64,000 nucleotides of DNA, taken from contig JAPNXP010000012.1 of the NCBI GenBank assembly GCA_028753945.1, positions 2,046,001 through 2,110,000 of the forward strand, read 5' to 3'. The position numbers were made by a program, and so were the translations under genes. Source of the stretch: Hexactinellida sp. DTS-2022. Lineage: Eukaryota; Porifera; Hexactinellida. The number at the start of each line of letters is the position of its first letter. Within the stretch, counting starts at the first letter, position 1. The notes below the pieces were generated by a model. The model made no database searches, was not told the DNA's origin, and saw only the letters and a program-made list of their open reading frames with translations. Shown in pieces: positions 1 through 64,000 of this stretch.

Positions 1-236
1 TATCAGCTTTTGAATTTATTTCTGTAAATTTCACCATTTCTTTTCCTCCGGGATTTGTTCGGTGGTCTCTTCTATATACACTATTCATGAAAGAAACCTA
101 ATATTTTCTGGACACTCCGTGCTGCAAAAATAATAAAATCTTCAGTAATACACCTAGGAAATAACAAGCAAGCTGATGCTTCTGTTCTTGTTCTATTCCA
201 CGAGACGAATATTACTATAGCAGGTATTCGTTTATA

Positions 237-384
237 CAGTCTGTTCTCTCTAATAGTCGACTTTTCTAATAGTCCACTTATTTACTTGTCCAAATCAACT
301 ATTTAATATCTGTAATAGTCCATATTCTCTATAGTCCACTTTGGCCCAATTGCCCACTGGTGGACTATTAGAGAGAACAGTGTG
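237..384. mobile_element. pogo/Tigger-like MITE, copy 1
   Basis: 148 bp bounded by TA at 235-236 and 385-386. Ends are CAGTCTGTTCTCTCTAA and the inverse TTAGAGAGAACAGTGTG, with several internal TAGTCCAC motifs. The TA target site and CAGT-start TIR place it with Tc1/mariner-pogo MITEs. A second copy lies at 4882-5030. Confidence 0.75.
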
Positions 385-529
385 TACCTTTCTGAAGATG
401 GTATAAACGCTGGGGTTTTTAACTTAATTCGGGTTTGGTGGCTTTGTGTAAATTATAAGTGAAGTTTAAGTCAAGGAAACGCTTTAGTTTAAATTTTCAA
501 ATGATTACAAACTGAATTTCTCTGTTCTT

Positions 530-1290
530 TTAATAATTGGCTGGATACATGGCAAGACTCAAAAAAGTTGGGTTTATCACAACAAACATTCAAAGCATTA
601 ATTAATACAGACGAATTATGACATATCTGAACTGTCTCTTGAATTGCTCAATGAAGGATATGATTACGTACTAACTGGTAGTTTTCAAAATGATGCATTG
701 GAAAGAAGGATTCACAGTATCGGTAGCTAAGTGGAGGACGGTTTTTAGTGAGTTCGCAAGAAGTACTCCGGTCTGAATCAATAATAAAGCTTAAATCTCT
801 CCCTAAGAGAAACATCGACATCAGATCATTATGATCCACAAATGATTCCATTTGATCAATCAAGGAATACGCACATTAATTACTCATAAATGATTAAAGA
901 TCACTTACAATTAAATGGATATACCCAACAAGCAGCTATTTACATTTCCGATATATTTCCTTGTCGTTAGCTGAAAGATTGAAGTGTCCTGACTGTCTAT
1001 GTTTCTTGCAGAATGACCATGTTTAATCTGACCTCAACAATGTGAATCAGGGAGGTTTAACACAACCTAATATAACAGCTTGACATCAATATGTGTCGAG
1101 TGCATTCTGCTTGTTAGAACATTCAGAAGGACAAATTTGAGTTTCTAACTTTCCTTGGAAAACTCTAGCTGAAGAATTACTCAATCTAACAACAACTGGG
1201 TGGGATAATTCGTTTGCTTGTCTAGAACACTCAAATAAATCAAGAGAAATCGTGAACAGTATCATTTCCAATATTTATTTTAAAAATAAG
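530..1290 (+). pseudogene. P-superfamily (THAP9-type) transposase, C-terminal remnant
   Basis: Translating + frames piecewise gives WLDTWQDSKKLGLSQQTFKA, then YDYVLTGSFQNDALERR, then LVSSQEVLRSESIIKLKSL, then a Cys pair (LKCPDCLCFL) and YVSSAFCLLEHSEGQ. This order (qTF.AL, Tg.FqnD.lE.Rf, sqyR, C-x2-C) is that of the RNase H-like C-terminal region of THAP9/P transposases. Several frameshifts and stops separate the blocks, so it is dead. It differs from the two P elements at 22-29 kb and belongs to another lineage. I saw no THAP domain or terminal repeats in the first 500 bases; it is 5' truncated or continues outside the window. Confidence 0.6.
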
Positions 1291-1450
1291 CTCTATAGCA
1301 ATTCAATAATGTTATTGTGAAAACCTAAATACGCTCGATAATACAATCATAATTAATGTAATAATATCAATGCCGGTCACATATCGTAGGATTTTGACCA
1401 GTACCATGGATTTGCTATTACAATTTTATATTGCGGGTCAGAATCCTATG

Positions 1451-1578
1451 CAGGGGCGTAACTACTATAGGACAGGGGTGGACAAAGTCCAGGGGCCTCC
1501 GAGCAATTGACTAGGAAATGGGAGGGGCATCAAAATTGTATTTGTCCAGGGGCCACCAAGCGCCTAGTTACGCCACTG
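1451..1578. mobile_element. hAT-like MITE with perfect 8-bp target duplication
   Basis: 128 bp starting CAGGGGCGTAACTA and ending TAGTTACGCCACTG, flanked by a perfect direct repeat ATCCTATG (1443-1450 and 1579-1586). TIR sequence and 8-bp TSD are typical of hAT non-autonomous elements. No coding capacity. Confidence 0.8.
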
Positions 1579-1665
1579 ATCCTATGCGGGTCAAAATCCT
1601 ATGCAACAGGTTCCTACGATGAAGTCTGCAGAAATCAAAAACATTGATTGTTAGTTCGTCTAGAG

Positions 1666-1815
1666 CATGTGTGTCAAACTCGATTCGAATAGTGGGCCAA
1701 TTTAATAACCCCAGCCCTTACCCGGGCCAAATCCCAGATATTTTAATGGATTGCGGGCCGCATTTGAGCAACTGCGGGCCATAAATGGCCGCGGGCCAAC
1801 AGTTTGACACGCCTG
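1666..1815. mobile_element. hAT-like MITE, 'GTGTGTCAAACTCG' family copy 1
   Basis: 150 bp with TIRs (starts CATGTGTGTCAAACT, ends AGTTTGACACGCCTG) and a perfect 8-bp TSD GTCTAGAG (1658-1665, 1816-1823). The interior has GCGGGCC repeats. Close relative at 21582-21716. Confidence 0.82.
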
Positions 1816-2078
1816 GTCTAGAGAATAAGAGCACTCAAGTTTCGGTGTAAGCTAAAATGTCAAAGGGCTTGACCTACGTAAGATCAGGCCTTGGTGCTAT
1901 CCTAAAAAATGGACTATGGAAAGGTTACAAGGGTTACAACGAATTTTGGGTTAATAAACAATCGTCTCGTTAACAAAGTCAGCTTTTTGGGCGAGTCGGG
2001 TAGCTAAGGGGTGACTTCACTAGGAAATTAGATGAAACAAACAATTTTGTCAATTTCCATCCTATTTGGTATATGTAC

Positions 2079-2205
2079 CAGGGGTGGCGCTAGGGAGGGT
2101 CCTGGGGGGGCAATAGCCCCCCCCAGTCGGGAAAGTTTATACGGGGCAGCTGATCGCGTCCCTCTATTTAGCCCCATTTTCGGGGAATTCCTGACACCAC
2201 CCCTG
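2079..2205. mobile_element. hAT-like MITE, GC-rich
   Basis: 127 bp beginning CAGGGGTGGCGCTAGG and ending ACACCACCCCTG, with a perfect 8-bp TSD ATATGTAC at 2071-2078 and 2206-2213. G/C-rich inside (a run of G then C at 2104-2122), unlike the AT-rich surroundings. An ORF over it is incidental. Confidence 0.78.
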
Positions 2206-2687
2206 ATATGTACACCTTATATAACATACATGATACTGATTTAGAAGTTAAACTTACCCGATTAATAAAATTTGTATTTTATTATAAAAAGTCCTACCCA
2301 AAAAAACTTTCCTACAAAATACTGAGGCTCAAAATCCTGAGGGGGGTATTTTTGACCTCACATGGTCTGCATACCTAAATTAGTGTCCATATGCTATGTA
2401 TAATTCTATATCTACTAATTATAATACTTAGTTATATCTATCATATGTGCTACATTTGCCTATCGTGACTTTTTGAGGGAGAATCGCCGCTCGGGGTACC
2501 TCCCTATTTCTCCCCACTTCTCCTGACCAAAGAAGTTTACCACTTGACGTCGAGAGAATTTAAACCACTAGCCAAATTTTCAATAACACGGCGGTTTTCG
2601 ATAGATCTCAAAATGTACTCGCGATTTAGTGGAGTAGTTTTACGCTAATAGTTAAAACGCATTAACTAATGATCCATAAATCTCAAA

Positions 2688-2840
2688 GGTATGCTGGAAA
2701 TGGTTCGAAAAACCAAAACCGGAAATTGTTAGAATTTTTTAGTGTTGCTGCACCATGGACAAAAATGAAATTCGAACTATTTCCTTTTTTGTTCGAACTT
2801 TTCCTATTTTGAAAAATTCGAACCATTTCCGCATTACTAT
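2688..2840. mobile_element. GGTATGCTGGAAATGG-family MITE, copy 1
   Basis: About 153 bp with inverted ends (GGTATGCTGGAAATGG / CCATTTCCGCATTACT) and an 8-bp repeat ATCTCAAA on both sides (2680-2687, 2841-2848). Sister copies at about 5045-5236 and 53967-54155. The GG start with 8-bp TSD resembles Merlin more than hAT, but this is inference. Confidence 0.7.
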
Positions 2841-3635
2841 CTCAAATTATGAGTTTATTACTATAATAGGTTCAGGAACTTGAGAAATTATTTATTTTAT
2901 AGACATCAAATTGATGTTACACTAAATCGCTCAATTGACTGTGAAATGAGCCATTATACACTAAAGAATAATTAAAAGAAAATATATTATCTTTTGTAAC
3001 ATTGTCACACCATACTATGCTATAAGAGTTGAATTATTTACAGAGTAGTTAGATTAAATTTGATGACAATTTTGGCAGTTACACTCACGGCGAATAAACA
3101 CAGAAACATTAAAGACGATCGGTTCACTATTTTGGTATGTTCTAGCCAATACCAGACTGCATCGAAATGTGTTATCATTAAATAGGAAGTTAGGGACGGG
3201 CTATCAATTGTGTCCATTGACTAAGCTATAACTATAGTCCTCGAGATAAGACCTCAAGCATTGAAATCACGTTTCCAGGGCAATAGAGAAACGTGATAAC
3301 CAAGAATTACCTAGGAGCCCGAGACGCTCCTTTTGGAGCATGATTTTGGGAAATTTGAATTTAGGAGCGCGAAAATTTGGAATCCTCTCCTATACGGTAA
3401 CATTAAATTGTGATTTAGGCGTATGGAATTTGGATGAGAACAGAATTAGGAGCGTATTTATAAATGACTGTAGAAAAAACACTGGCAATAACATTCAATA
3501 TTTAATTTTCAGATGTTTTATGTAAATGACTTATAGATGGGTTAGTCACAGCAATTTGTTTCTAACGCGAAATTGAACATTTTACAAGCGTTAAAATTTT
3601 GGCATATTTTTCCTATTAGACAATACGGTGAGTCA

Positions 3636-4401
3636 TATACGGCTATATATGTCGCCGAGAAGGCCATAAAACAAAGAGGGTAGTTTCTAATTATAATTCT
3701 AGGATAAACTATGCTTCCTATTGTTGTTATTTTGGTTGTATATGGGGTAATCAACCATTGCGAGTCCATTAGAACCACTTCTGAGGATCTCAGATTTGTG
3801 GTTAAGCTGTTTAGGCGCCATTTAATGATGACACCACAAATATACACAAATTTACAATTCGAGTCTAAAGAACTACAAGAAAATGAAAATAATTTGCTAA
3901 TATACTTAGAACTTAGAATACATTTTCCGAATATATAATGAGAATGAATAGATATAAACCAGCAATTATATACGTTTTATGGACGAAAATAGTAAGTTGT
4001 AATTCGGATAATACTTGTATTTTAGCATGTGGTTGCTTATAATTTTTAAAAAGATTTAGAATGTCGCCATTTTGTGATTTAGTAGCCTTTGGGGTATGAA
4101 ATATATCCCTATTTTAGTATTCCTATTATAAAATTATCAGAAAGTAGGAAGTAACTGAAATTTATGATATTTGAAATTTTTTCATTTTACCAAAAATTGT
4201 TACCGTCATCATTAAATGGCGCTTAAATAGCTTAACCACAAATCTGAGATTCTCAAAAGTGGTTCTAATGGACTCGCAATGGTTGATTACCCCTTATACA
4301 ACCCTAATAACAACAATAGGAGGCATAGTTTATCCTAGGATAAAAATTAAAAACTGGCCTCTTTGTTTTATGGCCTTCTCGGCGACATATATAGCCGTAT
4401 A
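3636..4401. mobile_element. Foldback element with roughly 200-bp inverted arms
   Basis: Arms 3636-3835 and about 4200-4401 are near-perfect reverse complements: outer end TATACGGCTATATATGTCG, inner end AAATGGCGCC/CATCATTAAATGG. A 365-bp AT-rich loop without coding potential separates them. No clear TSD. The short ORFs read in the arms on both strands are mirror images of each other and are not genes. Confidence 0.7.
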
Positions 4402-4881
4402 TTAAGTAGGCGATGTGTGACGTCATTTCGACCAAGTGGTACCTCTTAAATATGTTTCTTGTCATGGCCACCTTTATAAAAACAATTACATACCTAGAAG
4501 CATCCTGAATTACTTATTTCGAAGAATAACTGATTGCATATATTTAGTTGAATCATGGCCTACTATATTATATGGCTAAATAAGTCAAGAATTTGCTCAT
4601 TTCATTTCCAGGCCAGTTTTACTTTTTAATTGCTCGTAAATGAATTACCTAGTCATGGAATAAACTGAACTTAGGTTTTCAAAAACGCTAGAAACATCTA
4701 AAATACTTTTGAGAATAGTTTCTCATCGGATTTAAACATAATGAAGCAATCAAATATACATACCCATATATGGTAATTAATACGAATTATTATCAGTGAT
4801 GTCGGATATAAGCACACCGGTTATAAGAACATATCGGATATAAGAAATTAAGAACACTATGTTGGAAACGGTTGCCATATA

Positions 4882-5030
4882 CAGTCTGTTCTCTCTAATT
4901 GTCCACTTCTTTAATAGTCCACTTTTTTATTAGTCCACTTATTACCTTGTCCAAATCAACTATTTATGTATGTGTAATAGTCCACGTTGGGCCAATTTCC
5001 CACTGGTGGACTATTATAGAGAACAGTGTG
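4882..5030. mobile_element. pogo/Tigger-like MITE, copy 2, nested
   Basis: 149 bp, TA-flanked (4880-4881, 5031-5032), ends CAGTCTGTTCTCTCTAA / GAGAACAGTGTG as in the copy at 237-384. It lies inside the element 4793-5325. Confidence 0.75.
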
Positions 5031-5044
5031 TACCTTATTTAATT

Positions 5045-5236
5045 GGTAATACGGAAATGGTTCGATTTTTTCAAAATAGGAAATAGTTCGAACACAATAG
5101 GAAATAGTTCGACTTTCATTTTTGTATTGTTGGACCATGGATTCCACCCGGGATTTTCTCATATCCATGGTACAGGGGAACACTAAAAAATTCGAACTAT
5201 TTCCTAATTTGGTTTCTCGAACCATTTCCAGCATAC
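5045..5236. mobile_element. GGTATGCTGGAAATGG-family MITE, copy 2, nested
   Basis: Ends GGTAATACGGAAATGG and CCATTTCCAGCATACC are inverted relatives of the copies at 2688 and 53967. It lies a few bases from the pogo MITE and inside the element 4793-5325. The TSD is not clear here. Confidence 0.65.
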
Positions 5237-5553
5237 CGTATAATTTATGTCGGTTATAAGAACATGTCGGTTATAAGCACTTTAAGTGCAGTTCCTAACG
5301 ATGTGCTTATAACCGGCATCTACTGTACTTTCAACCATATTTAAATATTCAGGAGTTATTCTCTCTATTCTCTAATAATCAAGGAACACAATTAATTTTT
5401 CCGCCGCTTGTTGGATTTAAATGCAGAAACTTGATCCTTAGGTTTTTCTAATCTGCTTTTTCAAGTTGTTAAAACTATTTCGCTTATGATAATTAATGAA
5501 AATTTTATAATTTTGAAACACAACTCGTGTCCACCCATCTTGAGGTATTGAAA

Positions 5554-5687
5554 AGTACACAACACATGTGCCTTAGGTACACAACACATGTACCTTAGGT
5601 ACACAACATATGTTCCTTAAAAGTACATAACACATGTGCATAAAGTACACAACACATGTGCCTTAAGTACACTACACAAGTTTATGG
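5554..5687. repeat. 22-bp minisatellite GTACACAACACATGTGCC, left array
   Basis: About six diverged units of GTACACAACACATGTGCCTT plus AG. The same unit occurs in reverse complement at 12633-12750, and a short sequence outside each array (ATCTTG..TATTGAAAAGTACAC) is also inverted. The arrays therefore look like the ends of one larger element, about 7.2 kb across with later insertions. Confidence 0.75.
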
Positions 5688-5877
5688 TAAGTCTAATATC
5701 TGTGCGATTATGTTCATAATATAATAATAAAATATATTCGGACGGAGGGTAAAGTTCTTTATTTTATATGGCATTTGCCTACTTTTCGTTAAATAATCTC
5801 AAGTTTGCCAAATAATGTACGCACATAAATAGAAACTAAGTATTCATTCAAAACTAAGTATTTCTTAGCTTGCAGTG

Positions 5878-6043
5878 CAGGGTTGTAAATAAATCATTTT
5901 TTTTCCCCAAATCAAATCAAATCAAATCATTTTTTATTTAAAATTCTTTCAAATCAAATCATTTCAAATCATTTGAGATATTATATCATTTCAAATCAAA
6001 TCAAATCAAATGTTTGAAATATTTGATTTGATTTACAACCCTG
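5878..6043. mobile_element. Short MITE built of AAATC pentamers
   Basis: 166 bp with inverted ends CAGGGTTGTAAATAAATCA / TGATTTACAACCCTG. The interior is tandem AAATC/ATTTC repeats. End sequence resembles the CAGGGTTG elements at 23456 and 30983, so it is a probable hAT MITE. The TSD is decayed (TTGCA-like on both sides). Confidence 0.6.
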
Positions 6044-6699
6044 GTTTGCACTAAGTTTAGGGTCACTGTCATTTAATTAAAACTCAATATGCAGAATCAA
6101 CACCGGCAGTATTTAAGATTTAAATAGTGTTGAAAGACAATCTTTATTACAAAACTTTCATTTCTATCAATTTACAACTTTCGGAATGGGCAGGGACGTC
6201 GCCACGAGGGCATAGGGGGGCATTTCCCCTCCATTGAAGCTATAAATTAAATTTAATGAATTCATACTTGCCAATCATTTGAGTCATATCCCTGACGAGG
6301 CTCCAATGGATAATTTTCCAAATTAGCATTGCAGATACAAATTTAATACATCCCTGTGCGCCTGGACAGAACAACCAAAATGATTGAAATTCTTTTATTG
6401 TACAGGAATCCCTATACGGTTGACAGGAATGGACTGTTAGTCATCTAGTTTCACCTTATAGGATATTCCCATTTATTTAGCAGTTTCGTTCTAACTTCCA
6501 ATCAACTGTTTTACAAACCCAATACACCTTTTACCTGTCAAAATTGACTTTTACCTGTCATTATAGCTAGTAGATTTTCTGTAGTATATGCTAAGATTGC
6601 TAAATTCTTGTTAATGTATTTGATTTTTGTAGGTTACTTTTCATAGTTTTGAAAACATTTAACTAGAACTAGTACACGAAATAGTGAAGTTTTCTGAAT

Positions 6700-7270
6700 C
6701 GATCCACTCACAAATCACTTTCTATTCCAACTACTGCCCAAATGTAGTCATTTCAATATAAGACTGAATTTACTTCGGTACTTGGCTGCATCGATGGTAC
6801 CTATGTACAAATCGTTGCACCTACAGGTAATGAAGAAATATTAGTAGACATGAAGATGAACACTCGAGCTCGATAAATATCCAGGAAATATGTGATGATA
6901 ATTCGAAAATCATTGATCTTGTATGATTCATTTATTTGGAGACAATTGAGAGTAAACCATAAAATTTCCACAAGGATTTTCCAATTGTAAATGGATTGTT
7001 TCTCGGTGACTGTTGTCCGTTACGTCCCAACTTATTGACTCTAATATGTCCAAATATAGCTGCTAGTGTATATGATATACAATCGTGATTTCCTCAAGAT
7101 TCGTTGGACAATTGAGTATTCCCGTTTGAATTTGTAGAGTCCATGGAAATCAATGCATATAACGGGAGGAACATTAGTTTTCAATGACAAAGAATGCAAG
7201 CTGGTTATAGCAACATTGAATTATATATTAGTATTAGCATTGACCATAATATTTCATGGAAAACCGAATT
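6700..7270 (+). pseudogene. PIF/Harbinger transposase remnant
   Basis: A + strand reading gives VLGCIDGTYVQIVAPTGNEE, the canonical first-Asp block of Harbinger (DDE_Tnp_4) transposases. It continues with NIQEICDDNSKIIDLV, FIWRQLRVNH and LFLGDCCYPLRPNLLTL, the second-Asp block (GD.GYPL.PwLlT). Downstream, CKLVIATLNYI at about 7196-7230 fits the family's C-terminal helix. Frames change at least twice and stops interrupt it, so it is inactive. Harbinger elements pair this transposase with a Myb/SANT protein; the only such fragment here is at 49955-50350 and cannot be its partner. Terminal repeats were not identified. Confidence 0.72.
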
Positions 7271-8169
7271 GTCCCGGAAATCGAAGATATCCAAGATGGC
7301 AGCATATTGATCCTATGACCAGTGGACAACTAGTGCGTCAATTACTAATTTAGGAAAATGTTAATTGGCGCATGTACACACGACGCTGATTTATTATGAC
7401 TAGACTAGTGTAAGAATACACTATTTATATGTTCATTCTGATTTTGTAATATCATGAGTAATTGTCCACACAAGTCAGGAGCAGAAAAGAGTAAATACAT
7501 AATACGAAGGTGAACAATCAAAGAAAGGTGAGAGAAATCTATTTGAGGTTGGGATGAATAATGAATGGAACACTAGAATCAATAACTGAATTGACTGAAC
7601 CACAGGCTGGCATGTCACAACTTTCTACTTAACCATATATTATCAACTAATAATGACGCAGAACATACGATATATTGTTTAGATGAAGTTGAAGCGAGAA
7701 ATAAACCAGAAGAAGTTAGTGTTTAGGTTAACAAGTGTCTAGCCTTACTCTTGGTTCAGCATCAACTTGCTGGATTTGATATAGGAACAATCTCCGAAAT
7801 TCCTAGTACACGTACGCGTACTCAAGAATTAACGGAATTGGCGCAGTTAGGCCATCTTCCTTACCTCGAAGCTTTTCCCAAAGACTTCCCAAGGCAATTT
7901 TTTTTCTATTTTTATTCTTTCATACAGAAAACCCCAAAGAACGAAAAGCTAAAGCGTAAGTGGTTAGTGTTAAGAGTCTCGGCCCAACTGTTAAAGTGGT
8001 CCGGCCAAAGCCGGACCTGCCGGACCGCGTGCTCCGCCTGTGCATAAGAATTCATTCGTCAGCTATAATCCTCAAACTCAACCAAATCCGGATACTTTGC
8101 GAGTTCAAACTTTATGATAATGATAAAAAGAAAACTTTCTGATAAATACCTGTAGATGAGCGTAGTAAT
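7271..8169 (+). other. Stretch of uncertain coding fragments
   Basis: Between the Harbinger and hAT remnants lie open frames such as 7751-7905 (QHQLAGFDIGTISEIP, TRTQELTELAQLGHLPYLEAF). I recognise no family. The segment at 8050-8140 may be the N-terminal zinc-finger side of the hAT gene that follows. No repeat ends seen. Confidence 0.3.
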
Positions 8170-8773
8170 TCTCACAAATAATTATTTATACTTGAAATGG
8201 CGTGAACTTCAAATACGTTTAGAGAACAACTCAGGTTCAATACACAAAGGTGAAAAGATTTTTCCTAAGGGAAAGGAGACCCCTTTGCGAGAATAGTCAC
8301 AATTGATTGGAGATGTTTATAACGGAAACTTTCTCGGTATCCTGGAACTTGTTTGACATTATAATCCAATATTTCAAGAACACCTAAGGAAAGTTCATGA
8401 GTCACAATAGTAAGGAAACTATGGCAGGCTCATTATCTTTCATTTCAGTCATAGAATGAATTCATCGGGGCTTGTGGAGATTTAGTTCGTGCTAATGTTT
8501 TCGAGGAACGTCAACTTTTTTCACTATCGCCCGATGGAACACCAGATTCTGCATATTTAGAACAGACAAGTCATTTACGATATCTATTGCCTGAAGAAAA
8601 TACATAATTAATATCCCATTCGGATTGTCGTGGTCAGAGTTATGACCACGCAACATGCCCGGCTGCTACCAAGGAACACAAAGTTATCTCCTAACGAAGA
8701 ACCCCCTTTGCATGTTCTCACCTTGTGGTTGTCATTCATTGAATTCTGCAAGTGCTTGAATTTAATTAAACCC
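8170..8773 (+). pseudogene. hAT transposase (DUF4371/ZMYM-like) remnant, cut by a later transposon
   Basis: Translated blocks follow the DUF4371 hAT order: YLKWRELQIRL, NPIFQEHLRKVHESQ, EFIGACGDLVRANVFEERQ, then SPDGTPDSAYLEQTSH with LRYLLPEENT (family: vDsTPDlsH.dQLt...RYv). The DCRGQSYDHA motif and FSPCGCHSLNSA (family: CRGQ.YDnaanM.G, PC..HsLNL) follow. Several frameshifts and stops occur. The similarity ends at the left edge of the long-TIR element at 8774, which inserted into this gene. I could not find the continuation after 12447. Confidence 0.72.
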
Positions 8774-11700
8774 ACGGGTGTAATTTCCTTACGAAAAAAA
8801 TGAAAAAATTATCAACGCAAAAGAGTCACTGGACTGTGTAATGCAATGTTCAGTATTTAAGAATATGCAATTTACTAACCTCTGTGACTTCAGGGAAAAG
8901 ATTATCAATAACTTTTAATTTATGACACGTTTGATTAGTATATAGTTTGGCAAACTAGCCAAAAAATGCTAATTAGTAATCAAACATGGGGGTTTTAAAC
9001 TTTATTATATCGATAATATATAAGGTGTCAATTACTGAATACATTTATTCCTATCTAACATATCACTTCAGAAATATCCCATCTCATTTCTCAATGTCGG
9101 ACGTTTTTTGAACGTCCCCCTCTTTATTTTAAATTTTTTCCGATATCACAGGAATAGTTACTATTGATCATTAACTGTAATATTCATGCACTATTATTGA
9201 AAAACATGTCGTTTCCTATGTGATTTATGATAATTATGCAAGTATCTGATAAAAATGTTGTTTTAAATGTTATTTCGCATAATACCAATCCATCATACCC
9301 CAAATGTAAAAGAAGTTTTAACAGCGTTCTAATAAATATAATAATGATTACAATGTAATTCAGATAAAGTAGTAAGTATAGTTGGTTTATGCGAATATTT
9401 AATCAATCTGAATCGCTTAAATCTGAGTTTTCAGAATCAGTTACCCAATTGCGTAGTTCTACTCTCTCTTCGTCATCCTCAATCGGTTCGTTGTCGAAAT
9501 CAATTTCCTGAATATCTTTTTCTAAATTTTCTGTCTTTGATCTCACAGCCCTATCCCACTTTAGGTTATAATTGTATGTGACCATACAATCAACAAGACG
9601 TTGGGGGTATAGAGAATTGTCTTCTCTCTTCTTGAAGCGAAGATCCCATACCCTTTGTAATCGAGAATGGAGCATTTCACCACTTTGCTCTGAACTAATA
9701 GCAGCTCCTGCACCACTAATACTTTCATAGTGGTAGAAATACTCCTCATAATGGTCTGAGAGAATATGTGATTTCAGAGACCATGCCAAACCTGTATCAT
9801 ACCATGCCTCCCGAAAATTTATAAAGCTGTCTTGCCATCCTAATTTTCTTACAGTACCTAGACACATATCTTTCACATGCTTTAAAGCTATTAATGCACT
9901 TAAGAATTTCGTAGAATTCTTGGGAAATGGGATCTTTTCCAAATTGTCTAAGAGCCGTGAACATGAATTACCCTCCAGAGTACCGTTCCAATATTCTGAT
10001 CTGAATACTTTAAACTTATGTAGTGCTGCACAATGAAGTTTGTAGAGATTGCGTTCATTTCGACTTGATGAACTCTCACTAGGCCTTGCATCACTGTATA
10101 ATTTATTCACCAATCCCAAAAGAATATGTAATGGAGCGAGAGCAATTTTTTCCATTACTGAATAATTCCAACTAATAATCGGTTCATTGACGACATTATG
10201 ATGCTTTTTAGAAAGATCTGTCATCATTTCTTCATGCTTCCTCGATGCTGCAGGTATACCGGTACATAATGTACGATTACGCCATAGACAGAAAGGACAG
10301 GGGAAGTTACTTGAAGCTTGTGAATTCCGACAAGCAGGGCTGCAACTTTGAAATCACAAGCAATTTGGATGGCGAAATCTAATGCGAATAATTTACTTAC
10401 TGATGGGTATGTAAGCAACTGTTTCAAATTATGATAATTCTCAGGGCCCTTTCCCATGGCAATGACAAAGTTAGTTAGGACACTATTAGGAGTGGGGAAA
10501 TATAAGCTACCAGGCTTCATCGAAATGATATTGAGAGAAATCTTTAAGAAATCTTTTCCTCCATCAATATGTAACTTCAAACGACAAATTCGATTCAATT
10601 GATTGTGGGTAACGATATTTAAAAGATATTCGTTGTCTGTGCAAAAACCAAATGGTGTCGGCTCTGGTGGAATAATCATATTCTCGCGGTGTATCTGAAG
10701 AGTAACTGGAGTAAAAATAATTCCAAAAATGGACCATTTTTCATCCCAGGCCCCTTTAATTCCACCAGTAGGAAACGTAATTCCTTCTCGACGCAGAATT
10801 CGGCCTAATTCCCAGTATGAATGCTTGCCAAGACCTAGATGGCCTAATCTCTGAATATCTCGAGCAGCTTCAACACTCAATTTTTTGTTGACACATTCCC
10901 TCCCTTCATACCCTACTGTAGATACTACAATTCCGTGGTTGGAATCATAAGGATGGTTCAAAATAATTGGGAACTGAGCAGTCTCTTTTTGCATTAGTGT
11001 GTTTTTAATGTGTTTTACAGCAACCGAACTTGTGAAACCTCGAGCTTCTACTCTATCCGCAAAAAGTGCGCCCGCGGTTGAAGAGCTTTGGGGATGCAAC
11101 ATTATGCTTTGACAAAATTTATCTGAGTGATTATCCATATATCTTCCACATTTACTACACATGGGTCTACATGGTGACTGTTCTAAAGGTCTACCAGGTC
11201 TAGGAGCTTGTTTTTTATGCTTGAGTATTGAATTACTGAGGGAAGAACCAAATATTTGGCAAATTTGACATCGATTTTCTGAATTACATCCCAAAGTACT
11301 CCGAGTAGTACATAGGTTTTCTTCGATGGTTAGTAGAAACTCAACATTTGGGCGATCTTTTTCCCATTTGTCAAGAGTTAATTTGCCTGTTTCCAAGTTA
11401 GATAATCGAGCCCGACAAAGGCTACAAATAACTTTAGGCTTATTTAGATCAGCTATCTCTGATCCAAAGTTTATTTGGTAGAACTTCTGAGCTCTTTTAG
11501 AAATCATTTGCGAAGGTGGTTGTCGAAGAGATTCCCTGGCAGAGTTTTGGAAGTAAGTCGATTGTAGCAAAATCGACAAATTCGATATAGGTTATCAAGA
11601 TGATAATTATCATAAAAATATGATACTTCATTTGTATGGCCATATGGAAAAATACAGAAATAATAATTAAGGCTGAATGTCGAAATATCAATATATGCAT

Positions 11701-12447
11701 GTTGTATTACCGTTATATCTAGAATAATCAAAAAGCAGTATGTATTTCAAATGGTTGAATTGTCAATTATAATCAGTAATCATAAGCATGATATAGAGAA
11801 TAGAGCGATGTAAATTTTAGTTTTCAGGTAAATAATATTATATTACAGTTTCTAGTTCAATGGATTCACATCAATCACATGTACGATTCCTTATACACTA
11901 CTTTGTAATTGTAAACAATAATAGAAATGGATAATAAATATAAATTTCGAGAGTTATGTTTACCAGAATACACAATCAAAGTTTAGCACTGGGTACGTAC
12001 AGTATATAAATACATGGCTTTCTATTCGATAATAACGCTTTAAATATTACAGTTAATGATATATAATAACTATTCCTGTGATATCGGAAAAATAAAATAA
12101 AGAGGGGGACGTTCAAAAAACGTCCGACATTGAGATATAAATTAGTATATTTTTTGAAATGGTATGTTAGATTGAATAAATTTATCCAGTCATTGACACC
12201 GTATATGGTATCAATATAATAAAGTTTAAAAACCCAATGTTTGAATACAAATTAGCATTTTTTGGCTAGTTTGCCAAACTATACTAATAAAAAGTGGCAT
12301 AAATTAAATATTATGGGGAATTTTTTCCTGACGTCACAGGGATTAGTAAATTGCATTTTCTTACATACTGAACATTGCATTACATAGTTCAATGACTCTT
12401 ATGCGTTGATAATTTTTTCATTTTTTTCGTAAAGAAATTACACCCGT
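8774..12447 (-). mobile_element. 3.67-kb DNA transposon with ~400-bp TIRs, superfamily unresolved
   Basis: Left arm 8774 to about 9185 and right arm about 12045 to 12447 are reverse complements at roughly 85% or better by eye. Shared blocks include ACGGGTGTAATTTC at the outer edge, TTGGCAAACTAGCC, and GACGTTTTTTGAACGTC at the inner side. The flanks AAACCC (left) and AAACCA (right) suggest a 5-6-bp TSD. Between the arms is a single minus-strand gene (9403-11579). It sits inside an older hAT remnant. TIR similarity and the nearly open gene suggest it is younger than its surroundings. Confidence 0.75.
9403..11579 (-). pseudogene. Transposase-like protein of the long-TIR element, one frameshift
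   Basis: Two long minus-strand frames (11579-10224, 451 aa; 10227-9403, 274 aa) belong to one gene. Shortly before the join the first frame loses similarity while the other reads CPFCLWRNRTLCTG and AASRKHEEMMTDLSKK, so a single frameshift near 10300 separates them; the combined length is about 720 residues. The N-terminal third has Cys pairs (CSLCRARL, CQICQIFG, CSKCGRYM), likely zinc ribbons. The middle has LHIDGGKDFLKISLNI, PENYHNLKQLL and CDFKVAALLVGI; the C-terminal part has SSEQSGEMLHSRLQ. By position, D, D and E in these blocks could be an RNase H-like triad (inference). Unnamed homologues of this layout exist in invertebrates, but I cannot assign a superfamily. The tail is very acidic (EDDEERVE...DSENSDLSDSD). 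Confidence 0.65.
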
Positions 12448-12632
12448 AAACCATCAAAATAATTTCACTAATAGTGCATTATAAATTTACAAGTAAACTC
12501 ATTATAAACTAAGTTTAATAAGATGGTGAGTAAGTCCCCTACTAGTATACGTAGGCGCTGGCGCCTAGACTTTTTTAATACCTCAAAAACTCATACGGAC
12601 GGGGATGATAAAATAGTTATTTATTTTATTAG

Positions 12633-12750
12633 GCCTAAGGCACATGTGTTGTGTACCAAAGTTACATGTGTTGTGTACTTTTAAGGCACATGTGTTGTGT
12701 ACCTATGGCACATGTGTTGTGTACCTAAGGCACATGTGTTGTGTACTTTT
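12633..12750. repeat. 22-bp minisatellite, right array (inverted copy)
   Basis: About five units of GGCACATGTGTTGTGTAC, the reverse complement of the array at 5554-5687. Outside it, CAATATATGCCATCTTGGCG inversely matches the left outer flank, and on its inner side both arrays share a CGGACGG motif. Confidence 0.75.
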
Positions 12751-13005
12751 CAATATATGCCATCTTGGCGAAAGCCATCTTGCCGAAAGCCATACTGAGT
12801 CAGTGAGTCTACTGACGATATTATTTATTATCCTAATGGTGTTGATACGATAATAAATAGTTTTGAATGGAGTCTAATTTTGTAAACATCAGGATTATAG
12901 CGTAACTTGTAACCGATTCAATATAGATACCTCTTTTAAATATGTACTATTTTTTAATTTCACAATTAGAAGGAAAATGAATTTTCATCATTAATTTTTC
13001 AGGGG

Positions 13006-15130
13006 AAGAAAGTTACTTTATGAAGGATACATCTATATTAAAGATATACTCAATTGATTCTATTTCTGGCGCTGTGAGAAACGAGATTTACGCAATGGAC
13101 GTATAACAACACAGAGTTAGCGGATGTATACAAAAGCCACCTTCTACCCACACTCATCCTCCTGATTCTGCCGCTATTGAAGCTGTCAAAACTATTTGAT
13201 ACATAAAATTGCTATACACTGAGGAACCTACATCTTCTGTAATTCAGAATTCTACGAAATATATTTCGATTAAGGGTGATTCCAATCGCGATTTGAAATT
13301 TAATATAGTAACTTTTTATTTCTTCAGCGTAACAGCCTAAGATTTTTAACAGCATCTTTATATGCATTTCTAAGAATAACTAGATTTTAAAAAAATCAAT
13401 TTTCATTATGAAACTAAAATAATAAGAGAATTCTATAAATGGCTTCCCATAGACTATAACACAGTATAATATGCTTAAGTTAACTTAGTAGGAGTTCTTC
13501 CCAACTTCTATCTAATGGTTATTTATCAAATTGAATTACTTTTGAATATTCTAAACGAGCGATAACATTGAATTTAATTTTTCTATTCCGCTTGCTTTAC
13601 ATTTTACGAAATGATGTCTAGTTTTCTTCAATAAAGTGCATTTTTTCGTTAATTTTCAATCATAAATTTTTTTCAAATCCCTAATTGCATATTCTACTTC
13701 CGATTTTTTGTTCCTCTAAGTATATTGAAAAGAATGCAGTTCCAATTTTTCATCTTTATTATTTCAAAATCCCAAAACTAAGGTTTCTGTATGATCAAAA
13801 TGCCTGTTTTATTATTTTGAGATACAACCATTTGAATGTTAGGTGAATATTTCCCGTGATACTCCACCTTATGACTTTATTATATAATCTCACGTGTTTT
13901 GTAATATCCCCGCTGTATTTACATTAAAAATTATATTAGCTTTACTTTTATGCACATATTACAAATAATTTTCGCAGAAATTTGCTATGTAATCCAGAAG
14001 ATACCATATATGGAGGTGTGAAATTACGGAAATATCGGTGTTCCTAGAATTTTTCCACCAAATTTTGATTGAATTTTAGAAAATATAATATAAAGGTATA
14101 ATAATCTGCAAAAAAAACTTTTCGTACAACAGAAACCGATTTCCCGGAAATGTCAATTAATCACGATTGGAATCACCGTTAATGCAGCAGTCAAAATTCC
14201 CTCTAAAAACAGATTGTCAAAATCGTGCGGCGCGAGAGGAGAGCTCCAGATGATGATTTTTTCGAGTCGGTGCATACTACAAGAGGACAACAATTTTTTA
14301 TCTCTAACAATCCATAATTGGATTTGATTGTTCTCGGCACCCAGTAACATATCCAAATGCCAACCAGGTACCTCAACTGGTTTTGTGATGGTACCTTCGA
14401 TTCGGCGTCGTGGGATATTAATTGTATACAGGCGCGTAGGGCCCCAAGCCAAGGTGAGGGCTCCACAACTTCAGCTTCGACGAGTTTTGAATAATCCAAC
14501 CTAAATAATCATTACTAAAAAACATAATCATTAAGAATGGTTACATAATCGAGTTTACTAACCAAAACTACTCAAAATCTACTGTGATAGAAATGTTTAG
14601 TACATTAATTAACATATTTTACGGTATTTATGATGATAAAGGAGTTGATGAGGTCATCCATTCGTTTTCCACCCTTCTTTCCCCCCTGAACTAACTATTA
14701 TTTTCCTTACTTCCTTCCTAGTCTATTTCCTCTGACGAGATCCAGTGGAGCACCGACTGGCGGCTCCATGGAGCCTCCGTCAAATACGCCCCTGTTTGTA
14801 TACCATCCATGCTTTGCTTAATGAAACCGTCACTATTCCATTGGTATTTTGTTTTCCAAATCTAAAACTGAGATAGTGTAAAAGAAAATATTCTCAACTC
14901 TTAATTAAGGAGAACTATCCAATGCTCAATCCAGAACCTTAATGTTTGAATAGAAGGAGCTGCAATAAATGCATTTGCACAGGTTTTTCCTAATGCGGAG
15001 ATTAAAGGCTGTTTCTTTCACTTTGGCCAAGCTATATGGGGACATATTCAAACCTCGGGACTGCAACAACGGTATCAAAATGATGAAGAATTTCCTGTTG
15101 TAATAAGCAGTCTCAACACTAGAATTCGTA
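13006..15130 (+). pseudogene. FLYWCH-MULE transposase remnant (N-terminal and catalytic parts)
   Basis: Three blocks lie in order on the + strand. At 13006-13200 a FLYWCH-like finger reads RKLLYEGYIYIKD, FWRCEKRD.RNGRITT and HTHPPDSAAIEAVKTI. At 14150-14450 comes TTRGQQFFISNNP, LDLIVLGTQ and WFCDGTFDSA, the first-Asp block of MULE transposases (family: W..DGTF). At 14945-15080 comes EGAAINAFAQVFPNAEIKG and CFFHFGQAIWGHIQ, the second catalytic block (E.A..na....FP...GC.FH..Q). The blocks are separated by stops and by AT-rich DNA between 13200 and 14150. The C-terminal TNNP.EGWH part is absent here but present at 32544-33057 in a related fragment. The minus-strand frames over 14153-14499 are antisense shadows. 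Confidence 0.7.
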
Positions 15131-15414
15131 CCAACAGTTGATGTTATTCCTTGCTATGATGAATTTTTAACCTCACTCAGTGTTTTTTAGTGAATGATTA
15201 ATGGTGTCGTATCACGATTTTTATATTTTTTAATTACAACTTTTACTGTTTATCATTGCTGAAATACGTATATTCCCAGGAAGGCTTTGCTTTGTATTTC
15301 TAAGCATATCTGCAATTTTGAAAATTCAAATTTCAAATTGAAACTATGAATATAATTGAATTTCTAAAAATGGCTTCGAATAGACTATAACACAGCCTTA
15401 TATGCTTAGCCGTG

Positions 15415-15610
15415 TCCTTCGTTAGGGACAGCGGAATAAGATCAACTTCAGGTAGGAATATGACCAACTAGCTTGATGCTAGGAATTAGATCAACATATT
15501 TTTTAAGTTAGGAATTAGACCAACGCAGTGGTAGGAATTAGACCAACGTATTTTAAAGTTAGGAATTACACCAACGCAGAGGTAGGAATTAGACCAACCA
15601 TATTTGGGAC
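15415..15610. repeat. Subterminal TAGGAATTAGACCAACG array of MULE-RING element 1
   Basis: Seven irregularly spaced copies of (T)AGGAATTAGACCAACG, from AAGATCAAC at 15438 to GACCAACCATA at 15603. They lie 3' of the MULE-RING gene. The same layout with a different motif is seen around the second MULE-RING element at 43.3-45.5 kb. Confidence 0.65.
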
Positions 15611-15803
15611 TTGACTTTGTAATATAATAATATTATTGAATAATTATGTAAGAAGTTATATAATGTTAGCAAAGAGAGTTATAAATATAATTATGAAATG
15701 AGTATGCATGTTAATTAATTAATGAGTATGCATGTTAATTAATTAATGAGTGATGAATAAATTGGTATAACACTCATTGAAATATTTGCATCAAGTCGTT
15801 TAT

Positions 15804-17196
15804 TTAAGTTCGACATATTGGACAGAGCATGTTCACTTCAATAAAATGCCGGCCACAATCTTGACATAGATTAGCGTGACCACAAGGAATGAGAGCGTAT
15901 GTTCCTTGTTTTGGATGACAACAAATTAACAAGTATTGTGGAAAGTATCATCACTATCATCACATAGTTTGATTCATCTGAAATTCTGTGATAATATCTG
16001 CGAACTGTCCAAGAGCATGTTTTCCACAACCACCAATTGTTGCTGAGACAGCAGCGAGATATTGAGTAATTGAATATGTTCCTCCTTGTAATTTTACTTT
16101 ACATGTATTTCTGCGGGCAGCATTTTCCAATGTTTGTCTCTTTGGTTTTCTTGTTATCTCAAGGCCTTGCTCTAATCTTTGGTATTCCAATTCAAAATCA
16201 AGTATGACCTTATTCAAATCAGATAAAAACTTCCATATATTTGGATGGTGAACTGTGATGACAGATTTCAAAGTTTTATGAAAGGCCTCTGCACCATTGT
16301 TTGTTGCATTCTCTTCAGAAAACACTGAAAGTTCATTTTGTCCTTTGATCCATGTCTTTTTATAATATACCTTCAACTTTTTGATCAGCGGATCCTATAT
16401 TTCATTATGATAAAATATTTCCTGTTCTAATATGGAGAAGGCCCCTAAAATTTCACTTTCAGGTAATAGTGGCAGTACCATTAGTTTACTAAGCCAATTC
16501 GCGGATACTTGATCAGACTTATACCTTAATGCAAGGCCTAAGAGTTGCGTTTTCTTCCAGATTGCTTGTGTAAAATGGAACTAACAGCCTATACGGTAAT
16601 ATTTCTCTCAGGGTAATAATGGAAGAATACATTGCGAGGTGCTCTTTCAAAATCGTAAACAGCAATTTTCGGAGAAAATTCAGGAATTATCTCGCGTATT
16701 TTCATCAAAACAATAGCATATGAGTCCTCCGTTTTAGTTTGCATTAATAAGTGAATGGCTATAATACAATGTCCGTAAACGATATGAAGATTGTAAAGAG
16801 CTGATAAAAAATTGACTGTACTGTGTAAAAAGTTTCATCAAATTGGATTTGATCAGCAACTTTCAATTTCATCAGCATTAAGTCCGAGGCAAATATAACT
16901 GCATATGCTCCACCACTGTTAGCGCTCCCCTTGCACAAATGGCGAATCTGGTATTAACTGACAAAAATCACCAGGGTTCAGAGGGAGAGGTAGGAGTAAT
17001 TTTCTTCTCCGTTTGCACATACTACCTTCCATCTGTCTAAACGGTCTGAAATGTTAGCAGGATTTTCACGACAGGTTTCATTGAACACCTGTCTTAGTCT
17101 CTCTGAAGAAGTTTCAGCAGCCCGTTTCAGTTTATTTTTTAATACGAATTCGTTTGACTATAAGCATTCTCATCATGATTATGATCATGAGTTAAT
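15804..17196 (-). pseudogene. FLYWCH-MULE-RING transposase, element 1 (degenerate)
   Basis: Read on the minus strand: HNHDENAY (end of a FLYWCH finger, about 17180), KRAAETSSERLRQVFNETC, QIQFDETF (first Asp block), HLLMQTKTEDSYAIVL, YDFERAPRNVFFHYYP (second block). Then 16376-15960 encodes SEENATNNGAEAFHKTLKS with HHPNIWKFLSDLN, the C-terminal MULE motif, and GGTYSITQYLAAVSATIG. An acidic CDDSDD linker encoded by a GAT/TGA-rich stretch (15945-15965) leads to a RING finger: ICCHPKQGTYALIPCGHANL, CQDCGRHFIEV, CPICRT, stop at 15804. The first RING CxxC and the linker each need a small frameshift. The 5' end is removed by the hairpin-cluster repeat at 17204. Confidence 0.72.
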
Positions 17197-17203
17197 AATA
17201 ACT

Positions 17204-17805
17204 AGTGCGCTTCGCTTGCTAGGTCGCTTCGCGGCAGACCACAACCACACACCAACCGCTTCGCGGTTGGTGTGTGGTTTATATACTCCTAATATCTATA
17301 TTATTAAATCTCGATTGTTGTTTGTGTGTGTGTTTGTGTGTTTGTGTGTTTGTCCGAATTGTATTAAAGTGATGGGGGAATAGAAACCGCATTTATTTTT
17401 GAGATATAAACTAACTTTCAAATGTTATAATGGGTAAACAAGTATGCTGAACACGAATTTCGCGTTTATAAATTTCTCATATGAATATTTGTTGTTGTTG
17501 TTTACACAAAATAGGTAAACAAATTAATGAAAATTCAAAATCAACCTACAAGTTAGCTTTCAATGGGTATTATAAGTAAACAAGTGTGCTGAACACGAAT
17601 TTCGCATTTATAAAATTCTAATATGAGTATTTGTTGTTGTTGTGGTTTACACAAATAGGTAAACAAATTAATGAAAATCAAAATCATAACGGCCCTTTCT
17701 ACTATTTCCATGGGAAAATGTGAGGAGTAAGGCCGCACAGCGGCTGTTAACTTGAGGTGCGTAGCACCAATCTGTCGCAAAGCGACCGAGAAGCGCAAAT
17801 AGGCC
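17204..17805. mobile_element. HINE/Helentron-like repeat with hairpin-cluster ends, copy a
   Basis: Order left to right: a GC-rich cap with a 17-bp perfect hairpin (17243-17279, loop TTC), ATTAAATCTCGATTG, a (GT)n-rich stretch, GTCCGAATTGTATTAAAGTG, two core units of about 125 bp carrying GTAAACAAGT and GAACACGAATTTCGC, then a second GC-rich end (GGCCGCACAGCGGC, GGTGCGTAGCACC, GTCGCAAAGCGAC). Core minisatellite, microsatellite and terminal hairpins are the hallmarks of Helentron-derived INEs; assignment is inference. Copies at 34650, 36786, 56810 (partial) and 58030. Confidence 0.65.
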
Positions 17806-17812
17806 TATATAG

Positions 17813-18164
17813 TCAAATTTAACATTGTGAAATTTTAGTGATTACGTCATTATGCGATAATGAGTAAGCATATTGGCAATCTGGTGTGACCAACTTGGCG
17901 CATCATTAAGGATGCTTGCCGCCGAAATTTTCGGGAAGGATTCTTGCCACCGAAATTTTATAAATGAAAGTGGAGATTATTGTGAATTATAATGCTATTA
18001 TATAACCTGGAATTCTGTTGGAAGTCCAAATTTTCCAAAATCAATACTGTCTTAGCTCAAAAATGCATTGTTAGTGAAGTCACCTTTGATGATATCGGTA
18101 ATTATGTGAACATTTCTCACATTTAAGTACCTTGATGGTTTTTTATAGTGCATATTGATGCTAA
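17813..18164. other. Interspersed repeat fragment, otherwise nothing recognised
   Basis: AATCTGGTGTGACCAAC with GCATCATTAA (17877-17910) recurs at 51930-51970 and inverted at about 63685-63720, so it belongs to a dispersed repeat next to the hairpin-cluster family. No coding potential. Confidence 0.45.
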
Positions 18165-18490
18165 TGTTGCAGTGTATACCCGCACATGGTGTGTGCGGGC
18201 ACACACTGGTGTATATCCGCACACACTATATGACGTTGGTTTTATTAATATAAGTTTATTAGCGAGATTAGTTATTTATTATTATTGCAAATTATTACGT
18301 TGGAAGGTTTGGAGTTTTATTGTTGCTTTTCAATTCTGCACATTTTAATCCATTATAGTCCCTTTCACAAGTGTAGGAGTTTTATTTTCATCATCTAACA
18401 ACATATTTTAGCCAGACTAATTCATTGATTGTGTGCGGATATACACCAGTGTGTGCCCGCACACACCATGTGCGGGTATACACTGCAACA
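18165..18490. mobile_element. MITE with ~60-bp near-perfect TIRs
   Basis: Starts TGTTGCAGTGTATACCCGC and ends with its inverse GCGGGTATACACTGCAACA. The arms (CCGCACATGGTGTGTGCGGG and on) match over about 60 bp with a 205-bp AT-rich centre. Direct repeat CTAA on both sides (18161-18164, 18491-18494) suggests a 4-bp TSD. The ORF across it is an artefact of the left arm. Confidence 0.72.
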
Positions 18491-18518
18491 CTAATATCAG
18501 ATTATATATTACTAATAT

Positions 18519-18592
18519 GTATCAACAGCTCAGTGGATAGCATACGTTAATGTAATCTTGAGGTTATGGGTTTGAATCCCAGTAATGACTAT
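18519..18592 (+). other. tRNA-like sequence, probable SINE head or tRNA pseudogene
   Basis: AGCTCAGTGGATAGCATA fits an A box and D arm; GGGTTTGAATCCC fits a B box and T arm (one C-to-T change from GGTTCGAATCC), 38 bases apart, as in tRNA. The acceptor ends pair poorly and the anticodon stem is not clean, so it is unlikely to be a working tRNA. An A-rich stretch (TTTAAAAAAAATA) follows about 6 bases on, as in tRNA-derived SINEs. Confidence 0.5.
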
Positions 18593-19814
18593 ATTTAAAA
18601 AAAATATTGACAACAGCAAATTCTTTGAAAAATCAAACACATATGGATTTTACTTAAATATAGTTAATGCAAGGTAGTTGAAAACATTGCATCACTGAAC
18701 TTTCAGTTCTATTTGTACACAATTTTCACAAGCAATTTCTTCAAATGGGTGCCAGCGAGTGTTCCGAAAGAATGCTGACTTGTATAAATGAATAGATATC
18801 CGGTATAAATCAAGTCATTTGTTTACCATGATAATTTCAATACATATTTTAGTATATGTATGAATGTTAACAAGTATAATGATACTAAATCCGGATGTAA
18901 TACCGACAAATCTAGTAGCACATATGCATGTCACAATCAAAAAACTTCAACCTTCAATTACTCATTTAATGTTTTTTTGACATATCCCGGATTAAATCTA
19001 ATAAAGTTCATAAAGTATTGCTTTCAAAAATTTCAGATATATTTCTTAATACATAGTAAGAAGTTTGCTGTAAACTAATAATTATTGTGCGAGTGGAGCC
19101 GCATAGGGTTACCATTGTCCAATTTTTAGCCTGGACAGTACAGTTTTTTTACAATTATCTGCGATGTCCAGTAATTTTCTAAATTGTCAGTTTTTTTTGC
19201 AGTTATTTTTTATACCATCCAATTGTCTCCGATTCGTTTCACATTAAAGTGTCCAGTTTTTTACAACCTGTGCCAGGATTGTCCCGGATTTTTGTCGAAA
19301 ATTTGAGAATTGTCCAGGTTTTAGCACAAAATCCTCTTGTCACCTGCCCAAGCAAGGGGCAAAAATCTCACTTTTGGCATCTATTTTGATGAACTTTAGG
19401 ATTCGGAAGTTATGAATTTGTTAAACTTGGGTTAGGGATTTGAAGTGCTAAGCAAATGAGTGCTAATAGTATTAATTAATTAATCTTAGAAATTAACTGA
19501 GCTATATCGATTATACTTTATTAGATTTAACCTCGGATCCCCTGGCTCAGGGAAAGGGACATTTGCTTGCTAGTTTATTCCATTATACCCTTACATATTA
19601 GCTATTATTCAAGACAAAATTTGACTCTCTAGCTCAAATACTTTCCAAGTTACAGTCAGATATGTAAATATGGAACTAAATGATGTGTTATTATTATTTA
19701 ACATTAATTGGAATTGACTACATACATGAGCACCAAGAGAATTGGGTAGTTATCATTGCTATGTTAATGTCTATGAAGTTTGTACTAACTAGTAGCACTG
19801 GGGAATAGAAAGCT
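18593..19814. other. AT-rich stretch without recognisable genes
   Basis: No family-like frame seen. Around 19105-19330 there are repeated TTGTCC(A/G)G and TTTTTT motifs in both orientations (CCATTGTCC, TTGTCCAGG), hinting at an old MITE without clear ends. Confidence 0.35.
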
Positions 19815-20690
19815 TTTTTTACTGTGCCGACTATACTATAGTATAGTGCCCAGTATTGAAATCACTGCCTTTATTACTGTGCCGACTATACTATAGTATA
19901 GTGGCCCAGTATTGGAATCACTGCCTTTATTTTCTTTATTTTTTATCTCCTTAGCGGGTGCCCTGGCCACACCTGTATACATTGGGGGCTGAAACTTGGC
20001 ATGTAGTTGCGGAGTGACCGTATAATTTGCACCTGGGGTTACGATTTTTTATCAAATGATTTCAACACCTATTTAAACTAATTATGGCTCTTAACATGAA
20101 ATAATTAATATTGAGCTTGATAAAATTTACATGTACGGATAGAGAATTACACCTTTTGGCAAATCACAAATGTTCAATTTGGCCTAGGTTTGTGCCATAA
20201 TTGGGGTACAAATCTCCTGTGTTTCCTCACACTTCAGATTCAGTAAAACTGTTAAATCTAATTCTATTGTTTCAACTTGTAATAATTATATTGAATCTAA
20301 TTCTGTTGTTTCAACTTGTAATAATTATATTGATTTAACTTGTTAAATCTTACTCTATTGATTCAACTCGCGATAATTATATTGATTTAACTTATAAATT
20401 CCAGCTGGCTTCTATTTAATTGTAGTATTACTATACAATGGATTATATATATTAAAATAATATAAGGAATTTGTTGACTCAACTCAACTTACTGTGGATA
20501 ACATTGCTAAAATATATAACTAATAATATAATTTATTGTCAATACATAATGAATGAATGCCATTAAACTCAAGATGGTTTATGATAGAAACAAACTTCAA
20601 ATTTATCTACCGTTCCTTGTGACTCGGACCAATTAACAAATGGTTCCTGACGCCTTGAGGCGTTGATGACTGGGCGGAAAAAAAATCCAA
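19815..20690 (+). repeat. Dispersed repeat family with 18-bp palindrome, copy 1
   Basis: It begins with two tandem copies of TGTGCCGACTATACTATAG; the core ACTATACTATAGTATAGT is a perfect palindrome. Then come GCACCTGGGGTTACG, ATCTAATTCTATTGTTTCAA and GATAGAAACAAACTTC. The same blocks in the same order recur at 62440-63490, inverted at 47560-48440, and a short piece inverted at 56983-57060. No coding capacity seen; class unknown. Confidence 0.6.
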
Positions 20691-21302
20691 AATTGCAGCC
20701 TGTTCCGACAGCATGTTCCTTTGGAGGCACTATCAATAAACACCAACAAAATTTAGTGCCACCAAATGAACATGCGTCGGCACAGGTTGCAATTTTGGAT
20801 TTTTTTTATCTAATTTTTATGCACAAATGATAAATAGAATGTTTACGCAAATGTGTTACTCGCAACTGTCAAATTAAACCACTTTACGCAATGAATCTAC
20901 GCAAAAGTGATAGACTCAATTAATGACACTTTTAGTGTGCTTCTTCTAGTAAAAAACGTTATAGTAGTGTCCTACTATTGTTTTATACTATAAGTGCACA
21001 GTATTGAATTTACCCTGTCGGACTTCCGGCCGGCCGTACGCGATGCCCTGACTAGACCATTGCTAATAGAGATTTCAAATTTGGATAGGACATAAAGAAT
21101 TTCCTGGAGATGTGCACCACTATATACAATTATTCAATTTCTTTTCGTTCGTCAGTTAAATCGAGATTTGTGTTCTGGTCCAGTGACTCTTTAATAATTT
21201 GAATTATCAATTGAAATTATTAAGGATGTATTCTCCTAAGGATGTTCTTTCTATTTATCAATTAAAATGAATAGGTCGCTAACCAACTCTAGGTTTTATT
21301 AA

Positions 21303-21919
21303 CCAGACCTGGGGCTGATTACTAGTGAGTGATTACGATACGATACGATTACATCCTTCAGAAAAAGCTTGATTATGAATACGATTACGATTACATTAAA
21401 TGTTGTAATCGATTACATTTGATTACGATTTCATTTTCTTTACGATGCAATACGATCGTCCGATTAAGCCCCGGAGTTCCATGCGCACGAAAAATATGGC
21501 CCGTGTGCATGGGGGTAGTCACCAAGAATTTTTGTAGGGGCCGGATATAGTGAGATCAATGAGATCAGTGAACCCTTAAACCAGGTGTGTCAAACTCGAT
21601 TCGAATAGTGGGCCAATTTCATAACCCCAGCCCTTTACCCGGGCCATATTCCAGATCTTTTAATGGATTGCGGGCCACATCTGAGCAACCGGCGGGCCAC
21701 CAGTTTGACACGCCTGCCTTAAACTATATCCTTATTTAAAGTTATTGTGCAAAATTTTGGGGGGTCTGGTGCCATACCTGTTGCTGATTACTAATGGGTG
21801 ATTACGATTACGATTACATCCTTCAAAAAAAGCTTGATTATGGTACGATTACGATTACAGGAAAAGTTGTAATCGATTACAATCGATTACGATTGTAATC
21901 GTAATCAGCCCCAAGCCTG
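21303..21919. mobile_element. GATTAC-rich element with CAGRCYTGGGGCTG ends
   Basis: Left CCAGACCTGGGGCTGATTAC and right GTAATCAGCCCCAAGCCTGG are inverted. The inside holds many GATTACGATTAC repeats on both sides, a third start-like piece at 21780, and the hAT MITE 21582-21716. TSD not clear. Probably a hAT MITE or a composite of two copies. Confidence 0.55.
21582..21716. mobile_element. hAT-like MITE, 'GTGTGTCAAACTCG' family copy 2
   Basis: 135 bp, starts CAGGTGTGTCAAACTCG, ends AGTTTGACACGCCTG, perfect 8-bp TSD CCTTAAAC (21574-21581, 21717-21724). Nested in the GATTAC element. It shares most of its sequence with 1666-1815. Confidence 0.85.
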
Positions 21920-23455
21920 GCCTTAACTATTATTTACATAAATCAGCCATCTTCTCCATTTTGTAATTAGTATACTGAATACTATTGAACATATTACATA
22001 AGCCTGCTTTTCATTGTTATTGATTGGTTTGTAAGTTAATATGTGTTTCATACTAGTGCAATGAAAACACTTGGAAGTTGGACCCTTTACAAAGTTGATG
22101 ATGATGTCAATTCGATTATTCAAAATAGAACGTAAATACTACACCATAGCCTACTCTACATAAGGCCTACCATCAAATGTACCATGGATGAAGTAGTGTA
22201 CGATATGAATTACTTTGTTACAATACATAATGGTAGGAATGTGTTATTTGTTCTCTTGTTGAGAGAGAAACACATACTACTGTGTTTCCTCCTTCTAATA
22301 ATTTCACAAATAATGAAAACAAGACATAGAATAATAAAGGTAAATATGTAAGTGTTCAATGAGTATGTATCCTTCTTAGTGAACGAATTTTTTTAATTTA
22401 CGCTTTTCTATACCTTTAGAAATAAGAGCGGAGTTATAATTCTTGACTTTATTTGCAAGGAGACAATTGGAAGATTGAAAATAATTTTCTTTATGATAAT
22501 AATCAGAGACACACCATAAGATATGCAATTTGAGTCACTAATCAGACTAGTGTCTTCTAAGAATATCAACGTAAGCTGGACAAGAGACTTTCTGAATGAT
22601 CCTGTCATGAACATAGCCGTCAAGTTGTCTTTGCTCTCAATCACAGTCAGAGTCTTCCATAAAGTTATTATAGAGTCTAGAATAACCTCGGATGGATATT
22701 TTAGACCGCCACGGTCGGTTAATCTTATAAGTGTAAGCTCAGGTTGTGAATCTTCATCAAAACGAAAATCCTTATCAATAGTTAAAAATTCATTGCAAAC
22801 ATGACTTGTCTGAGTGTTTTTCAAATACATATGTCTGAATATCCAGCGATAAAAGCCAATGACTGAACTATTTGTCTACTACATTCAATGGAAGTTAAAT
22901 CACCTATTTCATACATGACCAGTTGCAGATCTATTTCGCTATCATTACAAGTATCACACGTTGTTGAGTATGAATCGATAAATGTTTGAAGTGAATTAAA
23001 CCCAGATTCTTGTTGGGACTAAAATATCTTCAAAATGTTGGATAATTTTAGGCGGCGTTCAGTTTCAAGAATCTGATATATGTAATTTGATAATTCGAAC
23101 CTGACATCATACGATATAGGCCAAAATGATGTTCTAACGGATCTGTCTGTAAAAAGGAACTCAAGAGATATTTAAATCCACAAAACTCAGTTAATTAGTT
23201 GGTAATCTCAGGCAAGACAGTACACGAATGTTTGATTCTGGTAAAAGTTTGCTTACTTAACTGAATGTTTTGAAAGTTGGGTAAGTGAAAAGTTTTATGA
23301 AAATATTGCTGATTTAACCAGTTGTTTCGAGCTGATTTCAAGAGGTGTACATAATAAAAAATAAAAAGAGCTTTCTTTGGTGGCAAGAAGGGTGTGGTAC
23401 ATGAGTTCCTAACTTCTTATTTGGAGAGAATTTCTTGAATAAATTCACATTTAAG

Positions 23456-23841
23456 CAGGGTTGTTTGATTTAAATAAAGTGATTTAAATCAATGATTTTT
23501 ATTAATAAAAATCATGATTTTAATCAAAAATCTGATTTAAATCAAAAAAGTCTGATTTAAATCAAAAAAGTCGGACTTTTTTGATTTAAATCAGACTTTT
23601 TTGATTTAAATCAGATTTTTTATGTCTATTGTTTTTTGCGAAAAGAAAAGAAATACATTGATAATGAGTCAAATTACATTGATAATGAGTCATTAACAAT
23701 GTAATTAATCTATTAGCCAAATAATATACGCCAGTGTGATATAGATTGCAAAAAAACAATTAAAATCAAAATTCTGATTTAAATCAAAAAAATCTGATTT
23801 TTTTGATTTTTTAAAAAAAAACATGATTTTTATCAACCCTG
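23456..23841. mobile_element. hAT-like MITE rich in TTGATTTAAATCA, copy 1
   Basis: 386 bp, CAGGGTTGTTTGATTT to ATTTTTATCAACCCTG, perfect 8-bp TSD CATTTAAG (23448-23455, 23842-23849). The inside is mostly repeats of the palindrome TTGATTTAAATCA. Copy 2 is at 30983-31350. It is inserted in P element A. Confidence 0.83.
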
Positions 23842-24466
23842 CATTTAAGGGGTAATTATCTGTAGAAATAATTTGTACTTTCAAATCGCAAGATTCAATT
23901 TCCAAAATACAAGATCTGATTATAGGAAAGAGAAATTCAGCAGTGATGGATGCACAAGGTATGAAACGAGCAATACAGGACCATTTCTTATGTAAACTTG
24001 AAATCATGATGACAGAAACAGTTCTTGTCGGATTATCAGGGGATAGGTTAGGACCAAATATTTACCACCTTTATATGAGATATCAGACTTAACGTGGATC
24101 TTATCCATCTGAATGATTACATTCTTCTCTTGAGGGCTAAAGGAAGTAACCTGGCTAAGGTATGTACTAAAATCATTTTCCAGGCCGAAGGAGGAGTACA
24201 ACTTCTCTAGCGTATGAACATGTGGTAGAGAAATGCATTCTAAACTTTGAAGAAAAATGTAACTCCCATGAGAAATGAAATGCGTTTTTAAAGCCAAAAT
24301 TTGAGGAATAACATTATATCTTCTTCTCTTCTTAGGAATATCAGAGTTCTCTAATTGCCCAAGGATAAATTGTAATTTTATCACAAAATCAGAATAATTA
24401 GATCCTAATTCATCACCATCAACAAGATCAAATATTGCTTCATCAATATGTTCTTTTGCTTTAGAT

Positions 24467-25223
24467 CAGGCTTGTCCAACCTTTTCTCTTTACGGGCCGA
24501 ACTAGAAACTGTTTAACTGCTTGCGGGCCACCCATATATATTATGGCTTATTAACCGAATATGATGACTGTCAATATTTTTGTGGGTTCGGTTCGATAAT
24601 TTGGTGATTCGCCACTACTGGTAATAACTGCTGAAAGCACTATGTATACTTAACAGGCCCGTTGCCAGAAACAGATAGTAGGTGGGGCAATGAGAATTTG
24701 GTGGGCAGAGTCAGAAATTTTTTAATGAAATCAAGGCAGCGGCGGAGTTAAGATTTGCAAGAAGGGAGGTTGTAGTTTTGTGAACAATCGTATCGCCAAT
24801 TGGGGTGTGGGGGTCGCTGTTAGCCTCCCAGGCGGGTCCAGCGAAGAAGCCCCTGGAAACCAGAAACAAAAATAGAGCTAGTCGCCCAAATTACTCAACC
24901 AATAGGTGCGACAGTTGATTATTCGAGGTTATTTTTAAAAAATGTGAGCACGAGTAAAATAGAAATTCCAAAAACATCCAATTCGACAACAAATCCTAAT
25001 GTTAGATACATCACACCATTAAGGAAATTCTCAGCAGTGGGCTCAAAATTCTCCAGGGGAGCTCAGCCCCCCCTCTCCCCACTGGATACGGGCCTGGTAA
25101 CGTATATGGTTCTAAAAAAAGTTTGACTAATACTTGGAGTACTTCTCAAATATGTTGGCGGGCCGGATGGAAATCTCTCGCGGGCCGGATTGTGGCCCGC
25201 GGGCCGTAGGTTGGACAATCCTG
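24467..25223. mobile_element. hAT-like MITE CAGGCTTGTCCAACC
   Basis: 757 bp, starts CAGGCTTGTCCAACC and ends GGTTGGACAATCCTG with inverted CGGGCCG subterminal motifs; perfect 8-bp TSD CTTTAGAT (24459-24466, 25224-25231). It interrupts the P element A transposase. The internal segment 24655-24870 with GGTGGGGCAA looks like another short repeat. ORFs here are not genes. Confidence 0.85.
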
Positions 25224-26295
25224 CTTTAGATATATGTTGTGAATATCTCTCGTTAGGAAAAGAGTTTTGCTTAAGAGTAATCTCTGATAATAGAGTTTCA
25301 ATCTGTTGAATATCAGTGATAGAGTTATGGGAAAGAGAACAAACTTGCCCATATAGATAGCCAATCACTGATAAATAGGTAGCTAAACATCTACAGAAAT
25401 CTTATGATTATTCATCTTTGGTAAGAATAATCTAATACAGTTATCCTTAGAAAACCAAACTACCCAGTCAGTTGGGAGTGTAATTAAACCTAACTTATCT
25501 CGAATTTCTTGTACACAAAGAACACGAAACTTTTCCAACTCTTCATTCTCTGATTTCAGACTGAGATTAATTACATGGTTTAATTAAGAAATTTTGCTCC
25601 TTCGAGTCAAAAGAAAGACGAGTGCGTTTGACCCCGGTTGATAGAGTGGAGGAGTAATAGAGAGGACAACCTGGAAGTAGAGAAGGAACAGCGCCAAGTT
25701 TCAATTTTGGTCTTCCGCGCGTTTCCTCATAGAATGTGCCATCTCCTTTGGGTACTCTTTGAAACAGTTCAATATCTTCCTTCAGAAAATGCTTAGAACA
25801 AACACACACATTTGAGATCAGAAATATCTTCACGATGGAGAGCACGTATCCAAGCCTGGCAAATCTCAGGTGGACCTTCAGGGAGTTTAAATACTGGAAC
25901 ACGTTCTTCAGGGGTATAATTACCCTTACATCCGGGAGCAGAACAGTTAGGCATTGAAAAACTAGTTCTAATTATAATAAATGTTAGGGAAAATGTTAGA
26001 TAAGACATCGTTTACTCTGGCCTAAACAGAGAAAACAAAGGGGTGGATAAGGAATTGACAACCCACAAAGGTTGGGAAAGACAGGGAAAGTCTGGTTGAA
26101 TACATAATCGGGTGACTACTGGAAAGAATATATACAAAACGTTTTTGAAAGTTGATGGAAGTATTTTGTAATATATAGTACTTGTATAAAACTAATATTT
26201 CAAATTTATGGGTTTATAATAATATCGTACACTGCTTTATCCCTGGTCCAGATCTTCGAGGTTGATGGTAGGCCTTATGTAGAGTAGGCTATGAC

Positions 26296-26507
26296 CAGGG
26301 TGTTATCCAGGCGTATTGACGCTCCTAAAGGAGCGTAATTTAGATGGATTTTAATCTAGGCGTACAAAAATCGTGTCTAGGCGTAGAATATCGAGAGATA
26401 CTCCCATATACTTAATACAAAATGTGCAAACTAGCGTACAAAATGAAAAATGAACGAGCTCAAACTAAATCTAGGCGCGCAGAAATTTTTGTCTGGATGA
26501 AAGCCTG
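26296..26507. mobile_element. CAGGGTTTCATCCAGGC-family hAT-like MITE, copy 1
   Basis: 212 bp, CAGGGTGTTATCCAGGC to CTGGATGAAAGCCTG, perfect 8-bp TSD GCTATGAC (26288-26295, 26508-26515). It landed across the right end of P element A, duplicating the last bases of that TIR. Other copies at 56374-56558 and 61979-62164. Confidence 0.85.
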
Positions 26508-26545
26508 GCTATGACTACACGTATTCCTAATTCTATTTGTAATAC

Positions 26546-29307
26546 CATAGCCTACTCTATATAAAGCCTACCATCAAAGCTGATATTTTGCACCAAGGAT
26601 GAAGTAGTGTACGATATTATTATTGACCCATAGTTATTTACATTTATCTCTGTACAGTTAGAAATATTTTAAAAATAGTTGGATCAACTTGTTACTGATT
26701 TTTGTTAATTTTTAGTAATTAATTAATATAATTCTCCTTCCACCAATATTTTAAGCACTTCCTAGCACTATATTTTACTTTGTTTCTCTTTAATAGTTAG
26801 ATTTAAAAAATTTCTCAATGCCGAACTGTCCTGCCCCTGGTTGTAGGGGTAATTATATCCCAGAAGAGCGCGTCCCAGTTTTTAAACTTCCAGATGGTCC
26901 ACCTGAGTTACGACATGCCTGGATACGTTACGTGCTCTCCATCGTGAGGATATTTCTTTCCTCAAATGGTGTATGTGTGTGCTAATCATTTTCCGAAGGA
27001 AGATATTCGATATTTTCACACGGTACCCAGAGGAGATGGCACATCCTATGAGGTCCCGAGAGGAAGACCCAAATTAAATCCTGGCGCTGTCCACTCTCTC
27101 CTTCCTGGTTGTCAGTCTTATTATTCCTCTACCCCTTCAATTAGAATCAAACGAACTCGGTTCTCTTACGACTCCAAAGAGGAAGATTTATTGAATCAAG
27201 CAAATAATCTCAGCTTGAGATCAGAGAATACCGAAATGGAGAAGTTGCGAGTTGGTTGTATACAAGAAATTCGAGATAAGTTAGCTTTGATAACAATCCC
27301 AACTGACTGGTTAGTTTGGATTCAAACAGATAATTGTGTGAGATTTTTTTGCCTAAGATGGAAAATAATAATATTTGTGCAGATGTTTCTCTTGAAAAAT
27401 TCTTTTTTATCTGTGAACGGATATATAATATTATATATATATGGGGAGTCCATTTCTCTCTCACTTATCTCTATCACTGATATCCGACAAATTGAAATGC
27501 TGTTTACAGAGATTACTATGAAACTTAGATCTTCCCCTCAGAAGAAACATCCTCACCATATCTCTAAAGCAAAAGAACATATTCAGGAGGCCATATGTAA
27601 TCTATTAGATAGTGATTAAACAGAACCCAATTGTTTCGATTTGCCAAGATTACAATTTATTCTTGGCCAACTAGAGAATGTGGGTATTTACAAGAAGAGA
27701 AGGAGATATAATGTTATTTTCACTTTCCCAACTTTCAAAACATTAAGCTGGATTACTGTGTGTATCCTGTTCAAGTTTACTCTGCATCTTTTAGTGATGT
27801 GCGTCTCCTCTATAATTTAGTGAAAGAATCTTTAGCTAAGTTAGCTCCTTGCTTGACTATCAAAGCTTGTTATCCTTCTGCTATTGAGCGCCAAAATGTG
27901 AAACTTGTTTTGAAAGTATTCAACGAATTAACTGTTGCAGCTCTGAAGTTACAGAATGAACTCCGTAACCAAGAAGACCGAAACAATGCACACGACTTTG
28001 TTGAAATGCTTCTTCAAATTTGGAAACTGTTCAACATAAATTCCCCACTTAAAGGTCAAAGTTTGAATGATGATATTTCAAGACCTCTAACATACCAGGA
28101 CGAACGATTTTCATTCTTAGCTTGTGTTGTCATTTGGTTAGAGACTTGGCTGGCCTTGCCAGGTATTGTAGGAAAGTTTATTAAACAGACGTTTACCAAT
28201 TTTAAACATGCTTGTACTGTATTGCCTCAGATAACTAACCATTTAACTGGATTTGTGGATTTACTATCTTTTACATCATTTTTACATACAGATCCATTGT
28301 AACATCACTTTGGCCTATATCGTATGAAGTCAGGTTCAAACTATCATATCTCGTATTTCAAATTCTTGAAACTGAACGCCGCCTCAAGTTATCCAGCATT
28401 TAAAGTTTTTTACTTCACAACAAGATTGTGGCTTATATTCAATTCAGACATTTATTGATTCATACTCATCCCTTGAAACGAATAATGGCCATGAAATCGA
28501 TGTCCAACTAGTCTGTGATGAAATTGATAATCTAACTTCCATTGAATGTAGATAACAGACTCTTCAGTCATTAGCTTTTATTGCTGGTTATGCAGTACAT
28601 AAATATATTTAAAGAACTCAGCCATGTCATGTTCGCATTGATCATTTGACCATTGACAAAGACTTTATCTTTGATGAAGATTCACAACCCGAGTTCAGGC
28701 TTTTGCAATTAACTGACCGTGGTGGCCAAAAGTATCCATCCGAGTTTTTCCTCGTATCTATTGTAACTTTATGGAAACGTTAATTGCAATTGAAAGCAAA
28801 GACAACTTGATGGCGATATTAATGCAAGGATCATCCAGAAAAATTATTGTGGAAGTAACCTTGATATTCTTAGAAGAGACTGATGCGATTGCTAAATCGA
28901 GTTGCATTTCTTGTGGTGTCTCTATTTTGACTATCCAAAAAATCTTATTTCACTTGCGCCAACTGTAACTAGCTAACAAGGTTAAAAATTATAACTCCGC
29001 TGTTGCATCTAAAGGAATAGAAAGCGAAAACTGAAGAAGTTCTCACATTGATGAAATACACCAGAAGGCTACTCTTCTATTATTATTGTTTTTTGAACCC
29101 ACATTATTCTTTATGTATTCTTATCATTGTTCTTAAGTGAGCAATAAATACTCTATAGAGAAAATCTATTCTTTACTAGAATTATTTCTTATAACAGATT
29201 AATTTCCAAATAAGTTGAAAACATTGAACTGTGTTTATCACTTTCTCATCGTACACTACTTCATCCATGGTACATGTGATGGTAGGCCTTATATAGAGTA
29301 GGCTATG
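26546..29307 (+). mobile_element. P-superfamily element B
   Basis: 2,762 bp, TIR CATAGCCTACTCTATATAA / TATATAGAGTAGGCTATG, 7-bp TSD GTAATAC (26539-26545, 29308-29314). It encodes a + strand THAP-type transposase. It is the same family as element A, in the opposite orientation, and carries no nested insertion. Confidence 0.87.
26818..29033 (+). pseudogene. P/THAP9-type transposase of element B
   Basis: The start MPNCPAPGCRGNYIPEERVP with FKLPDGPPELRHAWIR is the THAP finger (C-x4-C, then Trp). After a frameshift near 26920 the next frame gives CANHFPKEDI (C-x2-H), and GRPKLNPGA follows. Further on, ITDIRQIEMLFTEITMKL is a coiled segment. At 27760-28302 KACYPSAIERQNVKLVLKVF and FNELTVAALKLQ form the conserved block of P/THAP9 transposases, with SFTSFLHTDPL near the C-terminus. 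RFDEDSQPE-like and ESKDNLMAILMQGSSRK segments follow to about 28968. Total span is about 738 codons, close to the 751 residues of Drosophila P transposase. Several frameshifts and stops make it inactive. Confidence 0.78.
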
Positions 29308-29514
29308 GTAATACTTAATCTTTAATTAATTTAAACATTTGAAGTCTTCACAATTCAAACATTAATTAAATTATCTTATACTTAGATTAAATTTCATTTG
29401 AATATTGAAATTCTAGTTATATTAAACATTGGGGAAGTGCAATCAGAAGAAGCACACTCCCATCCCGTCTGTGAGGGCTTTTTGTTGTTATGTTGCACTA
29501 TAAACCATATCAAT

Positions 29515-29844
29515 TAGGGCTTGAAACGAATACACCGAATATTCGTTCGAAATGATTGAACGAATATTTAATTGAAACGGATATTCGTTGACTACCTTTG
29601 GACAACCAAATGACTTTTGTTTTGATTTTAAGGTCGTAAATATACATTCCTACCTAAGCTAGCCGAAGAATAACTAACTTGTGACAATGCAATTTGTAGT
29701 TATAATGAAACCATATTGTAACCAATGTATTTTAAGTTTTTATATTGAATTAAATGCTAAGTCATCAAAATTAACAATTATTCGAATATTCGTTCTTTTA
29801 GTAAAGGGCTCGTTCTTACATTTCGAATATTCGTTTCAGCTTTA
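29515..29844. mobile_element. hAT-like MITE rich in CGAATATTCG
   Basis: 330 bp starting TAGGGCTTGAAACGAATA and ending TATTCGTTTCAGCTTTA, 8-bp TSD ATATCAAT (29507-29514, 29845-29852). Inside are many GAATATTCG palindromes. It ends 379 bp before the RERE-like start codon, so it may lie in the promoter region. Confidence 0.8.
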
Positions 29845-29852
29845 ATATCAAT

Positions 29853-30223
29853 TACGCTAGAAACCAAATTTTGAGTTGGAATGATCGAAATTCATCTTTC
29901 ACAACCGCACTCACTATTTTTCATGTTCCAAATATATGCCACCATGACTTGCTACGAATTGTCCTTCATTCAAATATCACTATCTGAAAGGATAATTGAC
30001 TAATATAATAATACACAAATGTAGTGAAATTAGATAATACACCCTTGGAGTTTAAAAACACATTAAAACTATAGTGTTTGTAACACCATATAATCAATTG
30101 TTTCCTCATTTTTGATTGATGACGTAAAGATTAAAATTTTATATTGTTGCCCATATATCTCCAAACCGTATATACTCGTGTAAATTTTTATCTAACTATT
30201 TGGAATAGTTTTAAAGTCTACTT
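29853..30223 (+). promoter_or_regulatory. Upstream region of the RERE-like gene, core promoter not identified
   Basis: 371 bp between the MITE TSD and the start codon. It contains TTGATTGATGACGTAAAG (CRE-like TGACGTAA at 30120) and several TATAT stretches, none convincing as a TATA box. This may be 5' UTR, or the true first exon may lie further upstream. Confidence 0.2.
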
Positions 30224-30631
30224 ATGGCAACTGTGAGCAAAGTCAAATCCAAAAGAAATCGATTACCAAAGCGTCAGCTTACTCGCCGAAAGTTTGTGGA
30301 TCTGAACGATGATAAAGATTTTTCCCTTGTATCTGATGATTTTAACCGTGTAGGACATCGTAACACTAAACGTGTGCGGAGTAATAAAAACATGAGAATG
30401 GGAAAAATTAAGATTCAGGACGACCCTAACCATCTACAGACATGTGTACGTGATAGCATGATCTCTGTTAAGTCAAAACTTAGAGATAAAGAGTTGTATA
30501 TTTCAGATGATAATCAGATATACCACATTGGAGATTCTGTTTATGTACAAAGTGATACTATATCAACACCTTATTTCATTGGCTTAATTCAAGATTTTAA
30601 AACAACTCGAAAGGAAGATTTCCTTATTGAG
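30224..30631 (+). CDS. RERE-like: RERE-like exon 1: basic N-terminus and start of BAH domain
   Basis: This exon encodes residues 1-136. An in-frame TAA at 30212-30214 lies just upstream of the ATG and no convincing splice acceptor sits between them, so 30224 is the likely start. The first 70 residues are rich in Lys and Arg (KSKRNRLPKRQLTRRK), as in the charged N-terminus of vertebrate RERE. The BAH domain opens near residue 103 with GDSVYVQSD, then TPYFIGLIQDFK, closely matching the RERE signature (YIES..PNTPYFICSIQDFK). The exon ends at GAG|GTATTC in phase 0. The codons after the junction read into the intron and end in a stop at 30664. The 370 bp upstream contain a CRE-like TGACGTAA at 30120 but no clear core promoter. 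Confidence 0.88.
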
Positions 30632-30982
30632 GTATTCAATTTCACTCTATTATTCCTAAAATAATGTTATTCCAGGGGGGGCTCAATCGGCAGATACTTG
30701 ACCCATAGCCAGGTTGCGGGTCCCATTTTGAAAGGTACATCCATGAAGTACCTGGTACTTCATGGAGTGTACGAATCAATATTATTGCGAAACTTTGCAC
30801 CAAATTATCAAGAATTTACACTAAGGGTAATTTTTTGTATCTTATCACACCTAAAGGTGAGAATTGCTCACGAATTAAAATTGTAATAAAATTAAAAAAG
30901 TGTGTTTGGGTAAAAATGCTCATAGGAGGACTTCGGGGACCAGATGTAATTAACTTCGTATCAAGCGATGCTAATCTGACAT

Positions 30983-31350
30983 CAGGGTTGTTTTATTTAA
31001 ATCAAGTGATTTAAATTTTTATTAATAAAAATCATGATTTGAATCAAAAATCTGATTTAAATAATAAAAAAACGGAATTTAAATCAAAAAAATCGAATTT
31101 TTTTGACTTTTTTGATTTAAATCAGATTTTTTATGTCTATTGTTTTTTGCGAAAAGAAAAGAAATACATTGATAATGAGTCATTATCAATGTAATTAATC
31201 TATTAGCCAAATATTATACGCCAATGTGATATAGATTGCAAAAAAACAATTAAAATCAAAACTCTGATTTAAATAAAAAAAACCTGATTTAAATCAAAAA
31301 AATCGGATTGTTTTGATTTTTTAAAAAAATCATGATTTTTATCACCCCTG
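30983..31350. mobile_element. hAT-like MITE rich in TTGATTTAAATCA, copy 2
   Basis: 368 bp, CAGGGTTGTTTTATTT to ATTTTTATCACCCCTG, TSD TCTGACAT / TCTGACAC (7 of 8). A block of 120 bp (about 31120-31265) is nearly identical to copy 1. It sits in RERE-like intron 1. Confidence 0.8.
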
Positions 31351-31837
31351 TCTGACACAGGTGACAACTCCAAAGTGTCACTTGTGGCAAATACTGAATG
31401 GGTTTAGGGGTCCAAAAGCAATAAATTCGTTAAGTACTTGGTACTTCGCGAGGGGAGGGGGAGGGTGGGAATTCCCTAAAAATATATTTTTCCATGAAGT
31501 CACCTATGGGTAGTATTCTTAAGATTGACCCCTCCTGGTTATTCTCATTCTAATTTTATACTTAATCTATGTTAGCTATCCCTTTCTAATTTATTTTTTT
31601 GCAGGCCCGGATTTATAATTATGGGGTGACCGGGCAATCAATCTAGGCTATGGAGCCCCAGAAATTTCGTTATTATACAATGCTTTAAACATATAGGTAG
31701 TACTATTTCTATTAAGGCCTATCTTGCGTGATGTAACATTCAGCTGCACCACTAAATACACATGTGGAGTTTTATGTCTGTCACACATCTTCACACTTAT
31801 AATATCTACCAAAACCTAAATATAACAAATTTAAGTA

Positions 31838-32008
31838 CAGTAGAACTCGGTCAGTACGTAGCCCCCCGGGAGAGAGAAATTACACGTATTATCTAACTGT
31901 ACGTACTAACAGAGTTGACACTACATAGATATGCATATAATATGACAATCTTTGTTAATACAACTTAGTACGTACTAAGCAGAAGTACGTACTAACCGAG
32001 TCCTACTG
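31838..32008. mobile_element. pogo/Tigger-like MITE CAGTAGAACTCGGTC
   Basis: 171 bp, TA-flanked (31836-31837, 32009-32010), ends CAGTAGAACTCGGTCAGTAC / GTACTAACCGAGTCCTACTG, with internal GTACGTACT repeats. Confidence 0.75.
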
Positions 32009-32543
32009 TAATATGACAAAGAAAATATTATATATGAGTAATAAAAAATATATTGTTCATCGTTGTTTTTGAACTGAGCATAGTATGAAGGTTTCAACCT
32101 CATCCTTGCATCGGGAAAATTTCGATTTCACAATTACCCTCTAACCATACCTGCCGGCCTATTTGAGTCATATCCCTGTACGGGCTCCAATTTGCCCATT
32201 AGCCAAAATCGCTGGACTATCCAATCTTCTCGATCAATGCGCTCGCCCATCTAGGTAAACTAAGAGTCCGTCAACGAAATGTCCAGGCGACGATCTGTCC
32301 GACATTCATATTTGTTAATGTTACAATGGTTTAATCATAGTGACAAAGTGTATTAGTCGCGAGTTAGTTATTACAAAGGATAGTTTACTTAGGAATTTAT
32401 TTGACTATCTCTCCAATTTAAACAAAAGTTATGTTGTTGTTGAAAATTTGTAAGCAAATATTATGTTTCAATAAGTGAAAGTAGCAACCTGTAAAAGGTT
32501 GTTACTTTCTCTTCACCCAGGCAATAAATAGAAAGATAAATAC

Positions 32544-33057
32544 AATGGGCCTTCAAACGCTCTACAAACAAGATGTTGTAATGAATCAATTCATTCGAAA
32601 AACAGCAGATTAGCATTCATTCCTCCAGATCTAGTCTTCTTTGGCTGGAATATGGTTAAAACCATGGCACCTATTCGTCCAGAGAAACATGAATTCATGA
32701 ATTATTTTGCAGATACTTGGTTGGTAGGCCAGTTTCCACCCGTTTTGTGTAATGTATTCAGCCAAGACGCACACAACCCAAGGACAAATAATCCTGTAGA
32801 GGGATGGCATAATAAACTTAAAAGAATAGCTCGAAAGGCTCACCCAAATATTTACGAAATCGTAACGATTTCAAACAAGAGCAAGTGTTTACGGAAGTCA
32901 GTATTGCACAATTGGCATCAGGTGCTACACTGACAAAGAGAGCAAACAAGAGTGTTCAAAAAGATAATAGAATTAAAAAACTTAAAGAATATTTCGTGGC
33001 AAACCTGATCACTCTGGGTCAATATCTACAGGGACTTTCATTACTAACTATATTTTA
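32544..33057 (+). pseudogene. MULE transposase C-terminal fragment
   Basis: + strand blocks: GLQTLYKQDVVMNQFIRKTA, ALAFIPPDLVFFGW, FADTWLVGQFPPVLCNVFSQ, NNPVEGWHNKLKRIARKAHP with NIYEIV, then LASGATLTKRANKSVQKDNR and KEYFVANLITLGQYLQGL before a stop at about 33057. This is the standard C-terminal third of MULE transposases of the FLYWCH type. One or two frameshifts lie near 32870. The catalytic part is missing upstream, where only AT-rich DNA is seen. It may come from the same family as 13006-15130. Confidence 0.72.
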
Positions 33058-34649
33058 AACTCCGATTTTTCTCAAATAGCTACATTTACTTTAATTACAC
33101 TTATAATACTACATATAATTATTCTTATAATATACATTATACGTATATAATAGTTGAATCCTAATTAAACAAGCAGATTGTATTCAGTATTAATTAATGA
33201 AACCTGGTTAATTACACGTGCATATTAGGATATAACAAATCTCATTTGAAAAATGAGTAGGCGAAATGGAACTATTTTCAAATTATTAGGCAAACATGGT
33301 GTAGGCGAAACAGGAGTAAGCAAAATGGGAATAATTCATTCTTTCAAACGAATATTATTTCAATCATTTGAACGTATTAGCAACTCGCTTAATAGCAATA
33401 TTCGTTTACTAGCAACCTATATGCAACCCAAAGTTACTAATAGACGAACAGCTATTACATTACACGCGCAAATAATAACAATCATTTACTATAAAAATTA
33501 GCACGGACTCATATGTTTTGTGTCGACATATTTAGGTTGGTCATCTGACTTGATCATTTTTTCCGTGTAGGAAGCCCTCAATAGATATATGCTCTCATGA
33601 TTTCATTACTTTAAAGTATTTTTAAATTAGACGTATTTATATTCTCATTCAAACTGTTTAATTTCCAAAGTAGTTCTCTGTTATATGCCTTTCTCCGATC
33701 ATTGCCCCTTTCACCATTTTCAGGAAAACTGTATGGTCTTATGAAACCAGTAGCTGATCAAGAAATACCGTGAGGAGGATGATAATGTGTATTTCATTTA
33801 CAGTTTTAGTACTTACTATATTAATTAAGAGAATGTTAATGACAAATCTCTACGAAATCATGTTTTGCTCCTTTTAAAGAAAATCCCTTATTAGCTACTT
33901 CGCCTATTAGCAACTAATTTTGATACAAAACCCGAGTGCTAATAAAGCAACTCCACTGTATATATAATAGAAATTTGAGCGCGAGTCGTATGCTGTCCCG
34001 GAACGGCCCGGATATATTGTTGACTGAGCCGCCCTGCCACGCAAGAAATAATTCTATAAGCAAATGAACTCGCACCAACTCGCTAACAGTATTCTCGCTA
34101 GGATTATATAATAGGGGGTACACACTCGGTGCACTCCCGCACTTTGCGGGTACAAAATATTTACAGCCTTAAGTAATAAGGAAGACTTCAATCCGTTTTT
34201 GGGCTATTATTTAACAGCGAATTACGAGTTTTATTATACGGGATTACAGAATAATTGTACTATAAATTCTTTCGATCACAACACTTCTGCCATCTTCAGA
34301 TGATATTGATCATTAAGTATGTGTATGCACTATACGTAGAAGGGTACGTTGCTACAATAGAGGGACACTGCAACTCCCAAAAGAGGCTTAGCACGAACAC
34401 TGGCGCCCCACACCAAATCTACCCGCAAAAAGAATCTCTGACCCCCCAAAAATTATCAGATTCTTTTACACGCAAAAACCCGCGGGTTGTGTCGGATATA
34501 ATTTACACCCCTCACAACGAATTTTACTTGTAATGAACTCTTTTAAAATCGATTCCGCTTATAACAAACTACGGTTATAACGAAATGAATTACGGTCCCG
34601 AGCATCGAGCACTTCGTTATAACGGGAGTTGACTGTATATATATATATA
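33058..34649. other. Intron 1 stretch with old pogo-like ends, no genes
   Basis: 33250-33960 is dominated by TTAGCAAC / GTAGGCGAAA motifs and closes with GCAACTCCACTGTATATA, a pogo-type right end. 34540-34635 has CGGTTATAACGAA and closes with GGGAGTTGACTGTATATA, another. Left partners were not found. No coding potential. Confidence 0.4.
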
Positions 34650-35676
34650 CGAGCCCTTCGGTCTCGGTCGCTTTGCGACAGATCGGTGCTACGCACCTCA
34701 AGTTAACGGCCGCTATGCGGCCTTACTCCTCACCCTTTCTGCCATGGAAAATGGCAGAAAGGGACGTTATATAGATCCCTATATAAGATTTCCATTTTTA
34801 AAATTTGTTTTATATATTCTAAATTTATAAATGCGAAATTCGTGTTCAGCATACTTGCTTACCTATAATACCCGTTGAAAGCAAACTTCTAGGTTCATTT
34901 TGAATTTCATCAATTTGTTTACCTATTTTTGTAAACAACAACATCAAATATTCATATTAGAAATTTATAAACGCGAAATTCGTGTTCAGCATACTTGTTT
35001 ACCTATAATACCCGTTGAAAGCAAACTTCTAGGTTGATTTTGAATTTCATTTATTTGTTTACCTATTTTGTGTACACAACAACAATAAATATTCATATTA
35101 GAAGTTTATAAATGCGAAATTCGAAATCAGCATACTTGTTTACCTATCATACCCGTTGATAGCTAACTTCTAGGTTGATTTTGAATTTCATTAATTTGTT
35201 TACTTATTTTGTGTAAACAACAACACTAAATATTCATATTAGAAAGTTTATAAATCCGAAATTCGAAATCAGCATACTTGTTTACCTATAATACCCGTTG
35301 AAAGCTAGCTTCTATGTTGATTTTGAATTTCATTAATTTGTTTACCTATTTGTGTAAACAACAACAATAAATATTCATATTAGAAGTTTATAAATGCGAA
35401 ATTCGAAATCAGCATACTTGTTTACCTATAATACCCGTTGAAAGCTAACTTCTAGGTTGATTTTGAATTTTCATTAATTTGTTTACCTTTTTGTGTAAAC
35501 AACAACAAATATTCATATTAGAAATTTATAAATGCGAAATTCGTGTTCAGCATATTTGTTTACCTATTATATCATTTGTTTACCAATTTTACATTTGACA
35601 TTAGTTTATATCTCATATATTAATGCGGTTTCTATTCCCCCATCACTTTAATACAATCCGGACAAATACACACAAA

Positions 35677-35713
<37 letters not shown>

Positions 35714-35756
35714 CAATCGAGATTTAATAATATAAATATATATTTATATATATTTT
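34650..35756. mobile_element. HINE/Helentron-like hairpin-cluster repeat, copy b (longest)
   Basis: It starts TACGAGCCCTTCGGTCTCGG, then GTCGCTTTGCGAC, GGTGCTACGCACC and GGCCGCTATGCGGCC hairpins (34655-34725). A further hairpin CCCTTTCTGCCA...TGGCAGAAAGGG follows. Then come six core units of about 125 bp (34800-35560; motifs GCGAAATTCG, CAGCATACTTGTTTACC), GCGGTTTCTATTCCCCC, TTAATACAATCCGGAC, a (CA)n tract (35670-35713) and AACAATCGAGATTTAATA. No coding capacity. Its unit count makes it a good type copy for the family. Confidence 0.7.
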
Positions 35757-36785
35757 ATAGGGCCGAACCCATAGGGGCAAGACGGCTCTGACCCCTGAAG
35801 GATTTCATACAGGAATTTGTAGGGTCGGCATTTCCCCCCCCCCCCTTACGAACATACATATCCCAGAGTGTCCCCTTGAGAATTTACATAAGCCTTGTAT
35901 GCTAATCCGGTATTAAATACTGCCCTTGGCCCGGATATTCTGAGGGGACGCCTGGTGAGACATGAAGGCTCCTAATGGTAATTAATGTTGTTACTAACGA
36001 TCGACCCAGACATCTGAATCGACAGTCCATATCCAAAAAGATGGTAAATCGATTCGTCAAGGTTATTTTGATTTTGAAGGAATCCAAAAAATTCTGATAC
36101 ATAGTTACCAAGGTTGAAACCGCTCGAACCGAATATCAGTTTCATGAATAGTTGCCCACAGTGGGAATTTTCAGGGGTGTAAGTGGAAATAGGAAAACTA
36201 TGCTAGATAGACTCTAATGAAGTATTATTGACATATAGGTTATCGGTGGCTGCAAACTGAATGGCATTATCAAAATGATGTACGTACTCTCCTAAACGTA
36301 GTTCTAGACAATTCATGTTAATTCTGTCATAAATTATACTTTAGGTTTGTTAACAAATTTTATTGTTCACCCATGATTATTGATTATATTTCTTGAACAA
36401 GGCATAATTTTTTCAAAATCCTAATATATATGTTTCAAAGTTATTAAGTGATCCACGTCGCGCATTTAGAAACTATTTTATAAGAATATTACATCACCCA
36501 GGTTTTAGAGCTAGTGGAACCTAGTTTTGACAATATTGTTGAGATCTTAGTATGTAAAAAGTATGTTTCCACTAATTTGCTGACAGTACAGCTCCCTGCT
36601 AAACTTTAATTCTTCAAATTGTCACAGAATTGTTTGATATTAGTCAGATTCTAATTCATTTTAATCCATAACTCACTGGATTCGAGTTAAGAAATTCAAA
36701 AGTTTCCTTGTTATGCATAATAAATAATTTTAATTAGGGAGTATAATTTGTACTTGAATCCCTTATCTTAATGAATTAATTAATA
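35757..36785. other. AT-rich intron stretch, nothing recognised
   Basis: Contains a run of 12 C at about 35836-35847 and no family-like frame, terminal repeat or RNA gene that I can support. Confidence 0.3.
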
Positions 36786-37131
36786 CGAGCCCTTCGGTCT
36801 CGGTCGCTTTGTGACAGATCGGTGCTATGCACCTCAAGTTATCCGCCGCTACGCGGCCTTACTACTCACTAAACTATTGATTACATAGTTAGTGATGTTT
36901 GTCATAGTTATACACTTATAATACCCGTTGAAAGCTAACTTCTAGGTTGATTTTGAATTTTCATTAATTTGTTTACCCATTTTGTGTAAACAACAACAAA
37001 TATTCATATTATAAATATATAAACGCGAAATTCCTGTTCAGCTTACTTGTTTACCTATAATACCCGTTGAAAGCTAGCTTCTAGGTTGATTTTGAATTTC
37101 ATTAATTTCTTTACCTATTTGTGTAAGAAAA

Positions 37132-37302
37132 TCCTTATATACGTAGAGCTGAGCTTTGTAGAGTTCAGATTTTTCCCATACTAAAAGCCCAGGCTTACTT
37201 TCTAAAGGTCAATTTCAAAGCTTGGAGAAAAACTGACCTTTCTCAGTGCCTGAATACACATAGTGAAAAACTGAACTCTACTAAAGCTGAGCTCTTTATA
37301 AG
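37132..37302. mobile_element. Small MITE with CTTATA ends
   Basis: CTTATATACGTAGAGCTGAG near the left and CTCTTTATAAG at the right are inverted, with TGTAGAGTTCAG / CTGAACTCTACT inside. It breaks a core unit of the hairpin-cluster repeat. TSD unclear. Confidence 0.55.
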
Positions 37303-37427
37303 TAATTTCTTTGTGTAAACAATAACAAATATTAATAAAATAAATTTTTGAACGCGAAATTCGTGTTCAGCACGCTTGTTTACCTATTATAACATTTGTT
37401 TACCAATTATAACATTTGAAAGTTAGT

Positions 37428-37613
37428 ACAGGTAAACCTCCCAAAGCGGCACCCATCGGGAGAATGATTTTGTGCCGCTTCTCGGAGGTTGCCGCTTTGG
37501 GAGGTTGCTCGTAAGGTAAAACTCCCAAAGCGGCACCCATCGGGAGAATGATTTTGTGCCGCTTCTCGGAGGTTGCTGCTACTCGGAGGTGCCGCTTTGG
37601 GAGGTTTACCTGT
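37428..37613. mobile_element. pogo-like MITE CAGGTAAACCTCCC
   Basis: About 186 bp with ends ACAGGTAAACCTCCCAAAG / CTTTGGGAGGTTTACCTGT. The inside has two tandem GCGGCACCCATCGGGAG blocks and GCCGCTTCTCGGAGG inversions. GT/TA-type flanks. Confidence 0.7.
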
Positions 37614-38249
37614 GTATATCTCATATATTTATGCAGTTTCTATCCCCCCCATCACTTTAATACAATCCGGACAAATACACACACATACAAACAACAATCG
37701 AGATTTAATAATATAGATTCAAAGAAATATCTGTGGGCAAATTTTTGTACATCTGGAATTTGGTTTATATTGAAGTTAAATATGTCTACTTTATATTAAA
37801 AACATTAAAAAACCCCCATGTAGGGTTTTTAATCTCGGGATTCCCGATCCCGGTATCCTGGGATCCCGGCTTGTTTTAGCCCGGGATTCATTTTTCAATC
37901 CCGGGATACTGATGATTAATGCAGTTTATATGTCACACACTTGTTGTATTGTCTACAGTCTATTGGTTTGATATACAGGGTTTCCCATAATTGGATGAAA
38001 TAGTGATTCAATATATATAACCCACTTTGATTAATATATCCAAAGTGTGATACTAATAATATGGTCAAATTGAACTTACAAGGACCTTTCTGATTAATTA
38101 TAAAAGTGTTTGTATGTGACTCTTACACTTCAAATTTACAAATTTCTATATGATGGCTTAGAAAAACGTTTTTCAAAATTTTGCAGGTGCACCCATTTGG
38201 AAATATTTCACGCGTTCCCTATGTGGGAAATTAGCTCAGTGTATTCATG

Positions 38250-40230
38250 TAGTAAACAGCTTAAGTGCGAAGGTGGTTCGACCAAAGGATTACAGATTCA
38301 TTTAAGAACGATCCGCAAAATCGACCTATCTAAACGTACTGATACGAAATAAACAAGCGCGGAGGTCTCTAACTCTGAAGTGCCCATCTCAAATGCTAAT
38401 AGGAAACTAGATATTTACATAAACGACGCCAGTCTATCTGCTGTATTAGCTAGAATGACATCTTGTGATGGCCTTTCCTTCAACTTCTTCACTACATCTT
38501 CCGACCTTAGAAAATCTCTTACTGCTCTAGGTCACTCATTACCTAAATCAGTTGTGGGAATAAGAGATGATGTGCTCAGATATGGAAGCCAATTACGCGA
38601 AAAAGTTAGCAGTTATTTGAGTAATATTAAATCTAAAGGAGGATATTTCAGTCTCACTCTAGATGAATGGACATCCTTGCAAAATAAGAGATACCTCAAT
38701 ATAAATATTCATGGAAATGGATTCTTTTGGACTCTATGGTTAATACGAATAAAGGGACTATTTTCTTCAGAAGCATGTTCCGGGGCAATCTCACAAAAGC
38801 TCAAAGAATTTGGGATAGATTTTGAAACAGATATTATTGCCATCACAACAGATGGGCGTGCAATGATGAAGAAGTTGGGATGAATAATTCCCAATTATCA
38901 CCAATTATGCTATGCCCATGGGCTCCAGCTTGTAATACAGGATATCTTTTACCAGAAGCAACCAAAAAGCACCTGAAGATCAAGAGGTTTGGTCTAGTAC
39001 AACTGAAACTGATACATACTTGCCAACCTATATCAAGTATTTGGCGGGACAGAGGAATTAATTTTGGCGGGACATAAGGAAGTTTGGCGGGTCAAAGAAC
39101 ATTAGTACATAAATAAGTGAAATAGTGTTACTATTACTAGTTAATAATAATAATATACTATATATTCTATAATTAGAGTTCAAAATAGTCCTGGTAATTG
39201 TAATAATTTGATTATCTCAACGGAAGGAACCTTGCTCCAATTGCATAAAACGAGATGTCCCTTCAATAAAACGGGGGAATCTTTGCCAAAAAGCGGGACG
39301 GTTGGCAAGTATGCTGATAATGAAGACGAAATAGAGATATTAGGCGACAGTATGGATGATGGGCTAATTGTTTCAGGATCAACTGATCTTCAGGATGCTC
39401 TCGCCCTAAATTTTGAAATATTACGTCGAATTGTGAAAGTCTTCAAGTGTTCACCATTAAAAACGAAACCTTGCAAAATATGTGAAAGAAAGGTATCCAA
39501 ATGGGCTGAATCTGCTACTTGATTGCAAGACTCGATGGAGTTCATTGCTCAATATGCTGGAAAGGATAGTTCAGATAAAAATACCAATTCAAAAGTCACT
39601 GCTAGATCTTGATGAAAATATTTACTTTAGCGATCTAGAATTCTCAATGATATCTTTTGTCTTTGAAGCTTTGAGTCCAATTAAGATCGCTCTAGAAGCT
39701 CTCTGTCGGAGGGATACTAATTTAATCACGGCGGAAGCTACAGTAAAGTTCTATTGCAAGATCTCCATAAATATAAGTCCCATTATCACACTTGAATCAT
39801 AGGTGCAATAGACCAGCGGATTGTTCAAGAACGCTACACTGATGTTTCTGTAGTACTTCAATTTCTACACAATCCCTCTTCACAACTTGCAAAAAGTCGT
39901 TAGTCAACACATTTTGTGCTAACTTATTAACTAGCATAGGAGCAAAAGGAATTGAAGACCACGAAGGAGCCTACCCGGTACCCGTTTCATCTAATCCCAC
40001 TGAAGATATTCCTGATGATGACGATATGCCTCTTGCGAAAAAATTACAATTAGCGATTGACTCATCTATGCGAAAACCACAAGATATACTAGTATAACGC
40101 TCTCTCTCAAGTATGTTGAAATATGAAATCTTGATTGGGCAACAAACAGGAAAAAGAGGTTATAATCTAGAACAAGCATATCAAATGCTGTTAACAATTC
40201 CAGAAATTCCTTCGTAACTGAATCAATTTC
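38250..40230 (+). pseudogene. hAT transposase with BED-type finger
   Basis: LKCEGGSTKGLQIHLRTI near 38260-38310 is the second half of a BED finger. After one stop the same frame continues as ISNANRKLDIYINDASLSAV and FSLTLDEWTSLQNKRYLNIN (38380-38880), holding the first Asp block, and IAITTDGRAMMKKLG. The next frame gives CYAHGLQLVIQDIFYQ, the hAT H-G motif. The MITE 39015-39313 interrupts it. Then come LNFEILRRIVKVFKCSPLK, LLLDCKTRWSSLLNMLERIV and FVFEALSPIKIALEALCRRD, then an acidic DIPDDDDMPLAKKLQLAID and AYQMLLTIPE, where the dimerisation domain should start. Multiple breaks; inactive. It lies sense-oriented in intron 1. Confidence 0.75.
39015..39313. mobile_element. MITE CATACTTGCCAACC
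   Basis: 299 bp, ends CATACTTGCCAACC / GGTTGGCAAGTATG with GGCGGGACA-type motifs next to each end. Direct repeat CTGATA on both sides (39009-39014, 39314-39319). Inserted in the hAT gene. Confidence 0.72.
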
Positions 40231-40240
40231 TGGGGTTACC

Positions 40241-42756
40241 TAATTTCTGGAGTCTTGGGATGTCCGAACAGATTCAGTTATCATACCACAGCATTAAATT
40301 TGGTTAATTTCTATGCAGCATCTGTGTGACTCTTATATGGACCCCTCTTATATGGACCTGTCCAGTCGTCTTGATATTCTGCTATTTAAACACTCACGTG
40401 CTAGCTTATCAAAATACCGCTATCTTCCTCAAGATGAAGGGCCTCTCAGATCTTCACGTGATGTCTTGCAGTTCCTTCAGACAACGATTGGGTGAAAACA
40501 ACCACATAACGAATAATTACAAATTCTCCATCTTGCTGCACGTGCTGCTGGGCTAACATTTGCTGCTGGAGTAGCTCTGCACAAGGATGATGAATGGCAA
40601 GAGCATTCTACTCCCTGAAAATGGAGCTTCTCTTTCAGGGAAATAATGAAGCGCTGAGTCTTACTAGGTTTCAACTGCATGGGATCGCCGGATCATTCGA
40701 TTCGTTATCCTGGTTTACATCCTGCCGTGGGGCTCGTGGAGCTTTTCCGCTGATGTGACATTAACATTTGAAGCTGGGTGAGTCATGTCACAGTGGTTTA
40801 TTGACAGGAAGTTGGACAATTTTTTACCTTTTCTGATCTCTTCAAAAACGTTTTTATCGTGTTCAGCATAATCGTGAACCTAGGTAACTGTTTTTACAGT
40901 TAAAAATTCCGAGTAGAATTAGAAATATGATGCAGTGTCTATAGTTTCAATGGGCTAATTATAATTGAAGAAATTTTGTGTTTAACTATTATGAATCATT
41001 TCATGCTCGTATATCTCATTAGGTTTCGATCACAATTAGCTAATACTTTCACAGTGTTTAATTATAGTTTATATCATCCTAAAACTGTTGAATACTCTTC
41101 ATAGAATTATTTGTCCTTTAGTATAATTATCATTACAAATTATGATTAGCTGGAAGTGTCCGAACTGCTAAATTCCATGTATAGGTATTGCGTAAACTTG
41201 TAGTGTCGTGTCGTGTCGTTTACTAGCTCTATTTTTATATAAAGTTTAACTATATAGCTTGAATTTTAACCACTTTTCAGTCTCGCTCAATCGCGCGCAA
41301 AAATTTTTTCTTGTCTATATACGGGGGCTTTGAATATTTATATACGAAGATTTTAATTTTTTAATCAAAATTTCATCAATTAGTAAAATAAATGAATAAT
41401 TTCGAAGCGTTGGGATTACCTTTCAACCAAGGAAACTATACGGGTTGCTATAAATGTTATAGAAAATGCAAGGGTGATCATATGCCAAAATTGGAACAAG
41501 AAAAACTGGTCGAACCGTTGAAGTTGAAAAAGCTGGTTATTTAACTGGCCTCGGCTCTCGAATTACATTATCAACTTAATTTATATCTACACCATGCATT
41601 TATTTAGAGTTGCATATGAATGAATTAGCTCTAGTTTGTTTGAAAATACTAATTTAGCAAATATTTCTGGAATTATGGGTATAAATTAAAACACTATGAC
41701 GTCATAATTTAAAAATTTGAAGCCGTACTAATTTTCTGAGTCCATAAATGGATTCACAGGTATAGATAACCCATGGGTATATATTACATTTGATAGGTCT
41801 ATCTGCTCTGGAAATACCTACTTCCTGTGAATGATCCAAATAGACCACTGTGCATGTTGTCTTGCAGATGATGGTTAGACACTCTTGGTACCTTTCTAGA
41901 TATTCTCTAACAAAGTATCAGAAGATTGTGTCTGGAATGCAGCAGGACCCCATTCTCTACGAGTTCTGCGTGTCAACGTCCGATAGAGTTGCATCTAGGC
42001 TCAACATTTTGCTCCTCATCAATCATCTTGGCTGTGTGTACTGAACTTCTACATAATAGCTAATTCAACTCCGATTATTTTTAATTATTTCCAACGGTCA
42101 TTTTCTGCCGCATAGAATGATTGGACACCATAGCCAACCTATTATTATGGCATCGTCACACCTCACAAAACTCAATTTGTAGAGGTTATGTTATATTATT
42201 TGGTGTTTGTGGTACTTCACCAAACAATTTACAGGCCAGATGTCTGTACCTGCTACTTTTAGCTTTTGTACAACTTGAAATCAGGGATCAATCTGCCCTC
42301 CAGCTTGGATGCGATGTTTTCAAGTGATCAGTGGCGGCTCTTGCCAGCCACCTCTGGTGGGGAACAAATGCATCAAAGGTTGGGCACAGGTTATTAAACT
42401 GGGGCACACTTACATTAATGAGGTGGGGCGAACTTAAATTAGGTGGGACACAGGCTCCACCCGGCCCCACTCTCGCGCCGGATCTGATAGTGGTTGAAGC
42501 TTTAGGAGCCAGATTTATTCATTTAAAAAACTTCGAGTCAATAAATTCATAAAAACTCTTTGTTAACAGTACTATTTTATATGGGTCACCAAATGCTTGT
42601 TGGACTGACAGTCTCCTTATAATGATCCTCAGTTATGATATTATTTATATTGTTTGCAATTGTCAGCCATTTGGGCTTCGCTTGTCTTAACTTTTTTATC
42701 CTGTTTTTAAGTATAAACCATTTTCATTACTAAATTCTTCTCTATTTCTTCCCTAG
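40241..42756. other. Rest of RERE-like intron 1, no certain gene
   Basis: Contains a GTGTC microsatellite (41202-41218), a GTGGCGGCTC/GGTGGGG-rich MITE-like segment (42330-42480, related to 55080-55180), the 50-codon ORF at 41392 and several short frames I do not recognise. The frame after 41862 follows a TTGTCTTGCAG but matches no RERE segment; the BAH domain is already complete without it. Confidence 0.35.
41392..41544 (+). CDS. Small ORF, 50 codons, Cys-containing, doubtful
   Basis: MNNFEALGLPFNQGNYTGCY continues to KCYRKCKGDHMP and a Lys/Glu-rich tail ending LKKLVI. Four clustered residues (C19, C22, C26, H30) could bind a metal. The ATG is the first in a 150-bp AT-rich leader. No homologue is recognised, and an ORF of this size occurs by chance often enough that I keep confidence low. 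Confidence 0.2.
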   Translation: MNNFEALGLPFNQGNYTGCYKCYRKCKGDHMPKLEQEKLVEPLKLKKLVI

Positions 42757-43113
42757 ATTCAATGGTTTTACAGGCCATCTGAAGTTCCAGCCTCTGTTCT
42801 TGATAGCCTAATGCAAGATCGCATTATCCAATCAAAAAGTCAAGATGAGTCTATTTCTCCGCTCTTGCTTGATCCTCAAATTCGAACGCGTGAACTTTTC
42901 CGTTGTGGCAGTACTAACAATGGAGAAAACTTTAATTTGACTTCTGCTACACTTATTAAGGGTAGGTGTAATGTATTGACGCTATCTGAAATAATCAATC
43001 TTAAAGATTATACATTATCCGATGACAATTTCTTTTGTATTCTTGGTTTTGACCCTATTACCAGAAGGCTCTCAGATTTTAAAGGCGAAATTCGTGTTGG
43101 TCCTAGCCATCAG
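42757..43113 (+). CDS. RERE-like: RERE-like exon 2: rest of BAH domain and start of ELM2
   Basis: This exon encodes residues 137-255. It follows a pyrimidine-rich acceptor (TTCTTCCCTAG). It continues the BAH domain with IQWFYRPSEVPASV, the counterpart of RERE VKWYYRQSEVPDSV. It then carries DPQIRTRELF, the KGRCNV motif and FFCILGFDPITRRL (RERE: FFYILGYNPETRRL). The last ten residues, GEIRVGPSHQ, start ELM2 and are almost identical to RERE. The exon ends CAG|GTAATT. Both boundaries coincide with places where the reading frame leaves family similarity, and both are phase 0. Length is 357 nt with no internal stop, which suggests the gene is under selection. Confidence 0.9.
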
Positions 43114-43354
43114 GTAATTTTATATGCATTATTAAGGACATTTCAAATAAATTCCAGTAAGCAATGCAGCATGGACCATCAAAACGCTTTTTCCTGAATT
43201 CGTATAATTTTTATCTTTGGATTGAACAGGCTTTGAAGTGTACTAAAATAGTTCCAATTAGTATTGTCCGAATTTAGAATACCTATTACTCGAATAGCAG
43301 CCTAGGTAGTTATTTATTGTGAATCCCCTTCAGCTGTGATTATACAGGGGAAAC

Positions 43355-45520
43355 CTGAATTTGTCCTAAATAAAATTGGAATTTGTCCTAAATATTTAAA
43401 TTGGATTCTGTCCTAAATATAATTGGAATTTGTCCTAAATATCAAAATTTTAAATTTGTTCTAAATATTGAAAACCGATATGTGTTTGTTTCTTATTGAA
43501 TATTAGCTATTATGGTTTCTTGTGGTATTTGTTTCTTACCAAACACTAACTAATAATGGGTGCATATTCATACGTCGTTTGAAATCAGTATATATTGATA
43601 GTTTTAAATTTATTCCCTCAATTCCCTTCGCATTTTCGTTCATCATGGAATATTCTATAATTGAAGGCAAGAAATTGAATTCAACTAATTACTAATGTCG
43701 AGGTTTTCGGTATGTAAAGTCCGGAGAATACGGCAATTCCATTTACACCAAGTGGGCATTATTTCGAAGCAACTCTTGTGCTTGCACTGGCAATATTGAC
43801 AAACAGACAAATCTTCTCGAATTAAACGCCCAACATAACCACGATGCTGCGATGCACAGATCTGAAAAGATTATCGTTAGCAATACTATTAAAAGGAAAG
43901 CTGAAGTATCATCAGCTAATCTCCGAGAAGTATTTGATGATACCTGCCGAGGACTAAATGAAGCGTCTTCAGTTACTTTCAAATCTTTAGAGAGCAGTAT
44001 GTTCAAGAGGAGAAGGATTCTGCAACCCAAGATACCCTCCTCTGCTTTAGAATTCGATTCCCTCTTGCAAGGATCACTTAGTTTCACAAATCATTTGCAA
44101 ACGATAATTACTATGGATGGAGTAGCAGTTATTTGGGGATCAAGTACGATGATGAATAATCTAAGTAATTCATCAACTATTCAGTTTGATGCAACATTCA
44201 AAGTTGTTCCGAGACTATTTTTCCAGCTATTTACAATTTTTATTAATGTTAGAGGTCATACTCTTCCGGCTTTGCATGTTTTGATGACTAGAAAAACTGA
44301 AAGACTTTACACGGCTGTATTGCTAACTATTCGGCGATTGATACCTGAATTAAATCCAACATTCGCAATGGGAGATTTTGAGCAAGCACCAAGGAATGCA
44401 ATGACAGCAGTCTTTCCTTCATTAACCATAATTGGATGTTGGTTACATTTACTAAAGCAATTTATGAAAATGTCCAGAAGCTTGGTCTATCTAAATTGTA
44501 CTTGCGAAATCATGACTTTTCAATGTGGATCCGAAAAATAATGGCTTTGCCTTTCCTTCCAGAAGATGAAATTGCATCTGTTTATTATTCTTTAGAGATA
44601 CCATCAATTGGTATAAATGAAGCTGAAAGAGAGTTGATTTCAAAGTTTCGGAAGTATTTCAACTAATAACGGAGCAGAATCGTATCATAAAACTTTAAAA
44701 TCGATTATTAAAACGCCTAATCCTAATGTCTGGAAGTTTATAGCATACTTAGATAACATAATATCAGACAATGACACCGAGTTACAGAGATTAATCCAAG
44801 ATTTGGAAACAACGAGAGGACCTTATTGCACCACCAAAGCTAAACGTATTAGCAGGAATATATACATAAAAAATATATTAACGGTTCTATAAATACAATA
44901 GAATATTTAAGTGGTATCGCAACCACAATAGGGCTCCAATCAGAAATTGCAGAAGATGAAGATACTAGTAATTCTGAAAGTATATCTGCACATACAAATC
45001 AAGAAGGGAATATATGCCATATATGCTTGCTAGGAAGAGAAGAGAACTTTGCACTCCTACATGAAGACTGTGTACACGGAGGCTTTTGTCAGGCATGTGC
45101 AGAACGCATAATTGACATGAAAGTAATATGTCCGATTTGTAGGGCAAAAGTAAAAGATATTTTGAAAGATTTCCAGTAGATATTTCAAAATAATTACTTC
45201 TAAGTTATAATCCAAACAAATAATCATTCTTTCAATGTATTTGTTTTATTTGCTCTCTTAAATTTCACTTTATTACTGTTTCTTTGGTAATAATAATTAA
45301 ATTCAATCGTTATTTACATTGCGATTTGACATTTAGGACAAATTCCAGTTTTAACATTTAGGACAAATTCCAGTTTTCACATTTAGGACAAATTCCAGTT
45401 TTCACATTTATGGCAAATTCAGTTTTCACATTTAGGACAAATTCCAGAATATTTAGGACAAATTCCAATTGCGAAGTTAGGACAAATTCCGGAACCTTTT
45501 TAGGACAAATTCCAGCTATC
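43355..45520 (+). mobile_element. FLYWCH-MULE-RING element 2
   Basis: The gene at 43700-45179 is bracketed by inverted subterminal arrays. On the left are five copies of GGAATTTGTCCTAAATA (43357-43475). On the right are eight copies of TTTAGGACAAATTCCAG (45330-45517). The outermost ends do not give an obvious long TIR or TSD by eye. The element lies in intron 2 of the RERE-like gene, in sense orientation. Confidence 0.72.
43700..45179 (+). pseudogene. FLYWCH-MULE transposase with C-terminal RING finger, element 2
   Basis: A FLYWCH-type finger reads FRYVKSGEYGNSIYTKWALF, C-A-C and NAQHNHDAAM. The main frame then runs to about 44541: IKRKAEVSSANLREVFDDTC, QFDATFKVVPRLFFQLFTIF (first Asp), HVLMTRKTERLYTA, MGDFEQAPRNAMTAVFPSLT and IIGCWLHLLKQ (second block). 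In neighbouring frames follow STNNGAESYHKTLKSI with NPNVWKFIAYLDN, then INGSINTIEYLSGIATTIG, acidic EDEDTSNSES, and the RING finger CHICLLGREENFALLHEDC with VHGGFCQACAERIIDM and CPICRAKVKDIL, stop 45177-45179. The RING has the C3HC4 order of E3 ligases. About three frameshifts break the gene. Domain order and linker match element 1 (15804-17196). The minus frame at 44965 is antisense. Confidence 0.8.
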
Positions 45521-46276
45521 CATTATACGGGTAGGCGATTACTAACATTAGCCGCCCTCGGGCTATCATTTGAATTCAATTACTATTTATTTTTGAGGAA
45601 AATATGTTAAATACCATTAACCTATTTACCAACTCGCCTTTCATATCACTCAGTGTGGAACAATGGGGTGAAAGGCCATATTTTGACTTTTGCTAAATGC
45701 TAAATTAGATGCATACATTCGACTCTTACATTATTTAAAGATTCGAAAAATGTTGTTATCATTTCCTTCGCTAAATACATCATACTTACACAATGTCTCA
45801 CATTTATGTATAAAATTGGATAAACCACAAATATCTATTTTACCATACGTTGCTCTATTTAATTCATTAATTTATGCTTGATTATTTGGTGTTTCAAACC
45901 ATATAAATGTATTCTTATACATTATTTGATAGATTTTAACTGGTTTTCAAACCGAATTAACAGTGTATTTATTTAGGAATTTTATTTCGGGCTATTTAAG
46001 AAATAACTCCCTGCATTGTGGCAAATGTTCCAACCGGCCGATTTTATAATTCAAACAATTGCGAGCTGTATAGTTTGCGTTTTCATATTGTCTATTTGTC
46101 TAAGCTTCGATATATAATCTTTATACACCCGCTCAAAGGCGCCATAATATATTTTTGAGCTAAAGTAAAAAGTTGGTCAATATATCGGACGGTTTTAAAA
46201 AATTCCCATTTTTAACATTAATCTTAATTGACTATTTTCCCTCCTAGTAGTTAACGAATAATGGTTTAAAATGATA
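45521..46276. other. AT-rich intron 2 stretch, nothing recognised
   Basis: No transposase-like frame, repeat end or RNA gene seen. The frames at 45690 and 45410 are AT-rich chance frames or lie over the MULE subterminal array. Confidence 0.3.
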
Positions 46277-46386
46277 CAGTACATAATAGATATAGTGATA
46301 TTGGATATAGTGATATATTGGATATAGTGATAATTTGGCCACAAATCAGATGTCCCCACCATAATCACTATATCCAATATGTACTG
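46277..46386. mobile_element. pogo-like MITE CAGTACATA
   Basis: 110 bp, TA-flanked (46275-46276, 46387-46388). Ends CAGTACATA / TATGTACTG, with repeats of GATATAGTGATAT and one inverted CACTATATCC. Confidence 0.65.
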
Positions 46387-46473
46387 TATTAATTTATTTT
46401 CTTCAATATTAACTATTGTAATCTGTACTAGCTCTTCAAATTTGACAATATTAGCGAATTAGTTTATAATATA

Positions 46474-46660
46474 CAGTGGAGCCTCCCATAACGGACACTC
46501 CAAATAGCGTACAACCTCTAAATAACGGACAACCCTCGTGGCACGGATTTATTTATTTAGCATATGTCTAATAGAAAAGCAACCTCTAAATAGCGGACAA
46601 CCTCTAAATAACGGACAACGGTTCCGGTCCCAAGGTGTCCGTTGTTCAGAGGCTCTACTG
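46474..46660. mobile_element. pogo/Tigger-like MITE CAGTGGAGCCTCCC
   Basis: 187 bp, TA-flanked (46472-46473, 46661-46662). Left CAGTGGAGCCTCCCATAACG, right TTCAGAGGCTCTACTG, with several AACCTCTAAATAACGGAC repeats. Classic Tigger-like terminal sequence. Confidence 0.78.
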
Positions 46661-47559
46661 TATACACATATGATACCTCTACTGGTAAAAAATCGTTTCA
46701 AAGCTACAAAGGTATACAAATACCCTATAAACTGCGTACAAGACACATTATGCAATAATTCAAAATGGAAAGCTATAAATGGATATCAATTCTTACTATT
46801 TAGTTACCGTACTGAATTATTTGTATTAGACTCCTAGGTATATTAACTTTGTTCTTGTTTCATATAAAATGTTAACAAAAGGTAAACCAGCTGTTGCGGT
46901 GCCATACATAGGGCTTAGCATCGAGTTATTAATTGGTATTATGGGTTACGAGTCATCATTTTAGGGCCTTTTGGGACAATTTTGATTATGTTTAATAGAA
47001 ATACTGATTATCTGTAATTATTGGTAGAGCCATCAGCCATGACATTACCAAACCTACCGGAGAGGATCTATTTTACTAATTAGCATAATATTTCAATATT
47101 TGATTGTTATTGACCCATATAATTTTTTTCATAATTAATACATTATGATGTCATTTTCACATATTTCTAGTTAAGCTAGAAAAAAACTACAATGTTTTGC
47201 CCCTCATAAAAGAAATTGATTGCATGACACCCAGATATCGATTTATAGCCATTAATCGAACAAATAGATTACCAAGTCCATATAAAATAATGTAAATATC
47301 CTAATATATTTGCGCCCAGTAACCCGCACCATTAATGTTTCTCCTTTTCAACTTTTTACTGGAGAGCGCATGCCCCTCCGCCCCCCCCCCCGTTTGCGCC
47401 ACTGGTTTTGTGTATAATTATACTCAAGAAGTTTAGTGGAGTAGAAATAGGGGCCACTCGATTGGGTAAGGACAGAATTGGAGAATGGAATTTTTGACAC
47501 ATTCCTGATACATTCCTTCTTTGCTATGGGAAAAGTCCTCCAAATATGGTAGTGTGATT

Positions 47560-48440
47560 TATCAAATTATCGGAAATTTACTTCGAAACCGAAATTCAAC
47601 AATCATGTTTTCGCCATGTCATCATCAGCATGAAGGTGTTAAACCATTTGAGAAAATTGTTTCGGAGGGGAACAACACTTTGTGATTTGGACGTTTCGGT
47701 TTGTCTTTCAGAGGTATTCAAGTTTCAGTATAATATAACAAATATAACAGGTGAGGAGTGAGCGTGTACACCCAGCTCCAAACAACCTATTCGAAATATG
47801 AAATTCACGAAATGGTAAAAACATATTTTTTTTGATGTCATCATCACCTCAAGGTGTGAAGACCCATTTGTAGAGGTGTTAGGTGTCATAAGGATCGATT
47901 GATAAATTGGAAGTTTGTTTCTATCTTGTATCTTCTCTTAGATTTATGATATTTAACTAATTTGTATTATAAATTATTTAAATGATTAATAATTTAACAC
48001 CAACTTCAATGTCAACTTAAATTATTAATTTTAATTATTTGTCAAATAGTAAATATAATCAATTTGGCTCCATATTTCAATTTCGCACACTAGATAACCC
48101 ATAATAAACAAATTATAAGCATCTATATAAGTCAAAATACAGACTCAATTAATCTTAATTAATCACGTCAGTAGATTATTAGTGCAAGGGTATTCTTGCG
48201 GAAGGAAATAGAATCACATGAATCTGTAGTTGTTTTGGAATATAAAATCTTTGTTTTCAATTAGAAAATAGAAGCCTACTCGATCTCACAAGTTGAATCA
48301 ATATAATTATTACAAGTTGAAACAATAGAATTAGATTTAACAGTTTACTGAAACAGAAGTGTGAGTAAACAAAGAAATTTAACACCCATTTATGGCATGA
48401 ATTAAACTTTTTGTTAAATTTATCTCTTTCAATTAGAAGC
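47560..48440 (-). repeat. Dispersed repeat family with 18-bp palindrome, copy 2 (inverted)
   Basis: Reverse complement of blocks in 62750-63490: GGAAGTTTGTTTCTATCTTG, TAATTTAACACCAAC, GCAAGGGTATTCTTGC (near-palindrome), AATAGAATTAGATTTAACA. Two GTCATCATCA..CACC segments (47617, 47838) face each other. No coding potential. Confidence 0.6.
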
Positions 48441-49954
48441 AGAATTTCATGGTGAATCCAATGGTGAAATAAAATTTCGGGATTAGTATAACATAACTTT
48501 TGAGTTATGGACCAAAATGGTTTATTAAAAATTTGGCTCGAAATGCACATCTGTAACATATGGGACTCCGATGCTAAAATTTGAGCTCAGGAAAAATCTA
48601 AATCTGGCCTGTAGAGCTTATACGGACTGAAAAACAAACAAACAAATCATGGCAGTAAGATTAGAACTGGGCCACTAACATTGGTATTGGTTTTTGTTAA
48701 ATAAAGTGTTTAGTGCGCCTCCGTGCGGGGTGATATACTATTTGAATATTAGTATTGAACCAAGATTTTAAAACTATACATATTTCACAGCAGGGTACAG
48801 CACTTTAAGTCCCATCACTTTTTAAGATGGCGGCCTAAATGATATTTTTTGTCCAAAACTGAAGTATAAGAAAAATTCGAGGCCAAAAAACACAATATGT
48901 TGAAAGAGTTCCATTCATTTAAATTGATGTAGTTATAATTATCGTTATAAAATACTTGAAATCAATCAATCAATTCTAATAGACCACATATTATATTGCA
49001 ATGAATCTAGTCATTTTGATAATCCGCAAAATTTAATTCCTAATTTTCAAATGCCTTAGGCAATCATCACCATAGCAACAAATTTGATGGTTAGATATGA
49101 GTTTAATTTACATTCCTATATTTGATAGTATGATGAATTCAATGGAGGGTGCCGCAAAAATTTAACTTCTATAAATAAAATCCCGGTCAAGAAAATCCTA
49201 GATAAACCCCTGGGGGGTTATTCACTAAACTTCTTAAACTTAAACTTAAACTAAGTATTTGCTTAGTTTACTGTAAAAACTTAACAAATGTTAAGTCCAG
49301 TTCGAAGCAGACTTAACTTGATTATTCGCTCCTTTTGGATATGATGGCATATATAAATATAATTTTAGAGCTTTGTATCAATTCGTACTATCTCCCAACA
49401 CGCCCTCCCTGGCCAAAAGTATTTGAACAAGAGGTATTTTAATGCAGACACATTATTCTTCTACAGAATGTCGAGGGCTATTTAAAATACCCTAAATGAC
49501 CTTACATATAGTGCATATTTGTAAAGTAAAAATTGATATTTAGGACATTTTCCAAAAAATCCTTAAGTGTCATATAGTCTCGTTGCCACGTGCCACTTGT
49601 TGCGCAAGTGGCATCAATGGGATTGAGGCTGTATCTCAGACTCTCAGTATAAAATGATCGTAATGATTAGATATTTAGCATCTAGAGTAGTTCGATTGTG
49701 AGGAATTCAATTCCGAAATCAGAATTTGTATATTTTAATTGCCTCATAATGAAGTGACTGTCACATAATTATTTTGAAAAATCATTGTTGGACTAGGATT
49801 ATTAATAATATACGTGTAATTGCGTGGATATTGCGATATATTGTTTTGCAATGAATTGCAATACTTCGTCAGGATGACAAGATTTGAATCTTGAAATGGC
49901 AAATCTATAAATAATTTATTTTCGATGCTAAAGAGTAAATTATTTTATCCCAAC
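48441..49954. other. Intron 2 stretch without recognised features
   Basis: Diverse AT-rich sequence. At 49225-49310 there is an old repeat (TTCTTAAACTTAAACTTAAA, then GTTAAGT / ACTTAAC inversions). No gene family recognised. Confidence 0.3.
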
Positions 49955-50352
49955 CTGCAATAACAGTTGCACTCTGTCACTTCCGATGTCTTTGAAAAGT
50001 CGTGCCAAGAATTTTCCACCGAGGAGATAGCATTACTAGTTGACTTAGTTCAAGAGATTAACTCAAATCTCTTTGGTGCTCTAAGTTCTTCTCTCACCAG
50101 TGAAGAGAAAGTTAACAACTGGGTAGATATCACCCAAAAGCTTACTCAGGCTCATGGAACAGTTAGGACCAAAGATGATTTATCTAAGAAGTGGTCTAGC
50201 ATCTTGGCCGAACACAAACCGATTATAAGCGACAAAAAGTTGTCCTCCATCCGTAAAACAAGAGGCGGGTCCCTTGATGCCTGAAGGAAATTTATCAGAA
50301 ATGGAGCTTAAGATCAAAAGTATTAAAGGGAAGGAACTTTTCGAAGGTGTGG
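49955..50352 (+). pseudogene. Harbinger-type Myb/SANT protein fragment
   Basis: FSTEEIALLVDLVQEINSNL (residues about 16-35), NNWVDITQKLTQAHGTVRT and KDDLSKKWSSILAEHKPI form the three-helix Myb/SANT-like domain found in the second protein of PIF/Harbinger elements and in NAIF1-like host proteins. After GGSL a frameshift leads to NLSEMELKIKSIKGKELFEG, the conserved segment that follows this domain in the family. Similarity stops at 50353, where a P-element-like terminus begins. The upstream start is not defined. It lies in intron 2, sense-oriented. It could also be a processed host-type gene fragment. Confidence 0.6.
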
Positions 50353-50430
50353 CCATAGCCTACTATACATAAGGCCTAACATCAAAATGTGGATTTCGGA
50401 CCAGGGATGTGTTAGCCGATATGAATTGAT
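50353..50430. repeat. Solo P-element-like terminus
   Basis: CCATAGCCTACTATACATAA with GGCCTAACATCAAAATG, then GGACCAGGGATG and CCGATATGAATT. This is the same terminal and subterminal order as the P elements at 22145 and 26546. No matching second end was found within several kb. Confidence 0.6.
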
Positions 50431-50608
50431 TTCGAAGGGAATATCATTTATTGGCTATTTCTGATACTAAATAGTCTATAATATGCCAAACCAACCATAA
50501 AATTGGTCAATTTGCAACCAGGGTTGATTTTGAAGATTAAATTATTAATAACCCATAATGTATATATTCACTAATGTACATATATAAACATTTATCTAAA
50601 AATTTGTA

Positions 50609-51154
50609 CAGTCTACTCCGCTTAATTGGGACACGTTTGTTCCAGGCCTTTTGTCCCAATTAAGCGGAGATCCCAATTAACCGAAAAACCATTGTAAAGT
50701 GGTGATTTACCTGTGATTTACGCAAATTTTGGTTTTAAACCTGTTACAACAATTCCTCCAAAGTCAGCGGACCCTTGATTCTTCTCAAACCCATATAATG
50801 AGCATTAATATTCTCAGGACCGTTTGATATATCCCTGAACCACAAAGTCATAATCTCTGGTAAATTTCGATATCATGGAAATCAATAAGAAATAGACAAT
50901 ATTAGATATTTTGTCCTGCCTTCATCAGTATTGGCAAAGATTATTAGAATTCGTTCTGATCAATATGAATTTTCTATTGAGCGAGCACCAATTTTGATCC
51001 AAATTTATTTAGTTTGTCCCGATTAAGCGGAGTTTGTCCCGATTAACCGAAGATTTAGTAATAGCTTCTAACGAAAGGATTCTGTTCTTGGGGCGTTGTC
51101 TCAATTAAGCGGCTGTCCCGATTAACCGGTGTCCCAATTAATCGGAGTACACTG
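50609..51154. mobile_element. pogo/Tigger-like MITE CAGTCTACTCCGC, copy 1 of a tandem pair
   Basis: 546 bp, TA on the left (50607-50608), ends CAGTCTACTCCGCTTAATTG / CAATTAATCGGAGTACACTG. The second copy starts with the very next base. The interior is close to copy 2. Confidence 0.8.
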
Positions 51155-51704
51155 CAGTCTACTCCGCTTAATTGGGACACGTTTGTTCCAGGCCTCTTGT
51201 CCCAATTAAGCGGAGATCCCAATTAACCGAAAATATTCTGTACAGTAGTGATCTACCTACGATTTACAACAATTTTAGTTTTAAACATGTTACAACGATT
51301 CTTCCAATGCCTGCGGACACTTCATTCTACTCAAACCCTATAGTATGACCCTTAATATTCTGTGGACCGTTTTAAACTATGCCTGAACCAAAGTTCATAA
51401 TCCCTGGTGAATTTCGAATTTACGGAATTCAATAATAAAATTGGCCCTATTTCGATATTTATCATGCCTTAATCAGAATTGACCAAGATTTTTACAATTT
51501 TTTGATTAATAATAATTTTCTATTATATGCGAGCACAATTTTGTACCCAATTTGTTGAGTTTGTCCCAATTAAGCGGAGTTTATGTCCCGATTAACCGAA
51601 ATTTTTAGTATTAGCTTCTATCGAAAGGATTCGGTTCTTGGGGAGTTGTCCCAATAGAGCGGCTGTCCCGATTAACCGGTGTCCCAATTAAGCGGAGTAC
51701 ACTG
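51155..51704. mobile_element. pogo/Tigger-like MITE CAGTCTACTCCGC, copy 2 of a tandem pair
   Basis: 550 bp, same ends, TA on the right (51705-51706) but none between the two copies. Together they form a head-to-tail dimer with a single outer TA pair. Confidence 0.8.
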
Positions 51705-51774
51705 TATGTTTGTGCATTTTAAACTTTCCATCTATGAACGCTTTGAGTCTTTTGTGTAAAGCGTACTAAATGCT

Positions 51775-51776
<2 letters not shown>

Positions 51777-51849
<73 letters not shown>
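51777..51849. repeat. (ATT)n microsatellite
   Basis: About 24 uninterrupted ATT units. It directly precedes a GC-rich cap (CTAGCGCGCTTCGCTTGC) of the hairpin-cluster family. It creates a poly-Ile chance frame on the minus strand. Confidence 0.9.
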
Positions 51850-51850
<1 letters not shown>

Positions 51851-52235
51851 TAGCGCGCTTCGCTTGCAGGTCGCTTTGCGGCAGAACATCCACACACCAA
51901 CCGCTTCGCGGTTGATGTGTGGTTTATACACCTGCAATCTGGTGTGACCAACGTGTCCGCATCATTAATGTGCCTGTTCTATTAAATTTTCAGATTTTCT
52001 CTCTTAGAGGGCGGGAATTATGTGCGATTAAGTGAATTTTCAGGATTCACGAAATGTGACAATGACGTCATAACTTGTCGAGGTGTGAGAGATTTGAGTG
52101 GAAACCTCAACTTGTTGGCGGGTGCCAAAAGTTACCCCTATATGTCAAAAATCACATTTGGAAACCGTCCACTTTCTTCAATCAACTCGGAACATACAAA
52201 CAAATATATATACCCGCATATGTTTGTGTTTTAAT
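51850..52235. repeat. GC-rich hairpin cap and adjoining dispersed repeat
   Basis: GCGCTTCGCTTGC, GGTCGCTTTGCGG and the hairpin CCACACACCAACCGC-TTC-GCGGTTGATGTGTGG (51893-51925, one mismatch), as at 17204-17279. Then comes AATCTGGTGTGACCAAC, shared with 17877, and a segment around 52105 that inversely matches 63550-63590 (AACCTCAACTTGTT). Confidence 0.55.
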
Positions 52236-53049
52236 AGTATAGATTATTATGAGACAATCGATCAAATTGTGATCACAAACAAGCGCCTGCACGAAATTAT
52301 CAGTTTTATTTTCAGTTATTCCCATTTTTCCACCTTGATCAATACTTATGCAAATCTTTCCATGTTTATCAGAAAATATCAACTTATGATATCTAATGCA
52401 GTGTTTTTAACCTTCCGCACCCTTTCAGCTTTAAAATCAACTCTCGCACCTACTGGTAAACGAAATTTCTTTGATTTATGACTATAAACAGGTACTTATA
52501 CATGCTGATTGATATATTATATATATTATTGAATATTTATGGACTGATAATTTATCATTTAACGGAGAATTAATCGAGTATATGTCTTTGTACCACTGGC
52601 ATTGCATTGAATTAAATATATTTACTAAAGTATAAAGTAAAATATGTGTCTAATCAAATAACAATAAATCAGTGGCTCTTCTGTTGCTGTTTTTTCTCAA
52701 TAATTTCATGAAAACATGGAACGGTTTTGGAAAGAGCCAACCTCATGTCATCTCCAGGATTAAGTCGATTTCTTGCCTTCTAGTAGGTCAGATTAGCTGA
52801 TGGATGTGGACATCCCGGACCAAAGCACCAAATATTTCCACGTAAAGACCATTGCTTGGGCACTCGATTTTTGGTAGGATCCACTACCGCCGGATGCATT
52901 ATGACCCCCATCGTGCATTTTAAAATGGCCACTTTAATATTATTCGGACATAAGTCCGCATTCACGAACTCATGGTTCGTACCATGGTCACTAAGAATAT
53001 TGTTTCTCATAGTTTCAATTACAATGTTCTGTGCAATTCCAACGCGCAT

Positions 53050-54300
53050 CTACCGCCACAGTCACTTTACTCTTGCAGCCACATTTACTAATTCACTGCA
53101 TGCCTTTGAAGCCACAAGTAAACTGTTTAATACAGGAACCCATGATTGGGTTTTTTCATCAAGAGTCCAGCCCCAATCTTCTGGAGTAGGTACTCGTTGT
53201 TCATTTTGCTCACTCGTGCACCATATTCCAGACTGATATACAACTCATTTTGAGTGTTGTAGTTGTGCATCCCTGGTGGGCGTATTCTCTCATTGATTTC
53301 TCCTGACAAAACATTTTTTTCTTGCTTCATCCACATCTGCAAATTACTTGCCTTATCGTAAAGAATAACAGCGAAGCGTTCCAGCTGCTGGAAATGCTGA
53401 GCATCGAATTCTAATTTTGTGTAGGGTTGAGTGACACGTAGGTAAAAGCAACTGTCACATCATGATAACAGTTCCATGCCTCCCATGCTGACTTCTTATG
53501 TCTCCCATAGAATGCAAATATAGTATCACATCCCGTGAAACAATTGAAAATACGAAGAGCCAGATATTTCTCCCTTATGTATTCGTAGATTGCATTGATA
53601 TGATCGTATGTAAAGTTCTTTCCTGTACCAAAGCTAACCCAAATGTTCACATCTTTGCATATGGAAAACAAGTGGTGTAATTTTCCGATAAGGATCACCA
53701 CACCTCCGTCTCAACTGTGCGCACTAGCACTTAGTACAGCTATTGAGAAGGGCATCCTGTAAATGGATCAGCACCCTGGTGTCAACTTCCTCATGATCAC
53801 ATAGCGCTATAGAACCATCTCTTCCTCGAAGAATAGCTGTGACACCAGTCGTGATGATTATTTCCTTGCCTTCGGGACAATTCACATTGACAATCTTGTT
53901 GTAAAGAAATGCTAACAGTTCTTATTTATTAGTTGGATCACGGAAGAAATCTGCCCTATTTCTTGGGGTATGCTGGAAATGGTTCGAAAAACCAAAATAG
54001 GAAATAGTTCGAATTTTTAGTGTTACTGCACCATGGATATGAGAAAATCCCGGCTTGAATCCATGGTCCAACAATACAAAAATGAAAGTCGAACTATTTC
54101 TATTTTGTTCCAACTCTTTCCTATTTTGTAAAAATCGAACCATTTCCGTATTACCTTTCTTGGGAGCTTATTCTTACTTGCAACCTTCGTTAAGACTAGT
54201 TTGAAGTCCTATTATTCCAAGAAGCTGTATCGTTTCGAGAAAATTTAGCGCAACCTTAGATATTAGACAATGCTCTATCAGATAGGCCACGTTTGGATAT
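53050..54300 (-). pseudogene. Remnant of the invertebrate HEEVDTR / FTGCDT protein family
   Basis: Minus-strand blocks run in family order: NRADFFRDPTNK, IIITTGVTAILRGRDGSIAL, CDHEEVDTRVLIHLQDALL, VILIGKLHHL, VNIWVSFGTGKNFTY, FNCFTGCDTIFAFYGRHKKS with AWEAW, NERIRP, EQNEQRVPTPEDWGWTLDEK and ASKACSELV next to a KCGCK Cys-rich start. This unnamed family is common in cnidarians, molluscs and other invertebrates and looks like a PIN/XPG-type nuclease fold; a link to Academ-like DNA transposons is possible (inference). The copy is broken in several places and split by the MITE at 53967-54155. It lies antisense in intron 2. Confidence 0.6.
53967..54155. mobile_element. GGTATGCTGGAAATGG-family MITE, copy 3
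   Basis: 189 bp, GGTATGCTGGAAATGG to CCATTTCCGTATTACC, perfect 8-bp TSD TTTCTTGG (53959-53966, 54156-54163). It interrupts the FTGCDT-family remnant. It defines the termini of this family best. Confidence 0.85.
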
Positions 54301-55739
54301 TTTATAAGATGGTAAAAAAATTCCTAGTTCCAGGGGGTGTGCCACTGTGGAATTCAGTATAGTATATAGAATTAGTTGTCTTTACGTAGATTCCTATACT
54401 AGATATATAACTGTCGATGTTATAAACTGTCAGTGTATTATACAGCCATTTGTAAATACGCTTTTAATCCTGGTCTGATACAATTTACATACGCCTAATT
54501 ATCAAATTAATGTTACGGTATAGGAGAGGATTCAACATTTTCGCACTCCTAAATTTAAATTTTCCAAAAATCATGCTCCAAAGTAGCGTCTCGCGCTCCT
54601 GGATACTTCCTTGTAAACTGTCACATTTATAAACTATAGGAATCCGTACTTTTATCTGTTGCATTGATCGGTTAGAGTTTGTAAATTGTAAACTTACCTT
54701 AGTTTATCATTGCAACGCCCTCACCCAGAGTTTATAAAGGTGTCAAGAAGTGATAACTATAGGTGGCAGATATTAATGTAGGGATCCCATGATGGTATGG
54801 TGTTCATATTTTAAAAATCCAAACTAGTAGGTTTGTTAATCCAAAATATAGTTTCCCAAATGTATTCAAATTACTGTTTAACGAAGTATTTGTTTACTTT
54901 ACATAATCGGTTCTAAACTTATATGAACTCAAATATGTAAACTATTCGTATTGCTCTCATAAATGTTACTATCAAATACAAACCTACAATCCAAGTTTCA
55001 ATTCATTAAATTTCAAATCTTTGGTTCCAAATACCGATAGTTCCAGTTAAGGTGGTTCATTAGAAATTTATATCGTTGTATACTTACTCTGATGCTGGGC
55101 GGCGGGAGGTTGGGGCCAGGTCACCCCTGTGGCCCACCTCTGGTGGGGTGCAGGCTTAAAATTATTGTTGGTGTGCCCCAGACATGATTTTCTGCTCATA
55201 TACATTTGGTGGTTTGTCATATTTCAAGGATATTGCCTCATTAACTGATAATGAGCTCATTTTCTTTGACATATCATTTACGTCAAACTGCTCTGTCTAC
55301 ATTAATTTTGACCATTTATTTGAATTCTACTTCCCAAACTAGAAATGTAGAGATTTACAATAATTTATTGCATGTCTAGAATGATATAAAATCGCCTCAC
55401 TGTTGTCTATAAAATGCAAGATCGAATACTTTTGTCTGTATATACGATTTCCAGGCTTGCGTTTTAATGCTATAATATGTTATTCAAGCATGCGTCACTA
55501 TTCTGGACTATCCATCATCATAACAATTAATATTAAATATTTTTTCCCTCTTTGTGCAAATAACCCTCTGAGTTATCATAGTACTAGTACAATTTATCCT
55601 GTTTGACGATCAATGTGGATATTTTAACTGCAAATATTTAGATGATTTAAAGAATTAGTTCGCATCACACCAAGTGTGGCCGTTCACCATATACTACTGT
55701 CTAATGACTCTAATCTATTTAAAATATTCTCATTTATAG
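54301..55739. other. End of intron 2, mostly unrecognised
   Basis: 54480-54605 (GGTATAGGAGAGGATTC, GCGCTCCTGG) is the inverse of 3300-3410, an old dispersed repeat. 55080-55180 is GGTGGGG-rich and MITE-like. Nothing coding seen before the acceptor at 55739. Confidence 0.35.
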
Positions 55740-56102
55740 GCATCTTTACCTGAACTACATTCAGAAGAAAGCAGATTAGATTCATTTGATATTGGTGACA
55801 TTTTGTGGAATCCTGTTCATTTTGAAGATTCTGAATTACAAATGTATCTCAAAGCATCAAGAAGTGTAGCAATGCATGCAGGTTGGTGCTTAAGAGGAAG
55901 AATAGAAGACGGTCTTTTGGCAATGCAAAGTGATTCTTTAGCACAACAATCATATGACATTTTACATGTTTCAGATTATTGCACCCGTACAGCGCTAAAA
56001 AAGTTGGTAGATTTTCCAAATGCTTATGAAATGATATATGAAAAGACTTGGAGTAGAGATGAAATTAAAAACTTTCAAAAGGGTATCAAGAAATATGGAA
56101 AG
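55740..56102 (+). CDS. RERE-like: RERE-like exon 3: ELM2 and first half of SANT
   Basis: This exon encodes residues 256-376. It begins ASLPEL straight after the acceptor, matching RERE AKLPDL after SHQ. ELM2 continues with ILWNPVHFEDSELQMYLKA and SRSVAMHAGWC (RERE: [29 protein letters not shown]). The helix LHVSDYCTRTALKKLV corresponds to LHESGYDAGKALQRLV. SANT begins KTWSRDEIKNFQKGIKKYGK (RERE: [20 protein letters not shown]) and is cut at AAG|GTGATT in phase 0, so the exon bearing the last SANT helix is still missing. A TTG inside the exon (55803) is not a start. ELM2-SANT is the HDAC-recruiting module of this family. Confidence 0.9.
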
Positions 56103-56373
56103 GTGATTGAGAATTTTTTTTCTTCTATTAATTTGGGTATGAGTTCTAATATCTCCTGTTAACTTTACTATACACTTAGTTCATTTTTAACTAAATCGTG
56201 TTTTTAAATATATTTTTCGTTATATGATGACATGCTAAAGGTAATAACTATTTCAATATTTTTTTATTAATTTGCATTTTTTCACTTATAAATAAATAAT
56301 TTCTTATTTCTGCCGATAAAAATTCTTGTTATTTAATGTTTTTAAAGGATTTTTCGTACTTATGGCTTCCAAT

Positions 56374-56558
56374 CAGGGTTTCATCCAGGCGTATACGACG
56401 CGCCTCCAGGTGCGTAATTTCAAAGGGAAACTTTTCTAGGCGAGTGAAAATCGAGAGATGCTCCCATAGACGTAATACAAATTGAGTATTTTAGGCGCGT
56501 GTGAGCGCGCTCGAACTTAATCTAGGCGCGCGGGAAATTTTGCCTGGATGAAAGCCTG
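56374..56558. mobile_element. CAGGGTTTCATCCAGGC-family hAT-like MITE, copy 2
   Basis: 185 bp, CAGGGTTTCATCCAGGCG to CCTGGATGAAAGCCTG, TSD CTTCCAAT / CTTCCAGT (7 of 8). Internal GGCGCG palindromes and ATCGAGAGATGCTCCCATAG are shared with the other copies. Confidence 0.8.
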
Positions 56559-56809
56559 CTTCCAGTGTGTTTATGTTACAAGCCTTGTGAAATTTTTCCA
56601 TTCTGTTTAATACAAATCCATGTTACTAGATTTCTCCCATATAAATCGGTAAACCTTGGTGGCTTGTTCACTTTCTACTTACATTTAGCTTAACAAATTA
56701 ATACTCTAAATATTTCTATATTCCGTAATCGGTATTCACAATTCAAAAAATTCAAAATTGCAGCTATGCCGACTGTATGTTATGTTTTTGAATTTTAATC
56801 GATTTGTTT

Positions 56810-57060
56810 ACATATTTTTGTGAACAACAACAAATTAATATTTATAATAGGATTTTTTAATGCGAATTTCGTTTTCAGCATACTTGTTCACCTAATATAC
56901 CCGTTGAAAGCTATCTTCCGAGGTTAATTATCAGTAATTTGTCTGTCTATTTTTGTAAACAACAACAACAAATGTATAACCCCAGGTGCAAATTAGACGG
57001 TCACTCCACACATACTTGCCAAGTTTCAGCCCTCAATGTCTAAAGATGTGTCCAGGGCAC
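56810..57060. repeat. Fragments of two repeat families side by side
   Basis: 56810-56975 has two core units of the hairpin-cluster repeat (TTGTTTACATATTTTTGTG, CAGCATACTTGTTCACC). 56980-57060 is the inverse of 19960-20040 (AACCCCAGGTGCAAATTA, GGTCACTCCAC). Confidence 0.55.
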
Positions 57061-58029
57061 CTTCTACGGAGATATATGATATGACTTCAGCAATATTTTT
57101 TGAGATAATGAGAATATTTGCACTAATTCTCTATCTGGTAATAATCTCATTATCTCAAAAAATATTGAAGTTAGGCCTAGAAAATGTATTATCAATGAAT
57201 AGGAAGTTACCTATTGCGGATAGATCAGTATTAGCATAGTTTACATAAAATTGATAGTTTTTGAGTTAAGGCTCATTATAAGAAATATGCATTTCCCTGG
57301 CAACCGAGGAATGTGTCAACATTCCATTTATAATTTCGATATATTTCATTCAACTAGTCATGGACATCCTCATGCTCCAATTTTGAACATTTACAAAGCG
57401 TTTAACTATGTTAAAAGAAGGCTATAAAAACACGAAAATTCCCACGAAAAATAGCGATTACGTAATCAAATGGTGATATATCACAATTCTAAGGTGTGTT
57501 ATATATGCCTTGATATCATGTTCTTAACTTCCTATATAATTATAATGCATTTCTCAAGGCTGTCATTACTAGCTATTGAGATAAAGATATGACAGCTAAT
57601 AATCAATGGACTTTAAGTAATCCATGGTTCGGAGTAGTAGTAAGGCCTTATATAACGAAGGTCACGTCTGTTCTTATTAGCATAAATATTCAACAATCAG
57701 GCGCTGATTAGTATTTCCCAATTTATTTTTTATGTCCTTATACGTATATACCTATGGCTAGGACTCACGGATATAAATAGACAGCTTAGGGGCACAGCCA
57801 TACTCTGAAACAATAGCATTACTGTTTTGTGGGTCACTAGCGGTCACCTAAATATTACCCATATGATTCCCCGTAATATAATCGACCTGTGTATAGGGCC
57901 TTTGACATTTTTTATAGGCGACTAAATTCAGTTTGAGCTCAATCATGCACATACATTACTCAATTTGCATTAAGTCTATTGGAGTATGTATTTAAATACA
58001 ACCGGCATTGATTTTGAAAAGGCATGTGT
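57061..58029. other. Stretch without recognised features
   Basis: A short inverted pair, GATAATGAGAATATTTG (57102) against AATAATCTCATTATC (57139), forms a hairpin-like segment. Otherwise nothing family-like; the frame at 57036 runs through repeat sequence. Confidence 0.3.
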
Positions 58030-58124
58030 TAGAATACAAGCGAGGGCCGCAGGCCCGAGTGCAAGTTGTAAGAACACGAGTAGCGCTGACGAGCAGCTTG
58101 TATTAATAAATCTCGATTGTTTTT

Positions 58125-58184
<60 letters not shown>

Positions 58185-58509
58185 TCCGGATTGTATTAAA
58201 GTGATGGGGGAATCGAAACCGCATTTATATATTAGATATAAACTAACTACCAAATGTTATTATAGATAAACAAGTATGCAGAATTCGAATTGCGGATTTA
58301 TAAATTAATAAGATTAATATTTGTTGTTGTTGTTACACAAAATATATATATTTTGTAAAATTTATGAAAATTAAAATATAACTATCCCAAATAATGTTTA
58401 CTTATAAAATCAATGGTTTAGTGTAGCGTAAGGCCGCAAAGCGGCCGTTAACTTTAGGTGCGTAGCACCGATCTATCGCAAAGCGACCGAGACCGAAGGG
58501 CTCGTAATA
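58030..58509. mobile_element. HINE/Helentron-like hairpin-cluster repeat, copy e
   Basis: Left cap ACAAGCGAGGGCCGCAGGCC to GACGAGCAGCTTGTATTA, then AATCTCGATTG, a long (GT)n tract (58130-58180), GTCCGGATTGTATTAAAGTG, one core unit, and the right end GGCCGCAAAGCGGCC, GGTGCGTAGCACC, GTCGC-like ATCGCAAAGCGACC, CGAGACCGAAGGGCTCGTA. Confidence 0.68.
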
Positions 58510-58808
58510 TATTATACTAATATTACTAAAATATTATTAGTTTAAAGCAAAACTCAAGCTTATCATCTGTATTAATTTTAATTTAGTATATTATTATTTG
58601 AAAATGGGGGAAATAGCAGAGTTTGCCTTGGAAATCGGGGAATCAGTCTTAATTAAGTTTAGTATTAATTTAATGAAAGATATTAATGAATCATTTTGTT
58701 TGAGTACCTAAAGAATAAATACAGTCTGCAATGCTAATTTCCTTGCAGATTAATCTAAATCACAAAGTGCAAACTGTGAAATTATGGCAAAATTTTCATG
58801 TTGTGTGT

Positions 58809-59945
58809 TTATTGCGTCTTTGTTTTTTTTATATTTACTTGTTCGACTGCACTTTTTTCTCTCTTTTGTACAGGACGGCCTTTTCCTTTTAAAAAAATAA
58901 TGCATGTATCTTGTTGGGTATGCCCACTCATCTTCCAATCTTCCTTTATAAGTTTATGTCTTATTTCTTTTATTGTTTCACGCAATTTATTAGTATTTTC
59001 TTGTGAAATCGATGCTACATGAGCTAAATTCTTAAAATCTGCACAAAGGATTGTGAATCTATCATCTCTGGTCGTATTTGGTGTTTCTCCCTGTTCGACT
59101 GTGGGGTGTGAAATGTATAAATTTTGAATATATTCGTTCATTTGGAGATCTGTCTTTGAAAACCAGATCTGGGAAATGACTTCTTAGGAATATGTTCTAT
59201 TTGTTTGTGTATATAAAGGCGGATCATATGCCTACATGGAAGTCGCCAGCAACATGGGAAGAGCCAAGTACAGGATGTTAGAGTAGTCTGTCTCTTAGTC
59301 TCATACCAATTAAGATCTTTGGAACTCAAGGATAGAGCTAGATCACAAACTTGTAAATCTGTATCAGTAAAAGGTTCTGTATATTTTCATTCGCTAGATT
59401 TGAGCTTGAGGAAGAGGTTAAGCTTGAATTATTTGAAGCTTGAAATTGTATTGTGTAGGTGATCTCCTCTTCAGCCATGTGTTCCTGCGAGGTTCTTTCA
59501 GCAAATATCTGATAATCTATTATTGAATAGTTTAAACAGCGGGAAATCTGAGACTTTAATAATTTCTGTGCAAAAGGACTAATACGATTTTTGAATTGCT
59601 GTTCAATTGGGTGGCATAAATTACATTCAGTTGCTTGTCTCATGAGAAGGCGAGTGGAAATTCCCTCTCCTTTTTCAGCTATGCTCAGCCGATGTTCTTC
59701 TAACTTTTTTGCAAGATCTACTAGTAATGTATGAGCTGTCAGAAATGTTTAATTGCTGAATGGACTGCCTCTGCGCGTTGTGTAGAATAAACTCCCAGAG
59801 TAAAATGGCGCCAAGTCCATCTAGCACCCATTGTTCTTTACGATTATACAGAGCCTTTAACCATCTATTCTTCGCCTCATAAATACTTGAATGTACGGAA
59901 TCTTCACGATTTTGGATTAAAGATAATAACCCTTCCCATTCTGAA
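58809..59945 (-). pseudogene. MULE-type transposase with SWIM-like finger
   Basis: Reading the minus strand: FDSEWEGLLSLIQNREDSVH, YEAKNRWLKALYNRKEQWVL, HFTLGVYSTQRAEAVHSAIK (MULE C-terminal NNr.E..N.. equivalent), LVDLAKKLEEH, MRQATECNLCHP, then SCTWLF and RLPCRHMIRLYI, the C-x-C ... C-x-H of a SWIM finger with the second Cys replaced by Trp. The tail has FLKGKGRPVQKREKSAVEQ, the usual basic end. Frame changes and stops make it inactive. Upstream it is interrupted by the minisatellite at 59950. It lies antisense to the RERE-like gene, after its last visible exon. Confidence 0.65.
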
Positions 59946-59949
59946 TCAA

Positions 59950-60365
59950 ATAAATAGCTCTATGTACAATACAGGGCTCTTGTACAATAAAGGGCTTTGT
60001 GTACATTAAAGGGCTCTGTGTACAATATAGGGCTCTATGTACAATAAAGGGCTCTATGTACAATAAAGGGCTTTGTGTACAATAAAGGGCTCTGTGTACA
60101 ATACAGGGTTCTGTGTACAATAAAGGGCTCTGTGTACAACAAAGTACTTCGAGTACAATTAAAAACTGGGGATAGCTAAAAGGCTCTGTATATAATAAAG
60201 GGCTCTGTGTACAAAAAGGGCTCTATGTACAATAAAGGGCTTTGTGCACAATATAGGGCTCTATGTACAATTCAGGGCTCTATGTACAATAAAGGGCTTT
60301 GTGTACAATAAAGGGCTCTGTGTGCAATATAGGGCTCTGTGTACAAAAATGGGCTCTGTGACGTT
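59950..60365. repeat. 20-bp minisatellite GGGCTCTGTGTACAATAAA
   Basis: About 19 units of GGGCTCTGTGTACAATAAA with C/T and G/A variants, one gap of other sequence at 60140-60185. An inverted piece CACAGAGCCCATTTTGAC lies at 60516-60533, so the array may be one end of an inserted element of about 580 bp inside the MULE gene. The ORFs on both strands here are repeat translations. Confidence 0.8.
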
Positions 60366-60532
60366 TATCCGATTATTATCCGATTACTATAATTCTCTTA
60401 TATTCAACTTCCTCTGTAATTTTCCTCACTCAATTTCTGTTTGACTCAGATTTCCATTGACTTTACATTTTTTTTTTAATTTTCGATTTAATTTCCATTA
60501 TAATTCGCCTGTTGTCACAGAGCCCATTTTGA

Positions 60533-60796
60533 CTAGGTTTCCTCTTCTAACTCATTAAATAGGGTTGAAAGTACAGCGAAATTAGCTTCAGGAGATGTAG
60601 ACGTTATAATGTTTTGAAACGAAGAGGATTGACTTGCTTCCAAATCTTCGCTTGTGGACGTGTTGCCATCATCTGTACAAGATATGTCTTGGAAATGGTT
60701 TGCTGATGATAACTGATAATTTGGAAAATTAATCGAATTTAGATAAGCATCATCATCTATCGTTAATACTAATGAATTGTTAGCCTTTGCTTCCAT
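60533..60796 (-). CDS. Acidic 87-residue frame, possible N-terminus of the MULE gene
   Basis: MEAKANNSLVLTIDDDAYLN opens an Asp/Ser-rich chain that ends FAVLSTLFNELEEET. It sits upstream, on the same strand, of the MULE-SWIM remnant and just outside the minisatellite. That position and an open frame suggest it could be the disordered N-terminus of that transposase. No family motif is seen, so this is inference. Confidence 0.35.
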   Translation of the reverse strand: MEAKANNSLVLTIDDDAYLNSINFPNYQLSSANHFQDISCTDDGNTSTSEDLEASQSSSFQNIITSTSPEANFAVLSTLFNELEEET

Positions 60797-61978
60797 ACAA
60801 ATATAAATATACTTGATATATTATTGAAATAAATTATCTAAGTTACGAATATGTTTATGGAGTAAATATGTTACCAAACATTCCATACATATAGTAAAGT
60901 ATGATTAATTAAAAGGACTATTACTAATAATATAACACTTTAGGTGTGATTAATGAATTACGCAATTATCACAAATTTCATTCGTTAACTGCAACCATAT
61001 AAATGAACAATTGCAAAAGTGATGTAATTATATTTACTGACTATATTAGTTTAGATGAGAATTGAGAAGTTAAAGTCATTAAGTCATATCATATATTTGC
61101 TAGTACAGTTACTGGTAACTGACTTCAGTTACCAGTAACTCAGCTCCATATAAGTAATCTGTACATTTAATACAAGTAACTAAATTCAAACTATACTTCT
61201 GACAACCACAAAACCAATAAAGGAGTACATTCCAAAAATCTTTTACAATAAGTACTTGTAATCGTGGTAATAAAATCAAAACACTCATCAAAATAGCACA
61301 ATTCCTGGAATTGTAAAAACCAGAAACATATTGTGGATTAATTAATCCATAAAACATAACACCGTCTACCCAAAACTGACATTCAGTTGTATTGAACGTA
61401 ATACAGACATTAACTATTCAGAGAACTAAGATTGTATTCTGGGAATCTCTTTTCAACGGCCAATGATGTATTCTGGCTAACACCTCTTGGGTTCCGTAAA
61501 ATTGTACCTCCATTAAAAGTGTCGGCAATGGAAATCCTAGATAAACCTCTGACAAATGCATCCACGAGTCTGATATCTTGTGTTTTCTTCCATACCGCCT
61601 GTGCCTATAAAATACTCCACATCCTTTTCAAGATTCTTGTGAAAAAGCTCTTTCTAATTCCAGTACCATTCCCTTGACAGATACTAGATGGAAGTCATGT
61701 ATAATTTTGCAAACTTCACTTAGAACCAATTAATAATCAATTCGAGATTCATTGACAATAGATTGTCCAAGTCCATTTAGTAACATTTTCCCACTATCCT
61801 TAATTGTGAAACTGCATCCTCTACAATCATTCAATGTTGACTTTCCTCTTTGGCTCCCAGTTCTTACAATTTCATACTCAATCTCTGTGTTTTTCCGAAA
61901 GATGAGCATTAACATTGCACAACATCATCATTCAGATAATCTTCTTGGTTATATTTTAGAAATATAAACTATCCCAAA
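60797..61978. other. Stretch with a perfect hairpin and a possible FLYWCH scrap
   Basis: 61107-61140 is a 16-bp perfect inverted repeat with a 2-nt loop (AGTTACTGGTAACTGA). On the minus strand at 61880-61790, RTGSQRGKSTLNDCRGCSFT resembles the start of a FLYWCH finger (sQrGk.kL...g..yt), weakly. The other minus-strand frames down to 61109 are not recognised. Confidence 0.3.
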
Positions 61979-62164
61979 CAGGGATTCAGCCAGGATTTAT
62001 GCAACGCGCCTGGAGGCGCGTGAATTTGGAAGGAAATTTTTCTAGGCGCGCGAAAATCGAGAGATGCTCCCATAGACTTTATACAAAATGAGTAATTTAG
62101 GCGCGTGTGAACGAGCTCAAACTAAATATAGCCGCGCAGGAAATTTAGTTTGGATGAAAGCCTG
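61979..62164. mobile_element. CAGGGTTTCATCCAGGC-family hAT-like MITE, copy 3
   Basis: 186 bp, CAGGGATTCAGCCAGG to TTGGATGAAAGCCTG, TSD ATCCCAAA / ATCCCATT (6 of 8). It shares GGCGCGCGAAAATCGAGAG with the copies at 26296 and 56374. Confidence 0.75.
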
Positions 62165-62439
62165 ATCCCATTATTGAAGAGCTCCCATTTGAGTTCAAAA
62201 TTGAATCATTATTGTTTTTAGAGTTCCGATGGATTGTGAGAATTGTTGGGAGATGTACAATGCATTTTGATGTTAGCATTGGGATTATGCCAATATGGAT
62301 ATAGATTGATTTAAAAATTGATCTCTTTTTTCCGATGAGTTATTAATTGGCAAGTGTTGATTTGGGACGAGTTGGTATTTTTTCGCGAATAGATTTAAGA
62401 CGAGTTTGTATTTGGCACGAGTTAACTTGGGACGATTTT

Positions 62440-63490
62440 TACTGTGACGACGACTATACTAGTAAAGTGGCCTAGTATTGTAATGACTGCCTTGGTTAGT
62501 TATTATTAGTCCGTAGATCCTCTACAGAACAGAACTTTATTTACTAAGACCTGAAATTTTCTGGATAGGTGTCTCATGGGTTACTGTTGTGCACCTGGGG
62601 TCACAACTTTTGCTTTCATCTTTTTTGACACATTTTACACCTGTTTTATGTTAGAAAAGGAACAATAAATAGTGCCCGGATATTCAATTTATATACATAC
62701 AATGGAGAATTAAATTCTATACCTTTTTACAGTGCACTATTTTCAAATTGGTTTTAGTTTGTGCCATAATTGAGTTGCTAATTTCATTTGTTTACTAGCA
62801 CTTCAGTTTAATTCAAAGTGTTAAATCTAATTCTATTGTTTCATCTTGTGATAATTAAATTGATTCAACTTTTGAGATCGATTAGGCTTCTATTTTCTAA
62901 TTGAAAACTAAGATTCTACATTCTATAACAATGCGATTATGTGATTATATTTCCTTCTGCAAGAATACTCTTGCACTATAAACATCTAAATAATTCAGTC
63001 TGTATTTTGACAATATAGACGCTTCCTATTTGTTTATTAGGGGTTATCGAGTGTGGGAATTGTAATATGGTAGCCTAATTAATCTTATTTAATATTTATA
63101 ACAAACAATTAAGCTTAATAATTTTTATGTTGACATTGAAATTGGTGTTAAATTATTATCTATTTTTTCAACTAATTCGCTAAATATCATACATATCAGA
63201 GTTTTATAAGATAGAAACAAACTTCCAAGTTATCAATTGATCCTTATGCAACTTAACACCTTTATAAATGGTTCTTGGCACCTTGAGGTGATGATGAGAT
63301 CGTTAAAACATGTGTTTTACAATTTTATGAATTATATATTTCGAATGGGTTGGTTGGTATTGGGTGAACTCCCATCACGCACATCGAAAATGCTGACTCT
63401 CACCTATTATATTCTATTGAAACTTGAACTTCTCTGGAATGCAGTGAGCTCAAACGAAACTTCCAACTCAATAATGGTTCCGACTTGATT
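62440..63490 (+). repeat. Dispersed repeat family with 18-bp palindrome, copy 3 (longest)
   Basis: Starts TTACTGTGACGACGACTATA, then GCACCTGGGGTCACAAC, TTAAATCTAATTCTATTG, GCAAGAATACTCTTGC, GATAGAAACAAACTTCC, CACCTTGAGGTGATGATGA. The same block order occurs at 19815 and, inverted, at 47560. The 83-codon frame at 63237 is within the repeat and not a gene. Confidence 0.6.
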
Positions 63491-64000
63491 GAAAATTCAA
63501 CTGTTTCCAATTCTGATTTTTGGAATACAAGCCTAACTTTGGCTCTCTTAAACAAGTTGAGGTTTCCACTCGTCTCCTAGTTAAGGCGTTATTCTCACAT
63601 TTGGGAAGTGCGAAAATTTATTTAATTTCACATAATTCGCATCCTCTGCGAGATAATACTGAAAATTTAATTTAAGATATATTTAATGATGCGGACATTA
63701 TGTCACACCATATTGTCGTAATGCTTATAGCTTACTCATTATCGAATGATCATGTAATGCTTATATTTTCATAATGTTAAATTTGACTATTTTATGCCTT
63801 TTAGGTACCCAGAATTAGGAGTGGCCACTATTCCGGGGTGACCTTTAGGCGAAGTTTGTACTCCGTTATGTAGGAGTACAAACATGCGCGGCGCAAGGTT
63901 TTTCGAACAAGGGGGGGGGAACAACCAATTTTTCTTGGGACAGCTTTCCCATCCGTCAGAATTTATCTGAAAACAATGGAGCTACGATGAATTTGTCAAA
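63491..64000. other. Dispersed repeat fragment at the window edge
   Basis: 63540-63780 contains the inverse of segments at 52105 (AACAAGTTGAGGTTTCCAC) and of GATAATGAGTAAGC / GGTGTGAC at 17860-17885. After 63790 nothing is recognised except a run of nine G at 63911. Confidence 0.4.

What the first reader, a model, noticed from the sequence alone, without database searches (positions are those of the whole stretch)
43355..45520. MULE transposase fused to a C-terminal RING finger, seen twice
Element 2 carries a FLYWCH finger, MULE catalytic core, acidic linker (EDEDTSNSES) and a complete C3HC4 RING (CHICLL...CVHGGFCQACAE...CPICRA). A second, clearly diverged element at 15804-17196 has the same order, an acidic linker (CDDSDD) and a RING (CGHANLCQDCGRHF...CPICRT). 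Two separate copies argue against a chance read-through. A transposon-borne E3 ligase could act on host repair factors or on the transposase itself. RING-bearing MULEs may belong to the animal Phantom-like lineages, but I do not know of a described family with exactly this layout.
Basis: partly seen in the sequence, partly recalled or inferred. Interest (0 to 1): 0.82.

Follow-up and report, generated by a model that had tools for sequence, protein, structure and literature searches.

The report
Jumping gene with built-in ubiquitin ligase
A large, recently mobile family of animal jumping genes makes a transposase that ends in a RING finger, the kind of domain cells use to tag proteins with ubiquitin, and the finger is about as well preserved by selection as the cutting enzyme itself.

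Summary
The fusion is real and is the rule for one MULE lineage of this unnamed 112-Mb genome. Both window copies are decayed, but 14 other copies hold one uninterrupted frame of 527-609 codons: FLYWCH-like finger, MULE core, acidic linker, RING, stop. Near-identical copies at different sites have arrayed inverted ends and 8-9 bp target duplications, so the RING travels inside the element. Three capped searches give at least 311 RING-tail loci. On a tree of MULE cores one branch separates RING-bearing from RING-less elements (100/100; not with three distant outgroups). Among intact proteins RING dN/dS is 0.07-0.23, core 0.10-0.15, linker 0.44-1.18. The RING belongs to the cIAP/MEX3/MDM2 class and keeps the E2-contact residues and aromatic tail. 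Best explanation: a transposase with its own RING E3 ligase, most likely acting on itself or its DNA-bound complex, as RAG1's RING does. Ligase activity is inferred, not shown. Precedents: RAG1/Chapaev RINGs and a separate RING ORF in one aphid 'Ghost' MULE. Verdict: new variant of a known kind.

The parts
43348..45521 (+). Element 2: whole MULE-RING element, decayed copy
   Evidence: 8-bp ends outside the outermost array units, 9-bp target duplication with one mismatch
43339..43347 (.). Left target site duplication ATTATACAG
   Evidence: same 8/8 offset as in L047, L048, L049, L053, L057
45522..45530 (.). Right target site duplication ATTATACGG (1 mismatch)
43348..43470 (+). Left terminal array, units around GGAATTTGTCCTAAA
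45325..45521 (-). Right terminal array, same unit inverted
43645..43872 (+). N-terminal FLYWCH-like C2H2 finger (two pieces split by a stop)
   Evidence: family profile 15.5 + 52.6 bits
44104..44939 (+). MULE DDE core in four pieces over two frames (FDATF, GDFE, NNGAES motifs present)
   Evidence: PF10551 match 52.9 bits at 44179-44457; family profile 180 + 78 + 81 + 9.5 bits
44940..45011 (+). Acidic linker (EDEDTSNSES region)
   Evidence: translation
45012..45176 (+). C-terminal RING, cIAP/MEX3/MDM2 class, ending ...DFQ then stop 45177-45179
   Evidence: PF13920 35.7 bits; family RING profile 65.6 bits
15807..15929 (-). Element 1: RING, cut by a stop before its tail
   Evidence: family RING profile 63.2 bits
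16032..16920 (-). Element 1: MULE core in four pieces
   Evidence: 170 + 62 + 72 + 62 bits
17151..17201 (-). Element 1: scrap of the N-terminal finger
   Evidence: 13.7 bits
15433..15598 (.). Element 1: terminal array on the RING side, units around GGAATTAGACC

Best explanation
These are autonomous Mutator-like (MULE) DNA transposons whose transposase carries its own C-terminal RING E3 ubiquitin ligase. Proposed working: the N-terminal FLYWCH-like finger reads the repeated GGAATTTGNCC units arrayed at both ends; the DDE core cuts and inserts the element with 8-9 bp target duplications; the RING, held on an acidic linker and ending in the aromatic tail of cIAP/MEX3/MDM2-type RINGs, pairs with a second RING in the transposase multimer and recruits a loaded E2, ubiquitinating first the transposase/end complex itself (limiting transposase dose or taking the complex apart after insertion) and possibly nearby chromatin or repair proteins. 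SHOWN here: the architecture in one frame, past mobility (near-identical copies with target duplications), one RING-bearing clade among the sampled cores, purifying selection on the RING, conserved E2-contact positions. INFERRED: finger-array binding, RING dimerisation, ligase activity. GUESSED: the substrate (self about 50%, host factor about 30%).
For: Uninterrupted ORFs from the conserved Met through finger, core, linker and RING to the stop: L047, L048, L055, L056, L028, L029, L027, L059, L060, L061, L063, L064, L068, L075; stop-to-stop 527-609 codons, checked, where 2 of the 16 long frames, L049 and L030, proved to be out of frame in the finger's first part. They are as little as 33% identical to each other. 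30 RING loci lie in frames of 500 codons or more without a stop (not each checked for its start). L047 and L049 share 2,794 aligned bp at 99.7% and then differ in their flanks; L048 is 98.7% identical to L047 over 2,614 bp; TSDs GTTTATAT, AAAAATGTC and ATTTCAGG stand directly outside the 8-bp ends. Terminal array motifs: both sides in 8 of 10 RING-lineage loci looked at, one side in L056, none in L042; of 8 RING-less loci only L046 has one stray motif. Core tree: one branch separates 26 RING from 9 RING-less rows, 100/100, all 200 bootstrap trees; 18 against 7 rows with two further members, 100/99. Core and RING distances correlate, r=0.88, p=0.0001, 10 proteins. dN/dS among intact proteins with defined dS: RING 0.07-0.23 (4 pairs), core 0.10-0.15 (4 pairs), linker 0.44-1.18 (5 pairs, near-identical L055/L056 left out). 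In 16 of 16 RINGs of alignment A1, chosen for complete tails: I or V before the second Cys, CPxCR, a hydrophobic residue four after the sixth Cys, an aromatic residue in the tail (the roles of these positions in E2 binding and ubiquitin transfer are recalled). Profile search of solved structures: cIAP2 1e-9, MEX3C 4e-9, cIAP1 6e-9, then RNF4, MDM2 and others.
Against: No activity, expression or structure was measured; the structure prediction of the window RING was unusable (pLDDT 52). C-terminal cross-brace fingers of other transposases bind DNA or histone tails instead (piggyBac, PiggyMac; PMC8086355). RING-less MULE families also have many copies in the same genome, so the RING is not needed for MULE mobility in general. 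With three very distant MULEs as outgroup the tree needs two changes and only 4% of bootstraps show one, read here as long-branch trouble. No target duplication was found for L055 or L058, and L056 lacks the array motif on one side. Five of 29 long-type RING copies have lost the Pro of CPxC (L022, L023, L035-L037), all in frames of under 200 codons.
Confidence: 0.6

Rival explanations
1. The RING is a structural or DNA/chromatin-binding cross-brace finger of the transposase, like the C-terminal cysteine-rich domain of piggyBac, with no ligase activity.
For: piggyBac's C-terminal cross-brace finger binds its terminal repeats and PiggyMac's binds histone H3 weakly (passages of PMC8086355). These elements do have many repeated end units to be bound. 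A RING dimer tail could serve only to multimerise the transposase.
Against: E2-contact positions and the Arg after the last Cys are kept in 16 of 16 RINGs of A1, which DNA binding would not require; RING net charge is near neutral (-2 to +3 in the 11 proteins with an intact RING) behind a linker of net charge -6 to -9, unlike the positively charged DNA-binding piggyBac finger.
Confidence: 0.25
2. The RING ubiquitinates a host target rather than the transposase: a counter-defence or repair-steering effector carried on the transposase.
For: The linker between core and RING evolves fast (dN/dS 0.44-1.18 among intact proteins with defined dS) and the RINGs have diverged into several forms, as a host-facing part might; hundreds of copies.
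Against: No separate substrate-binding domain was recognised: outside finger, core and acidic linker the alignment shows no further conserved block and Pfam lists nothing else over its cut-off. RAG1, the best precedent, can ubiquitinate itself (reference titles in PMC4411706).
Confidence: 0.2
3. Passenger: a RING captured once, neutral to the element and kept by hitch-hiking.
For: MULEs tend to acquire host gene fragments (abstract of PMC6446971 as listed); a single branch separates RING from RING-less elements.
Against: RING dN/dS 0.07-0.23 among intact proteins with defined dS, ligands kept between proteins about a third identical; a passenger would have lost its frame.
Confidence: 0.03

Closest known systems
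Phantom subclass of Mutator elements, e.g. Tm1 of root-knot nematodes (PMC3169594)
   Same: FLYWCH finger plus MULE core of about 500 aa; composite ends with many short tandem repeats, asymmetric 7-bp outer motifs (8 bp here), 9-bp target duplications (passages read).
   Different: Tm1's 496-aa transposase is described with FLYWCH and MULE domains only; no RING is mentioned in the passages read. The end-repeat sequence differs.
Ghost MULEs of aphids, spiders and cnidarians (PMC6446971)
   Same: Invertebrate MULEs; the most complete one (black cherry aphid) has a 420-bp RING zinc-finger ORF and a truncated transposase ORF (section 5 read).
   Different: There the RING is reported as a separate ORF, no ends or target duplications were found, and the clade's table entry names a SWIM finger. 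Element 2 of this window looks similar because its frame is broken, so Ghost may be decayed copies of the same fusion; not tested.
RAG1 / Chapaev (Transib superfamily) (PMC4411706)
   Same: A DDE transposase lineage with a RING; in RAG1 the RING shows ubiquitin ligase activity (passages).
   Different: Different transposase superfamily; RAG1's RING lies N-terminal to its transposase-derived core (recalled), whereas here it is the very C-terminus. [quoted passage not shown]
piggyBac / PiggyMac cysteine-rich domain (PMC8086355)
   Same: C-terminal two-zinc cross-brace finger on a transposase.
   Different: PHD-like or C1-like fold, DNA- or histone-binding (passages); a different superfamily (recalled).
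cIAP, MEX3, MDM2 RINGs (host E3 ligases)
   Same: Same RING class by profile search; RING at or near the protein's end with an aromatic tail (recalled).
   Different: Host proteins with BIR, KH or p53-binding parts (recalled); no transposase.

Membership tests
Mutator (MULE) superfamily | MULE DDE core (PF10551) | tested here: met
   44.4-55 bits in the five intact RING proteins scanned (cut-off 27.6); D253, D315, E435 and C336/H339 invariant among the 10 proteins of A2
Mutator (MULE) superfamily | 8-11 bp target duplications and terminal inverted repeats | tested here: met
   8-9 bp at a fixed offset in 6 of 9 copies examined (L047, L048, L049, L053, L057, window; two with one mismatch); none found for L055 and L058, L056 lacks one array
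Phantom subclass | N-terminal FLYWCH finger plus MULE | tested here: inconclusive
   16.0-17.5 bits in 3 of 5 intact RING proteins scanned, not listed for the other 2, cut-off 23.6; C2H2 positions C108, C116, H135, H137 invariant in A2
Phantom subclass | Branches with Phantom in a transposase tree | not testable with these tools
   No Phantom sequences held; the defining paper PMC2927773 is not in the library
Ghost clade | Branches with Ghost in a transposase tree | not testable with these tools
RING E3 ligase (cIAP/MEX3/MDM2 class) | RING domain with eight zinc ligands | tested here: met
   PF13920 over its cut-off in all five intact proteins scanned. Among RINGs that a pattern fixing six Cys finds, 17 of 18 distinct long-type ones have both His and 10 of 10 short-type ones have Cys and His at the two other places
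RING E3 ligase (cIAP/MEX3/MDM2 class) | E2-contact residues, Arg after last Cys, C-terminal aromatic tail | tested here: met
   16 of 16 in alignment A1, rows chosen for complete tails; functional meaning recalled
RING E3 ligase (cIAP/MEX3/MDM2 class) | Ubiquitin transfer | not testable with these tools
   Needs an assay
RAG1/Chapaev | Transib/Chapaev-type core | tested here: not met
   Core is MULE, PF10551 over its cut-off; no Transib or Chapaev family in the Pfam tables

The most novel reading that the evidence does not exclude
A second main lineage of DDE transposons, unrelated to RAG1/Chapaev, has made a RING E3 ligase a permanent part of its transposase; it has kept it through deep divergence and hundreds of insertions, with RINGs shifting between cIAP-like and MDM2-like zinc ligation, and now supplies most of the top-scoring PF13920 RING domains of its host genome (121 of the 150 best), a standing stock for new host E3 ligases with a ready DNA-binding partner. 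'Ghost' RING ORFs would be broken remnants of the same fusion.
Probability: 0.45. Interest if true: 0.75.

Novelty: new variant of a known kind. Interest (0 to 1): 0.6.

Why it matters
RAG1 is a transposase-derived recombinase with a RING E3 ligase, and why a recombinase needs one is still argued (recalled). A recently mobile transposon family with a RING fused to the other end of a transposase of another superfamily gives a testable parallel: delete or mutate the RING and ask what happens to transposase level, complex disassembly and target choice. It also offers a route by which transposons could seed host genomes with RING E3 domains, and may explain the orphan RING ORF reported in the aphid Ghost MULE.

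Tried and rejected
Chance read-through or host neighbour: rejected by uninterrupted single frames in many families and by ends outside the RING. Introns as the cause of element 2's frame breaks: not favoured, since sister copies have one frame without introns; the breaks are read as indels. Scans of IMG/VR and of the prokaryote genome collection with the full-length alignment: no relative, so no second host could be checked. Host species not identified; no annotated eukaryote collection is on hand. A tree with three very distant MULEs was set aside for one without them because the tool flagged long branches; both are reported. Left out of trees: rows with short cores and identical rows; L052 and many broken copies.

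dN/dS covered 19 pairs. The ranges quoted use intact proteins with defined dS; several dS values exceed 1 and are rough. Of the 11 pairs of intact proteins, RING dS was undefined or zero in 7. The 8 pairs with a partial or broken copy gave, where defined, RING 0.04-1.00 (the 0.49 and 1.00 being near-identical window-family copies with one synonymous change), core 0.13-0.41 and linker 0-2.57. Near-identical pairs of intact proteins are uninformative: L047/L048 had no synonymous change; in L055/L056 the RING has two replacement and no silent changes and the linker one of each (0.21).

MGRN1-like and Neuralized-like host RINGs (L069, L073; names from recall of such sequences) were seen as possible donors, but a 50-residue domain gives no firm tree and none was built, so the donor is left open. 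Of the 29 of the 150 best PF13920 matches outside the MULE-RING list only four were looked at (L069, L071, L072, L073); L071 and L072 proved to be MULEs too.

Papers: PMC6446971 passages and section 5; PMC3169594, PMC4411706, PMC8086355, PMC6431247 passages; all other titles only in search listings; PMC2927773 not held. 'Not described elsewhere' rests on ten full-text searches of an open-licence library; Repbase notes and subscription papers were not searched.

Full report
WHAT IS IN THE WINDOW. The window is contig C4 2046001-2110000 of an unnamed 112.4-Mb, 18-contig genome. Element 2 is real and its limits can be given: 43348-45521, flanked by ATTATACAG (43339-43347) and ATTATACGG (45522-45530), a 9-bp target duplication with one mismatch. 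Its two ends are arrays of a roughly 25-bp unit around GGAATTTGTCCTAAA in opposite orientation. Inside lie, in order, a FLYWCH-like finger, a MULE core with the FDATF, GDFE and NNGAES motifs, an acidic linker and a RING that ends the protein. A stop in the finger and three frame changes break the frame, so this copy is dead. Element 1 is a still more decayed copy of a different subfamily on the minus strand, with RING 15807-15929, core pieces 16032-16920 and one terminal array at 15433-15598. Its RING is 63% identical to that of the L047 family over 52 residues.

THE FUSION IN INTACT COPIES. The own-genome search with the window's RING tail returned 150 matches, the cap, from 422 candidates. 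Sixteen long frames were checked from the start. Fourteen run without interruption from the conserved first Met of the finger through core, acidic linker and RING to the stop: L047, L048, L055, L056, L028, L029, L027, L059, L060, L061, L063, L064, L068 and L075, 527-609 codons from stop to stop. L049 and L030 are out of frame in the first part of the finger. L062 and L067 have long frames but broken RINGs. The proteins are as little as 33% identical, so the layout is old. Pfam gives PF10551 and PF13920 over their cut-offs in each of the five intact RING proteins scanned; FLYWCH stays below its cut-off.

MOBILITY. L047 and L049 are 99.7% identical over 2,794 aligned bp and differ in their flanks; L048 is 98.7% identical to L047 over 2,614 bp and has a longer array. 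Each of the three has a target duplication directly outside 8-bp ends, as do L057, L053 (one mismatch) and the window element (one mismatch): 6 of 9 copies examined, all with the same 8/8 offset; none was found for L055 and L058, and L056 lacks the motif on one side. The RING is therefore inside the element, not a host neighbour. Array motifs of the GGAATTTGNCC type stand on both sides of 8 of 10 RING-lineage loci looked at, on one side of L056 and nowhere in L042; of 8 RING-less loci only L046 has a single motif.

HOW MANY. Three RING-tail searches (window, L047 and L061 types; 150 scored of 422, 481 and 567 candidates) give 311 distinct places, a lower bound. Thirty sit in frames of at least 500 codons without a stop. 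Of the 30 RING loci fetched (L009 is element 2 itself), 28 have a core of this lineage on the same strand within the 1.5-kb flanks; L034 and L037 do not. From the other side, 46 of 150 MULE matches have a listed RING 200-1500 bp downstream; this undercounts, because each list is cut at 150. The 20 next-best MULE places, fetched blind to the RING, split into 10 with RING (L050 and L053 with only its first half in the open frame), one truncated member (L052) and 9 of RING-less families. In the 8 best MULE places (L001-L008), distant families, no RING was found within the 1.5-kb flanks. Of the 10 regions, five (L059-L063) were chosen knowing that a RING was listed and five not; of the latter L064 and L068 have a RING, L067 a broken one, L065 and L066 none. 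Among the 150 best PF13920 matches of the genome, 121 are in the MULE-RING list.

DESCENT. A maximum-likelihood tree of 35 cores puts all 26 RING-bearing rows on one side of one branch and the 9 RING-less rows on the other (100/100), likewise 18 against 7 rows with the very diverged L071 and with L075 added (100/99). With three far more distant MULEs as outgroup the RING rows no longer form one side, two changes are needed, and 4% of bootstrap trees show one; branch lengths of 1.8-5.3 make that placement untrustworthy, but the direction of change (a gain or a loss) is therefore not settled. RING and core have kept company: distance matrices correlate at r=0.88 (p=0.0001, 10 proteins).

SELECTION. 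Among intact proteins with defined dS the RING has dN/dS 0.07-0.23 (4 pairs), the core 0.10-0.15 (4 pairs) and the acidic linker between them 0.44-1.18 (5 pairs); pairs with partial or broken copies are given under Tried and rejected. Among RINGs found by a pattern that fixes six of the cysteines, the shorter form has Cys and His at the two other places in 10 of 10 distinct sequences. In the longer form, which element 2 has, 18 distinct sequences keep a His five residues before the second His in 18 of 18, the second His in 17 of 18, but the Cys between them in only 11 of 18, and intact L027 has Phe there. This His-x4-His spacing is that of MDM2 (sequence; MDM2's use of these His as zinc ligands is recalled), so the subfamily probably binds zinc in the MDM2 way.

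FUNCTION. By sequence the RING class is that of cIAP2, MEX3C, cIAP1, RNF4, MDM2 and MDM4 (profile E-values 1e-9 to 7e-7), several of which act as dimers through a C-terminal tail (recalled). All 16 RINGs of A1, chosen for complete tails, keep I/V before the second Cys, a hydrophobic residue four after the sixth, CPxCR and an aromatic tail residue; five of 29 long-type copies, in short frames, have lost the Pro. Together with selection this makes an active E3 ligase the likeliest reading; activity is not shown. The nearest functional parallel is RAG1, whose RING is a ligase and which can ubiquitinate itself (PMC4411706, passages and reference titles). I therefore favour self- or complex-directed ubiquitination, with a non-catalytic finger (piggyBac style, PMC8086355) and host targets as the main rivals.

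WHAT IS KNOWN. Tm1/Phantom has the same finger-core plan, composite arrayed ends and 9-bp duplications, without a RING in the passages read (PMC3169594). PMC6446971 reports a separate RING ORF in one aphid Ghost element and a C3HC4 RING in one Phytophthora MULE. [quoted passage not shown] Ten full-text searches found no description of a MULE lineage with an in-frame C-terminal RING (listed in Tried and rejected). I call it a new variant of a known kind.

LIMITS. One genome, species unknown; no second host could be examined. Counts are lower bounds from capped lists. The structure model was poor.

Noticed in passing
window 14953-15111, + strand: Fragment of another MULE core of the same lineage (52 bits), opposite in orientation to element 1.
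   Followed up: no
window 32491-33043, + strand: A further decayed MULE core (34, 27 and 12 bits); the RING profile found nothing beside it.
   Followed up: no
window 42757-43113, + strand: Host-like exon with a BAH match (26.6 bits, cut-off 30.8) that ends before GTAATT; its ending GEIRVGPSHQ recalls RERE/atrophin (recall). Element 2 probably sits in the following intron; one pattern search did not find the next exon.
   Followed up: partly
window 17405-17683 and L047:3-797, 3944-4711: A tandem repeat with a unit of about 142 bp occurs beside element 1 and in inverted arrays on both sides of the L047 element: it looks like another foldback-like repeat family into which a MULE-RING inserted.
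   Followed up: no
L071, L072: A very diverged MULE-RING subfamily whose RING resembles the MGRN1-like host RING of L069 (name recalled); L072 has a 43-bp array with GGAATAAGGCC-type units downstream. Possibly a RING swap.
   Followed up: partly
window 46270-46400: Short repeats of GGATATAGTGATA followed by the inverted form, looking like a small hairpin element (read).
   Followed up: no
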